Made by a program: the position numbers and the translations under genes. Shown one piece after another: positions 1-41,024 of a stretch of 41,024 bases of DNA. Position 1 is the stretch's first letter, and the number at the start of each line of letters is the position of its first letter. The stretch comes from Candidatus Desulfatibia profunda. GTDB lineage: Bacteria > Desulfobacterota > Desulfobacteria > Desulfobacterales > UBA11574. Under the pieces are notes generated by a model. It was not told the DNA's origin. It saw nothing but the letters and a program-made list of their open reading frames with translations, and did no database searches. The stretch is from NCBI GenBank assembly GCA_014382665.1, contig JACNJH010000125.1, forward strand, positions 1 to 41,024. Reading direction: 5' to 3'.

Positions 1-163
1 GCTGTTTCTTGGTTGGTTTTTTCTGTGGCCCACGCACCCGTGACGGCATATTGGGATGTGCCTTCCTAACAGGCTGCATCTGAGATAACATTTTATTAGA
101 AAGCGGTGGAGATTCCACGGCATCCCAATCTTCTTGTTTTATGTGGTCAGGTTTTTTCTTCAT
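1..163 (-). CDS. brnA: BrnA-family antitoxin (DUF4415), 3' end beyond the left edge
   Basis: The first 54 codons are present; the gene runs off the left edge. The N-terminus has the DUF4415/BrnA pattern: EDWDAVESPPLS, a Met/Pro-rich linker, then RGPQKKPTK just before the expected ribbon-helix-helix DNA-binding part, which lies outside the window. BrnA neutralises the BrnT ribonuclease and represses its own operon. Its ATG at 163 lies inside the 3' end of the upstream brnT (17-base overlap), so the two are probably translationally coupled. The family call is recognition from memory of BrnA N-termini; the missing C-terminus cannot be judged. Confidence 0.8.
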   Translation of the reverse strand, partial: MKKKPDHIKQEDWDAVESPPLSNKMLSQMQPVRKAHPNMPSRVRGPQKKPTKKQ

Positions 164-416
164 AACATTCTCTCTCGCGTTTATTGGCCTTGCGAAGGCT
201 AATCAGGCGGATATTTCCAGCGCGCACAGTATATGTAAGAACATGGAGACGGTTACCGATAAAACCAAGAGCAACCCAACGTTTTTCGCTGTAATTCAAG
301 CGGTCATCAACAGTTTCGATGGCCGATGACCAGTCAAAATGTTCGGCATCTATAAAATCGACGTCGTGTTTAGTAAGGTTGGCAACTCTTTTGTTTTCGT
401 CCCATTCATATTTCAT
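147..416 (-). CDS. brnT: BrnT-family toxin
   Basis: This 89-residue protein has the BrnT layout: N-terminal YEWDENKRVANLTKHDVDF (the W-D-x-x-K-x-x-x-N-x-x-K-H signature), a central RWVALGFIG strand and a C-terminal IRLISLRKANKRE helix carrying the conserved Arg/Lys residues. BrnT toxins are RelE-fold endoribonucleases that stop translation. The gene overlaps the following brnA and has its own strong promoter and twin palindromic operators at 430-475. It is the last complete cassette gene at the left side of the array; its own attC would lie outside the window. Confidence 0.88.
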   Translation of the reverse strand: MKYEWDENKRVANLTKHDVDFIDAEHFDWSSAIETVDDRLNYSEKRWVALGFIGNRLHVLTYTVRAGNIRLISLRKANKRERECYEEKT

Positions 417-429
417 GCGCGGAAATTAT

Positions 430-475
430 ATTGTAACCACAATAAATAACCTTGTCAAACAAATTGTAACTACAA
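430..475 (-). promoter_or_regulatory. brnT-brnA promoter with two palindromic operators
   Basis: Read on the minus strand: -35 TTGACA (458-453), a 17-base spacer and -10 TACAAT (435-430). Two near-identical 12-base palindromes, TTGTAACCACAA (431-442) and TTGTAACTACAA (464-475) on the plus strand, lie 33 bases apart, about three helical turns. One covers the -10 box and the other sits just upstream of the -35 box. This is the layout expected for autorepression by BrnA; the assignment to BrnA is inference. Confidence 0.72.
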
Positions 476-602
476 ATTAATAAGGAATTTAACGTAGTGC
501 TGATAACTTTTGTATTTGTTTCTGTAAAGAAATACCATACCATGTCCCTGCTTGTCTCGTGAGAGAATGTGATACACAGCATTTTCGAATTCAATGCGCA
601 GC

Positions 603-702
603 GGTTAACGCCAATCCCATTTAGACAGCATTTTAATAACGGCATTTCAAATTGATATTCTAATCAAGGTCTGACCCCATTTCCCCCAGTGACAGGTTCG
701 CC
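603..702 (-). other. attC-like site, degenerate (after antitoxin at 711-965)
   Basis: On the minus strand the R'' box GGCGAAC (702-696) starts eight bases after the antitoxin stop. It is the exact complement of the box GTTCGCC at this cassette's own 5' boundary (1270-1264). The sequence next to it, plus-strand AGTGACAGGTTCG, resembles the same position of the other attC sites here. The likely R' box is GTTAACC (609-603). The middle does not fold like the other sites and includes the stretch AATCAAGGTCTGACCCC (662-678), which resembles motifs around REP-type (Y1) transposases. The site may have been interrupted, hence the low confidence. Confidence 0.45.
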
Positions 703-710
703 CACTTCCA

Positions 711-965
711 CTATTGAGTCGCTTGCAGCTCCTCTCGAACGACCCGACGAAGGACCTCTTCGAGGGGCTGCTCCTGACGCTCCATGTATGTGCGGAGGGC
801 GTCGTTAAGCATCGACTGGTAGTTGCCCCCACCTTGTTCCTCTACCTTGGAACGGAACCAATCGACAATGTCACGGTCAAGTCGAATGGTGATCCGAACT
901 TTCTTTCCAGAAGGAGGAAGTACGGCACCACGTTCACCTTTACTAAAATCATATTTCGCCTTCAT
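711..965 (-). CDS. Ribbon-helix-helix antitoxin of a BrnT system
   Basis: An 84-residue protein starting with YDFSKGERG and continuing with RITIRLDRDIVDWFRSKVEE, a ribbon-helix-helix core (strand plus two helices), then a Gln/Glu-rich tail. The same YDFSKGERG opening occurs in the antitoxin at 1401-1601, so the two are paralogues. Its start lies inside the last codons of the upstream brnT reading frame (ATG at 965, toxin stop at 949), the usual toxin-first order. The toxin is interrupted by an amber codon while this antitoxin is intact. It is the last gene of a cassette whose attC R'' box follows at 702. Confidence 0.8.
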   Translation of the reverse strand: MKAKYDFSKGERGAVLPPSGKKVRITIRLDRDIVDWFRSKVEEQGGGNYQSMLNDALRTYMERQEQPLEEVLRRVVREELQATQ

Positions 966-1215
966 ATTGTTTCACCTCATAGTGCACAGCCTTGCGTGCG
1001 GAAATGATCCGGATGTTGTCCCCCCGCCACGTGTAAACCACCACTAGAATACGGCCGAAGGCGTCCATTCCAATGGTGACATAGCGTTGTTCGCCACGCC
1101 GGAAATCCTAAAGCGTCACGGCGTTTGGATCTTCGAAGACCGCGAATGTATCGGCGAACGATATGCCGTGTTTGGACTGATTCTCTTTGGCCTTCGATTT
1201 ATCCCATTCAAACAT
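949..1215 (-). pseudogene. brnT: BrnT-family toxin with in-frame amber stop
   Basis: Reading from ATG at 1215 gives MFEWDKSKAKENQSKHGISF, a clear BrnT start, then a TAG codon at 1110-1108 (codon 36), then in the same frame RYVTIGMDAFGRILVVVYTW and IRIISARKA, a complete BrnT C-terminus. The total is 89 codons including the normal stop, the length of the intact brnT at 147-416. No frameshift is present, so one base change would restore the gene. Either it is an inactivated toxin with a surviving antitoxin, or the TAG is read through. TAG decoding (for example as pyrrolysine) is known in some anaerobes, but nothing here supports it. Confidence 0.82.
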
Positions 1216-1224
1216 AGCATCCTA

Positions 1225-1254
1225 TAAGTATGCACACTCGTATGCACATGTCAA
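1225..1254 (-). promoter_or_regulatory. Promoter and repeat operator of the broken brnT unit
   Basis: On the minus strand: -35 TTGACA (1254-1249) and an 18-base spacer to TACTTA (1230-1225). The spacer contains two direct copies of GTATGCACA (plus 1228-1236 and 1240-1248), 12 bases apart, a likely antitoxin-binding site overlapping the promoter. The promoter starts ten bases inside the cassette boundary at 1264, so the cassette carries its own expression signal. Confidence 0.55.
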
Positions 1255-1263
1255 GTTTTCTAT

Positions 1264-1391
1264 GGCGAACGCTGGAATTGAGCAGCGCCGCAAAAGGGCT
1301 AAAATACCTATCTGAAGGAATTATATTTCCTGAAGCTCGACCTGCTTAATTCGCACCGGTTTTAGGCGTCTGCTCAAATGATATGTTCGCC
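1264..1391 (-). other. attC site (128 bases)
   Basis: Minus-strand order: R'' GGCGAAC (1391-1385), L'' region TTTGAGCAGACGCC, a long inner part, L' region GGCGCTGCTCAATTCCA, and R' GTTCGCC (1270-1264). The two ends pair (GGCGAAC with GTTCGCC; TGAGCA with TGCTCA; CGCC with GGCG) with bulged bases, the known attC architecture. R' is GTTCGCC rather than the textbook GTTRRRY, differing at its fourth base. The site begins ten bases after the antitoxin stop at 1401. Confidence 0.75.
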
Positions 1392-1400
1392 GAAGGTGAT

Positions 1401-1601
1401 TTATTCCATAGCCTCGGCGATCTTTATGTCACCCCTGAGCAGTTCGTTCACTACTGAGGATCGATCAATCCCCTTCTTCGAAGCGATTTTCTCTACAAAG
1501 GCTGAGACTTCCTCATCAAGATAAATGGGAATGTTCAGCTTCATATCTGGACGATAAAACTTGCCTCTTTCACCTTTTGAAAAATCATATTCTTTTCTCA
1601 T
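1401..1601 (-). CDS. Ribbon-helix-helix antitoxin of a BrnT system
   Basis: A 66-residue protein, MRKEYDFSKGERGKFYRPD, followed by the RHH-type core KLNIPIYLDEEVSAFVEKIA and a short acidic tail. It shares the YDFSKGERG opening with the antitoxin at 711-965. The ATG at 1601 overlaps the toxin stop as ATGA; an in-frame ATG at 1607 is possible but has no better ribosome binding site. The attC R'' box begins ten bases after its stop, so it closes its cassette. Confidence 0.8.
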   Translation of the reverse strand: MRKEYDFSKGERGKFYRPDMKLNIPIYLDEEVSAFVEKIASKKGIDRSSVVNELLRGDIKIAEAME

Positions 1602-1900
1602 GAGCATTCACCGTATTTTTTGGTTTCTTGTTTTGTAGCTTTCCGGCTTGAAATAATCCTGATCGTGACATCATGTTCACTTTCTTCTCGAAATGTATGG
1701 ATAACAATCAGTAACCTTCCTTTCTCCGAAATACCCAAAGTTATCCATCTATCCTCACTTTCACTGTGGTCTGGATCAAATATGGAAAGTGCCTTTGAAT
1801 CTCTAAATACCGTTGCTGCTTCGTCAAAGGTTATACCATGTTTGTCTCGATTGTCATGGGCCTTTCTTGGATCCCACTCGAAATTGTAATTTATGTCCAT
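1598..1900 (-). CDS. brnT: BrnT-family toxin
   Basis: A 100-residue protein with FEWDPRKAHDNRDKHGITF, the DPDHSESEDRWITLG centre and the C-terminal IRIISSRKATKQE helix, all standard BrnT features and complete. ATG 1900 is preferred; a TTG two codons upstream is possible. No clear promoter was found in front of it. The space where this cassette's boundary and the preceding cassette's attC should be is filled by the 16-bp inverted repeat at 1938-2009. Confidence 0.87.
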   Translation of the reverse strand: MDINYNFEWDPRKAHDNRDKHGITFDEAATVFRDSKALSIFDPDHSESEDRWITLGISEKGRLLIVIHTFREESEHDVTIRIISSRKATKQETKKYGECS

Positions 1901-1937
1901 TTTCAATACTCATCTGGTTTTGCGTGTTTTGTGTTTT

Positions 1938-2009
1938 GGGGACGTTGGTGAAAGATTGACAAAATTTCTCCTGATCACATAAACATTTCAACTTTTCACC
2001 AACGTCCCC
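1938..2009. repeat. 16-bp perfect inverted repeat replacing an attC site
   Basis: GGGGACGTTGGTGAAA (1938-1953) and its exact complement (1994-2009) flank a 40-base centre. The right arm ends in the stop codon of the gene at 2009-2326. There is no T-run on either strand, so it does not look like a terminator. It resembles palindromic repeats (REP/MITE-like) linked with Y1 transposases, judged from memory only. It stands where the attC between two cassettes is expected. Confidence 0.6.
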
Positions 2010-2326
2010 TATGTCACTTCTTCTGGCCAATGCTCAGGCGCAGAATCAATACGCTGAGGCCACGGTAAGACACGGTAATCATGGTGGGCGTCTGGACCGA
2101 AGCCATGTTCGTTTGAAGACCATAAAACCATGACATAGCCAGCACAGTTTTCACACTTGAGAGTATCAAAATTGAGCTTCTTGGAAGAGTTTGGTTTCTT
2201 TTTCGTTGCATGAAAAGCTGTACTAAAATTCCCTTTTTCAAAACAGAAAGGGCATTGAATCTGATATGTTGCTAATTCACCGCCCCGATAGCCCGACCAC
2301 TCCCCTAATTCCCACCAGCTACTCAT
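2009..2326 (-). CDS. Hypothetical cassette protein, zinc-ribbon-like
   Basis: A 105-residue protein of unknown function. It has two Cys pairs, CPFC (about residues 25-28) and CENC (about 58-61), spaced like a zinc ribbon, with many aromatic residues in the second half (PWPQRIDSAPEHWPEE). It somewhat resembles the N-terminal zinc-binding part of DUF4145 proteins, so it could be a shortened relative; this is a guess. The start is supported by GGAGAATTAAGG before ATG 2326. Its 5' cassette boundary is GTTATAA at 2382-2376; its own attC is missing and its stop codon lies at the end of an inverted repeat. Confidence 0.6.
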   Translation of the reverse strand: MSSWWELGEWSGYRGGELATYQIQCPFCFEKGNFSTAFHATKKKPNSSKKLNFDTLKCENCAGYVMVLWSSNEHGFGPDAHHDYRVLPWPQRIDSAPEHWPEEVT

Positions 2327-2375
2327 CCTTAATTCTCCGACTATACATTTGAAAGGAAATAATTATCTATGAGCT

Positions 2376-2479
2376 TTATAACGGTTGAAGTGAGCTGCGG
2401 CCCCCATGAATGCCAAGTTTGTAAGGCCTTTACGTAAAACCGCTGTTTACAAGCCGTCAGCTCAACTGATTGGTTCTGC
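2376..2479 (-). other. attC site (104 bases)
   Basis: Minus-strand order: R'' GCAGAAC (2479-2473), L'' AGTTGAGCTGACGGC, an inner loop of about 50 bases, L' GCCGCAGCTCACTTCAA and R' GTTATAA (2382-2376). The L arms pair as GAGCTG/CAGCTC and CGGC/GCCG with single-base bulges. R'' is complementary at six of seven bases to the box GTTCTGA at the 5' boundary of this cassette (2946-2940). The site begins in the stop codon of the gene at 2479-2928. Confidence 0.75.
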
Positions 2480-2928
2480 TAAACTTTTGTTGCATGATTA
2501 AGTATTAAATCACCAATCCCTATATGAAAAGATGCCTTCACTGTTATCGAATTCGATAATGGGATTTCAGTAATATAAAGGGTTTTGGCCTCTTCGTCAT
2601 CCATCGGGAAAAAATGAGCACCTGGCTCTGAGTGCAAGAAAAAGTCCCCAGACAAAACTCCACATTTCGGACAAGTATTGGCAAAGTATTTATGTTCAGC
2701 CGTTTTTGAATACTTGAGCTTGAATGTTGGAACTCGCTTTTGAATAAATGAGAGTATTTCAATAGGAAGCTCATCAATATCCGTTAAGATACATATATCA
2801 TCATCTGCATCTTCGACCTTAGGCGCTAAAAAAGCAACCACAGGCATTTTAGTTTCACATCGCCAACATAAAATCTTTTTGCCGATTAAATATAATGGTG
2901 GCCTAATTTTTAGTTCATTCTCGTGCAT
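2479..2928 (-). CDS. Hypothetical cassette protein with two Cys-x-x-Cys motifs
   Basis: A 149-residue protein with no family I recognise. CWRC near residue 21 and CPKC near residue 85 suggest a metal-binding knuckle; both are followed by hydrophobic strands. No signal peptide or membrane helix is evident, so it is probably cytoplasmic. It is alone in its cassette: boundary box GTTCTGA at 2946-2940 in front, attC R'' at its stop codon behind. Single orphan genes of unknown function are typical of integron cassettes. Confidence 0.6.
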   Translation of the reverse strand: MHENELKIRPPLYLIGKKILCWRCETKMPVVAFLAPKVEDADDDICILTDIDELPIEILSFIQKRVPTFKLKYSKTAEHKYFANTCPKCGVLSGDFFLHSEPGAHFFPMDDEEAKTLYITEIPLSNSITVKASFHIGIGDLILNHATKV

Positions 2929-2939
2929 ATTTTATTGGT

Positions 2940-3010
2940 TCAGAACGTGGAATTGAGATGCGTGGAAATGCGCCAGCATTTATGCGTCATTCTCAAATGA
3001 CTTGTTCGAC
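2940..3010 (-). other. attC site (71 bases) overlapping a coding 3' end
   Basis: Minus-strand order: R'' GTCGAAC (3010-3004), L'' ATTTGAGAATGACGCAT, loop, L' ATGCGTGG-side arm with TCTCAATTCCAC, R' GTTCTGA (2946-2940). TTGAGA/TCTCAA and AAATGC/GCATT pair with bulges. R'' is the exact seven-base complement of GTTCGAC at the cassette's 5' boundary (3626-3620). The last ten codons and stop of the antitoxin at 2980-3288 are written by this site. Confidence 0.72.
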
Positions 3011-3288
3011 TTTGGTTTTTCAATAAGCCTTCCTGTTACAAATCGATGCAGGATGCTGGATATTAGTGTTTGATAAGGCATGCCATCTTCAACAGCCCTT
3101 GTTTGAAGCTCTTCAAGTACCATGGATGAGATCCGAATATTTACTCGCTTATCCTTTTTTAAAGTCTGACGTGCGTACCCTCTATGTTTTTCGATTTCTT
3201 CTTCAAGGTTTTTTACGGATTTCCATTCTCCCCGTTCATAACTATCAAGAATATCCTTTTCTTCTTTATCAAGCTTTATTTTAGCCAT
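2980..3288 (-). CDS. CopG/RHH-type antitoxin
   Basis: A 102-residue protein. The N-terminal half is charged (LDKEEKDILDSYERGEW, then a Lys/Glu-rich helix), and the C-terminal half has the ribbon-helix-helix core RVNIRISSMVLEELQTRA followed by PYQTLISSILHRFV, as in longer CopG-type antitoxins. ATG 3288 is chosen because GGAGG (3298-3294) precedes it at ideal distance; an earlier in-frame start would bypass that site. It follows the toxin at 3290-3562 with nearly touching ends. Its last residues (KSNKSFENDA) are encoded within the attC site. Confidence 0.82.
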   Translation of the reverse strand: MAKIKLDKEEKDILDSYERGEWKSVKNLEEEIEKHRGYARQTLKKDKRVNIRISSMVLEELQTRAVEDGMPYQTLISSILHRFVTGRLIEKPKSNKSFENDA

Positions 3289-3289
3289 T

Positions 3290-3562
3290 TCATCCTCCCA
3301 AATACTCACGAGTCGCTTTTCGACTAGGAATTATTGTTTTTAAAAATTTACCTTCCTCATCCTCAACAAATGGAACCAGATAAGCATAGTCTTTGATTTT
3401 GACAACCAGCATTTGCTGATTCGGATAGTTAGATTGATTCGGGTGTTCAACTACATCGAGAAGGTCACCACGTTCAATGTGTAGGATTACTTGTTCAAAA
3501 CCTATGCCGCGTTCAGCTTTAAGTTTTTCATTTTTTTCATGATTCCATTTATAATATGTCAT
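3290..3562 (-). CDS. BrnT-like toxin
   Basis: A 90-residue protein beginning YYKWNHEKNEKLKAERGIGF, a divergent form of the BrnT W-x-x-x-K start, with MLVVKIKDYAYLVPFVED as the central strands and TIIPSRKATREYLGG as the conserved C-terminal Arg/Lys helix. It probably acts as an endoribonuclease toxin of the RelE fold. A paired CopG-type antitoxin follows with overlapping signals. Promoter at 3570-3598. It differs clearly from the other BrnT proteins here, so it was probably acquired separately. Confidence 0.82.
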   Translation of the reverse strand: MTYYKWNHEKNEKLKAERGIGFEQVILHIERGDLLDVVEHPNQSNYPNQQMLVVKIKDYAYLVPFVEDEEGKFLKTIIPSRKATREYLGG

Positions 3563-3569
3563 AATAAAT

Positions 3570-3598
3570 ATTTAAGCACGATGTGTGCCATATGTCAA
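3570..3598 (-). promoter_or_regulatory. Promoter of the toxin-antitoxin pair at 2980-3562
   Basis: Minus strand: -35 TTGACA (3598-3593), 17-base spacer, -10 TTAAAT (3575-3570). A small inverted repeat GCAC-N5-GTGC (plus 3576-3588) lies in the spacer and two copies of CATATG flank the -35 box, so it may be an antitoxin operator. It lies inside the cassette, about 22 bases from the boundary box at 3620. Confidence 0.62.
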
Positions 3599-3619
3599 CA
3601 TATGAAGTGATGTTTTGAG

Positions 3620-3691
3620 GTCGAACGAAAAGCTCACAAGACGGCTATGAAGCGCAGCGGAATAGCCGTCTTGTGCAGCGCCATGTTCGCA
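3620..3691 (-). other. attC site (72 bases) with a 14-bp perfect stem
   Basis: Minus-strand order: R'' TGCGAAC (3691-3685), then CACAAGACGGCTAT paired perfectly with its complement (plus 3635-3648 and 3662-3675), a 13-base loop, and R' GTTCGAC (3626-3620). The outer CGAAC/GTTCG boxes pair across unpaired spacers of eight and nine bases, as in attC folded strands. R'' matches the box GTTCGTG at the front of this cassette (4247-4241) at five of seven positions. Confidence 0.72.
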
Positions 3692-3701
3692 CTTTCCTTG
3701 T

Positions 3702-4226
3702 TTATAATTCAATCCTTTTTCGAATGGTATCAGGCAGTTGATTTGTTAAATTTGGAAAGGATTCAATTAATCGCAGAATGTCTGCCAGATCCTTCTGCCG
3801 TTTGCTCATGCGCCTTTCGGTGTCGGAATACGCCCAAATCTTGCCTTTGAGGACATCCTTAACATCCGCAACCATCATATCGTAGCCCAGCACATTGTGA
3901 GCTTTTGCTCTTGGAATAAAAGCTTGATACCTTGAATCCGTCCGAAGCTGGATTCTCAAATCCGAGTCGCTGGAGCTTAAATTGATGCTATGCTCAAAAT
4001 GTTGAATCTTGAAATGTTTTGCGCTTACCTTGCAGACCGGTTCAATATCCTTGACGGCGATGATGACGTCTAAATCAAGGCTGACAACCGGTTCCGCATA
4101 AGCATTCACTGCCAGACCTCCGATAACGCAATAACCAGCGCCTATTTTAGATATTGCGTCTAAAAAAATCTGCAAAACATCGACCTTTCCATTTGATACG
4201 GCCTTTAAGAATTCTTTTTTCGTCAT
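3702..4226 (-). CDS. Nucleotidyltransferase (MNT/AbiEii-like fold), cassette gene
   Basis: A 174-residue protein. GGLAVNAYAEPVVSLDLDVII (residues about 36-56) has the GG...D-x-D pattern of the DNA-polymerase-beta-type nucleotidyltransferase fold. The rest includes DVLKGKIWAYSD and KRQKDLADILRLIE, typical of AbiEii/DUF6036-like proteins in which the Lys/Asp segment binds NTP. Such proteins often belong to toxin-antitoxin or phage-defence modules; no partner gene is next to it. The ATG at 4226 fits the start of the conserved fold. Only 29 bases separate it from the pyrF stop, and an attC site follows its stop. Confidence 0.72.
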   Translation of the reverse strand: MTKKEFLKAVSNGKVDVLQIFLDAISKIGAGYCVIGGLAVNAYAEPVVSLDLDVIIAVKDIEPVCKVSAKHFKIQHFEHSINLSSSDSDLRIQLRTDSRYQAFIPRAKAHNVLGYDMMVADVKDVLKGKIWAYSDTERRMSKRQKDLADILRLIESFPNLTNQLPDTIRKRIEL

Positions 4227-4240
4227 TTTTTTGCTTCTCA

Positions 4241-4247
4241 CACGAAC
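4241..4247 (-). other. Cassette boundary box GTTCGTG next to pyrF
   Basis: On the minus strand GTTCGTG lies nine bases after the pyrF stop and 15 bases before the nucleotidyltransferase ATG. It has the form and position of the R-type crossover box at the front of a cassette and partly matches the R'' box TGCGAAC after that gene. No integrase gene or attI-like region is seen beside it. It could be an attI remnant or a secondary insertion site. Confidence 0.4.
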
Positions 4248-4255
4248 AAAAAGTA

Positions 4256-4978
4256 TTAAAAAAGAACCGTCTCGATCTCCCGGGCGATGCGAAGGGCGGC
4301 CTCTTTGGGGTCGGCGGCGTCCCGGATGGGACGTCCGATCACCAGATAATCGGCGCCGTTTTGAATGGCCTGGGCCGGGGTTGTCACGCGCTGCTGGTCG
4401 TCTTTGGACATACCGTCCCAATCGGGCCGTATTCCCGGCGTGACCGCAACAAAATCTTTTCCCAGGTTGTTTTTGATCATCCTGACTTCCAGCCCGGAGC
4501 AGACAACGCCGGTGCAGCCGGCAGCCTTGGCCATGGCAGCCCGCTTTAGCACCAGGCTGGACAGGTCGGCGGAAAATTCTTTGACAAATCCGGCCGCAGC
4601 AATGTCCTGGCCCGCAACACTGGTCAGCACCGTAATCCCTAAAACGCCGACCCGCCCGCGGCCGGCCGCAACCGCCGCCTCCAGCATCCGCGGGCTTTCT
4701 CCGCAATGAACCGTGGCAAAGGCCACCCCCAATTCCGCAATGCGCTCCATGGCGCGGGCAACCGTTGCCGGAATGTCATGCAGTTTTAAATCCAGAAACA
4801 CACCGGCGGCATCGGAGGCGTTGATGAAATGGATGATTTCCGGTCCGGACCGGATAAAAAGCTCCAGGCCGACCTTGAACAGGCCCACCGAGCCGGAAAG
4901 CAGCTCGACGTAGTATTTGGCGGCCTCGACCGAGGGGACATCCAGCGGGAAAATGATATGGTCTTTAGCTTGTCTCAT
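4256..4978 (-). CDS. pyrF: Orotidine 5'-phosphate decarboxylase
   Basis: Catalyses the last step of UMP synthesis, OMP to UMP plus CO2. The TIM-barrel signatures are present: FPLDVPSVEAA at the N-terminus, DLKLHDIP with the catalytic Lys and the Asp residues, VTPGIRP, and the phosphate-binding GADYLVIGRPI near the C-terminus. Length about 240 residues is normal. ATG 4978 (MRQAKDHIIF) fits the family start; in-frame ATGs at 4990 and 4999 are possible, the latter preceded by AAGG. It stands alone and is followed on the same strand by the cassette array, whose first gene may be read by transcription from here. Confidence 0.93.
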   Translation of the reverse strand: MRQAKDHIIFPLDVPSVEAAKYYVELLSGSVGLFKVGLELFIRSGPEIIHFINASDAAGVFLDLKLHDIPATVARAMERIAELGVAFATVHCGESPRMLEAAVAAGRGRVGVLGITVLTSVAGQDIAAAGFVKEFSADLSSLVLKRAAMAKAAGCTGVVCSGLEVRMIKNNLGKDFVAVTPGIRPDWDGMSKDDQQRVTTPAQAIQNGADYLVIGRPIRDAADPKEAALRIAREIETVLF

Positions 4979-4999
4979 CTCAGATCCCATATATCCCAT

Positions 5000-5430
5000 A
5001 TCCCTTGATATATAAAGTTATTTTTCGTGAAATGCTGTTTATATCGGTTCTCAAAATTCCGTTCCGATTCAATGCGGAGTTATTCAAAAGATTGTTTCGG
5101 CACACTAAAACGGTTGGCCGGTTTGCCCGTTGGCCAGTTGGCCCGTACATAAATGAAAACCGGCAAACCGGACACGGGCAAACGGGTAAACCGTTATAAT
5201 AATGCAATAGTCTGTTCGTTCCTTAGGGTTTGTTCAATCGGAACATATTTATGAGAACTACGATAAAGCAAAATGCAAATGACCAAGGAGTTCATGGTTC
5301 AGGGTTCAACGTTGAACGGGATAACCAAAAGAATATGTTCTTTTTTATTGATATATTTGGATTTAAAATGGTATGAGTTCATTTTAAAATCGCCTTTACC
5401 TTTGACAACCTCCTTAAATACGAGAACAAA
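5000..5430. other. Intergenic region with inverted repeats between pyrF and selA
   Basis: No gene is supported. A nested inverted repeat is built from AACGGTT/AACCGTT (5109-5115 and 5189-5195) and GTTTGCCCGT/ACGGGCAAAC (5121-5130 and 5174-5183), with many shuffled copies of GGTT, GCCCG and GGCC words between. A perfect 14-base palindrome GTTCAACGTTGAAC lies at 5304-5317 within a GTTCA-rich stretch. The promoters of the divergent genes must lie here, but none stands out. Confidence 0.6.
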
Positions 5431-6852
5431 ATGGGAGTAGACCAAAAACAGCAGGCCCTGCTTAGAATGCTTCCCGGCGTGGATCGCGTGCTGGAACTGG
5501 CCAAACCGGACCCTTTTTTCGAAAATATCCCCAAATCGGTCCTGGTGCGCTCGGTGCGCGCCGCGGTTGAAGATCTGCGCCGGGCGATTCTGGACAACAG
5601 CCCGGACATCGACGCCACCAACCTGACCGACGCCCTGGTCCTGGGAAAGGTCAAAACTAGCGTCAAAGCAGCCATCAGACCCAATCTGCGCCGGCTCATC
5701 AACGCCACCGGCGTGGTGGTGCATACCAACCTGGGCCGGTCGCTGCTCCCGGCCGATGCAATTGAAAATCTGGTGACCATCGCCGGCCGTTACTCGAACC
5801 TGGAGTTCGACCTGCTCAAAGGGGCCCGCGGCTCGCGCTACAGCAACGTTGAAGATATTTTGTGCGAAGTCAGCGGCGCTGAAAGCGCCATGGTGGTAAA
5901 CAACAATGCCGGCGCCGTCCTGCTGAGTCTGAATACCATAGCAAATGGCAAAACGGTCATCGTGTCCAGGGGAGAACTGATCGAAATCGGCGGCGCCTTC
6001 AGAATTCCGGATGTCATGGCCAAAAGCGGCGGCATTTTAAAAGAGGTCGGCACCACCAACCGTACCCACCTTAAAGACTACGAAAGCGCCATTGAAAACG
6101 ATACCGGCCTGTTTTTGAAGGTTCATACCAGCAATTACAGCATCGTCGGGTTTACGGCCCAAGTCTCTTTAAAGGAACTGGTGGACCTGGGCGCAAAATA
6201 TCAGATTCCGGTGATGGAGGATCTCGGTTCGGGAACGTTTATCGATTTTTCCAGATACGGCCTGATAAAGGAGCCCACCGTGCAGGAGTCCGTAGCCGCA
6301 GGCGCCGACGTTATCACCTTCAGCGGCGACAAGCTTTTGGGCGGCCCCCAGGCCGGCATCATCGTCGGCAAGCAGGAGATCCTGGACAACATCAAAAAAA
6401 ATCCCCTAACCCGCGCCCTGCGGATCGACAAACTGACCCTGGCCGCCCTGGAGATCACCCTGCGCCACTACAGAGACCCGGACAAGGCCGTCGATTCCAT
6501 TCCGACCTTGCGCATGTTAACGCTGCCGTTTGCTGATATCGAAACCAAAGCCAGACAACTAAAGACCCTGCTGGAACATATCGGCGACGGGCGCCTGCAG
6601 GTTCAACTCCTCGACATGGCCTCAACGGCCGGCGGCGGCGCGCTTCCGCTGCTGAATCTTCCCAGCAAAGGCCTGGGCATCAACGTGCAGGGAATTTCCC
6701 CGAATGCCCTTGAAAAGACCTTGCGCGAAAACGAGCCGCCCATTATCGGCCGGATCGAAGAAGACACCTTCATGCTGGATTTAAGAACGGTCCAGGATGA
6801 TGAACTTGCAATCATAAAGGATGTCTTCGAAAAGCTTTTAAAAAACCATTGA
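5431..6852 (+). CDS. selA: L-seryl-tRNA(Sec) selenium transferase
   Basis: A PLP enzyme that converts seryl-tRNA(Sec) to selenocysteinyl-tRNA(Sec) with selenophosphate. It is full length (473 residues). The SelA N-terminus LLRMLPGVDRVLE, the core INATGVVVHTNLGRSLL, the AESAMVVNNNAGAV loop and the SGDKLLGGPQAGIIVG segment are all present; Lys301 in that segment is the PLP-binding lysine. This implies that the organism makes selenoproteins. The usual partner selB does not follow; the next gene is the GGDEF/TPR protein 19 bases downstream. The ribosome binding site is weak. Confidence 0.95.
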   Translation: MGVDQKQQALLRMLPGVDRVLELAKPDPFFENIPKSVLVRSVRAAVEDLRRAILDNSPDIDATNLTDALVLGKVKTSVKAAIRPNLRRLINATGVVVHTNLGRSLLPADAIENLVTIAGRYSNLEFDLLKGARGSRYSNVEDILCEVSGAESAMVVNNNAGAVLLSLNTIANGKTVIVSRGELIEIGGAFRIPDVMAKSGGILKEVGTTNRTHLKDYESAIENDTGLFLKVHTSNYSIVGFTAQVSLKELVDLGAKYQIPVMEDLGSGTFIDFSRYGLIKEPTVQESVAAGADVITFSGDKLLGGPQAGIIVGKQEILDNIKKNPLTRALRIDKLTLAALEITLRHYRDPDKAVDSIPTLRMLTLPFADIETKARQLKTLLEHIGDGRLQVQLLDMASTAGGGALPLLNLPSKGLGINVQGISPNALEKTLRENEPPIIGRIEEDTFMLDLRTVQDDELAIIKDVFEKLLKNH

Positions 6853-6871
6853 AACGGTAAAGGACCGCAAC

Positions 6872-8212
6872 ATGACCCCAGATCAGAAAAGCTTGTTCCG
6901 CAGTCATAGTACCAGCCAGGAGTTCTTGTTTTGCAAAGCCGATGCAAAGCCTGCCGACGGCCCGGCCGAGGACGCGGCACCGGTTGAATTGGGCAAACTG
7001 ACAAAAGCGTTTCCGGATATTCTTGCCGGAAAAGCATTTCGCGATCAGGCCATGGCCGGACTGGACGGTTCCTCAAAGTTTGTGGCCCTGGCGGTTCGCA
7101 TTGACGGTTCAGGTCAAACCGACCCTGCCGGCAGAAGCAAGCCGGCCGCCGATGCTCGCATGGCAGTCGCCAAAACCATCGACACTGTGTGTAAAAGCGC
7201 AAACGGAATTTGGGGGCTGCTTGACGGCGACATCTTTGGATGCTTTTTTCCTGATAACGACGAATCCAAGGCCCTGGAACTTGTCAAAAGCATCAAAACC
7301 TATCTGGCCGAACGCGGCAGCCGGACCGTCTCAATCGGAATCGCCGTATATCCCTTGATCGACTTTCTCAAGGCTCAGGTCTTAGACAACGTCCGCAAAG
7401 CCCTTGATCATGCGGCGTTCTTCGGTCCGGGCAGTTCGGCTTTATTCGATGCCGTCAGCTTAAACATCAGCGGCGATACGTTTTACCAGAAAAAAGACAT
7501 TGACGGGGCCATCGCAGAATTCAAGACAGCCCTGCGACTGGACCCGTCCAATGTAAACGTCCACAACAGCCTGGGCGTATGTTACGGTGTTCTGGGTGAT
7601 TTTAAAAGGGCCGAAGCAGAATTTGAAGAAACCATCCGCCTGGACCCCGCCGAGACCATGGCAATATACAACCTCGGCCTCGTATACCTGCTGACGAATA
7701 ACAAGAAAAAAGCACTGGAATATTTTCTGAAAGCGCGGGAGCAGGCAGAGGATGTCTTCGAGGTTGCCTTTCAAACCGGAAAACTGTATCTGGAAATGGG
7801 AAAACCCGAAGAAGGCAAACGATTCCTTGAAAAAGCCGTCAGCCTCAAACCGGAATCAGGGCTCGCCTTTCGTTTTCTGGGTGAATGTTGCGCTGCCATG
7901 AATCTTACCGCTGAAGCGGTATCGGCCTACAAAACGGCCATCCGCCAAAATCCCAACGATGCCGATTCGCTCTCGGCCTTAGGATACCTGTTCGACCTTC
8001 AGGGTGAAAATCCTGAAATTACCACGATATTTTGCCAGCAAAGCATAGATATTTCACCTGAAAACAGCCTTTTCAGGTACAGGCTCGGCAGCCTTTATTT
8101 AAAGCGAAATTTGCTCAAAGAAGCCCTGGAACAGTTTCAAAAGGCAGATGAGTTGGGGCATGACGCCAAAAAAATCATCAAAAAAGTTCGAAACCTGATG
8201 CAGGCAGTATAA
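6872..8212 (+). CDS. Degenerate GGDEF-like domain plus TPR repeats
   Basis: A 446-residue protein. Residues about 70-185 resemble a diguanylate cyclase domain, ending in VSIGIAVYP, but the active-site loop reads DGDIFGCFFP instead of GGDEF, so it is unlikely to make c-di-GMP. From about residue 195 there are five to seven tetratricopeptide repeats (for example AIAEFKTALRLDPSNVNVH, AEAEFEETIRLDPAETMAI), a protein-binding scaffold. No signal peptide. AAAGGA precedes the ATG. It sits between selA and gmhA, and gmhA starts four bases after it, so it is probably cotranscribed. Its role is unknown. Confidence 0.75.
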   Translation: MTPDQKSLFRSHSTSQEFLFCKADAKPADGPAEDAAPVELGKLTKAFPDILAGKAFRDQAMAGLDGSSKFVALAVRIDGSGQTDPAGRSKPAADARMAVAKTIDTVCKSANGIWGLLDGDIFGCFFPDNDESKALELVKSIKTYLAERGSRTVSIGIAVYPLIDFLKAQVLDNVRKALDHAAFFGPGSSALFDAVSLNISGDTFYQKKDIDGAIAEFKTALRLDPSNVNVHNSLGVCYGVLGDFKRAEAEFEETIRLDPAETMAIYNLGLVYLLTNNKKKALEYFLKAREQAEDVFEVAFQTGKLYLEMGKPEEGKRFLEKAVSLKPESGLAFRFLGECCAAMNLTAEAVSAYKTAIRQNPNDADSLSALGYLFDLQGENPEITTIFCQQSIDISPENSLFRYRLGSLYLKRNLLKEALEQFQKADELGHDAKKIIKKVRNLMQAV

Positions 8213-8215
8213 ACC

Positions 8216-8791
8216 ATGAAAGAAATTATCTTGAACGTGCTTCGGGAAAGCCTCGAAGTCAAAGAAAAATTCATAAAAGACAATATCGACCTTATCCAAA
8301 AAGCGGCCGACAGGCTGGCGACTTGCATCGCCTCCGGGCACAAGGTTCTGCTTTTCGGCAACGGCGGCAGTGCCGCAGATGCCCAGCACATTGCCGCGGA
8401 ATTTGTTAACCGGTTCCAGATTGAACGGCCGCCGCTGGCGGCGATCGCCTTGACCACCGACACATCGATCATCACCAGCATCGCCAATGACTATCATTTT
8501 GATCAAATTTTCTCAAAACAGGTCAGAGCCCTGGGTCAAAAGGACGATGTCGCCATCGGCATCAGTACCAGCGGCGGTTCCCGCAACGTCCTCGAGGCCG
8601 TCCATGCCGCCCAGGATATCGGCATGTTCACCATCGGCCTGACGGGCCGCGGCGGCAAGCTGGCCGAATGTGCCGATCTGGTATTCAGGGTGCCATCAGA
8701 CACAACCGCCAGGATTCAGGAAGCGCACATCACCCTGGGGCATCTGTTGTGCGATCTTCTGGAACGGATACTGTTTCCCGAATTATTATGA
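8216..8791 (+). CDS. gmhA: Sedoheptulose-7-phosphate isomerase (phosphoheptose isomerase)
   Basis: First step of ADP-heptose synthesis for the LPS inner core: sedoheptulose 7-phosphate to heptose 7-phosphate. The SIS-domain motifs FGNGGSAADAQHIAAEF, STSGGSRNVLEAV and the C-terminal QEAHITLGHLLCDLLE are all typical. The 191-residue length matches the family. Its presence indicates a Gram-negative envelope. It overlaps the following gene by ATGA, indicating translational coupling. Confidence 0.94.
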   Translation: MKEIILNVLRESLEVKEKFIKDNIDLIQKAADRLATCIASGHKVLLFGNGGSAADAQHIAAEFVNRFQIERPPLAAIALTTDTSIITSIANDYHFDQIFSKQVRALGQKDDVAIGISTSGGSRNVLEAVHAAQDIGMFTIGLTGRGGKLAECADLVFRVPSDTTARIQEAHITLGHLLCDLLERILFPELL

Positions 8792-9732
8792 AGAAACGTT
8801 TTAAACCCATTGACCTCAGCCGCGTCAAAACCTACCCGCTTTCCCAGCGGAGCAGCAAAGTATCCACGGCGGACTTTGCCCGGGTCTGGCAAAAGGGGGC
8901 CGGCTTTGCGGACTTTTTTGACAGTCTGCCCGACATACTGGCCGGCAGCCACCTCAAGGCGGTTGTAGCGGCCATTGTCACCGCCTTCCAAAACAAAAAA
9001 ACCGTTGTTTTTGCAATGGGAGCCCATGTCATCAAAGTAGGCCTGAACCCGATTGTCATCGACTTGATGGAGCGCGGCATTATTACCGCTGTTGCCATGA
9101 ACGGCGCCGGTATTATTCACGATCTTGAACTTGCCATGATCGGACACACCTCGGAAGATGTCGCCGCATCCATCGAAAACGGCAGCTTTGGTATGGTTCG
9201 TGAAACCTGCGCCTTTTTAAATGATGCCGTTCAGCAGGCCGGACACCAATCGGCCGGCCTGGGCGAAACCATCGGTGCGTCCATCATCGCCAACAACCTT
9301 CCGCATGCAAACCAAAGCATCCTGGCAGCAGGCGCCCGCCTGGGAATACCTGTCACGGTCCATGTCGCCATTGGAACAGACATCCTGCATATGCATCCCG
9401 GTTTTGATGCCGAAGCCACCGGCCGGGCCTCCCACAGGGATTTTCGGACACTGGCAGCGATCATTGCCACCCTGGAACAAGGAGTTTACCTGAACGTGGG
9501 ATCGGCGGTCATACTCCCGGAAGTTTTTCTAAAGGCCCTGACGGTTGCCCGCAACCTGGGGCATACCCTGACAACCTTCACGACAGTAAACATGGATTTT
9601 ATCCGGCATTACCGCCCCGCAACCAATGTGGTCGACCGGCCCACGGCCCAGGGAGGACAAGGGTTCAATCTGACCGGCCATCACGAAATCATGCTGCCGC
9701 TGATTGCCGCCGGGCTTATCGAACAGCTTTAG
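8788..9732 (+). CDS. Deoxyhypusine-synthase-like protein of unknown function
   Basis: A 314-residue protein. The N-terminal half has the NAD-binding features of the deoxyhypusine synthase fold: TVVFAMGAHVIKVGLNPIV, a G-x-x-T-A-V-A-M-N-G-A-G strand and the GIIHDLELAMIGHT segment. Bacteria lack hypusinated eIF5A, and the C-terminus (TAQGGQGFNLTGHHEIMLP) lacks the usual catalytic-lysine region, so the reaction is unknown; bacterial relatives include homospermidine-synthase-like enzymes. It starts inside the gmhA stop (ATGA), so the two are tied in expression. The fold assignment is by motif only. Confidence 0.65.
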   Translation: MKKRFKPIDLSRVKTYPLSQRSSKVSTADFARVWQKGAGFADFFDSLPDILAGSHLKAVVAAIVTAFQNKKTVVFAMGAHVIKVGLNPIVIDLMERGIITAVAMNGAGIIHDLELAMIGHTSEDVAASIENGSFGMVRETCAFLNDAVQQAGHQSAGLGETIGASIIANNLPHANQSILAAGARLGIPVTVHVAIGTDILHMHPGFDAEATGRASHRDFRTLAAIIATLEQGVYLNVGSAVILPEVFLKALTVARNLGHTLTTFTTVNMDFIRHYRPATNVVDRPTAQGGQGFNLTGHHEIMLPLIAAGLIEQL

Positions 9733-9785
9733 CCCGAATATCTCATGAAATCTTTTCATCGATAATTAAGAAATAAATGATTCCA

Positions 9786-9820
9786 TTGAACACCTCAGAG
9801 GCATGAAATATCCGGGTTAG
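9786..9820 (+). repeat. Dispersed repeat, copy 1
   Basis: TTGAACACCTCAGAGGC followed by ATGAAATATCCGGGTTAG recurs almost unchanged on the minus strand at 29932-29966, and its second half again at 30303-30320. The element is intergenic here and shows no coding potential. It may be the end of a transposable element or a MITE. Confidence 0.6.
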
Positions 9821-9910
9821 TTATTAGCGCCTTGATTTAGACGTCTTGATGATTATTTTTTTTTAAATCGATTTGTTTCAGAGGGCTAAACACTTACGAC
9901 TCGATTAAGA

Positions 9911-9940
9911 TTGACATACGCGCATCTTTTTGGATAAAAG
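9911..9940 (+). promoter_or_regulatory. Promoter of the fmdB-like / hemC / cobA-hemD operon
   Basis: TTGACA (9911-9916), an 18-base spacer and TAAAAG (9935-9940), followed by AAGGAG (9959-9964) ten bases before the ATG at 9974. The rest of the 240-base gap holds dispersed repeat copy 1 and a T9 run (about 9857-9865) after weak dyad symmetry, possibly a terminator for the upstream operon. Confidence 0.55.
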
Positions 9941-9973
9941 ATCGTCCATTTATGTAGTAAGGAGAAAATTCTA

Positions 9974-10207
9974 ATGCCGATTTATGAGTATCGATGTGGT
10001 AAATGTGACAAAGTATTTGAGTATCTGGTCTTGAGCAGCAGTGAAGTTCCGAATTGCCCTGCTTGTCAAAGCAAAAAGGTCAATAAATTGATGTCTGCAC
10101 CCACTTTTTTCAGTAAAGGGAGCAGTGGTATGACCGAAAGGTCTTCTGCCGGCGCATCGTCCTGCAGCGGATGTGCAGCCACCAGCTGTACGAGTTGTAG
10201 CCACTGA
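9974..10207 (+). CDS. FmdB-type zinc ribbon protein
   Basis: A 77-residue protein starting MPIYEYRCGKCDKVFEYL and continuing CPACQSKKVNKLMSAPTF, the conserved FmdB/CxxC_CxxC_SSSS regulatory-protein family pattern with a four-Cys zinc ribbon. The tail is rich in Ser and Cys (SSCSGCAATSCTSC). FmdB was proposed as a regulator of amide/formamide genes, but most relatives are uncharacterised. The stop overlaps the hemC start (TGATG), and a promoter and strong ribosome binding site precede it, so it leads the haem operon. Confidence 0.85.
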   Translation: MPIYEYRCGKCDKVFEYLVLSSSEVPNCPACQSKKVNKLMSAPTFFSKGSSGMTERSSAGASSCSGCAATSCTSCSH

Positions 10208-11142
10208 TGGATCAAACCGTTTACATCGGAACCAGGGGAAGCAAGCTGGCGCTCTGGCAGGCCAACTGGGTCAAGTCGGCGCTTGAGGCCAAGCACCCTT
10301 TGCTAACGGCCGAACTGGTTATCATCAAGACCAAAGGCGATAAGATTCTCGACGTACCCCTTGCCAAGGTCGGCGGCAAAGGGCTTTTTGTCAAAGAGAT
10401 CGAGGATGCGCTCTTAGACGGCCGCATCGATCTGGCGGTCCACAGCATGAAGGACATGCCGGCCGAAATACCCGCAGGGTTGTGTATCGGCGCAATTCCC
10501 GAGCGCGAAGCCCCGCAGGATGTTCTGATTTCCAAAAACGGTCTGCCATTGGCTAAACTTGGTTCCGGAGCCTGTATCGGTACCAGCAGTCTCCGCCGGG
10601 CAGCCCAGCTTCTGCATGCAAGGCCGGATCTGGTGATAAAACCTTTGAGGGGCAACCTCGACACACGTCTTAAAAAACTCGAAACGGAAAATTTCGACGC
10701 CGTGGTGCTGGCGGCGGCCGGGGTCAAGCGCCTGGGTCTTGAAAACAGAATAACCCAATACCTGGACGAAACCGTCATGCTTCCGGCCGTGGGCCAGGGC
10801 GCCCTCTGTGTTGAAATCAGACAAAACGACCCGGCCGTTGAATCGATCGTCAGCGCGCTTGAACACCCCCGGACAAGGGCCGTGGTTATGGGCGAACGCG
10901 CCTTTTTAAACCGCCTCGAAGGCGGCTGCCAGGTTCCCGTGGCTGCCCACGGCAAGATTGAAAACACCAGGTTCACCCTTTGCGGGCTGGTGGCGTCCCT
11001 TGACGGAACAACCGTCATTAAAGACACGCTTTCAGGATCTTTAGATGCATCCGAAACCATCGGCATAAAACTTGCCGAGCGCCTGATTTCAAAGGGTGCC
11101 CAAGAAATCATAGCAACCCTTAAAGTCGTATCGAATCAATAA
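10207..11142 (+). CDS. hemC: Hydroxymethylbilane synthase (porphobilinogen deaminase)
   Basis: Joins four porphobilinogens into hydroxymethylbilane for haem, sirohaem and corrinoid synthesis. The N-terminal IGTRGSKLALWQA, the VHSMKDMPAEIP loop with the catalytic Asp, GTSSLRRAAQL and EGGCQVPVAA, in which Cys241 carries the dipyrromethane cofactor, are all present. Length 311 residues is normal. It overlaps the upstream fmdB-like gene by one base and the cobA-hemD gene starts two bases later, forming a tight operon. Confidence 0.96.
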   Translation: MDQTVYIGTRGSKLALWQANWVKSALEAKHPLLTAELVIIKTKGDKILDVPLAKVGGKGLFVKEIEDALLDGRIDLAVHSMKDMPAEIPAGLCIGAIPEREAPQDVLISKNGLPLAKLGSGACIGTSSLRRAAQLLHARPDLVIKPLRGNLDTRLKKLETENFDAVVLAAAGVKRLGLENRITQYLDETVMLPAVGQGALCVEIRQNDPAVESIVSALEHPRTRAVVMGERAFLNRLEGGCQVPVAAHGKIENTRFTLCGLVASLDGTTVIKDTLSGSLDASETIGIKLAERLISKGAQEIIATLKVVSNQ

Positions 11143-11143
11143 T

Positions 11144-12661
11144 ATGAAGGGAAAAGTCTATCTGGTGGGAGCCGGACCCGGCGATCCGGGATTGATTACC
11201 GTAAAAGGGCTGGAGTGTATTCAAAAAGCCGACGTTTTAATATACGACTTTCTGGCATCACCGCTCCTGCTGAAACACGCACCGGAGCATGCCGAGGTGA
11301 TCTATGTCGGTAAAAAAGGGGGAGATCATACCCTCTCCCAGGATAAAATCAACGCCCTGATCGTGACAAAAGCCCGACAGGGAGCATTGGTAACCCGTCT
11401 CAAGGGCGGCGACCCGTTTATCTTCGGCCGCGGTGGGGAAGAAGCCGAAGAACTGATCAAGGCCCAAGTTCCCTTTGAAATCGTACCCGGTGTCACCTCG
11501 GCCATTGCCGCCCCGGCCTATGCCGGCATCCCCCTGACCCACCGAAAATATACCTCCACGCTCGCCTTTGTGACCGGCCACGAAGACCCGACCAAGGAAG
11601 AATCGAATATCGACTGGGCCGCCCTTGCCAGAGGGATCGGAACCGTCGTTTTTTTGATGGGAGTTAAAAACCTGGCGCATATCGCCCGTCAGCTCATTGA
11701 CCACGGCCGGCGGCCCGATACGCCTGTGGCCCTGATTCGCTGGGGAACAACCCCCCGGCAAGTTACGGTTACCGGAACACTCGCTACCATTGTCGAGCAA
11801 GTGGCCGCAGCCGGTCTTAAGGCGCCTGCCATCATTGTTGTGGGCGATGTCGTCAAACTGCGAGAAAGCATGAAGTGGTTTGAAAAGCGCCCCTTGCTGG
11901 GAAAAACGGTGGTGGTAACCCGGTCGCGGGAACAGGCCAGCGAACTGGTGAACCGGCTGTCCGAATTAGGTGCCGAGTGTCTGGAGTTCCCGACGATTAA
12001 AGTGGTTCCGCCGCAAGACGCCGAACCCCTGGAAAGGGCCATTGAAAGGCTTTCATCGTACGACTGGCTGGTCTTTACCAGTGTCAACGGAGTCAACTTC
12101 TTTTTTGAGCGTCTCTTTGCCAAAAATAAAGACGTGCGCGCCCTGCACAACATGCGAACAGCGGTCATCGGTCCGGCAACCGGCGCCAGACTCTTAGCTT
12201 TCGGGCTGACCAGCGATATCGTCCCTGAAAGCTATCGCGCCGAGTCCGTCGTCGAGGCCTTTGCCGCTGAAGACATCAAAGGGAAAAAGATCCTGCTGCC
12301 GCGGGCAAAGGAAGCCAGACCGGTTCTGCCGGTAGAATTGACAAAGATGGGAGCTGTCGTCGACGAGGTCACGGCCTATGAGACGCAAACGGCCGGCGAC
12401 CATGCCGATCACCTCTTATCCCGGCTTAAAGCAGGCACCATCGATCTTTTAACCTTTACAAGTTCATCGACCGTCAAAAATTTCCAGGCCCTCCTGTCCC
12501 CCGGATCGTCGAAACTTTTGATGAAAGACATCACCGTTGCCGCCATAGGACCCATCACCGCCGAAACCGCAAAGAAGCTGGGTTTCAAGGTCGACATCAT
12601 TGCCGAATCGTATACCATCCCGGGGTTATGTGAAGCCATCCGGAAGTATTATCAGCAGTAA
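11144..12661 (+). CDS. cobA-hemD: Fused uroporphyrinogen-III C-methyltransferase and uroporphyrinogen-III synthase
   Basis: A 505-residue two-domain enzyme. Residues 1 to about 245 are a SUMT methylase: [34 protein letters not shown] (SAM-binding) and [18 protein letters not shown]. From about residue 250 comes HemD, starting [16 protein letters not shown], with [14 protein letters not shown] and [12 protein letters not shown]. Together they turn hydroxymethylbilane into uroporphyrinogen III and methylate it to precorrin-2, the branch point to sirohaem and cobalamin. This fusion is common in Desulfobacterota and Firmicutes. It lies directly after hemC. Confidence 0.95.
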
Positions 12662-12774
12662 GCCATTGACCTTCTTATTGCTTTCGGTGTATCCTTATAA
12701 AGTTTGATCGTCGCTCGCCGACACCGCCGCAACCGATGGGCAATGCACTTGTTTTACAGGTTGAGGGAGCCGCC

Positions 12775-13944
12775 ATGGACCATTATCTCGATAAATTACC
12801 CGACTTTGTCGAAGCCATTAAAGCCATCAGGGAAACCGTCATTACCAACATTGTATTGATCGGCCAGGTACCTTCGCCGACATTCAAGGAAAAAAGACGC
12901 ACCCAGTTGTTCATGGAAAGACTGGCCGAATTTCAGGTCGACGAATGCACCACCGACGGCTATCGCAATCCCATCGGAATCATCAGGGGAGCTTCGGAAA
13001 CAAAGGCGCCGATTTTCGTCGTTGCCAACCTTGATACCGTCTTTCCAAAAGACATTGATCACTATTATACCATAAAAGAAAACACCATTACCGGTGCCGG
13101 CATCCTGGATAACTCCCTTGCCGCCGGTGTCCTGGTCTCATTGCCGGAAATATTCAGAAAATTAAACCTGCGTTTCGAATCGGACATTGTCCTGGCAGGT
13201 GTTATTCAATCCATCGGCAAGGGAAATTTGAGAGGCATCCGTCATCTTTTAAAAACCTGGAACACGCCGATCAGAGGTGCTGTCTGCATCGAAAGTGCCG
13301 AACTCGGCCGGCTCAGCTATTACTCCGACGGCATGATCCGATGTGAAGTGGAGTGCCACATTGCCACAACCAACGGGTGGGAGCACAAATTCAAACCGAA
13401 CGCCATCCTGATCATCCATGAAGTGATCAATCAGATCCAGAAACTGCGTTTGCCTCAAAAACCGCGCGCGCGGGTCATCTTCGGCAAAACTTTCGGTGGT
13501 ATCAAGCACGGCCTCATCGCCTACGATGCCATGCTGGGTTTTGAAATCCAAAGCGACTCCGACGAAATGGTAAAATCGATTTTCAGCGACATTAAAGATA
13601 TCGTCGACGGTATCAGCCACGAATATGAGGTCGACCTGAAGCTGAAAACCATCAGCAGCCTCACCGCCTCCCGGTTAAAATTCAACCATCCTTTAGTAAA
13701 AACGACCGTAGCGGTAATGAAAAAGCTGGGGATAGAACCGATCAGCGAGCCCTGCGAATCAGAACTTTCCATCTTTCTTGCCAACAATATACCGGCAGTT
13801 ACCCTCGGAATCACTCACGGCGAAAACCTGCACCAAATCGATGCCACCGTGGAAATCGAACCCATTTACAAGGGCATCGCCCAGATCATCGGCGTAATTA
13901 TGGCCATTGACAGCGGGGTATGCGATGAAAAGCAACTGGCTTGA
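12775..13944 (+). CDS. M20-family peptidase-like protein, probably catalytically impaired
   Basis: A 389-residue protein with the M20/M28-type fold signature (VANLDTVFP, GAGILDNSLAAG, CIESAELG, GITHGENLH). The first metal-ligand motif, normally H-x-D, reads N-L-D, and the catalytic Glu-Glu is replaced in VIQSIGKGNLRG, where active relatives have an EE-x-G pattern. Amidohydrolase activity is therefore doubtful; a binding or regulatory role is possible. GAGGGAG (12760-12768 region) precedes ATG 12775; an in-frame ATG at 12736 is less likely. It overlaps the start of gpgS by 20 bases, suggesting a shared function. Confidence 0.72.
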   Translation: MDHYLDKLPDFVEAIKAIRETVITNIVLIGQVPSPTFKEKRRTQLFMERLAEFQVDECTTDGYRNPIGIIRGASETKAPIFVVANLDTVFPKDIDHYYTIKENTITGAGILDNSLAAGVLVSLPEIFRKLNLRFESDIVLAGVIQSIGKGNLRGIRHLLKTWNTPIRGAVCIESAELGRLSYYSDGMIRCEVECHIATTNGWEHKFKPNAILIIHEVINQIQKLRLPQKPRARVIFGKTFGGIKHGLIAYDAMLGFEIQSDSDEMVKSIFSDIKDIVDGISHEYEVDLKLKTISSLTASRLKFNHPLVKTTVAVMKKLGIEPISEPCESELSIFLANNIPAVTLGITHGENLHQIDATVEIEPIYKGIAQIIGVIMAIDSGVCDEKQLA

Positions 13945-14902
13945 AAAAAATACTTTTCATTATTCCGCCTTTAAGGATCTGCGGCGTCTGGTGGATGAAA
14001 AACAAAAGAAAAATCTTAAAATATCTTTGTGTCTGCCGACGTTGAATGAAGAAAAAACCATCGCCAAAGAAATTCTGATCATGAAGTCCGAGCTGATGAC
14101 CCGCTACCCGCTGCTGGATGAAATTGTGGTGGTAGATTCCGGATCCACCGATAAAACCAGAGAAATTGCCAGGGTATTCGGCGCCGACGTGTATGAAGCC
14201 GCCGATATCCTCCCTCATCTTGAGCAGTTCAAAGGCAAAGGTGAAAATCTCTGGAAAGCGCTTTACATCACGAAAGGCGACATCATTGTATATCTTGATG
14301 CCGATATCAAAAATATTCATCCCCGGTTTGCCTATGCCCTGATCGGTCCTTTGCTCTTTTACGATAACATTAAATACGTCAAGGCCTTTTACGACCGGCC
14401 GATTGCCGTCGGTAAAATCAAAATCAGGCCTACCGGCGGCGGACGAGTCACGGAGCTTGTCATCAGGCCCTTGTTCTCTTTATATTTTCCGGAGCTCACC
14501 CAGATTCTCCAGCCCCTTTCCGGTGAATATGCCGGATTTCGCGAGGTATTTGAAGCGATACCGTTTCCGATCGGATACGGCATTGAAACCAGCATGATTC
14601 TGGATATTTATGAAAAATGGGGGCTTGATGTTTTCGCACAGGTCGATCTGGACAGGCGCATTCATAGAAACCAGGATACCAGGGCTTTAGGGAAAATGGC
14701 ATTTGTGATAATGATGACGTTTATCAACCGCCAGAAAAAGCTCGGACTGATCGATTTGAAAAACGATCTTTACCGCGAAATGATCCAATACAGCCTGGTC
14801 CAGAACAAAATTAAGCCCGATATTTTTCAAATTCAAGGACATGAAAGGCCGCCGATCATAGAAATTCCCGAATACCGGGATAAGTTCAATAAAAAACAGT
14901 AA
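13925..14902 (+). CDS. gpgS: Glucosyl-3-phosphoglycerate synthase-like glycosyltransferase
   Basis: A GT81/GT2-type transferase of 325 residues. It contains CLPTLNEEKTIAKEI, VVDSGSTDKTREIA, GKGENLWKALYITKGDII, the metal-binding YLDADIKN, KAFYDRPI, GGGRVTELVIRPL, PLSGEYAGFREV, GYGIETSMILDI and QVDLDRRIHRNQ, matching GpgS proteins motif by motif. GpgS transfers glucose from an NDP-sugar to 3-phosphoglycerate, the precursor of the solute glucosylglycerate. The expected phosphatase (gpgP) is not adjacent. ATG 13925 lies inside the preceding M20-like gene; a GTG at 13907 is a less likely start. Confidence 0.85.
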   Translation: MKSNWLEKNTFHYSAFKDLRRLVDEKQKKNLKISLCLPTLNEEKTIAKEILIMKSELMTRYPLLDEIVVVDSGSTDKTREIARVFGADVYEAADILPHLEQFKGKGENLWKALYITKGDIIVYLDADIKNIHPRFAYALIGPLLFYDNIKYVKAFYDRPIAVGKIKIRPTGGGRVTELVIRPLFSLYFPELTQILQPLSGEYAGFREVFEAIPFPIGYGIETSMILDIYEKWGLDVFAQVDLDRRIHRNQDTRALGKMAFVIMMTFINRQKKLGLIDLKNDLYREMIQYSLVQNKIKPDIFQIQGHERPPIIEIPEYRDKFNKKQ

Positions 14903-14950
14903 ACCAGGGGGAAATTACCCATTATGGACATAATTTTTGATCCTGTTTTT

Positions 14951-15040
14951 GGTTTCAGGTGTCAGGTGTCAGGAAGGAGAAACGCAAAAACCCGAAACCT
15001 GAAACCCGAAACCTGAAACCCGAAACCTGAAACCCGAAAC
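14951..15040 (+). repeat. 14-base tandem repeat with complementary upstream arm
   Basis: CCCGAAACCTGAAA is repeated head to tail at 14991-15004, 15005-15018 and 15019-15032, with a partial fourth copy to 15040. GGTTTCAGGT (14951-14960) is the exact complement of ACCTGAAACC within the array, and GTGTCAGG is repeated between. The transcript could fold in several registers. It lies just upstream of the moaA start, between gpgS and moaA; there is no sign of coding. Confidence 0.8.
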
Positions 15041-15063
15041 TCCGCTTTAAGGACATACCCACG

Positions 15064-16056
15064 TTGCCGAATTCAAGATTAATCGACCAATACAACCGCA
15101 ACCTGAACTACCTGCGCATTTCCATTACCGATCGATGCAATCTGAGATGCATCTACTGCGTCCCCCCGGATCGTATTCCGAAAATCCCGCACGCAGAGAT
15201 ATTGAGGTACGAAGAAATTCTGCGCCTGGTTCGGATCGGCGTGAGCCTCGGCGTTTCCAAGGTTCGGATCACCGGCGGTGAACCGCTTTTAAGAAAAGGT
15301 GTATACGATTTTCTGGAGCAATTGACGAAAATTGACGGGCTTTTGGACGTATCGCTGACGACCAACGGTGTTCTGCTGAAAGACAACATCCACAAGATCA
15401 AATCCGCCGGCATCAAAAGAATAAATATCAGCCTGGATACCTTAAGCAAAGATAAATTTCAAAAAATTAGCGGGCACGATTTTTTTGATCAAATCTGGGA
15501 AGGCATCAAACTGGCCCGGCAAATCGGTTTTGATCCCATCAAACTCAACATGGTTCCCTTGCAAGGAATCAACGCTGATGAAATAACTGATTTTGCCAGG
15601 CTGTCATTTACGCATCCCTTTCACATCCGCTTTATCGAATATATGCCCATGGGAAACGCGCAAATGCTTACCGGCCGGCACCTGCCTGCACCTGAAATCA
15701 TCAACCGCATCAGCACCCTCGGCAAGTTGATCCCGGTTGAAAAAAGCAAAAATGACGGTCCGGCCGAACGGTTTAAATTTGAAGGCGCCCTCGGAGAGAT
15801 CGGATTTATACAGCCGATCAGCCGGCATTTCTGCGATACATGTAACCGCTTAAGATTAACAGCCGACGGCCAACTCAGGCTGTGTCTTTTATCGGATCGT
15901 CAGATCGATCTGAAAGCCGTACTGAGAAAGGGCTGTTCCAACAGACGGCTGGCTGAGATCTTTGCCCGCGCCGTTCGTGAAAAGCCTTCCGAACACAATT
16001 TAAATGCCGGTCACCCCGGCAAGGTCTCAGGTCAAATGTGCGCCATCGGCGGCTGA
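15064..16056 (+). CDS. moaA: GTP 3',8-cyclase (molybdenum cofactor biosynthesis protein A)
   Basis: A radical SAM enzyme that starts molybdopterin synthesis by rearranging GTP. The N-terminal cluster motif is DRCNLRCIYC (Cys25, 29, 32), the GGEPLLR SAM motif follows, and the second 4Fe-4S site is formed by Cys257, Cys260 and Cys274 in FCDTCNRLRLTADGQLRLC. The C-terminal GG tail (CAIGG), needed for activity, is present. The start is TTG at 15064 with AAGGA about ten bases upstream; no ATG fits. It follows a repeat array and ends before opposed terminators. Confidence 0.95.
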   Translation: MPNSRLIDQYNRNLNYLRISITDRCNLRCIYCVPPDRIPKIPHAEILRYEEILRLVRIGVSLGVSKVRITGGEPLLRKGVYDFLEQLTKIDGLLDVSLTTNGVLLKDNIHKIKSAGIKRINISLDTLSKDKFQKISGHDFFDQIWEGIKLARQIGFDPIKLNMVPLQGINADEITDFARLSFTHPFHIRFIEYMPMGNAQMLTGRHLPAPEIINRISTLGKLIPVEKSKNDGPAERFKFEGALGEIGFIQPISRHFCDTCNRLRLTADGQLRLCLLSDRQIDLKAVLRKGCSNRRLAEIFARAVREKPSEHNLNAGHPGKVSGQMCAIGG

Positions 16057-16061
16057 CGGGC

Positions 16062-16133
16062 AAAAAAAAGCCTGGGCCGTATCAGTGGGAGGCTACATTT
16101 TCTCGCACAAGTCGTCAGCTTACGGCCCAGGCT
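16062..16133 (-). terminator. Terminator of the liv operon (minus strand)
   Basis: Perfect 13-bp stem AGCCTGGGCCGTA (16069-16081) / TACGGCCCAGGCT (16121-16133) with an unusually long 39-base loop. On the minus strand the stem is followed directly by a T8 run (16069-16062). It lies 110-185 bases after the livM stop. Confidence 0.72.
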
Positions 16134-16141
16134 ATTGAAGC

Positions 16142-16182
16142 GGCTTGAACCCAAAAATGATTCAAGCCCCTTTTGCCTTTTT
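16142..16182 (+). terminator. Terminator of moaA (plus strand)
   Basis: Stem GGCTTGAA (16142-16149) / TTCAAGCC (16161-16168) with an 11-base loop, followed by an interrupted T-rich stretch CCTTTTGCCTTTTT. It faces the minus-strand terminator next to it, as expected between convergent operons. Confidence 0.6.
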
Positions 16183-16246
16183 GGGAGTCTGCTACCAAAG
16201 TTTTTATAACGAATCAAGTCTTATTTTTAAAAATCTATATTTTTTT

Positions 16247-17233
16247 TTACTTCCCTGTTGCTGATTTTTTCAGTATTGCCTTTTGCAGCTTTCTTTTAAC
16301 ATAAAGATTATAAAAACCGATCAGGATTCCTTCCGGCAAAAATATAAGCACCAGGCAAAGAAACACGCCATAGGCGATGACGTGATATTGTTTGGCAACC
16401 TGAAGTGCTTCGGAAATAATGGTGAGGATGCCGGCCCCGAAAAGACTGCCCCACAGACTTCCCATGCCCCCTACGATAACCATGGTCACCACTTCGATGG
16501 AATAATAAAAATCATATGTGCTGGGGCTGATAAAGGTGATATAATGGGCGTACAGGCTGCCGGCAATGGACGCGAATACGGCGCTTAGGACAAAAACCTT
16601 AACCTTATAACTGGAAGTATTCACACCCAGCGAATTTGCCGCCACTTCACTGCCGTGGATGGCGCGCAGCGCCCTGCCCACCCTGGAGTTAAGAAGGTTT
16701 CTGGCCGCCAGCATACACAAGAAAACAAACGTCCAGATCAGATAAAAATTTTTCAGATCACTGTCGAAGGTCACACTGCCGATGGAAAGGGCCGGGATCC
16801 CGATCAGGCCGTCGTGTCCGCCGGTGAACTGCTCCAGCTCCCCCATGAGAATTTTGATAATAATGCCGAATCCCAGGGTTGCCATCACCAGATAGTGCCC
16901 CCTTAGCTTCAAAGCGGGATATCCGATCAGAAAGGCAACAGCACCGGTGGCCAGCATCCCCGCCGCCATGGCCGGCCACAGCGGAAATCCGTAGTTGACG
17001 GTAAGGATGCCTGAAAAGTAGGCCCCCAGCCCATAAAAGGCCGCGTGCCCCAGCGAAATCTGTCCGGCGAATCCGATCAGAAGATTCAGCCCGACCACCA
17101 CGATGGCGTTCAGACCGATCACGTTCAATACGATGTAGTGGTAGCTGCTTTCCACAAAAAAAGGAAGGATGATAATGCCAAGGGCAAGGGTTACGAAACC
17201 GATAACGTCCTTTTGCTTCAAAAGAGACTTCAT
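16247..17233 (-). CDS. livM: Branched-chain amino acid-type ABC transporter permease
   Basis: A 328-residue inner-membrane permease with about nine to ten hydrophobic helices. The family segment NLLIGFAGQISLGHAAFYGLGAY near the N-terminus and the EAA-like loop AIHGSEVAANSLGVNTSSYKVKVF are present, as is GGMGSLWGSLFGA. It pairs with LivH to form the channel. ATG 17233 is chosen (GGAAAGGG upstream, one base after the livH stop); an in-frame GTG/ATG-type start at 17257 would overlap livH. It is the last gene of the operon, ahead of the long-loop terminator. Confidence 0.92.
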   Translation of the reverse strand: MKSLLKQKDVIGFVTLALGIIILPFFVESSYHYIVLNVIGLNAIVVVGLNLLIGFAGQISLGHAAFYGLGAYFSGILTVNYGFPLWPAMAAGMLATGAVAFLIGYPALKLRGHYLVMATLGFGIIIKILMGELEQFTGGHDGLIGIPALSIGSVTFDSDLKNFYLIWTFVFLCMLAARNLLNSRVGRALRAIHGSEVAANSLGVNTSSYKVKVFVLSAVFASIAGSLYAHYITFISPSTYDFYYSIEVVTMVIVGGMGSLWGSLFGAGILTIISEALQVAKQYHVIAYGVFLCLVLIFLPEGILIGFYNLYVKRKLQKAILKKSATGK

Positions 17234-17234
17234 A

Positions 17235-18122
17235 TCAGACCCTTTCCGACTCACCATACCCTAAAATTCCTTCGGGTTTCAGAAACAGCACCAAAAGGAG
17301 AATGAAAAAGGCAATGGCATCCTTGTATTGCGAGGAAATCAGCCCGGCACCGAGCGATTCCATGATACCGAGAATGGCCCCGCCTAAAATGGCGCCGGCA
17401 AAGTTCCCGTAGCCGCCCAGTATCGCCGCCGCAAAGCCTTTCAACCCCAGCATGATCCCGATATCGTAGGAGGTTGTGGAAATCGGTGCAATGATCATCC
17501 CAGCCACCGCCCCCAGGCCGCCGCTGAAGGCGAACGATAAAAGGATCATGCGATTCACCGAAATTCCAGCCAGCATTGCCGCTTTGCGATTCACCGCCGT
17601 TGCCCGCATGGCCTTGCCCATCAATGTTTTCTTAAAAAAATAATGCAACAGCAGCACCACCAGGACGGTGATGGCAAATACCCAGATATGCTGGGGCACG
17701 ATGATGGCGCCTCCCGGGAGCCGGATGGGATGGTCTCCGCTAAAAGCGGGGACCCCGACGTTATCGGTGCCCCAGACTTCCTGGGCGGTGCCCCGCAGAA
17801 CTCCGGAAATGCCGATGGTCAGGAAAATAAGGATAATAATCTCCTTTGAACGCGCATGCCGAATCGGTCCTCTTTCAATCAAGGCCCCGATCAAGGCGAC
17901 AGCGGCCATGGAGATGAAAAAAGATAGGATCATGTTGAGGTTTAAACGCACCACCAAGGTATACATGAACATGCCGCCAAGGGATATAAACTCGCACTGG
18001 GCGAAATTCACGATGCCGGTGGCGTTGTGAATGATATTAAAACCGATGGCCACGATGGCGTAGATGGCGCCGATGGTCAACCCGGTGATGATATACTGGG
18101 CAATCTGCTGGGATAGATCCAT
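17235..18122 (-). CDS. livH: Branched-chain amino acid-type ABC transporter permease
   Basis: A 295-residue permease beginning with a membrane segment after MDLSQQIAQYIITGLTIGA. It has NIIHNATGIVNFAQCEFISLGG, the KAMRATAVNRKAAMLAGISV cytoplasmic loop that contacts the ATPases, and GLKGFAAAILGGYGNFAGAILGG, all typical of LivH. It is separated from livK by 74 bases containing two hairpins, while livM follows immediately, consistent with one operon. Confidence 0.92.
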   Translation of the reverse strand: MDLSQQIAQYIITGLTIGAIYAIVAIGFNIIHNATGIVNFAQCEFISLGGMFMYTLVVRLNLNMILSFFISMAAVALIGALIERGPIRHARSKEIIILIFLTIGISGVLRGTAQEVWGTDNVGVPAFSGDHPIRLPGGAIIVPQHIWVFAITVLVVLLLHYFFKKTLMGKAMRATAVNRKAAMLAGISVNRMILLSFAFSGGLGAVAGMIIAPISTTSYDIGIMLGLKGFAAAILGGYGNFAGAILGGAILGIMESLGAGLISSQYKDAIAFFILLLVLFLKPEGILGYGESERV

Positions 18123-18132
18123 AAAAGATGCC

Positions 18133-18182
18133 GTTTGCGGACAGCCGCAAACTCAACCCCTCCCGGTATGGGAGGGGTTGAG
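18133..18182 (-). promoter_or_regulatory. Tandem hairpins between livK and livH
   Basis: Two perfect stem-loops: CTCAACCCCTCCC (18152-18164) / GGGAGGGGTTGAG (18170-18182) with a 5-base loop, and GTTTGCGG (18133-18140) / CCGCAAAC (18145-18152) with loop ACAG. No T-run follows, so they more likely protect the livK message 3' end than terminate transcription. This could give more binding protein than permease. Confidence 0.6.
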
Positions 18183-18196
18183 CCGCAGGCGTTGGT

Positions 18197-19372
18197 TTAT
18201 TCGAGCAATTTCCAGCCCCCTTTGGTGGCCTCGATCATGACGATGTCGTTCATCGACAGGCCGTTGTGATCTTCGGGACTGATGTTGTAGATGCCGCTGA
18301 TACCTACATAGCCCTTGGTATTCTCGATAGCATCCCGGATTTTAGCCCTGTCCGGACCTGCTTTCTTGATAGCGTCTACCACGATAAAGGCCGCGTCCGC
18401 CCCATAAGCCACCATGGTGCCGGGCTCCTGGTTGAATTTCTGTTTATAGGCTTTCACAAAGTCCACGATTTTCTTTTTCTGAATATCGCTGTCGGGGAGT
18501 TGATCCGCCACCACAATCTTGGTTGACGGCATCATCACACCTTCACCGGCCTCTCCGGCGACCTTCCAGAAAATGGGATCTCCGGCACCGTGGCATTCAA
18601 ACAACGGTGCTTTAATTCCCAGTTGCTTGACATTTTTGGCGACGATTCCCATGGCCGGTCCAACGGTCCAGGCGATGATCCCGTCAACCCCCTTGGCGTT
18701 GATGCGGGTCAACTGGGCGGTCATATCAACGTCTGCCGGCTCAAAGGCCTCTTCCGCCGCAACCGCGATACCATATTTCGGCGCCTGGACCATCACGTTT
18801 TTCAAACCGTCTTTCCCGAAGCCCTCGTTGGAATAGAGAAATCCAATTTTTTTGATACCGTGTTTGCGCATGTACTGGCAGATCTTGCCCATGGCATCCG
18901 CAGCTTTATAGGGGGACTTGAACGTCCATTTCGGCAGTGAATTGGGATCGTCTTTTTTCAGGGGGGCTGTCAGGATGACATCACCGCCAGAGTGCATGAA
19001 GGTGGGGATCTGCGCCTCTTCGATGAATCCCCGCATGGCCATGGCCGTACCGGTCGATGTCGGCCCGATGATCGCAACGATATCTTGCGATTCCAGAATC
19101 TTTTTCAGTACCATGACAGCCTTGGTGGGATCGCTTTCCGTGTCCCCTATCACCATTTCAAGCTGGCGTCCGTTAATACCTCCTTGGGCATTGACCTCAT
19201 CGATGGCAATCAACACCGCATCCCTCTGAGACGTTCCAATGTGGGCGGCGCGGCCGGTCAGGGCGAAAATACCCGCAATCTTAATGGGCCCGTCACAATA
19301 TCCGGCCGGCACCCCGATCATCAAGCTGACTGCCAATGCCGCTACAACGATCATCAATAATCTTTTCCTCAT
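18197..19372 (-). CDS. livK: Periplasmic substrate-binding protein of a Liv-type ABC transporter
   Basis: A 391-residue protein with a Sec signal peptide (MRKRLLMIVVAALAVSLMIG, cleavage near AGYC) and the type-1 periplasmic-binding fold: IKIAGIFALTGRAAHIGTSQRDA, VNAQGGINGRQLEMVIGDTESDP and VAIIGPTSTGTAMAM. ATG 19372 has an ideal AAGGAGG six bases upstream. The family binds branched-chain or aromatic amino acids, amides or other small acids; the ligand cannot be read from sequence. The neighbouring aryl-CoA ligase and indolepyruvate oxidoreductase suggest an aromatic or branched substrate. Confidence 0.9.
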   Translation of the reverse strand: MRKRLLMIVVAALAVSLMIGVPAGYCDGPIKIAGIFALTGRAAHIGTSQRDAVLIAIDEVNAQGGINGRQLEMVIGDTESDPTKAVMVLKKILESQDIVAIIGPTSTGTAMAMRGFIEEAQIPTFMHSGGDVILTAPLKKDDPNSLPKWTFKSPYKAADAMGKICQYMRKHGIKKIGFLYSNEGFGKDGLKNVMVQAPKYGIAVAAEEAFEPADVDMTAQLTRINAKGVDGIIAWTVGPAMGIVAKNVKQLGIKAPLFECHGAGDPIFWKVAGEAGEGVMMPSTKIVVADQLPDSDIQKKKIVDFVKAYKQKFNQEPGTMVAYGADAAFIVVDAIKKAGPDRAKIRDAIENTKGYVGISGIYNISPEDHNGLSMNDIVMIEATKGGWKLLE

Positions 19373-19464
19373 TGTTTCCCTCCTTACGATTTTCGGTGAT
19401 TTTTTTTGTGTCATTAGAACTGGTTTCAAATTTCTTGGCTGCACCTCCTTCCGTTGCGCTACAA

Positions 19465-20199
<735 letters not shown>

Positions 20200-20973
20200 T
20201 TAAAACTCCTTTCCCAGATAGGCCTCGATCACTTTAGGATGATTCTGGATCTCGGCAGAACTTCCTTCGGCGATCTTTTCTCCATAATTCAGGACTGTAA
20301 TTGTATTGGAAATTCCCATGACCAGATTCATGTCGTGTTCCACCAAAACAATGGTTATGCCCCTTGCCCTGATGTTTAAAATGGTATGGGCCATCTGCTC
20401 GGTTTCCTGCAAGTTAAGACCGGCCACCGGCTCATCCAGGAAAAGAAGCCGCGGTTCTGTCGCCAGAGAGCGGGCAATCTCGAGACGTTTCTGATCGCCA
20501 TAGGCAAGGCTGGCGGCCAACTGATCGGCCTTGGAAGCAAGGCCCAACAATCCCAGCACCTCTTCGGTTTTTTCCCGTATGATCTTCTCTTCCTTCATCA
20601 CCAGGGGAGTATGCAACAGGCAGCGCAAAAATCCGCAGCGACTCTTGGTATGAAGCCCTACCATTACATTCTCGCGAACGGTCATATGATTGAACATCTG
20701 GACGTTCTGGAATGTTCTTGCAATCCCCATAAGAGCCACCTGGTAGGGTCTTTTTTTGGATAGCTTGCGGCCCTCGAAATACATTTCTCCGGACGTGGGC
20801 GCATATACGCCGGTAATCAAGTTAATGGCTGTGGTTTTCCCTGCTCCGTTGGGACCGATAACGGAAAATATCTGGCCCTTTTCTACCTGGAAAGAGAGTC
20901 GGTTTATGGCTTGAAGACCGCCAAAATTTTTTGAAATATCTTTTACCTGAAGAATATAATCCGTCCTGCTCAT
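20200..20973 (-). CDS. livG: Liv-type ABC transporter ATP-binding protein
   Basis: A 257-residue ATPase with Walker A GPNGAGKTT, GIARTFQNVQMFNHMTVREN (Q-loop region), signature LAYGDQKRLEIARSLA, Walker B LLFLDEPVAGLN and H-loop VLVEHDM, followed by the LivG-typical tail SSAEIQNHPKVIEAYLG. It dimerises with LivF to drive uptake. It lies 82 bases after paaK and ends right at the livF start. Confidence 0.93.
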   Translation of the reverse strand: MSRTDYILQVKDISKNFGGLQAINRLSFQVEKGQIFSVIGPNGAGKTTAINLITGVYAPTSGEMYFEGRKLSKKRPYQVALMGIARTFQNVQMFNHMTVRENVMVGLHTKSRCGFLRCLLHTPLVMKEEKIIREKTEEVLGLLGLASKADQLAASLAYGDQKRLEIARSLATEPRLLFLDEPVAGLNLQETEQMAHTILNIRARGITIVLVEHDMNLVMGISNTITVLNYGEKIAEGSSAEIQNHPKVIEAYLGKEF

Positions 20974-21054
20974 GCTAAACGTTTCATACTTTTAAAAATA
21001 GAACGACTGAATTCTAAAAGTTTGAAGTGCCTATTTATGAATACATGTACTTAG

Positions 21055-22341
21055 TTAACCGTTGCGATGGTCAAACACCCGCCTGCTCTTTCTCTCGGTC
21101 CGGGGCAGGCTGCCGTGATCGACAACTTCCACCTGACTCCGCACCAGGATCTTGCGGCGGATTTCCGTCGCTACCCTTTCGGACAAATCCTTATCGCCGG
21201 ACTGGTCCGCACCCACAGCACGTTCCACCTTGATCAGCATCATATCCCGGCCGCTTTCACGTTGTTTAAGATGGATCTGATACTCACTGCCGATCCCGTG
21301 CACACGGCTCAGCACATGATCGATCTGGCTCGGGTAAATGTTTACGGCGCGGTAGGTAAACATATCATCCGTGCGGCCGAGGATACGGTCATGCCTGGGC
21401 AGCGGAACACCGCATTTGCAGGCCTGGTTTACGATACGGGTGACGTCATGGGTCCGGTATCGTATCAGCGGACTCGCTTCCTTTTTCAAGGTGGTGACTA
21501 CCAGTTCGCCTGCCTGGCCCTCAGGAACCGCTTGCAGGGTTTCAGGATCGAGAATCTCGAAAATAAAATAATCGGCCCAGTAATGGATCCCGTTGTGATA
21601 GATACAATCGAGCCCGGTCCCCGGACCATACAGTTCGGTTAATCCATAGATGTCGAAAATGTGCTCGACATCCATAAGCTCCTTGATACGGGCTCTCATG
21701 GCATCACTGTGCCGTTCGGCGCCCAAAATAATCTTTTTGACCTTTATTTTTGAAGTCAGATCGCGATGATGGATCTCTTCTGCCATCAAGAGCGCCATGG
21801 ATGCGGTCGAACAGAAAACGGTCGTTTCCATATCAACCATCATTTCACAGTGCATTTCAGCGTTGGCCGGTCCTATGGGAACCGCCATGGCCCCGAACCG
21901 CTCGCATCCGGCCTGAAAACCGACGCCGGCCGTCCATAAACCATACCCCACGGCAATCTGAACACGATCCTGGCGCGTCAGTCCCGCGAGTTCATAACAG
22001 CGGGCAAACATGTCCGCCCATGCGTCAATATCCTTCTGGGTGTAGCAGAGCACCTTGCGCTTTCCGGTAGTCCCTGAAGACGCATGAATCCGAACGATGT
22101 TCTCAAAAGGTACGGCCCGCAAAGGAAAGGGGTATTCTGCCTGCAGGTCTTCTTTGTCGGTTAGCGGCAGATGAATGATATCATCAAGAGATTGAATATC
22201 TTCGGGTTTAACGCCCGCGTTGTCGAATTTCCGCCGGTAAGCGGGCGAATTCGTATAGGCGTGGCCGACCGTCCATTTAAGACCTTCAAGTTGAATCTTT
22301 CTTAAGCTGTCTTTGGTTAAAATTTTGGGTATAAAGCTCAT
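21055..22341 (-). CDS. paaK: Phenylacetate-CoA ligase family protein (aryl acid-CoA ligase)
   Basis: A 428-residue adenylate-forming enzyme. It has the P-loop RIHASSGTTGKRKVLCYT, the YGLTELYGPG motif, YRTHDVTRI and the C-terminal GRTDDMFTYRAVNIYPSQID with RTERKSRRVFDHR. Enzymes of this type activate phenylacetate or indoleacetate to the CoA thioester with ATP. The start ATG overlaps the iorB stop (ATGA), so it is tightly coupled to the indolepyruvate oxidoreductase, whose product class is the same aryl-acetyl-CoA. The exact substrate is not determined. Confidence 0.88.
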   Translation of the reverse strand: MSFIPKILTKDSLRKIQLEGLKWTVGHAYTNSPAYRRKFDNAGVKPEDIQSLDDIIHLPLTDKEDLQAEYPFPLRAVPFENIVRIHASSGTTGKRKVLCYTQKDIDAWADMFARCYELAGLTRQDRVQIAVGYGLWTAGVGFQAGCERFGAMAVPIGPANAEMHCEMMVDMETTVFCSTASMALLMAEEIHHRDLTSKIKVKKIILGAERHSDAMRARIKELMDVEHIFDIYGLTELYGPGTGLDCIYHNGIHYWADYFIFEILDPETLQAVPEGQAGELVVTTLKKEASPLIRYRTHDVTRIVNQACKCGVPLPRHDRILGRTDDMFTYRAVNIYPSQIDHVLSRVHGIGSEYQIHLKQRESGRDMMLIKVERAVGADQSGDKDLSERVATEIRRKILVRSQVEVVDHGSLPRTERKSRRVFDHRNG

Positions 22342-22907
22342 GGTAAACTCCCATATCCGGTTTCAACCGCCTTCATGGCAGCAGCGATCATCTTTTTGTC
22401 GGCGGCTATCCGATTTTTCAGCACCGTCCGGATGTCCTTAAGGGAACAGAACAGCCGGTTGCTTTCATACCTTGTCGAACTTACGGCAATGGCAAAACCC
22501 AGCAGAATCAGATTGACGGACTTTGGACTTTTTATTTCCTGCGCCAGTTTATCGGCATCGACGGCAAAGGCCGAACCATTGAAATCAGGCACGCAATCGC
22601 CGCTGCAGTTCACTGCGGCCCAGGCGCCCGGCTTTAGATAAAAGCCGTGCTGAATCAGGCTGTCTGCCTTCAGGGCCAATAACCCGTCAGCCTGCAAGGG
22701 GCGTATCAGCGGGCTTGAAAATGTCCCCACTTTAACGTGTGATAAAACCGTCCCGCCTCTCTGGGCCATCCCGTGAGTTTCAGAAGTAAACACTGAAAAA
22801 CCTTTCATGATCGCCGCTTCCGCCAGAAGTCGTGTAACAAAGAGAACGCCCTGGCCGCCCACCCCGCTGATCACGATCTGCTGTTTTAAGGATTTCGTCA
22901 TAACCAT
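22338..22907 (-). CDS. iorB: Indolepyruvate:ferredoxin oxidoreductase, beta (gamma-domain) subunit
   Basis: A 189-residue subunit with QIVISGVGGQGVLFVTRLLAE and the ETHGMAQRGGTVLSHVKVG loop, the CoA-binding gamma-type domain of 2-oxoacid:ferredoxin oxidoreductases. With IorA it interconverts aryl pyruvates and aryl-acetyl-CoA with reduced ferredoxin. ATGs at 22907 and 22901 are both possible; no strong ribosome binding site is seen. It lies 52 bases after iorA and overlaps paaK. Confidence 0.9.
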   Translation of the reverse strand: MVMTKSLKQQIVISGVGGQGVLFVTRLLAEAAIMKGFSVFTSETHGMAQRGGTVLSHVKVGTFSSPLIRPLQADGLLALKADSLIQHGFYLKPGAWAAVNCSGDCVPDFNGSAFAVDADKLAQEIKSPKSVNLILLGFAIAVSSTRYESNRLFCSLKDIRTVLKNRIAADKKMIAAAMKAVETGYGSLP

Positions 22908-22959
22908 TCTGTAAGAGTTTAGCTTTTTGGAAATGGCTTGCTTCAGGTACGATTAAATT

Positions 22960-24789
22960 TTATGCTGAAAGATCACGCTCAACTTCCCTGATGGACCCCT
23001 TCGGACAAACATATCGGCATACGCCGCATCCGCTGCACAATATCGGATCGATGTGCACCTGTTTTTCGGCCGCATTCAAAAGGAGTGCCGGGCATTCAAA
23101 ATGGTTGATGCAATACCCGCAGCCGTCGCAGTCATCGCTGACTGCAACCCGGAGATACTGCCGCTTGAACGCATCTTTCCGGAGTTTGTCAATCAGGCAG
23201 GGATGGCGGGCGATAACCACCGCCGGTCCGTGCTGCCGGCTGTATTTGACGGCTTTTTTCAACAACCCGATAAATTCCGGCAGGTGATAAGGATCACCCG
23301 CGCGGCAGAATTTTACACCGCATCCGCGCACAAGGCTTTCAAGGTCGACGGCCGCCAAGGTCTCGCCCCCGGCACCGATTCCTGTCGCCGGCGTCGGCTG
23401 GTTGCCGGTCATGGCCGTGGTCTGGTTATCCAGAATCACAAGCACGAAACGCACCTTTTGAACCACCGCATCAATCAGGGCCGGAACCCCGGCATGAAAA
23501 AACGTGGAATCCCCGATGGTCGCCACTATGTCCGGCTTTTTTTTCTCACCTTTGTAGGCATGATAAAAGCCGGCCGCCTGACTGACGGCGGCTCCCATGC
23601 AGAGTACGGTATCCACCGCACCAAGGTTGAGTCCCAGCGTATAACAGCCGATATCGCTGGTATAGATGCCTTTGGGTGCGGCCTTCTTGATTGCAAAAAA
23701 GCTGGCCCGATGGGGACAACCCGCACAGAGCGTTGGACGTTTTCCTGCGGCGGCCGGCAAATGCACCCGTGCGCTCGGCATACCTGCAAATTCAGCTATG
23801 ATGTCTTGAATGATTTCAGGGAGAAGCTCTCCGACATTCGGCACCGTATGTGTCAATTTGCCCCTGACACGATGGCGATCCGCCAGTTGCATTTCAATAA
23901 CGGCCGTGGTCTCTTCCAGCACCAGAATTTCATCGTAGCTGTCGATCAGGTGCGAAATGAATTCCGCATGCAGCGGATACGGCTGCAACACTTGGTAAAA
24001 CGGAAGCGCGTCCCAGAGGTTCAGATCTTTCATGATTTCTTTGGCATGGGCCACGGCAACACCGGAGGCAACCACAGCTCCGGGCGCATTTGCCTGTTGA
24101 TTGAGCCTAAGCGGTGCCGTCTTGGGGTATGCTGAAATGGCTTTGAGCTTTTTCTCCAGCGCCTGGTGCAAAACAAAACGGAATTTGGGGGTTGCGGCCC
24201 AGCGCATGGGGTCTTTTTCAAAGCCGGCGCTTCTTTTTACGGCCTGAATATCCGCCGTGGGAATATCCTGGCGGGCGTGACAAACCCGTGTGGTCGGCCG
24301 CAGCATAACGGGAATCTCAAAGGTTTCCGAAAGCTCATAGGCTGCGGCCACCATCGCTTTGGCCTGCAAGGGGGAATCCGGATCAAGAACCGGAATCTTG
24401 GCCATCATGGCCATCAGGCGACTGTCCTGTTCGGTCTGTGAAGAATGCAGTCCCGGGTCGTCGGCGCTGATGACGATAAAACCGCCTTTGACGCCCAGAT
24501 AGGCGGCACTCATGAGGGGATCGGAGGCCACATTGAGCCCGACCTGCTTCATACTGACCGCCGCCCGTAAACCGGCCATACTCCCCGCATAGGCAATCTC
24601 AAAAGCGACCTTCTCGTTTACCGCCCACTGAAGATGCATTGAATTCAGGCTGTCTTTGTGCCACTGTGTCAGAGAAGACAGAATTTCTGACGCCGGGGTG
24701 CCGGGATATGAAGTCGCAACGGCACAGCCGTTTTCCACCAGTCCGCGCGCAATGGCTTCATTCCCCAGCATTAATTGCCGCTTGGTCAC
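22960..24789 (-). CDS. iorA: Indolepyruvate:ferredoxin oxidoreductase, alpha subunit
   Basis: A 609-residue subunit. The N-terminal pyruvate-binding domain (LMLGNEAIARGLVENG, TSYPGTPASEI) is followed by the TPP domain (CAGCPHRASFFAI, IGDSTFFHAG, ILDNQTTAMTG) and a C-terminal 2x[4Fe-4S] ferredoxin domain: CDGCGYCINHFECP and CSGCGVCRYVCP. The first cluster has a longer gap before its last Cys, usual in IorA. The start is GTG at 24789, with GGAGG (24800-24796). The upstream leader carries a Trp-rich peptide and a terminator, so expression is probably controlled by attenuation. Confidence 0.93.
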   Translation of the reverse strand: MTKRQLMLGNEAIARGLVENGCAVATSYPGTPASEILSSLTQWHKDSLNSMHLQWAVNEKVAFEIAYAGSMAGLRAAVSMKQVGLNVASDPLMSAAYLGVKGGFIVISADDPGLHSSQTEQDSRLMAMMAKIPVLDPDSPLQAKAMVAAAYELSETFEIPVMLRPTTRVCHARQDIPTADIQAVKRSAGFEKDPMRWAATPKFRFVLHQALEKKLKAISAYPKTAPLRLNQQANAPGAVVASGVAVAHAKEIMKDLNLWDALPFYQVLQPYPLHAEFISHLIDSYDEILVLEETTAVIEMQLADRHRVRGKLTHTVPNVGELLPEIIQDIIAEFAGMPSARVHLPAAAGKRPTLCAGCPHRASFFAIKKAAPKGIYTSDIGCYTLGLNLGAVDTVLCMGAAVSQAAGFYHAYKGEKKKPDIVATIGDSTFFHAGVPALIDAVVQKVRFVLVILDNQTTAMTGNQPTPATGIGAGGETLAAVDLESLVRGCGVKFCRAGDPYHLPEFIGLLKKAVKYSRQHGPAVVIARHPCLIDKLRKDAFKRQYLRVAVSDDCDGCGYCINHFECPALLLNAAEKQVHIDPILCSGCGVCRYVCPKGSIREVERDLSA

Positions 24790-24807
24790 CTATTGCCTCC
24801 AGTGTAT

Positions 24808-24846
24808 AAAAAAAGCCAGTGTTTCAGCAGAAGCACCGGCCTTTTT
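24808..24846 (-). terminator. Intrinsic terminator (attenuator) directly in front of iorA
   Basis: On the minus strand: AAAAAGGCCGGTG (24846-24834), a 12-base loop CTTCTGCTGAAA, then CACTGGCTTTTTTT (24821-24808). The stem is 13 bp including two G-U pairs, followed by a T7 run. The T-run ends seven bases before the iorA GGAGG. A transcript carrying the iorA ribosome binding site must therefore have passed this terminator. Confidence 0.82.
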
Positions 24847-24884
24847 AAAAAAAGAGCCATGAGCCACTTCTGCGTCGTTTTGCC

Positions 24885-24961
24885 GAAGCTTCTCACAGCT
24901 CTGAATGGTTACGGTTGATTATTCAGGGTGGTGAGCAAGCTTCACGACCTTTGCCACCACC
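24885..24961 (-). promoter_or_regulatory. Competing leader hairpins of the iorA attenuator
   Basis: Segment 2:3 on the minus strand: GAAGCTTGCTCAC (24943-24931) pairs with GTGAGAAGCTTC (24896-24885), 12 bp with one bulged G, extended inside by TGAAT/ATTCA. Segment 1:2: GGTGGTG (24961-24955), which lies in the Trp codons, pairs with CACCACC (24933-24927), overlapping segment 2. The two pairings exclude each other. A third stretch, GCAGAAG (24873-24867 area), can pair with CTTCTGC in the terminator loop. Confidence 0.6.
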
Positions 24962-24980
24962 GCCAAAACATGGATATCAT
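24942..24980 (-). CDS. Trp-rich leader peptide upstream of iorA
   Basis: A 12-codon frame, ATG ATA TCC ATG TTT TGG and so on, encoding MISMFWRWWQRS and a TGA stop. Three of 12 residues are Trp and one Phe, and the end WWQRS resembles the WWRTS end of enterobacterial TrpL. It precedes mutually exclusive hairpins and a terminator, in front of a gene for indolepyruvate metabolism. Ribosome stalling at the Trp codons would cover segment 1 and favour the 2:3 hairpin. The ribosome binding site is weak (AGAAACGACC). Function is inference from layout and composition. Confidence 0.62.
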   Translation of the reverse strand: MISMFWRWWQRS

Positions 24981-25117
24981 GGTCGTTTCTAGAGTGCGCG
25001 CTTTAAAACGCCGACATTCAGTGCCCGGTCGACTTCGAATTTAGCGGTTAAGTAAAATTTATGGGCGTCGAACGCATTAAAAAAACTAATTCCAATTACC
25101 CAAATCGAGTCTTTTTG

Positions 25118-25789
25118 TCAAGAGTCGATTGCAGTTTTGGCATTCTCCAAATCATGAATCCATTTTTGGACCCGATCCTTTCCATAGGCCTTTTCCCATG
25201 CCGCCAGAATGGTATCCACAGGAATATCCGCATAAGTCCCGTGATATTCCAGATACTCCATGAACTGTTTTTTTTCCATATTGTAGGGATGGAAAATCGA
25301 ATCGTCCCGGCCGTTGAATTCAAGCGGGGCCACATGATGCTTTTGGCACAGCTCGGCATTAAAAGTGGGGGTTGCCTTGACCCATTTATCTTCAAGAAAA
25401 AACTCCGTGAATCCGTGATAGACGAACACGTCGGAACCGATAAAATCGATCAGCTTCGGAGTGGCAAGATGGTTTCGAACCGTGCCGAAACCGATTCTCG
25501 AGGGGATGCCGCCGGCCCTTCCCAGCGCACAAAGCAGCGCTGCTTTGCTGACGCAATATCCCCTGCCGCTTTTGAGCACATTGCTGGCACGGTAGTGTTC
25601 CGGAAGATAGAACGGGTAATAGGGATCATACCAGATATCGTCTCGCACGGCATAATAGAGTTTCACGGCCATGGCGACGGAATCTCGACCTGCGCCGCTC
25701 ACCTTGGCGTTGGCATATTCAATAATGCTGGGATGATCACTGTCGATGATGGCCGTTGGAGCAAAGTATGTTTTGTCAATATTTTTCAT
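25118..25789 (-). CDS. Transglutaminase-like (papain-fold) protein
   Basis: A 223-residue cytoplasmic protein. The core has the nucleophile in GRGYCVSKAALLCALGRAGG (Cys79) and His125 in VYHGFTEFFLEDKWVKATPTFN; the third triad residue, usually Asp in a W-x-x-x-D-P pattern, is not conserved (KATP). Relatives are annotated as transglutaminase-like and act as peptidases or are uncharacterised. No signal peptide. It is upstream of iorA on the same strand but separated by a terminator, so it is only loosely linked to that operon. Confidence 0.75.
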   Translation of the reverse strand: MKNIDKTYFAPTAIIDSDHPSIIEYANAKVSGAGRDSVAMAVKLYYAVRDDIWYDPYYPFYLPEHYRASNVLKSGRGYCVSKAALLCALGRAGGIPSRIGFGTVRNHLATPKLIDFIGSDVFVYHGFTEFFLEDKWVKATPTFNAELCQKHHVAPLEFNGRDDSIFHPYNMEKKQFMEYLEYHGTYADIPVDTILAAWEKAYGKDRVQKWIHDLENAKTAIDS

Positions 25790-25878
25790 TGTTCCATCAA
25801 TCCCGCCAAAATGGTATGGTTGCGATAAACAATTACAGCATCACCGGCTTTCAGCCTGAATTTTGCAGGTTTTAACAT
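25786..25878 (-). CDS. Possible 30-residue protein coupled to the transglutaminase-like gene
   Basis: Frame MLKPAKFRLKAGDAVIVYRN followed by ten more residues. Its TGA overlaps the ATG of the next gene as ATGA, a coupling layout. The composition (alternating charged and beta-branched residues, a KAGDAVIVYR strand) looks like a small beta-barrel or SH3-like fragment. The ribosome binding site is weak (AAGG about 11 bases upstream). It could instead be the remnant of a longer gene. Unknown function. Confidence 0.4.
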   Translation of the reverse strand: MLKPAKFRLKAGDAVIVYRNHTILAGLMEQ

Positions 25879-25905
25879 GTTGATTTAGCCTTGTCTATAA
25901 TGATA

Positions 25906-25951
25906 ATAAAATCGTAAGACGATTTTATACAGTGCGGCTACGCCGCTTTTT
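25906..25951 (+). promoter_or_regulatory. Two hairpins in the mltC upstream region
   Basis: ATAAAATCGT (25906-25915) / ACGATTTTAT (25919-25928), a 10-bp perfect stem with a 3-base loop, then GCGGC-TAC-GCCGC (25934-25946) followed by TTTTT. The second is terminator-like on the plus strand yet lies only 26 bases before the mltC ATG, so it may modulate mltC expression or be a repeat remnant. Confidence 0.4.
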
Positions 25952-25971
25952 GGGACGGAAGTCCTTATATC

Positions 25972-27147
25972 ATGAATAAAACAATTACAACGCTTTTGAT
26001 TATAGTTCTTCTGGTGGCCTGCTCTACGGGGGACATGGTCCGGGTGGCCCGCATAGCTGCCACCGGTGATATTGCTTCAGCCCAGCAGATGGCTGCCGCA
26101 AGGGCCGTCCGTTACGCCACCGATCCCAAGGCGCTCCAGCGCGACATCCTGCGCTTTGAGAAGGATTTTAAAAAGCTTATGGAAACATTCAGAAAAGCCG
26201 TGGAAGTCGTCTGGGGCACAAAAGAAGTCAAGGAACCCAAACCCAAGATTTACGTCAAATATACCCAGAACTATCTTTCCCGTGCTTCGGTGGATTTCGA
26301 TCAGGGCGTTATCACGGTTGAAACCTTGGATCAGAAAGCACCGGTTGAAAGTCTCAAGACCGCTATCACCACCACGCTGCTGACGCCGGACGATCCCAGG
26401 GCCGTGGACCTCTATTCCGCCAAAACCATCACGCTCGGAGAAGTCCCCTTTCTTTACGGCGAGGTTAAAGACCATGAAGGTGAGGATATCCGCTGGTCCT
26501 GGCGGGCCGAACGTTTTGCCGACTATCTTGTCGAAAACACCCTTCAAACCCGGACAATCGAAAACGGCGGCAGGACCCAAACCATTCATTATGTGACCAT
26601 CGCTATGGTCAGAGACCATCTTCAGGTGCGAGCCCAAAAATACAAACCGGTCGTGGAACGCTTTGCAAAAGAGTTCTCCGTCAGCAAAAATCTTGTCTAT
26701 GCCATCATGAAAACCGAGAGCGATTTCAACCCGTATGCGGTCAGCAATGCGCCGGCCTTCGGACTGATGCAGATCGTACCTGCCACGGCCGGCCAGGATG
26801 TCAGTAAATTTTTAAACAAAAGCGATCTGCCCGACAGGGAATTTCTGTTCAATCCCGCCAACAATATTCAATACGGCACGGCCTATTTACATCTTTTGAA
26901 CCATAAATATTTAAACGACATCCAAAATCCGGTTTCCCGGGAATACTGCGTCATCGCCGCTTACAACACCGGTGCCGGCAACGTCCTACGAACCTTCGAC
27001 CGCAACCGCGACCTGGCCCCGGAACGCATCAACCGTTTAGACCCGCTGGAAGTATTCAACACCCTGCGCCGCAAACTGCCCTACGATGAAGCCCGCAGGT
27101 ATTTGGCCAAGGTCATGGACGCCAAAAAGGATTTTGTTAATTTTTAA
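25972..27147 (+). CDS. mltC: Membrane-bound lytic murein transglycosylase C-like lipoprotein
   Basis: A 391-residue lipoprotein: the signal peptide ends in the lipobox LLVACS, so Cys17 should be lipidated. Residues about 40-220 match the MltC N-terminal domain (DUF3393), and the C-terminal SLT domain has IMKTESDFNPYAVS with catalytic Glu249, FGLMQIVPATAG and VIAAYNTGAGNVLR. It cleaves peptidoglycan glycan strands to anhydro-MurNAc products, probably anchored in the outer membrane. Monocistronic in view, divergent from the transglutaminase-like gene. Confidence 0.92.
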   Translation: MNKTITTLLIIVLLVACSTGDMVRVARIAATGDIASAQQMAAARAVRYATDPKALQRDILRFEKDFKKLMETFRKAVEVVWGTKEVKEPKPKIYVKYTQNYLSRASVDFDQGVITVETLDQKAPVESLKTAITTTLLTPDDPRAVDLYSAKTITLGEVPFLYGEVKDHEGEDIRWSWRAERFADYLVENTLQTRTIENGGRTQTIHYVTIAMVRDHLQVRAQKYKPVVERFAKEFSVSKNLVYAIMKTESDFNPYAVSNAPAFGLMQIVPATAGQDVSKFLNKSDLPDREFLFNPANNIQYGTAYLHLLNHKYLNDIQNPVSREYCVIAAYNTGAGNVLRTFDRNRDLAPERINRLDPLEVFNTLRRKLPYDEARRYLAKVMDAKKDFVNF

Positions 27148-27246
27148 TAAAATCGCACAAATTGTCACAACGTCCCTTGTATCCGTGGCTTAAGCATTAC
27201 CAAGATTTGCTGAAAATTTGAGGACCTGCACGAAAAAAAATCGCTG

Positions 27247-27275
27247 TTGACAATCAATTCCGCCTTCGATATTTG
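27247..27275 (+). promoter_or_regulatory. Promoter of the broken metal-transporter gene
   Basis: TTGACA (27247-27252), a 17-base spacer and TATTTG (27270-27275), followed by GGGAG (27309-27313) and ATG at 27320. The -35 box is perfect and the -10 box weak. Confidence 0.45.
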
Positions 27276-27319
27276 AATTTGCATCCTTTCCGTTCTCAAC
27301 CTTTAAAAGGGAGAGTTTG

Positions 27320-29355
27320 ATGATGAACGGAGCTTCGGTCCAGAGCAGCCCCGTCTGGTTCTTGTGCGAAATCCTGGGCCGGCCGGTGGTCGAACATGGG
27401 AACCATATTCTCGGACGGGTACTGGACCTGGCAGCCGACGTCCGCGAACATGACCCCCCGTAACCGGTCTAATCATCTCCGGCCCTCACAAAAGCCGTCA
27501 GTTCTTACCTTGGGACTTGGTCGAGGACCTGCCGCCCGGCGCCGTAAAGGTTAGGCCGGGAGCCCGCGAGTCGCTCTCGAAAGTGGATCGTCCGCCCGGT
27601 GAAATTCTTATTCGCAAAGCTTTGCTGGACAAGCAGATCGTCGACATAGCCGGCGCGAAAGTGGTCAGGGTCAACGATTTGCAGTTCCGCCAGCGCAACG
27701 GTGCCCTGGTTTTGTCGAAGGTCGATGTGGGTCTGAGGGGTCTGCTGCGGCGGGTAGGCCTTCAGCGAGTGACCGTAGCCGTGCTCAAGTGGCTTTTCGG
27801 CTACACCCTGGCCAATATCCTGATCAACTGGCGGCTGGTCCAACCGGTGGGTTCCTCCGATATCCTCCGGCTCAAGTTCTCTCAGTCTCGTCTGGCCAAC
27901 CTGCACCCGGCTGACCTAGCTGACATCATTGAGGACCTTGACCGGCCGGAAAGGAGCCGGCTCTTTCGCGCGCTGGATATCGACACGGCCGCCGACGTTC
28001 TTGAAGAGGCAAACCCCAAGGTTCAGGTCTCGTTGATCCAGAACCTGCCGGCCGACAAGGCCTCGGATCTCCTAGAGCAAATGTCGCCCAGCAAAGCCAC
28101 CGACCTCCTCCAGGAATTGGAAGAGCCTCACGCCCAGATCCTTCTCAAGGAGATGGAGCCGGAAGTGGCCGAGGACGTGCGCTGCCTCCTAACTCACGAC
28201 GAGGAAACTGCCGGCGGCATCACTACCTATTCACTGGCCGGGGCCGAGTTCGGACTCAGGCTGCTCTGGTATATGGTACCGATCACCGGTTTTCTCATCC
28301 TGATTCAAGAAATGAGCGCCCGCATGGGTGTGGTTGCAGGCAAGGGGCTGGCGGCCCTGATCCGGGAACGCTTTGGCGCGGCGGTGACCTTCTACCTGAT
28401 GATCGGGATCGTTCTCACCAACATAGCCAATACCGTAGCCGAGTTTGCAGGGGCAGTAGCGGCTCTGGAACTGTTTAATATTCCACGACATTTTTCTGCT
28501 CCCCTGGTTGCACTGCTCGTATGGCTCCTAGTGGTCAAAGGCTCTTACAGGTCGGTGGAAAAGGTATTTCTTGGCGCCTGCCTCTTTTACGTTGCCTACA
28601 TCATCTCAGGTTTTCTGGCGGGTCCTGACTGGGCTTCGGTTGCCCGCGAGGTTTTAACCCCCCAGCTCGACCTCTCCCCACCGGCTCTGATCATGATTGT
28701 CGGCCTGGTAGGAACTACCATCGCGCCCTGGATGCAGTTCTATCTCCAGGCAGCAGTGGTTGACAAGGGCCTGACCGTCCGCGACTACCGCATCGTGCGC
28801 TGGGACGTAATTCTCGGGTCGGTGACCGTCTCGGTGGTGGCCTTCTTCATCATCCTGGTCTGTGCCGTAACCATTCACACCCACGGCATCCACATCGAAA
28901 ATGCCAAGGAGGCCGCACTGGCCCTGGCCCCGCTGGCCGGGCGCTACGCCGCCGGTCTCTTTGCCTTCGGACTCCTGAACGCCTCTCTCTTTGCCGCCTC
29001 TATTCTGCCTCTGTCCACAGCGTACACCGTGTGCGAAGCCTTTGGCTGGGAGTCCTCAGTAGACTGCAAGTTTCAGGAGGCTCCCCAGTTCTATACCCTC
29101 TATTCGCTCATGATCGTCCTTGGCGCCGGTGTAGTCATGCTCCCTAACGCCCCGCTGATTTCCATCATGTTTCTCTCTCAAGTCCTCAACGGACTCGTTC
29201 TCCCGATAATCCTCTTCTTCATGATTCGTTTGATCAGCGATCCTTCGGTCATGGGCGAGCATGTCAATAACAAGTTCGGCAATGTTTTGGCATGGTGCAC
29301 GGCAATGCTCCTCAGCGCCCTCTCGATCATGACTGTGGTCAGTGCGATCCGGTAA
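27320..29355 (+). pseudogene. PRC-barrel / MgtE_N / Nramp-type metal transporter, frameshifted and internally fused
   Basis: From ATG 27320 the frame encodes the start of a PRC-barrel domain (SSPVWFLCEILGRPVVEHG) and stops after 46 codons at a run of six C (about 27460); one more C would restore the frame through VTGLIISGPHKSRQFLPW into the long frame to 29355. That frame continues with an MgtE N-terminal helical domain (LHPADLADIIEDL, LLEQMSPSKATDLL, EPEVAEDVRCLL) and joins an Nramp transporter at 28201-28225. The junction reads DEETAGGITTYSLAGAEFG: MgtE-like up to TAGG, Nramp TM1 after it. CBS domains, the first Nramp half-helix and the metal-binding Asp are absent. The remaining Nramp core (GTTIAPWMQFYLQA and about nine helices) is intact. 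Codon use is richer in C/G than its neighbours. Confidence 0.75.
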
Positions 29356-29638
29356 ACTGCAACAAAAGGGGGGAAAAACCGGCTTCAAATTGGCAGCATC
29401 CTTGCCAAGGGACTTATCTATTCCAAAAATGATAAAATGTCGGAAAAAATCGATCTTATTGAAAAGCACCTTGATTTATGAAAGATGTAGTTATAACCTC
29501 TCGGGGTCTGACATCCCTCATTAATTTATTGAACAAAATTGATTGTGCTGTTACATAAAACTTGATAGGTTCCCGGTAACTTAACCGTACAATTTGTTTA
29601 TGAAAAATTCGGGATAATTCGATCAAAGGATTGATGCC
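29356..29638. other. Intergenic region
   Basis: A 283-base A+T-rich stretch without a supported gene or convincing terminator. A promoter for the small membrane protein is expected; TTGATA (about 29562) and TACAAT (about 29588) occur but 20 bases apart, too far for a good match. Confidence 0.4.
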
Positions 29639-29935
29639 ATGCGGAAGAGAATAAAGCTATATCTGCTAACGGCCGTTTTAGTGGCTGCCGGATATTTCTT
29701 GTTGAGCTATCACATTATATATTTTGGCAATACTATCAAACTAATACATAAATCAAACCTGACTTCGGAGTATACCTTCATCTGGGCTAAAAACCAAAGC
29801 ATGGAGTCCATCCTCAGAATCGATACCCTGCGGGAAGCGGGCCTTGGAGATGTTCTGGTGGAAATGGGGAAATTGAGCAAGGAGGAAAAAGACTTTCTGG
29901 AACAAAAATTTAATTCCGATCCAATCTATTACTAG
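29639..29935 (+). CDS. Small single-span membrane protein, unknown function
   Basis: A 98-residue protein with a positively charged start (MRKRIKLY), one hydrophobic helix (residues about 8-28, LLTAVLVAAGYFLLSYHIIY) and a soluble C-terminal part with the pattern MGKLSKEEKDFLEQKF. It resembles small inner-membrane proteins common in Desulfobacterota, but I do not recognise a named family. AAAGGA lies upstream of the ATG. Its TAG stop belongs to the dispersed repeat at 29932-29966. Confidence 0.65.
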   Translation: MRKRIKLYLLTAVLVAAGYFLLSYHIIYFGNTIKLIHKSNLTSEYTFIWAKNQSMESILRIDTLREAGLGDVLVEMGKLSKEEKDFLEQKFNSDPIYY

Positions 29936-29966
29936 CCCGGATATTTCACGCCCCTGAGGTGTTCAT
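29932..29966 (-). repeat. Dispersed repeat, copy 2
   Basis: On the minus strand this reads ATGAACACCTCAGGGGC then GTGAAATATCCGGGCTAG, differing from copy 1 (9786-9820) at only a few positions. It holds the stop codon of the gene to its left and the last codons and stop of the truncated protein to its right, so it interrupts both 3' ends. Confidence 0.65.
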
Positions 29967-30197
29967 TTGCAAGGTATTCAATACAAAATCATCTCCCGTA
30001 ACGGTCTTTATGGTTACATCCAATCTTCCATCGAGCACGAAACAAACATAATCGCCTTGTTCGCCTTCCTTAAAAAGGGTTTTACCCTGTTCGATCTCAA
30101 AAAGCTTGATGCGTTTTTCAACTATCGCCAACTCATCCGGATTGAGACCTGCAAACATTGGAATCTTAACGATCAAATCCGTAATGCTTTCTTTCAT
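29946..30197 (-). pseudogene. Truncated cyclic-nucleotide-binding domain protein
   Basis: An 83-residue frame: IPMFAGLNPDELAIVEKRIKL, GKTLFKEGEQGDYVCFVLDG and RLDVTI are the first half of a CRP-type cNMP-binding barrel. The phosphate-binding cassette (G-E-x-x-x-x-x-x-x-R-S-A) and the rest are missing; the last residues QMNTSGA are encoded by the dispersed repeat. AAGGAG precedes the ATG, so the start is genuine. It probably lost its 3' part when the repeat inserted or recombined, so nucleotide binding is unlikely. Confidence 0.72.
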
Positions 30198-30302
30198 CTT
30201 CCCACTCCTTCAGAGCTGTGGTCCCCAATAGCGCCTGTTTGAGCCGCCGTTATCCCGGCTATTTCATAAAGAATGCCAAGATAGATCTAAAACACGATTT
30301 GC

Positions 30303-30320
30303 CTAACCCGGGTATTTCAC
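30303..30320 (-). repeat. Dispersed repeat, copy 3 (partial)
   Basis: GTGAAATACCCGGGTTAG on the minus strand matches the second half of copies 1 and 2 (16 of 18 bases identical to copy 1). Copies 2 and 3 are in the same direction and flank the truncated cNMP-binding gene. Confidence 0.5.
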
Positions 30321-30372
30321 AGGTTAAGTGAAAAGGATTCGAGCAACAGCCAGTTTAGTTTCCATAGAAGAG

Positions 30373-30406
30373 AAAAAAGCCTGTTTTCTAGATACCGAAA
30401 ACAGCC
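30373..30406 (-). terminator. Terminator-like hairpin (minus strand)
   Basis: Stem CTGTTTTC (30381-30388) / GAAAACAG (30397-30404), 8-base loop, followed on the minus strand by GC and T6. No minus-strand gene is seen to its right; it may end an RNA from the mraZ upstream region or be a remnant. Confidence 0.45.
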
Positions 30407-30683
30407 TGTTTGTCAAAGGATTTTTTTATTGCGACTACGAAATATTCGGCGCCTCAAACAAGGTGTTCCCCATAGGCAGCACTCCCATGATCAGTGACCC
30501 ATGACCCGTAACCCATCATGGGTGTTCCCGCTTCCCATCCATCTTGTTACATTATTGCTCCACTATGCTCCACCGAAAATTATATTTTTATTGACTTTTA
30601 ACATTTATGAATTATTATAAATAATATTAAATTTCTTTCACTTTTTCCTTGACATTTATTAAAAAATATATTTTTATTCGAAT

Positions 30684-30716
30684 AAAGTGGATAAAAGTGG
30701 ATAAGTATGGTGAAAA
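30684..30716 (+). promoter_or_regulatory. MraZ operator: GTGG repeats
   Basis: AAAGTGGATA is repeated with a 10-base period (GTGG at 30687-30690 and 30697-30700), followed by a weaker ATGG copy at 30707-30710, directly in front of the mraZ ATG. This matches the known MraZ autoregulatory boxes in other bacteria. The last copy coincides with the only ribosome-binding-like sequence (GGTGA), so binding could also affect translation. Confidence 0.75.
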
Positions 30717-31163
30717 ATGTTTCGAGGAAGCTCCTTTCATACCATCGATTCAAAAGGGCGTATTATCGCACCGGCCAGGTTTCGTGACATCATTAAAGCC
30801 GATGGGGCCAACGGTGTCATGATATCCAGAATGGACAGCGCGCTGGTGTCTTATACGTTAACGGAATGGCGCAAAATCGAAACCCGAATACTGTCCCTGG
30901 CCGAAAAAAGCGACAACCTGCGTCGGTTTCGAAGGGTCTTCATAGGGGGAGCCTTTGAATGCCTGTGTGATAAACAGGACCGTATTTTGATCCCGCCGAC
31001 GCTAAGACAATATGCAGGGCTCGACAAGGAGATTGTGCTTGTCGGGGTTCTCGATCACTTCGAAATCTGGTCCCGTGAAAACTGGGAAAGGGAAAATTCG
31101 TACATGGAAGAAGGCATGCAAAAAGAGGAGGTCAGAAACGAAATCGCAAAATTAGGGCTTTGA
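30717..31163 (+). CDS. mraZ: Transcriptional regulator MraZ
   Basis: A 148-residue protein with two AbrB-like (MraZ) domains: FRGSSFHTIDSKGRIIAPARFRD at the start and GAFECLCDKQDRILIPPTLRQYAGLDKEIVLVG in the second half, each with the D-x-K/Q-G/D-R-I-x-x-P motif. It binds the repeats in front of its own gene and controls the dcw cluster. First gene of the cluster, four bases before rsmH. Confidence 0.95.
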   Translation: MFRGSSFHTIDSKGRIIAPARFRDIIKADGANGVMISRMDSALVSYTLTEWRKIETRILSLAEKSDNLRRFRRVFIGGAFECLCDKQDRILIPPTLRQYAGLDKEIVLVGVLDHFEIWSRENWERENSYMEEGMQKEEVRNEIAKLGL

Positions 31164-31167
31164 TTTT

Positions 31168-32103
31168 ATGTCGTTTACACACATTCCTGTGATGCCAAAG
31201 GAAGTGGCCTTCTACCTGAACTGCAGTCCGGGAAAAATTTTTGTAGACTGTACGCTTGGCGGTTCGGGGCACGCCCGAACAATTTGCGAAAAAATACTTC
31301 CAGGAGGTGTTTTGATCGGCATAGATCAAGATAAGGATGCCATCCGGAACGCAGAGAACGTGCTGAAATCGTTCGACGTGGCTGTCCACCTCTTTCATGA
31401 TAATTTTATAAATCTTCCTGATATTATTCATCATTTGGGGGTCGCTGCCGTGGACGGCATTCTTCTGGATCTTGGCATCTCGCTTCATCAGCTTGAATCG
31501 AGCGGCAGAGGGTTCAGTTTTAAAAAAAATGAACCGCTCGATATGCGCATGGACATAAGATCGACCACCAGGGCTGAAGATTTAATCAACCGGTTGGAGG
31601 AAAAAGACCTCAAACAACTTTTTTTTAAATACGGAGAGGAACGCTGGGCAGCGCCGATTGCCAGACAAATCGTCCATAAAAGACAGCGTCGTGCCATACA
31701 ATCGAGTGCACAACTGGCCCAAATTGTAAGTGAAGCGGTTCCCAAGCAGGCCCTGAAGCAAAAAATCCACCCTGCCACCCGCGTATTCATGGCGCTTAGA
31801 ATTGCTGTCAACAGGGAGCTTGAAAATCTCGATGTGTTCATGCAAAACGTTGCAGATCTTTTAAATCCCAAAGGTCGCCTCTGTGTTCTATCGTTTCACT
31901 CCCTGGAAGATCGAATTGTCAAGCAACGCATGAAAGCCCTGGAAAAGGGCTGTGTTTGTCCTCCGGATTTCCCGAAATGTACATGTAAACAAAAACCGCT
32001 CGTGCGCTCATTGACGAAAAAGCCGGTACGCCCGACCCAAGACGAAATTGCACAAAACCCCATGGCAAGAAGTGCAAAATTAAGGGCCGTTGAAAAGATC
32101 TAG
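31168..32103 (+). CDS. rsmH: 16S rRNA (cytosine1402-N4)-methyltransferase
   Basis: A 311-residue SAM methyltransferase (MraW). It starts HIPVMPKEVAFYLN and contains DCTLGGSGHARTI (SAM loop), GIDQDKDAI, GILLDLGISLHQLES, RGFSFKKNEPLDMRMD, the C-terminal LSFHSLEDRIVKQ, and NPMARSAKLRAVEK. It methylates C1402 in the ribosomal P site. It follows mraZ as usual; ftsL starts four bases after its stop. Confidence 0.96.
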   Translation: MSFTHIPVMPKEVAFYLNCSPGKIFVDCTLGGSGHARTICEKILPGGVLIGIDQDKDAIRNAENVLKSFDVAVHLFHDNFINLPDIIHHLGVAAVDGILLDLGISLHQLESSGRGFSFKKNEPLDMRMDIRSTTRAEDLINRLEEKDLKQLFFKYGEERWAAPIARQIVHKRQRRAIQSSAQLAQIVSEAVPKQALKQKIHPATRVFMALRIAVNRELENLDVFMQNVADLLNPKGRLCVLSFHSLEDRIVKQRMKALEKGCVCPPDFPKCTCKQKPLVRSLTKKPVRPTQDEIAQNPMARSAKLRAVEKI

Positions 32104-32107
32104 AACG

Positions 32108-32404
32108 ATGAACCAAAAAAACCAAAAAAAGTCGCGCAGGCTGAAGGAACTGGGATTCTGGATCATTCTGCTGCTCTTTTTTATTTCGGAACTTTTCCTT
32201 TATACCTGGTGCCGGGTCCAATGTGTCGCGATCGGATATGAAATTTCAAAGATCGCATACCGCCAAAAGGAGATAACTGCCTTGCGCAACAACTTGAAGA
32301 TCGAACTGGCCAGTCTGAAGTCTCCTGCAAGGATTGCTGAAATTGCCAAAAGCAGGCTGGGTTTGACAATGCCTACACCGGAGCAACTGATACTGATTCC
32401 ATGA
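32108..32404 (+). CDS. ftsL: Cell division protein FtsL
   Basis: A 98-residue bitopic membrane protein: a basic cytoplasmic head (NQKNQKKSRRLKE), one transmembrane helix (FWIILLLFFISELFLYTW) and a periplasmic coiled coil ending with AEIAKSRLGLTMPTPEQLIL, the typical FtsL tail. It joins FtsB/FtsQ in the divisome. ATG 32108 is used; a TTG at 32090 inside rsmH is an alternative. Its stop overlaps the ftsI start (ATGA). Confidence 0.85.
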   Translation: MNQKNQKKSRRLKELGFWIILLLFFISELFLYTWCRVQCVAIGYEISKIAYRQKEITALRNNLKIELASLKSPARIAEIAKSRLGLTMPTPEQLILIP

Positions 32405-34131
32405 AAGCCGCCGATAACAAACATATTAAATTGCGCGTGATTATCGTGGGGGTGCTCTTTAGCCTCTTTTTCGCGACAATCGGTGCCAAAGCCGTTTATC
32501 TTCAGATTTTCTGCGGCCCCCGTCTCTCTCAAAAAGCCGCCAACCAGTACGAAAAATCTTTCAAATCCTCCGGAAAACGCGGAGCGATCTATGATACCAA
32601 CCTCACTGAAATGGCTGTCAGTGTCGATGTAACATCTATCGCCGCACATCCCGAGCAGATGGTCGATATACCGTCAACAACAAAAACGATCGCCAACCTG
32701 CTGAAAATGGACAGGGGCTCGCTTTTGCGCAAGCTTTCTTCCGATCGCAAGTTCGTGTGGATAAAACGTCATGTTGCGCCCAAGGAAGCCCGGGCGGTCC
32801 GGGATCTGGACTGTGCCGGTTTAGCTTTCATCACTGAACACAAACGCTTTTATCCGAACAAGACACTTGCAGCCCCGCTGCTCGGATTTACCAATGTCGA
32901 TGACAACGGCTTGGAAGGCCTTGAATTCTACTATGACAACTATCTCAAAGGCGCATCCACGTATATCACGGTATTAATAGATGCCCTTGGCCGGGGCTTC
33001 AATGCCGAAGAAACTCAGGTTCCAAATTATAACGGCTGTAATCTCATCCTCACGATTGACCGGACCATCCAGTATATTGTCGAAAAAACGCTTGAAGAAA
33101 CGATCACAAAGTTTTCAGCCAAATCCGGAATTGCCATCGTAATGGCCCCAAAAACAGGGGCGCTGCTGGCTATGACGCAATATCCGTTTTTCAACCCCAA
33201 TACGTTTAGCGATTTTAACCGAGAACTTTGGAGAAACCGGTCAATCACCGATCCGTTTGAACCGGGTTCAACCATGAAAATCTTCAGTGCGGCTGCGGCC
33301 CTGGAGTCCGGAACGAGTTCCCTAAACAGCATCTATTATTGCGAAAACGGCACTTACAGAATCGGAAAAGACATAATCCACGATACACATCCCTATGAGT
33401 GGCTGACCCTGGAGCAGATCGTCAAGCTTTCAAGCAATATCGGTGCCGTCAAAGTGACCGAAATTACCGGACCCGAACGGCTTTACAAAACATTGCAGGA
33501 TTTTGGTTTCGGGGCCAAGACCGGCATAGACTGTCCGGGGGAAAGCGCCGGGAGCCTGGCGCCTTACAAGCGCTGGTCCAAGATCGATGCCGGAACCATT
33601 GCCTTTGGCCAGGGAATTTCCGCATCTGCCCTGCAGCTTACTTCAGCCACGGCTGCCATCGCCAATGACGGAATTCTGATGAAGCCTTTCATTGTCCAGG
33701 CCATAACCGATGAAAACGGCCGGCTGATCCAGACCTTCGGCCCCCAAAAGATAAGAAGGGCCGTTTCATCGGCAACCGCCAGGACCATCACCCAAATCAT
33801 GCGGACCGTCACCAAAGAAGGCGGTACCGGCGTCCAGGCGGCCCTTGAGGGCTATTCAGCCTGCGGCAAAACCGGGACAGCCCAGAAAATTGACGAAAAC
33901 GGTGAATACGCCAAGGGAAAATTCATCGCATCCTTCGTGGGGTTCGCACCTGCTGAAAAGCCCGCAGTGGTTATTCTAGTTGTCATCGACGAACCCCGGA
34001 AAGAGCATTACGGCGGCGTCGTAGCGGCTCCGGCTTTTAGGGAGATCGCCCATAAGACACTAAATTATTTGAACATACCGCCAAAAAGCAAAACTGACAG
34101 GCTAACTGCCGCCATTGATAGCGAGGCCTGA
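32401..34131 (+). CDS. ftsI: Penicillin-binding protein 3 / septal transpeptidase FtsI
   Basis: A 576-residue class B PBP. A short cytoplasmic head and one N-terminal helix (VIIVGVLFSLFFATIGAKAV) precede the PBP dimer domain with the RGAIYDTNL motif. The transpeptidase domain has EPGSTMKIF with Ser290, the SSN motif in VKLSSNIGAVK, and KTGTAQK. It crosslinks septal peptidoglycan with FtsW. No PASTA domain is visible, unlike some Gram-positive relatives. It overlaps ftsL by four bases. Confidence 0.95.
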   Translation: MKAADNKHIKLRVIIVGVLFSLFFATIGAKAVYLQIFCGPRLSQKAANQYEKSFKSSGKRGAIYDTNLTEMAVSVDVTSIAAHPEQMVDIPSTTKTIANLLKMDRGSLLRKLSSDRKFVWIKRHVAPKEARAVRDLDCAGLAFITEHKRFYPNKTLAAPLLGFTNVDDNGLEGLEFYYDNYLKGASTYITVLIDALGRGFNAEETQVPNYNGCNLILTIDRTIQYIVEKTLEETITKFSAKSGIAIVMAPKTGALLAMTQYPFFNPNTFSDFNRELWRNRSITDPFEPGSTMKIFSAAAALESGTSSLNSIYYCENGTYRIGKDIIHDTHPYEWLTLEQIVKLSSNIGAVKVTEITGPERLYKTLQDFGFGAKTGIDCPGESAGSLAPYKRWSKIDAGTIAFGQGISASALQLTSATAAIANDGILMKPFIVQAITDENGRLIQTFGPQKIRRAVSSATARTITQIMRTVTKEGGTGVQAALEGYSACGKTGTAQKIDENGEYAKGKFIASFVGFAPAEKPAVVILVVIDEPRKEHYGGVVAAPAFREIAHKTLNYLNIPPKSKTDRLTAAIDSEA

Positions 34132-34133
34132 GG

Positions 34134-35735
34134 ATGAATCTTTCACGTCTACTCGAAGCTGTCACACCGCTGAAGATGACCGGCGCCAACGGAGACCGGC
34201 TCGAAATCGGCTCAATTCATTACCGGGCACAGGAAGTTCAACCCGGCGGCCTTTTTGTTGCGATAAGGGGACTTGCGGCCGACGGCCATGACTTTATAAA
34301 CGCAGCGCTGTCAAGAGGCGCCTTGGCAATTGTTACCCAGAAACCTGTTAATTATAAAGAAGCGGTCATCATCAAAGTTGAAAACACCCGCAAGGCCCTG
34401 GCGGCGATTTCCGACCGGTTTTACGCCAGCCCGTCGGAAAAGCTGACGATGGTCGCCATCACCGGCACCAACGGTAAAACAACGACGGCTTTTTTGATCG
34501 AACGCATCCTGCAGTGCGCCGGTACCGCGGTCGGGGTTATCGGGACGCTTAATTTCCGGTATGGCGGTAAAACCTTCAGCAATCCGATGACAACCCCCGA
34601 ATCTACGGATCTCCAGAGGATCCTGGCGGATATGCTCGCAAACGGCATTACCCATGTTGCCATGGAAGTTTCTTCACATGCTATCGACCTTCACAGAATC
34701 GACCACTGTCGCTTCGATGTCGCCGTATTTACAAACCTGACACGGGACCACCTTGATTATCACGGCGACATGGAATCTTACTGGCGCTGTAAAAAACGGT
34801 TGTTCACCGACATTCTGGGTTCAGGCCCCCAAAAACACCGGGTGGCGGCTGTGATAAATCACAATAATGAAAAAGGCAGGGAACTGTTAAGCCTGCTTTC
34901 GGAACGCCCGGACCAATCGACAATACTTTCCGCGGGCGAAGCCGACGGCAGCAGCATTCGGTGTCAGCAGATCGAATACGGCCTGACCGGCATGAGCGGC
35001 AGGATTTCAACGCCGAAGGGTTCTTTTGAATTAAAATCATCCCTGGTTGGACGGCACAACCTGGAAAACATTCTCTGCGCGGCGGGAGTCGGCATCGCCC
35101 TGGACCTTTCTTTGGCCGATATTAAAACCGGCCTGGAAGCGGTTTCCAGCGTCCCCGGTCGCCTTGAACGCATTCCAAATGACAGTGAGCGTTTCGTCTA
35201 TGTCGATTATGCCCATACCCCTGACGCCCTCAAAAACGTTCTTTCCGCCTTGAAACGTATGGCAACCGGCAGAATGATCTGCGTATTCGGCTGCGGCGGC
35301 AACCGGGACAGGGACAAACGCCCTCAAATGGGCGCAATATCTGGCCGGCTCTGCGACCTTAGCGTTGTTACAACCGATAACCCGCGCACCGAGCCGCCCT
35401 TGGAAATCATCGGCCAGATTCTTCAAGGAACCCGCAAGACCGTTGCACATGAATATAGCGGACAGGATCTGGCAACCGGCTTTCATCAAAAAGGTTATGT
35501 GATCGAACCGGATCGTAAACATGCCATTCGGTTGGCGCTGCTGGCATCCCGACCGGGGGATACCGTTCTTATCGCCGGTAAGGGCAATGAAACGTATCAA
35601 ATTATCGGAGCTGACACCTTTCCCTTTGACGACCGCGAGCAGGTCCGGGAAGCACTTTCAGCCCTGGCCCTGATTTCTGATAACAAACGGCAAATAGATG
35701 TTAAAAATAACACGCTATCAATGAATTATACATAA
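34134..35735 (+). CDS. murE: UDP-MurNAc-L-Ala-D-Glu:meso-diaminopimelate ligase
   Basis: A 533-residue Mur ligase. The ATP loop GTNGKTTTAF, the carbamoylated-Lys region and the DNPR motif (VVTTDNPRTEPP), which marks meso-DAP rather than Lys specificity, are present, as are YAHTPDALKN and GKGNETYQ. It is longer than usual because of a 20-residue polar tail after the normal C-terminal helix. It starts two bases after ftsI. Confidence 0.95.
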   Translation: MNLSRLLEAVTPLKMTGANGDRLEIGSIHYRAQEVQPGGLFVAIRGLAADGHDFINAALSRGALAIVTQKPVNYKEAVIIKVENTRKALAAISDRFYASPSEKLTMVAITGTNGKTTTAFLIERILQCAGTAVGVIGTLNFRYGGKTFSNPMTTPESTDLQRILADMLANGITHVAMEVSSHAIDLHRIDHCRFDVAVFTNLTRDHLDYHGDMESYWRCKKRLFTDILGSGPQKHRVAAVINHNNEKGRELLSLLSERPDQSTILSAGEADGSSIRCQQIEYGLTGMSGRISTPKGSFELKSSLVGRHNLENILCAAGVGIALDLSLADIKTGLEAVSSVPGRLERIPNDSERFVYVDYAHTPDALKNVLSALKRMATGRMICVFGCGGNRDRDKRPQMGAISGRLCDLSVVTTDNPRTEPPLEIIGQILQGTRKTVAHEYSGQDLATGFHQKGYVIEPDRKHAIRLALLASRPGDTVLIAGKGNETYQIIGADTFPFDDREQVREALSALALISDNKRQIDVKNNTLSMNYT

Positions 35736-35743
35736 ATAAACCC

Positions 35744-37159
35744 ATGACAACGCCGATACCCTGGACCACCGCCGACATCTTAAAAGCAACCGCAGGAGAG
35801 TTGTTGTACGGGGATATCCATTGTGCCTTTGCGGGCGTCTCCATCGATTCGCGCCGGATAACCCCCGATGATCTCTTTGTTGCCATCAAAGGCGAGGTTC
35901 ATGACGGCCACAGTTTTGCCGGCGATGTCATTGCGTCCGGTGTTAGGGGCCTTGTCATCAGCAAGAACAATATCGATGCGCCGGCCGGACGATTATGCCG
36001 GCAAAAAAAGGTGGTCTGTGTCGCCGTAACCGACACGACCAAAGCGTTGGGTGACCTGGCTGCTTTTCAACGCAACCGTTCCAACGTTTCGGTGGTAGCC
36101 ATTACGGGGTCCAACGGCAAAACCACTACCCGGACGATGACCGCTGCGGTCGTGGCGCGATGCTTTCGAACGCTGGCAACCAGCGGCAATCTGAACAATG
36201 AAATCGGCCTGCCCTTGACGCTGCTGAACCTCAACCCGGACCACCAGTGGGCGGTGGTGGAACTCGGTATGAACAGACCCGGAGAAATCGGAAGACTTGC
36301 TGAAATTTGCAGGCCCAACATCGGCGTGATTACCAATATCGGCCCGGCCCACCTGGAAGGGCTGGGCTCCGTTGCTGCCGTCATGGAAGCCAAGGGTGAA
36401 CTGCTTGCCAAAATCGGGTCGGACGGTACGGCGGTCCTGAATGCCGACGATCCGAGACTGCTCCGGTTGGCGGACAAAACTCCCGCGAACGTTCTGCTGT
36501 TCGGTGTATCCGAAGGGGCCCGGATCAGGGCCCGTTCAATTCAGGCAAAGGGGCTGGGTCTTGCATTTACCCTGACACTGCCGTCGGAAAGCATTTCCGT
36601 TGAACTCGACACCCCCGGCAGCTTTATGATTTCCAATGCCCTGGCCGCCGCAGCGGTCGGGCATCTTTTGGGCGTAAGCGCCGCGGAAATTAAAAAGGGG
36701 CTCGAAGGGTTCGTGCCGGTTAAAGGCCGATTGAACATCCTTAAAACACGCAGAGGGATCCATATTATCGACGACACCTATAATGCCAACCCGGGCTCCA
36801 TGTCGGTCGCAATCGCAACGCTGCGGGCCTTAAAGAAAGATGGCAGGGGGGTTCTTATCATCGGCGACATGCTCGAACTTGGGCAGTATTCGGAATCGAT
36901 GCACCGCGAGATCGGCGCTTTGAGTGCAAAATCGAAGATCTCAAGGCTTTATGCCACCGGCAAGTTCGCCCAAACGGTCGCCGCAGGCGCCCGGGACGAA
37001 AATATGGATTCCGGCAATATTATGATCGGCTCCAAGGATGAAATCTTCCAACACGTCACCGGCTGGCTGGAATCCGGGGACTGGATTCTGGTAAAGGGCA
37101 GCCGCTCAATGGCCATGGAAACGATCGTTGCCAAGCTGATGGACTGGGCCAACGGCTGA
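35744..37159 (+). CDS. murF: UDP-MurNAc-tripeptide:D-alanyl-D-alanine ligase
   Basis: A 471-residue Mur ligase. It has GVSIDSRRITPDDLFVAIKGE, the ATP loop GSNGKTTTR, LNNEIGLPLTLL, VVELGMNRPGEI, and DDTYNANPGSM. It adds D-Ala-D-Ala to make the UDP-MurNAc-pentapeptide. Eight bases separate it from murE; 121 bases follow before mraY. Confidence 0.95.
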   Translation: MTTPIPWTTADILKATAGELLYGDIHCAFAGVSIDSRRITPDDLFVAIKGEVHDGHSFAGDVIASGVRGLVISKNNIDAPAGRLCRQKKVVCVAVTDTTKALGDLAAFQRNRSNVSVVAITGSNGKTTTRTMTAAVVARCFRTLATSGNLNNEIGLPLTLLNLNPDHQWAVVELGMNRPGEIGRLAEICRPNIGVITNIGPAHLEGLGSVAAVMEAKGELLAKIGSDGTAVLNADDPRLLRLADKTPANVLLFGVSEGARIRARSIQAKGLGLAFTLTLPSESISVELDTPGSFMISNALAAAAVGHLLGVSAAEIKKGLEGFVPVKGRLNILKTRRGIHIIDDTYNANPGSMSVAIATLRALKKDGRGVLIIGDMLELGQYSESMHREIGALSAKSKISRLYATGKFAQTVAAGARDENMDSGNIMIGSKDEIFQHVTGWLESGDWILVKGSRSMAMETIVAKLMDWANG

Positions 37160-37280
37160 AGCTATATATTTTAGGCACTTTAGATCACTTTAGGCATTTT
37201 AAACTTAAATGGAATAAAAAAACTCTGCCACGATGATAACTTAACAGGCAGGCCTGGCTTTAATTTCATAATAGGTAATT

Positions 37281-38360
37281 ATGCTGTATCATCTACTATA
37301 TCCGCTGCACACCACCATATCGGTCTTGAATGTATTTCGATACATTACGTTCCGGACGATCTATGCCAGCCTGACGGCTTTTTTAATCTGTTTTTTAATG
37401 GGACCCTGGGTGATTCGGAAACTCAGTCATTGGCAGATCGGTCAGTATATCAGAGAGGACGGTCCGCAAACCCACCATACAAAGGCCGGCACACCGACCA
37501 TGGGCGGGATGCTGATCATTTTCTCAATTGTGGTCTCAACACTGCTTTGGGCGAATTTAACCAACTATTACGTTTGGATCGTGCTGCTGGCCACCGTTGG
37601 ATACGGCGGCATCGGTTTTATCGACGACTATCTCATGCAGATCAAAAAGCAAAGCAAGGGATTAACGGTTCGCAGCAAGTTCCTTTTGCAGGCGATTCTG
37701 GCACTGGCCACCGGCATTCTGGTATACATATCTCCGGACTTTTCAGCATGCGTCACCGTACCGTTTTTAAAAAAAGTGACACCGGATCTTGGGTGGGGAT
37801 ACATCCTGTTCGCGGCCTTTGTGATTATCGGCACATCAAATGCGGTCAACCTGACAGACGGACTCGACGGCCTCGCCATCGGGCCGTTTATCGTTGCCTC
37901 GGCGGCATACATGGTCTTTGCCTATGTCGCCGGTCACAGTAAAATTGCCGGCTATCTGCAGATCAATTACGTTGCCGGAAGCGGGGAAATAACCATTTTC
38001 TGCGGGACCATGATCGGGGCGGGCCTTGGATTTCTATGGTTCAACACGTATCCCGCCCAGATTTTTATGGGCGATGTCGGCTCCCTCTCACTGGGTGCGG
38101 CCTTAGGTTCCGTGGCCGTCATCACCAAGCAGGAGATCCTGCTGGTATTGGTCGGCGGGCTTTTTGTTATTGAAACCCTGTCTGTAATTTTTCAGGTCGG
38201 TTTTTTCAAAATGACCCACGGCCGCCGAATCTTTAAAATGGCCCCGCTGCACCACCACTTTGAACTGAAAGGATGGCCGGAACCGAAAATCATTGTCCGG
38301 TTCTGGATCATTGCGATTGCATTGGCGCTGTTGTCCATGAGTACGCTGAAACTCAGGTAA
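37281..38360 (+). CDS. mraY: Phospho-MurNAc-pentapeptide translocase
   Basis: A 359-residue membrane enzyme with about ten helices. It starts [25 protein letters not shown], the usual MraY start, and contains the catalytic [32 protein letters not shown] and the [12 protein letters not shown] motif. It transfers phospho-MurNAc-pentapeptide to undecaprenyl phosphate, making lipid I. AGGT lies just upstream of the ATG. Confidence 0.96.
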
Positions 38361-38363
38361 AAA

Positions 38364-39881
38364 ATGGACCTTGCAAATAAAAATATTCTGATCGTCGGCC
38401 TCGGCTCCTCGGGGATTGCCGCGGCCCGCTTTGCCAAGCATAAAGGGGCGGTTGTAACCGTTACCGATATTGCCCCTGAAGGGCAGCTGGCCGGCCATGC
38501 CCTGGAGGCATCTGCAATGGGTATCAGCCTGGAACTGGGCCGGCATCAAGCTGAATTTTTTGAACGTGCCGATCTGATTGTGATCAGCCCCGGCGTACCC
38601 CATACCATCGGGCCGATTTTAGGGGCCTGCAAAAAAGGGATTCCGGTAATCGGAGAAATAGAGTTTGCTTCAAGATTCATCCGTGAACCGGTCATCGCCA
38701 TATCCGGAACCAACGGCAAAACGACGACCACAACCCCTTTGGGCAAAATGCTCGAAACTTCCGGGTTCAAGGTTTTTGTGGGGGGCAATATCGGCAATCC
38801 TTTAATCGGTTATGTCGATCAGGGCGCAGGGGCCCAAATTGTTGTCGCCGAAATCAGCAGCTTTCAACTCGATACCATCGAAACGTTCCGGCCGAAAGTG
38901 AGTGTTCTCTTGAACATCACCGAAGATCATATGGACCGGTACCCCGATTTTGAAGCTTACGTCAGGTCCAAGCTGCGCATCTTTGAAAACCAGCAAAAAG
39001 ACGATACGGCCGTCATCAACGCATCAGATCCGCTGATCCGTTCGGCCGCCAAAGACATCAAAGCCAGGCAAGTTCCCTTTTATCAATACGACAGCCATGA
39101 TGATTGCAGCCAAGAGTGTGCCGTCATAGATTGGAGCGGTTTCCAGGGCGCTGCCTGCATTCGTTTGCGATCAAAAGAAAGTCCGCAAAGGTCCCTAGAC
39201 CTTTCCGGATTCGGTCTGGTGGGCAGACATAACCTTGAAAATGCCGCCGCCGCCAGCCTGGCGGCCCTGGCCGCCGGAGCAAGTTTGGATGCGGTCCAGT
39301 CCGCCCTGAATGATTTCAAGGGGATCCCCCATCGGCTCGAATCGGTCGCTACGGTCGGCGGCGTCCGTTTTTTCGACGACTCCAAGGCAACCAATGTTGA
39401 CGCTGTGGCCAGGGCTCTTGAGTCCTTTACCCATCCGCTGGTCCTTATCATGGGAGGTCGCGATAAAGGCGGAACCTTTTCGGTTCTCAAAGAACTGGTT
39501 CACAAGCACGTCAAGACACTGATTGTAATGGGAGAGGCCCGGGAGAAAATTGCCGCTGCCCTATCCGGCGCATGCAGACAGGGAGCACAAATCGCAGCCA
39601 ATATGCAAGACGCCGTCCGTTTGGCGTATCAGGCCGCAGCCCCCGGAGATGTGGTGCTCCTGGCTCCGGGCTGTGCCAGCTTCGATATGTATAAAAGCTA
39701 TGCCCAGCGGGGAGAGGATTTCTGCGCGGCGGTTAGACAACTTAAAGAATCTGCTTCTTCCGGTTTATCAACCGGTGGCAGACAATCACAAAGTAACGAA
39801 ATGACGGATTGTAATGACTTTGATGCAAAATCCAAGATTCATTTATCCTGCATCATGTTAGGTGAAATCAATGCCCGGTAA
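38364..39881 (+). CDS. murD: UDP-MurNAc-L-alanine:D-glutamate ligase, extended C-terminus
   Basis: A 505-residue Mur ligase. It has LIVGLGSSGIAAARF, SPGVPHTIGPI, the ATP loop GTNGKTTTTTP, LNITEDHMDRY, GRHNLENAAAA, DDSKATNVDA and LLAPGCASFDMYKSYAQRGEDF, after which MurD normally ends within a short helix. Here a polar tail of about 45 residues follows (beginning SASSGLSTGGRQ), ending inside ftsW. The tail resembles translated spacer and may reflect loss of an ancestral stop codon. Confidence 0.94.
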   Translation: MDLANKNILIVGLGSSGIAAARFAKHKGAVVTVTDIAPEGQLAGHALEASAMGISLELGRHQAEFFERADLIVISPGVPHTIGPILGACKKGIPVIGEIEFASRFIREPVIAISGTNGKTTTTTPLGKMLETSGFKVFVGGNIGNPLIGYVDQGAGAQIVVAEISSFQLDTIETFRPKVSVLLNITEDHMDRYPDFEAYVRSKLRIFENQQKDDTAVINASDPLIRSAAKDIKARQVPFYQYDSHDDCSQECAVIDWSGFQGAACIRLRSKESPQRSLDLSGFGLVGRHNLENAAAASLAALAAGASLDAVQSALNDFKGIPHRLESVATVGGVRFFDDSKATNVDAVARALESFTHPLVLIMGGRDKGGTFSVLKELVHKHVKTLIVMGEAREKIAAALSGACRQGAQIAANMQDAVRLAYQAAAPGDVVLLAPGCASFDMYKSYAQRGEDFCAAVRQLKESASSGLSTGGRQSQSNEMTDCNDFDAKSKIHLSCIMLGEINAR

Positions 39882-41016
39882 CAAACAAAAAATGACAGCG
39901 GTTGCCCAGCAGCCCTTAAATTACGACGTCAAGCTCCTGTTCCCCGTGCTTTTTCTGGTGGGAATCGGAATCGTCATGGTCTACAGCGCCAGTTCGGCCC
40001 TGGCACTGAAAAAGTTTGGAACCGGATACTACTTTTTGAAAAAACAGGCCTGCTTTGCGCTGCTGGGGATTGTAACCCTGGTGGCGTGCAGGCATTTTCC
40101 GCACCGGTTTCTGCGATCCCTGGCATATCCTTTTCTGATTTTCGCAATTGCGCTGCTGGCTGCCGTCAAGTTTACCAAGTTCGGATATTCTGCCGGAGGC
40201 GCGGCCAGATGGCTTCGATTCGGCGGCTTTACGTTTCAGCCCTCGGAATTCGCCCGTTTTGCCCTGGTAATCTATCTGGCCTACTCTATGGATAAAAAGA
40301 AGGATAAGCTCAAAGACCTTTATGTCGGTTTTCTTCCCCACATCCTGGTACTCGGAATTTTAGCCGCTCTGATCATTATCCAGCCAGACTTCGGTTCCGT
40401 GATCATTCTGGGTGCCGTTACCTGGATCATGCTTTTTATCGGGGGTGGACGTCTTTTGCATCTGTTGACATCCCTGACGGCACTTTTGCCGGTTCTCTAT
40501 TTTGTTATGATCCATGCACAGTATCGCCTCAAGCGCCTGATGAGTTTTCTGAATCCTTGGCAGTATCCGTCCGATGAAGGATATCAGATTGTGCATTCTT
40601 TGATGGCTTTCGGCACCGGAGGAATTTGGGGCACAGGCATCGGCCAGGGGTATCAAAAACTGTTCTATCTTCCGGAACCCCACACCGATTTTATCTTTTC
40701 GGTCATCGGAGAGGAGTTCGGCCTCGCGGGAGTGTTGTTCATCCTGGGTCTTTATACCCTGATCTTCTGGCGGGGCATCTGGATCGCCAGAAATACAGAA
40801 AATTCTTTCGGGTCACTGTTGGCCGTTGGCCTGACAACGTCAATCGGTCTTCAGGTCGGCGTGAATATGGCGGTTACCCTTGGACTCCTGCCGACCAAGG
40901 GGCTTGCGCTGCCCTTTTTAAGTTACGGCGGAACATCCCTTTTGATGAATATGGCATCCATTGGGATTCTGATGAATATTGGAGCAACTCAGCCTAACGT
41001 GATATCTCATGAATAA
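39871..41016 (+). CDS. ftsW: Septal peptidoglycan glycosyltransferase FtsW
   Basis: A 381-residue SEDS-family polymerase with about ten helices. MVYSASSALALKKFG at the first loop, ARWLRFGGFTFQPSEFARFALVIYLA, IIIQPDFGSVIIL, GLLPTKGLALPFLSYGGTSL and the GTGIGQGYQKLFYLPEPHTDFIFSVIGEE loop are characteristic. ATG 39871 has AGGTGA six bases upstream; an in-frame GTG at 39862 is less likely. It overlaps murD by 11 bases and works with FtsI. Confidence 0.95.
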   Translation: MPGNKQKMTAVAQQPLNYDVKLLFPVLFLVGIGIVMVYSASSALALKKFGTGYYFLKKQACFALLGIVTLVACRHFPHRFLRSLAYPFLIFAIALLAAVKFTKFGYSAGGAARWLRFGGFTFQPSEFARFALVIYLAYSMDKKKDKLKDLYVGFLPHILVLGILAALIIIQPDFGSVIILGAVTWIMLFIGGGRLLHLLTSLTALLPVLYFVMIHAQYRLKRLMSFLNPWQYPSDEGYQIVHSLMAFGTGGIWGTGIGQGYQKLFYLPEPHTDFIFSVIGEEFGLAGVLFILGLYTLIFWRGIWIARNTENSFGSLLAVGLTTSIGLQVGVNMAVTLGLLPTKGLALPFLSYGGTSLLMNMASIGILMNIGATQPNVISHE

Positions 41017-41024
41017 TATTGAAA
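41009..41024 (+). CDS. Start of the next dcw gene, probably murG (partial)
   Basis: ATG at 41009 lies in the last codons of ftsW and opens a frame MNNIE that runs off the right edge. In the standard cluster order murG follows ftsW. Only five codons are visible, so the identity rests on gene order alone. Confidence 0.4.

Follow-up and report, generated by a model that had tools for sequence, protein, structure and literature searches.

The minus-strand leader of iorA (25121-24790) in Candidatus Desulfatibia profunda appears to be a ribosome-mediated, tryptophan (Trp)-sensing transcription attenuator that controls a Trp-salvage operon, iorA-iorB-paaK-livGFKHM, and we give this reading a probability of roughly 0.77. 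At the level of sequence, the case is made by the leader peptide and its conservation, by two sets of alternative pairings, and by an element that is common to trp and aromatic genes. The host genome comprises 3.85 Mb in 293 contigs, and coordinates are those of the window, the whole 41,024-nucleotide stretch of DNA that was analysed; the named relatives from a protein search are Desulfobacterales and other Desulfobacterota. The features of the leader and operon are as follows:

25093-25121, minus strand: candidate promoter, with TTGACA (25121-25116), a 17-base spacer, and a weak -10 box, TAATTG (25098-25093)
24942-24980, minus strand: leader peptide ORF, MISMFWRWWQRS, from ATG (24980) to TGA (24944-24942)
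24955-24961, minus strand: segment 1, containing Trp codons, which pairs with segment 2
24927-24943, minus strand: segment 2, of which 24933-24927 pairs with segment 1 and 24943-24931 with segment 3
24885-24902, minus strand: segment 3, pairing either with segment 2 (through 24896-24885) or with segment 4
24847-24902, minus strand: terminator T1, hairpin 3:4 (24902-24853) with a T-run to 24847, -26.7 kcal/mol
24865-24873, minus strand: segment 4, which pairs with segment 5 in the antitermination state
24833-24827, minus strand: the part of segment 5 that pairs with segment 4
24808-24843, minus strand: terminator T2, hairpin 5:6 (24843-24812) with a T-run at 24814-24808, -16.2 kcal/mol
22960-24789, minus strand: iorA, indolepyruvate:ferredoxin oxidoreductase (IOR) alpha subunit, with GTG start at 24789 and GGAGG at 24800-24796
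22338-22907, minus strand: iorB (NF004916, E 9e-62, below cut-off; PF01558)
21055-22341, minus strand: gene for a PaaK-like aryl-CoA ligase (TIGR02155, E 6.8e-122, below cut-off)
16247-20973, minus strand: livG, livF, livK, livH, and livM, a branched-chain-type ABC importer (NCBIfam matches below cut-offs)

The operon is ordered iorA-iorB-paaK-livG-livF-livK-livH-livM. The iorA product matches TIGR03336 over the full model length (E 4.3e-195), scoring 649.5 bits, slightly below the cut-off of 650.9, and since many family scores fall under the curated cut-offs, the gene names in the operon are approximate. The livGFKHM order after paaK is repeated in loci L134-L136, and in many loci of relatives paaK follows iorA-iorB and is itself followed by an ABC importer or a TRAP importer. 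Some leader-bearing operons have no paaK beside iorB and some leader-paaK operons have no iorAB, so that a single operon does not always hold the whole salvage pathway.

We propose that, with ample Trp-tRNA, the leader ribosome would reach the stop codon and cover segment 2, upon which hairpins 3:4 and 5:6 would form and RNA polymerase would terminate. When Trp-tRNA is short, the ribosome would stall on the UGG codons and leave segment 2 free to pair with segment 3; segment 4, released, would pair with segment 5, and both terminators would be disarmed. The operon products would import an aryl acid, probably indoleacetate, which the PaaK-like ligase would activate to indoleacetyl-CoA; IorAB with reduced ferredoxin would carboxylate this to indolepyruvate, and transamination would yield Trp.

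The first-pass annotation had pointed to a Trp-rich peptide in the iorA leader, and the ORF is present, running from ATG 24980 to TGA 24942 with Trp codons at 24965, 24959, and 24956 on the minus strand. The leaders of relatives align with the first ATG (24980), so the peptide is likely twelve residues long; its presumed translation would start from a weak ribosome binding site, a caveat raised at the outset that proves real. Alignment of orthologous iorA leaders, a check suggested by the same annotation, reveals retained Trp-rich frames at the equivalent position (e.g. LWCWWW, FWWWW, CWWWWW), with start codon, in-frame TGG runs, and stop recurring although the leader flanks drift. Trp accounts for 84 of the 332 residues in 24 iorA leader peptides. 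The short ORF with clustered Trp codons that characterizes a ribosome-mediated Trp attenuator is found, when scored as 8-30 residues with three Trp in five codons, in 19 of 59 iorA upstream regions (which include a few IOR paralogues or near-duplicates) versus 5 of 5900 dinucleotide shuffles.

All 24 leaders examined have TTGACA 38-155 bases ahead of the leader start, with a poorly conserved -10; the candidate promoter at 25121-25093 is not reported by a consensus promoter scan of the window. The transglutaminase-like gene upstream (25118-25789) has a stop codon that falls within the -35 hexamer (25116-25121 of the window). Elsewhere in the window, a short plus-strand ORF at 29850, MFWWKWGN, lies inside a longer ORF and is probably a chance occurrence.

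The whole leader folds with a minimum free energy of -70.3 kcal/mol (z = -4.5), and none of 200 shuffles folds as well. Hairpins 1:2 (24961-24955 with 24933-24927) and 2:3 (24943-24931 with 24896-24885; helix energy -19.7 kcal/mol) share bases and are therefore mutually exclusive, as they had been read at first; the terminator called then also stands, the T-run of T2 ending at 24808, seven bases upstream of the iorA GGAGG (24800-24796). Intrinsic terminators precede the first structural gene at both 24843-24808 and 24902-24847, and neither T1 nor T2 is in the minus-strand list of a simple terminator scan. Relatives differ in T1: some have a short T-run or none at all, and in some this middle hairpin is the sole terminator. 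The trp-type parts that the first-pass annotation had enumerated are present, and its list lacked the T1 hairpin and the 4:5 pairing as well as the conserved -35 box; the layout is that of an attenuator, as proposed, with a richer geometry of three hairpins and two possible terminators. The 4:5 pairing links T1 and T2, and 2:3 together with 4:5 would disarm both.

With five helices taken from the window sequence and scored over 18 aligned leaders, the paired cells amount to 93.9% for 2:3, 91% for 1:2, 88% for 3:4, 87% for 5:6, and 72% for 4:5, with both-side changes at four pairs in 2:3 and six in 5:6. The termination and antitermination structures beat every slid control and all 500 shuffles (paired cells and covariation score), in a comparison where the structures derive from one of the aligned sequences and the shuffles ignore relatedness. 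The mutually exclusive terminator and antiterminator pairings, proposed initially from a single sequence, are thus conserved across 18 aligned iorA leaders. Coevolution was assessed by swapping segments between species among ten representatives, with a permutation that cancels row and column effects. For 4:5, own segments average -14.2 versus -10.2 kcal/mol for swapped segments (p < 1/20000); 5:6 (p 5e-5) and 3:4 (p 0.011) also coevolve, 1:2 is borderline (p 0.05), and coevolution of 2:3 is not seen in these cross-species swaps (p 0.34), in which its sequences are too alike to tell. Segments 4 and 5 are thus real partners, and the leader follows his attenuators in its three-hairpin plan (1:2, 3:4, and 5:6 versus 2:3 and 4:5) instead of the plain trp plan, with the third hairpin missing in some relatives. 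An RNA switch is well supported by these sequence comparisons, and the conserved Trp frames and conserved alternative pairings bear out the initial reading of a Trp attenuator.

The same element stands before other genes. In the host genome, a covariance model built solely on iorA leaders picks out a Trp leader (...YVCWWWQ...) and terminator belonging to trpE, and another (...QAWCWWWK...), also with a terminator, at a divergent DAHP synthase gene. The model has matches in 63 of 291 genomes of the class, and the loci that were read have iorA, trpB2, trpB2 and then iorA, or a TRAP transporter behind the element, or, in six genomes, paaK directly; a phylum-wide search matched 20 of 395 genomes, with iorA, paaK, trpB2, trpE, trpD, DAHP synthase, or a shikimate-entry gene downstream. 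In L143 (826-4242) trpB2 is directly upstream of iorA behind one Trp leader, an adjacency also seen in L042 and L070, and in L140 (5231-8276) a TRAP transporter lies behind the Trp leader MNAERQKYYWWWRGF with no adjacent iorA or paaK, which suggests Trp or a Trp precursor as its cargo. In a Syntrophales group the leaders are of the form WGWWWW...GGEVCP and have one terminator, the Trp run being kept in a different hairpin arrangement. Matches in L150, L190, and L199 are probably false; barring these three, and one match in L184 that has no matched downstream gene, the targets read either make or import Trp or aromatic precursors, or are the iorA/paaK-type genes in question.

A search of the host genome with the pattern TGGNNNTGGTGG and a spaced T-run gave 13 matches, the known leaders not among them, and one with TGSTGGTGGTGG gave six, of which two are the trpE and DAHP synthase leaders and four lie within apparent coding sequence. 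A fragment on contig C118 that was matched as trpB reads as a threonine dehydratase-like gene and is not the missing trpB end. We also note that in L149 (1-4206; G172:C66) a Phe/Tyr/Trp-rich leader, GGFYYTYFWWYY, lies before an ADH synthase gene, which is followed by genes for 3-dehydroquinate synthase II and chorismate mutase-prephenate dehydratase, and that in L198 (G627:C1) the Phe/Tyr/Trp-rich leader SFYFSYYYFW is likewise before an ADH synthase gene; both are possible mixed aromatic attenuators.

With somewhat less confidence than we place in the iorA attenuator, we favor a Trp-starvation regulon of the Desulfobacterota, in which one attenuator family would control trpE and DAHP synthase for de novo synthesis, trpB2 for indole salvage, and transporter-PaaK-IorAB for reductive indoleacetate salvage, with two terminators disarmed sequentially by base-pair exchanges. 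The first-pass annotation had suggested that IorAB runs in the biosynthetic direction, and the presence of the element before trpE, DAHP synthase, trpB2, paaK, and a TRAP transporter speaks for this; the direction itself is judged from regulation and gene company, by which IorAB probably helps to make Trp here. It is unlikely, in our estimation, that the attenuator is real and Trp-sensing while IorAB-PaaK serves a wider aromatic acid metabolism (for example Phe and Tyr from arylacetates, or aromatic amino acid uptake), Trp being only the limiting amino acid that is sensed. Several aryl acids are substrates of the IOR and PaaK families, the transporter type varies between loci, and mixed Phe/Tyr/Trp leaders precede a shikimate-entry operon in relatives, all of which would suit such a role; however, the 24 iorA leader peptides have 84 Trp codons versus 18 for Phe and 3 for Tyr, and the element is also found before trpB2 and trpE.

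IOR is usually viewed as breaking amino acids down, and the iorA leader points to the making of Trp. The direction of IOR-PaaK is not readable from genes alone, according to a paper on Loki- and Thorarchaeota (PMC6737245); a Trp attenuator before an IOR-PaaK operon would report the cell's own choice of direction and makes the question directly testable. In methanogens it is established that aryl-CoA ligase and IOR assimilate indoleacetate and phenylacetate into aromatic amino acids (cited in PMC6737245 and PMC4162585). The operon described here has the same combination of aryl-CoA ligase and IOR but is bacterial, includes an importer, and is under a Trp attenuator, its reductive direction being one that we infer. 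In related sulfate reducers, IOR paralogues are produced when the cells grow on phenylpyruvate, which is a catabolic use, and IorA3B3 of Desulfococcus multivorans, which is phenylpyruvate-induced, has been assigned to degradation (PMC5109826). The latter is similar in that an IOR homologue and an arylacetate-related TRAP importer occur in a related sulfate reducer (PMC5109826), and differs from the iorA leader operon in being induced by the growth substrate; a Trp attenuator may separate the anabolic from the catabolic uses of IOR, the iorAB-paaK operon keeping company with Trp synthesis. If this is true, indoleacetate in anoxic sediments is a likely Trp source for sulfate reducers, substrates are suggested for orphan ABC and TRAP importers, and the leaders form a new and naturally varied attenuator set. 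No described Trp attenuator on iorA or on the reductive IOR pathway was found in the open-access papers searched, which leave out most subscription journals, and the novelty is provisional.

Like the Escherichia coli trp attenuator, the iorA leader has a Trp-rich leader peptide, mutually exclusive 1:2, 2:3, and 3:4 pairings, and an intrinsic terminator before the structural genes, but it controls iorAB-paaK-transporter genes rather than trpEDCBA and adds a second terminator hairpin and the 4:5 pairing. The E. coli tnaC leader also encodes a Trp-containing peptide and responds to excess Trp via an arrest peptide and Rho, whereas the iorA leader has intrinsic hairpins and a short, variable peptide. 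The additional hairpin that separates the first one from the terminator is reminiscent of that described for the Salmonella his leader (PMC1183508), although the iorA leader would sense Trp and not His, and a T-run closes its middle hairpin as well.

Segment 2 begins inside the leader stop codon, and the distance from the Trp codons to that stop is 12-21 bases. In equilibrium folding of the free RNA with segment 5 just made, a ribosome on a Trp codon gives probabilities of 1.00 for both 2:3 and 4:5, a ribosome at the stop codon gives 0.00 for 2:3 and 0.04 for 4:5, and the absence of translation gives 0.13 for each. At the T1 point equilibrium folding prefers 3:4, and once segment 6 is made it prefers both terminators in every ribosome state, even if segment 2 is unoccupied; antitermination must therefore be under kinetic control, the accepted view for classical attenuators. 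Folding by ribosome position is the weakest computed step of the case, and the polarity, in which Trp shortage would turn the operon on, is suggested by the arrangement of the leader. The opposite logic, in which plentiful Trp raises expression of a catabolic operon and IorAB oxidizes indolepyruvate, is distinctly improbable. Catabolic IOR paralogues are phenylpyruvate-induced in D. multivorans (PMC5109826), and by eye segment 3 might also pair, imperfectly, with the 5' arm of T2, a pairing that could conceivably reverse the switch; against this, the Trp codons come before segment 2 and the stop codon lies partly within it, the order seen in starvation-induced attenuators, 4:5 coevolves, and the element is common to trpE, DAHP synthase, and trpB2.

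No leader was detected in about 40 of the 59 iorA upstream regions, Desulfosarcina ones included, and a T2-like hairpin without a leader peptide is retained upstream of iorA in L035 (Desulfonema magnum), L022, and L048. A second IOR pair (L082 2307-4838; G000:C184), about 39% identical, occurs in nearly all relatives searched, and no Trp-rich leader lies upstream of this copy on contig C184. No Rfam family, T-box included, matches the window at gathering score and a relaxed E-value gave no leader family; RF00513 Trp_leader has no match in 24780-25060, and T-box none in the leader, even up to E 10. We give hardly any credence to the idea that the hairpins and TGG repeats are conserved on other grounds, as a constitutive double terminator or as a small RNA, with an incidental peptide. 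GGTGG does pair with CCACC, so that pairing with segment 2 constrains part of the Trp run, and T2-like hairpins do persist in leaderless loci, but start codon, TGG runs, and stop recur in frame amid drifting flanks, most leaders retain Trp codons ahead of the stretch that pairs, and the Syntrophales-group leaders keep the Trp run under their different hairpin arrangement. The Desulfonema magnum locus has an inverted repeat at the expected leader site.
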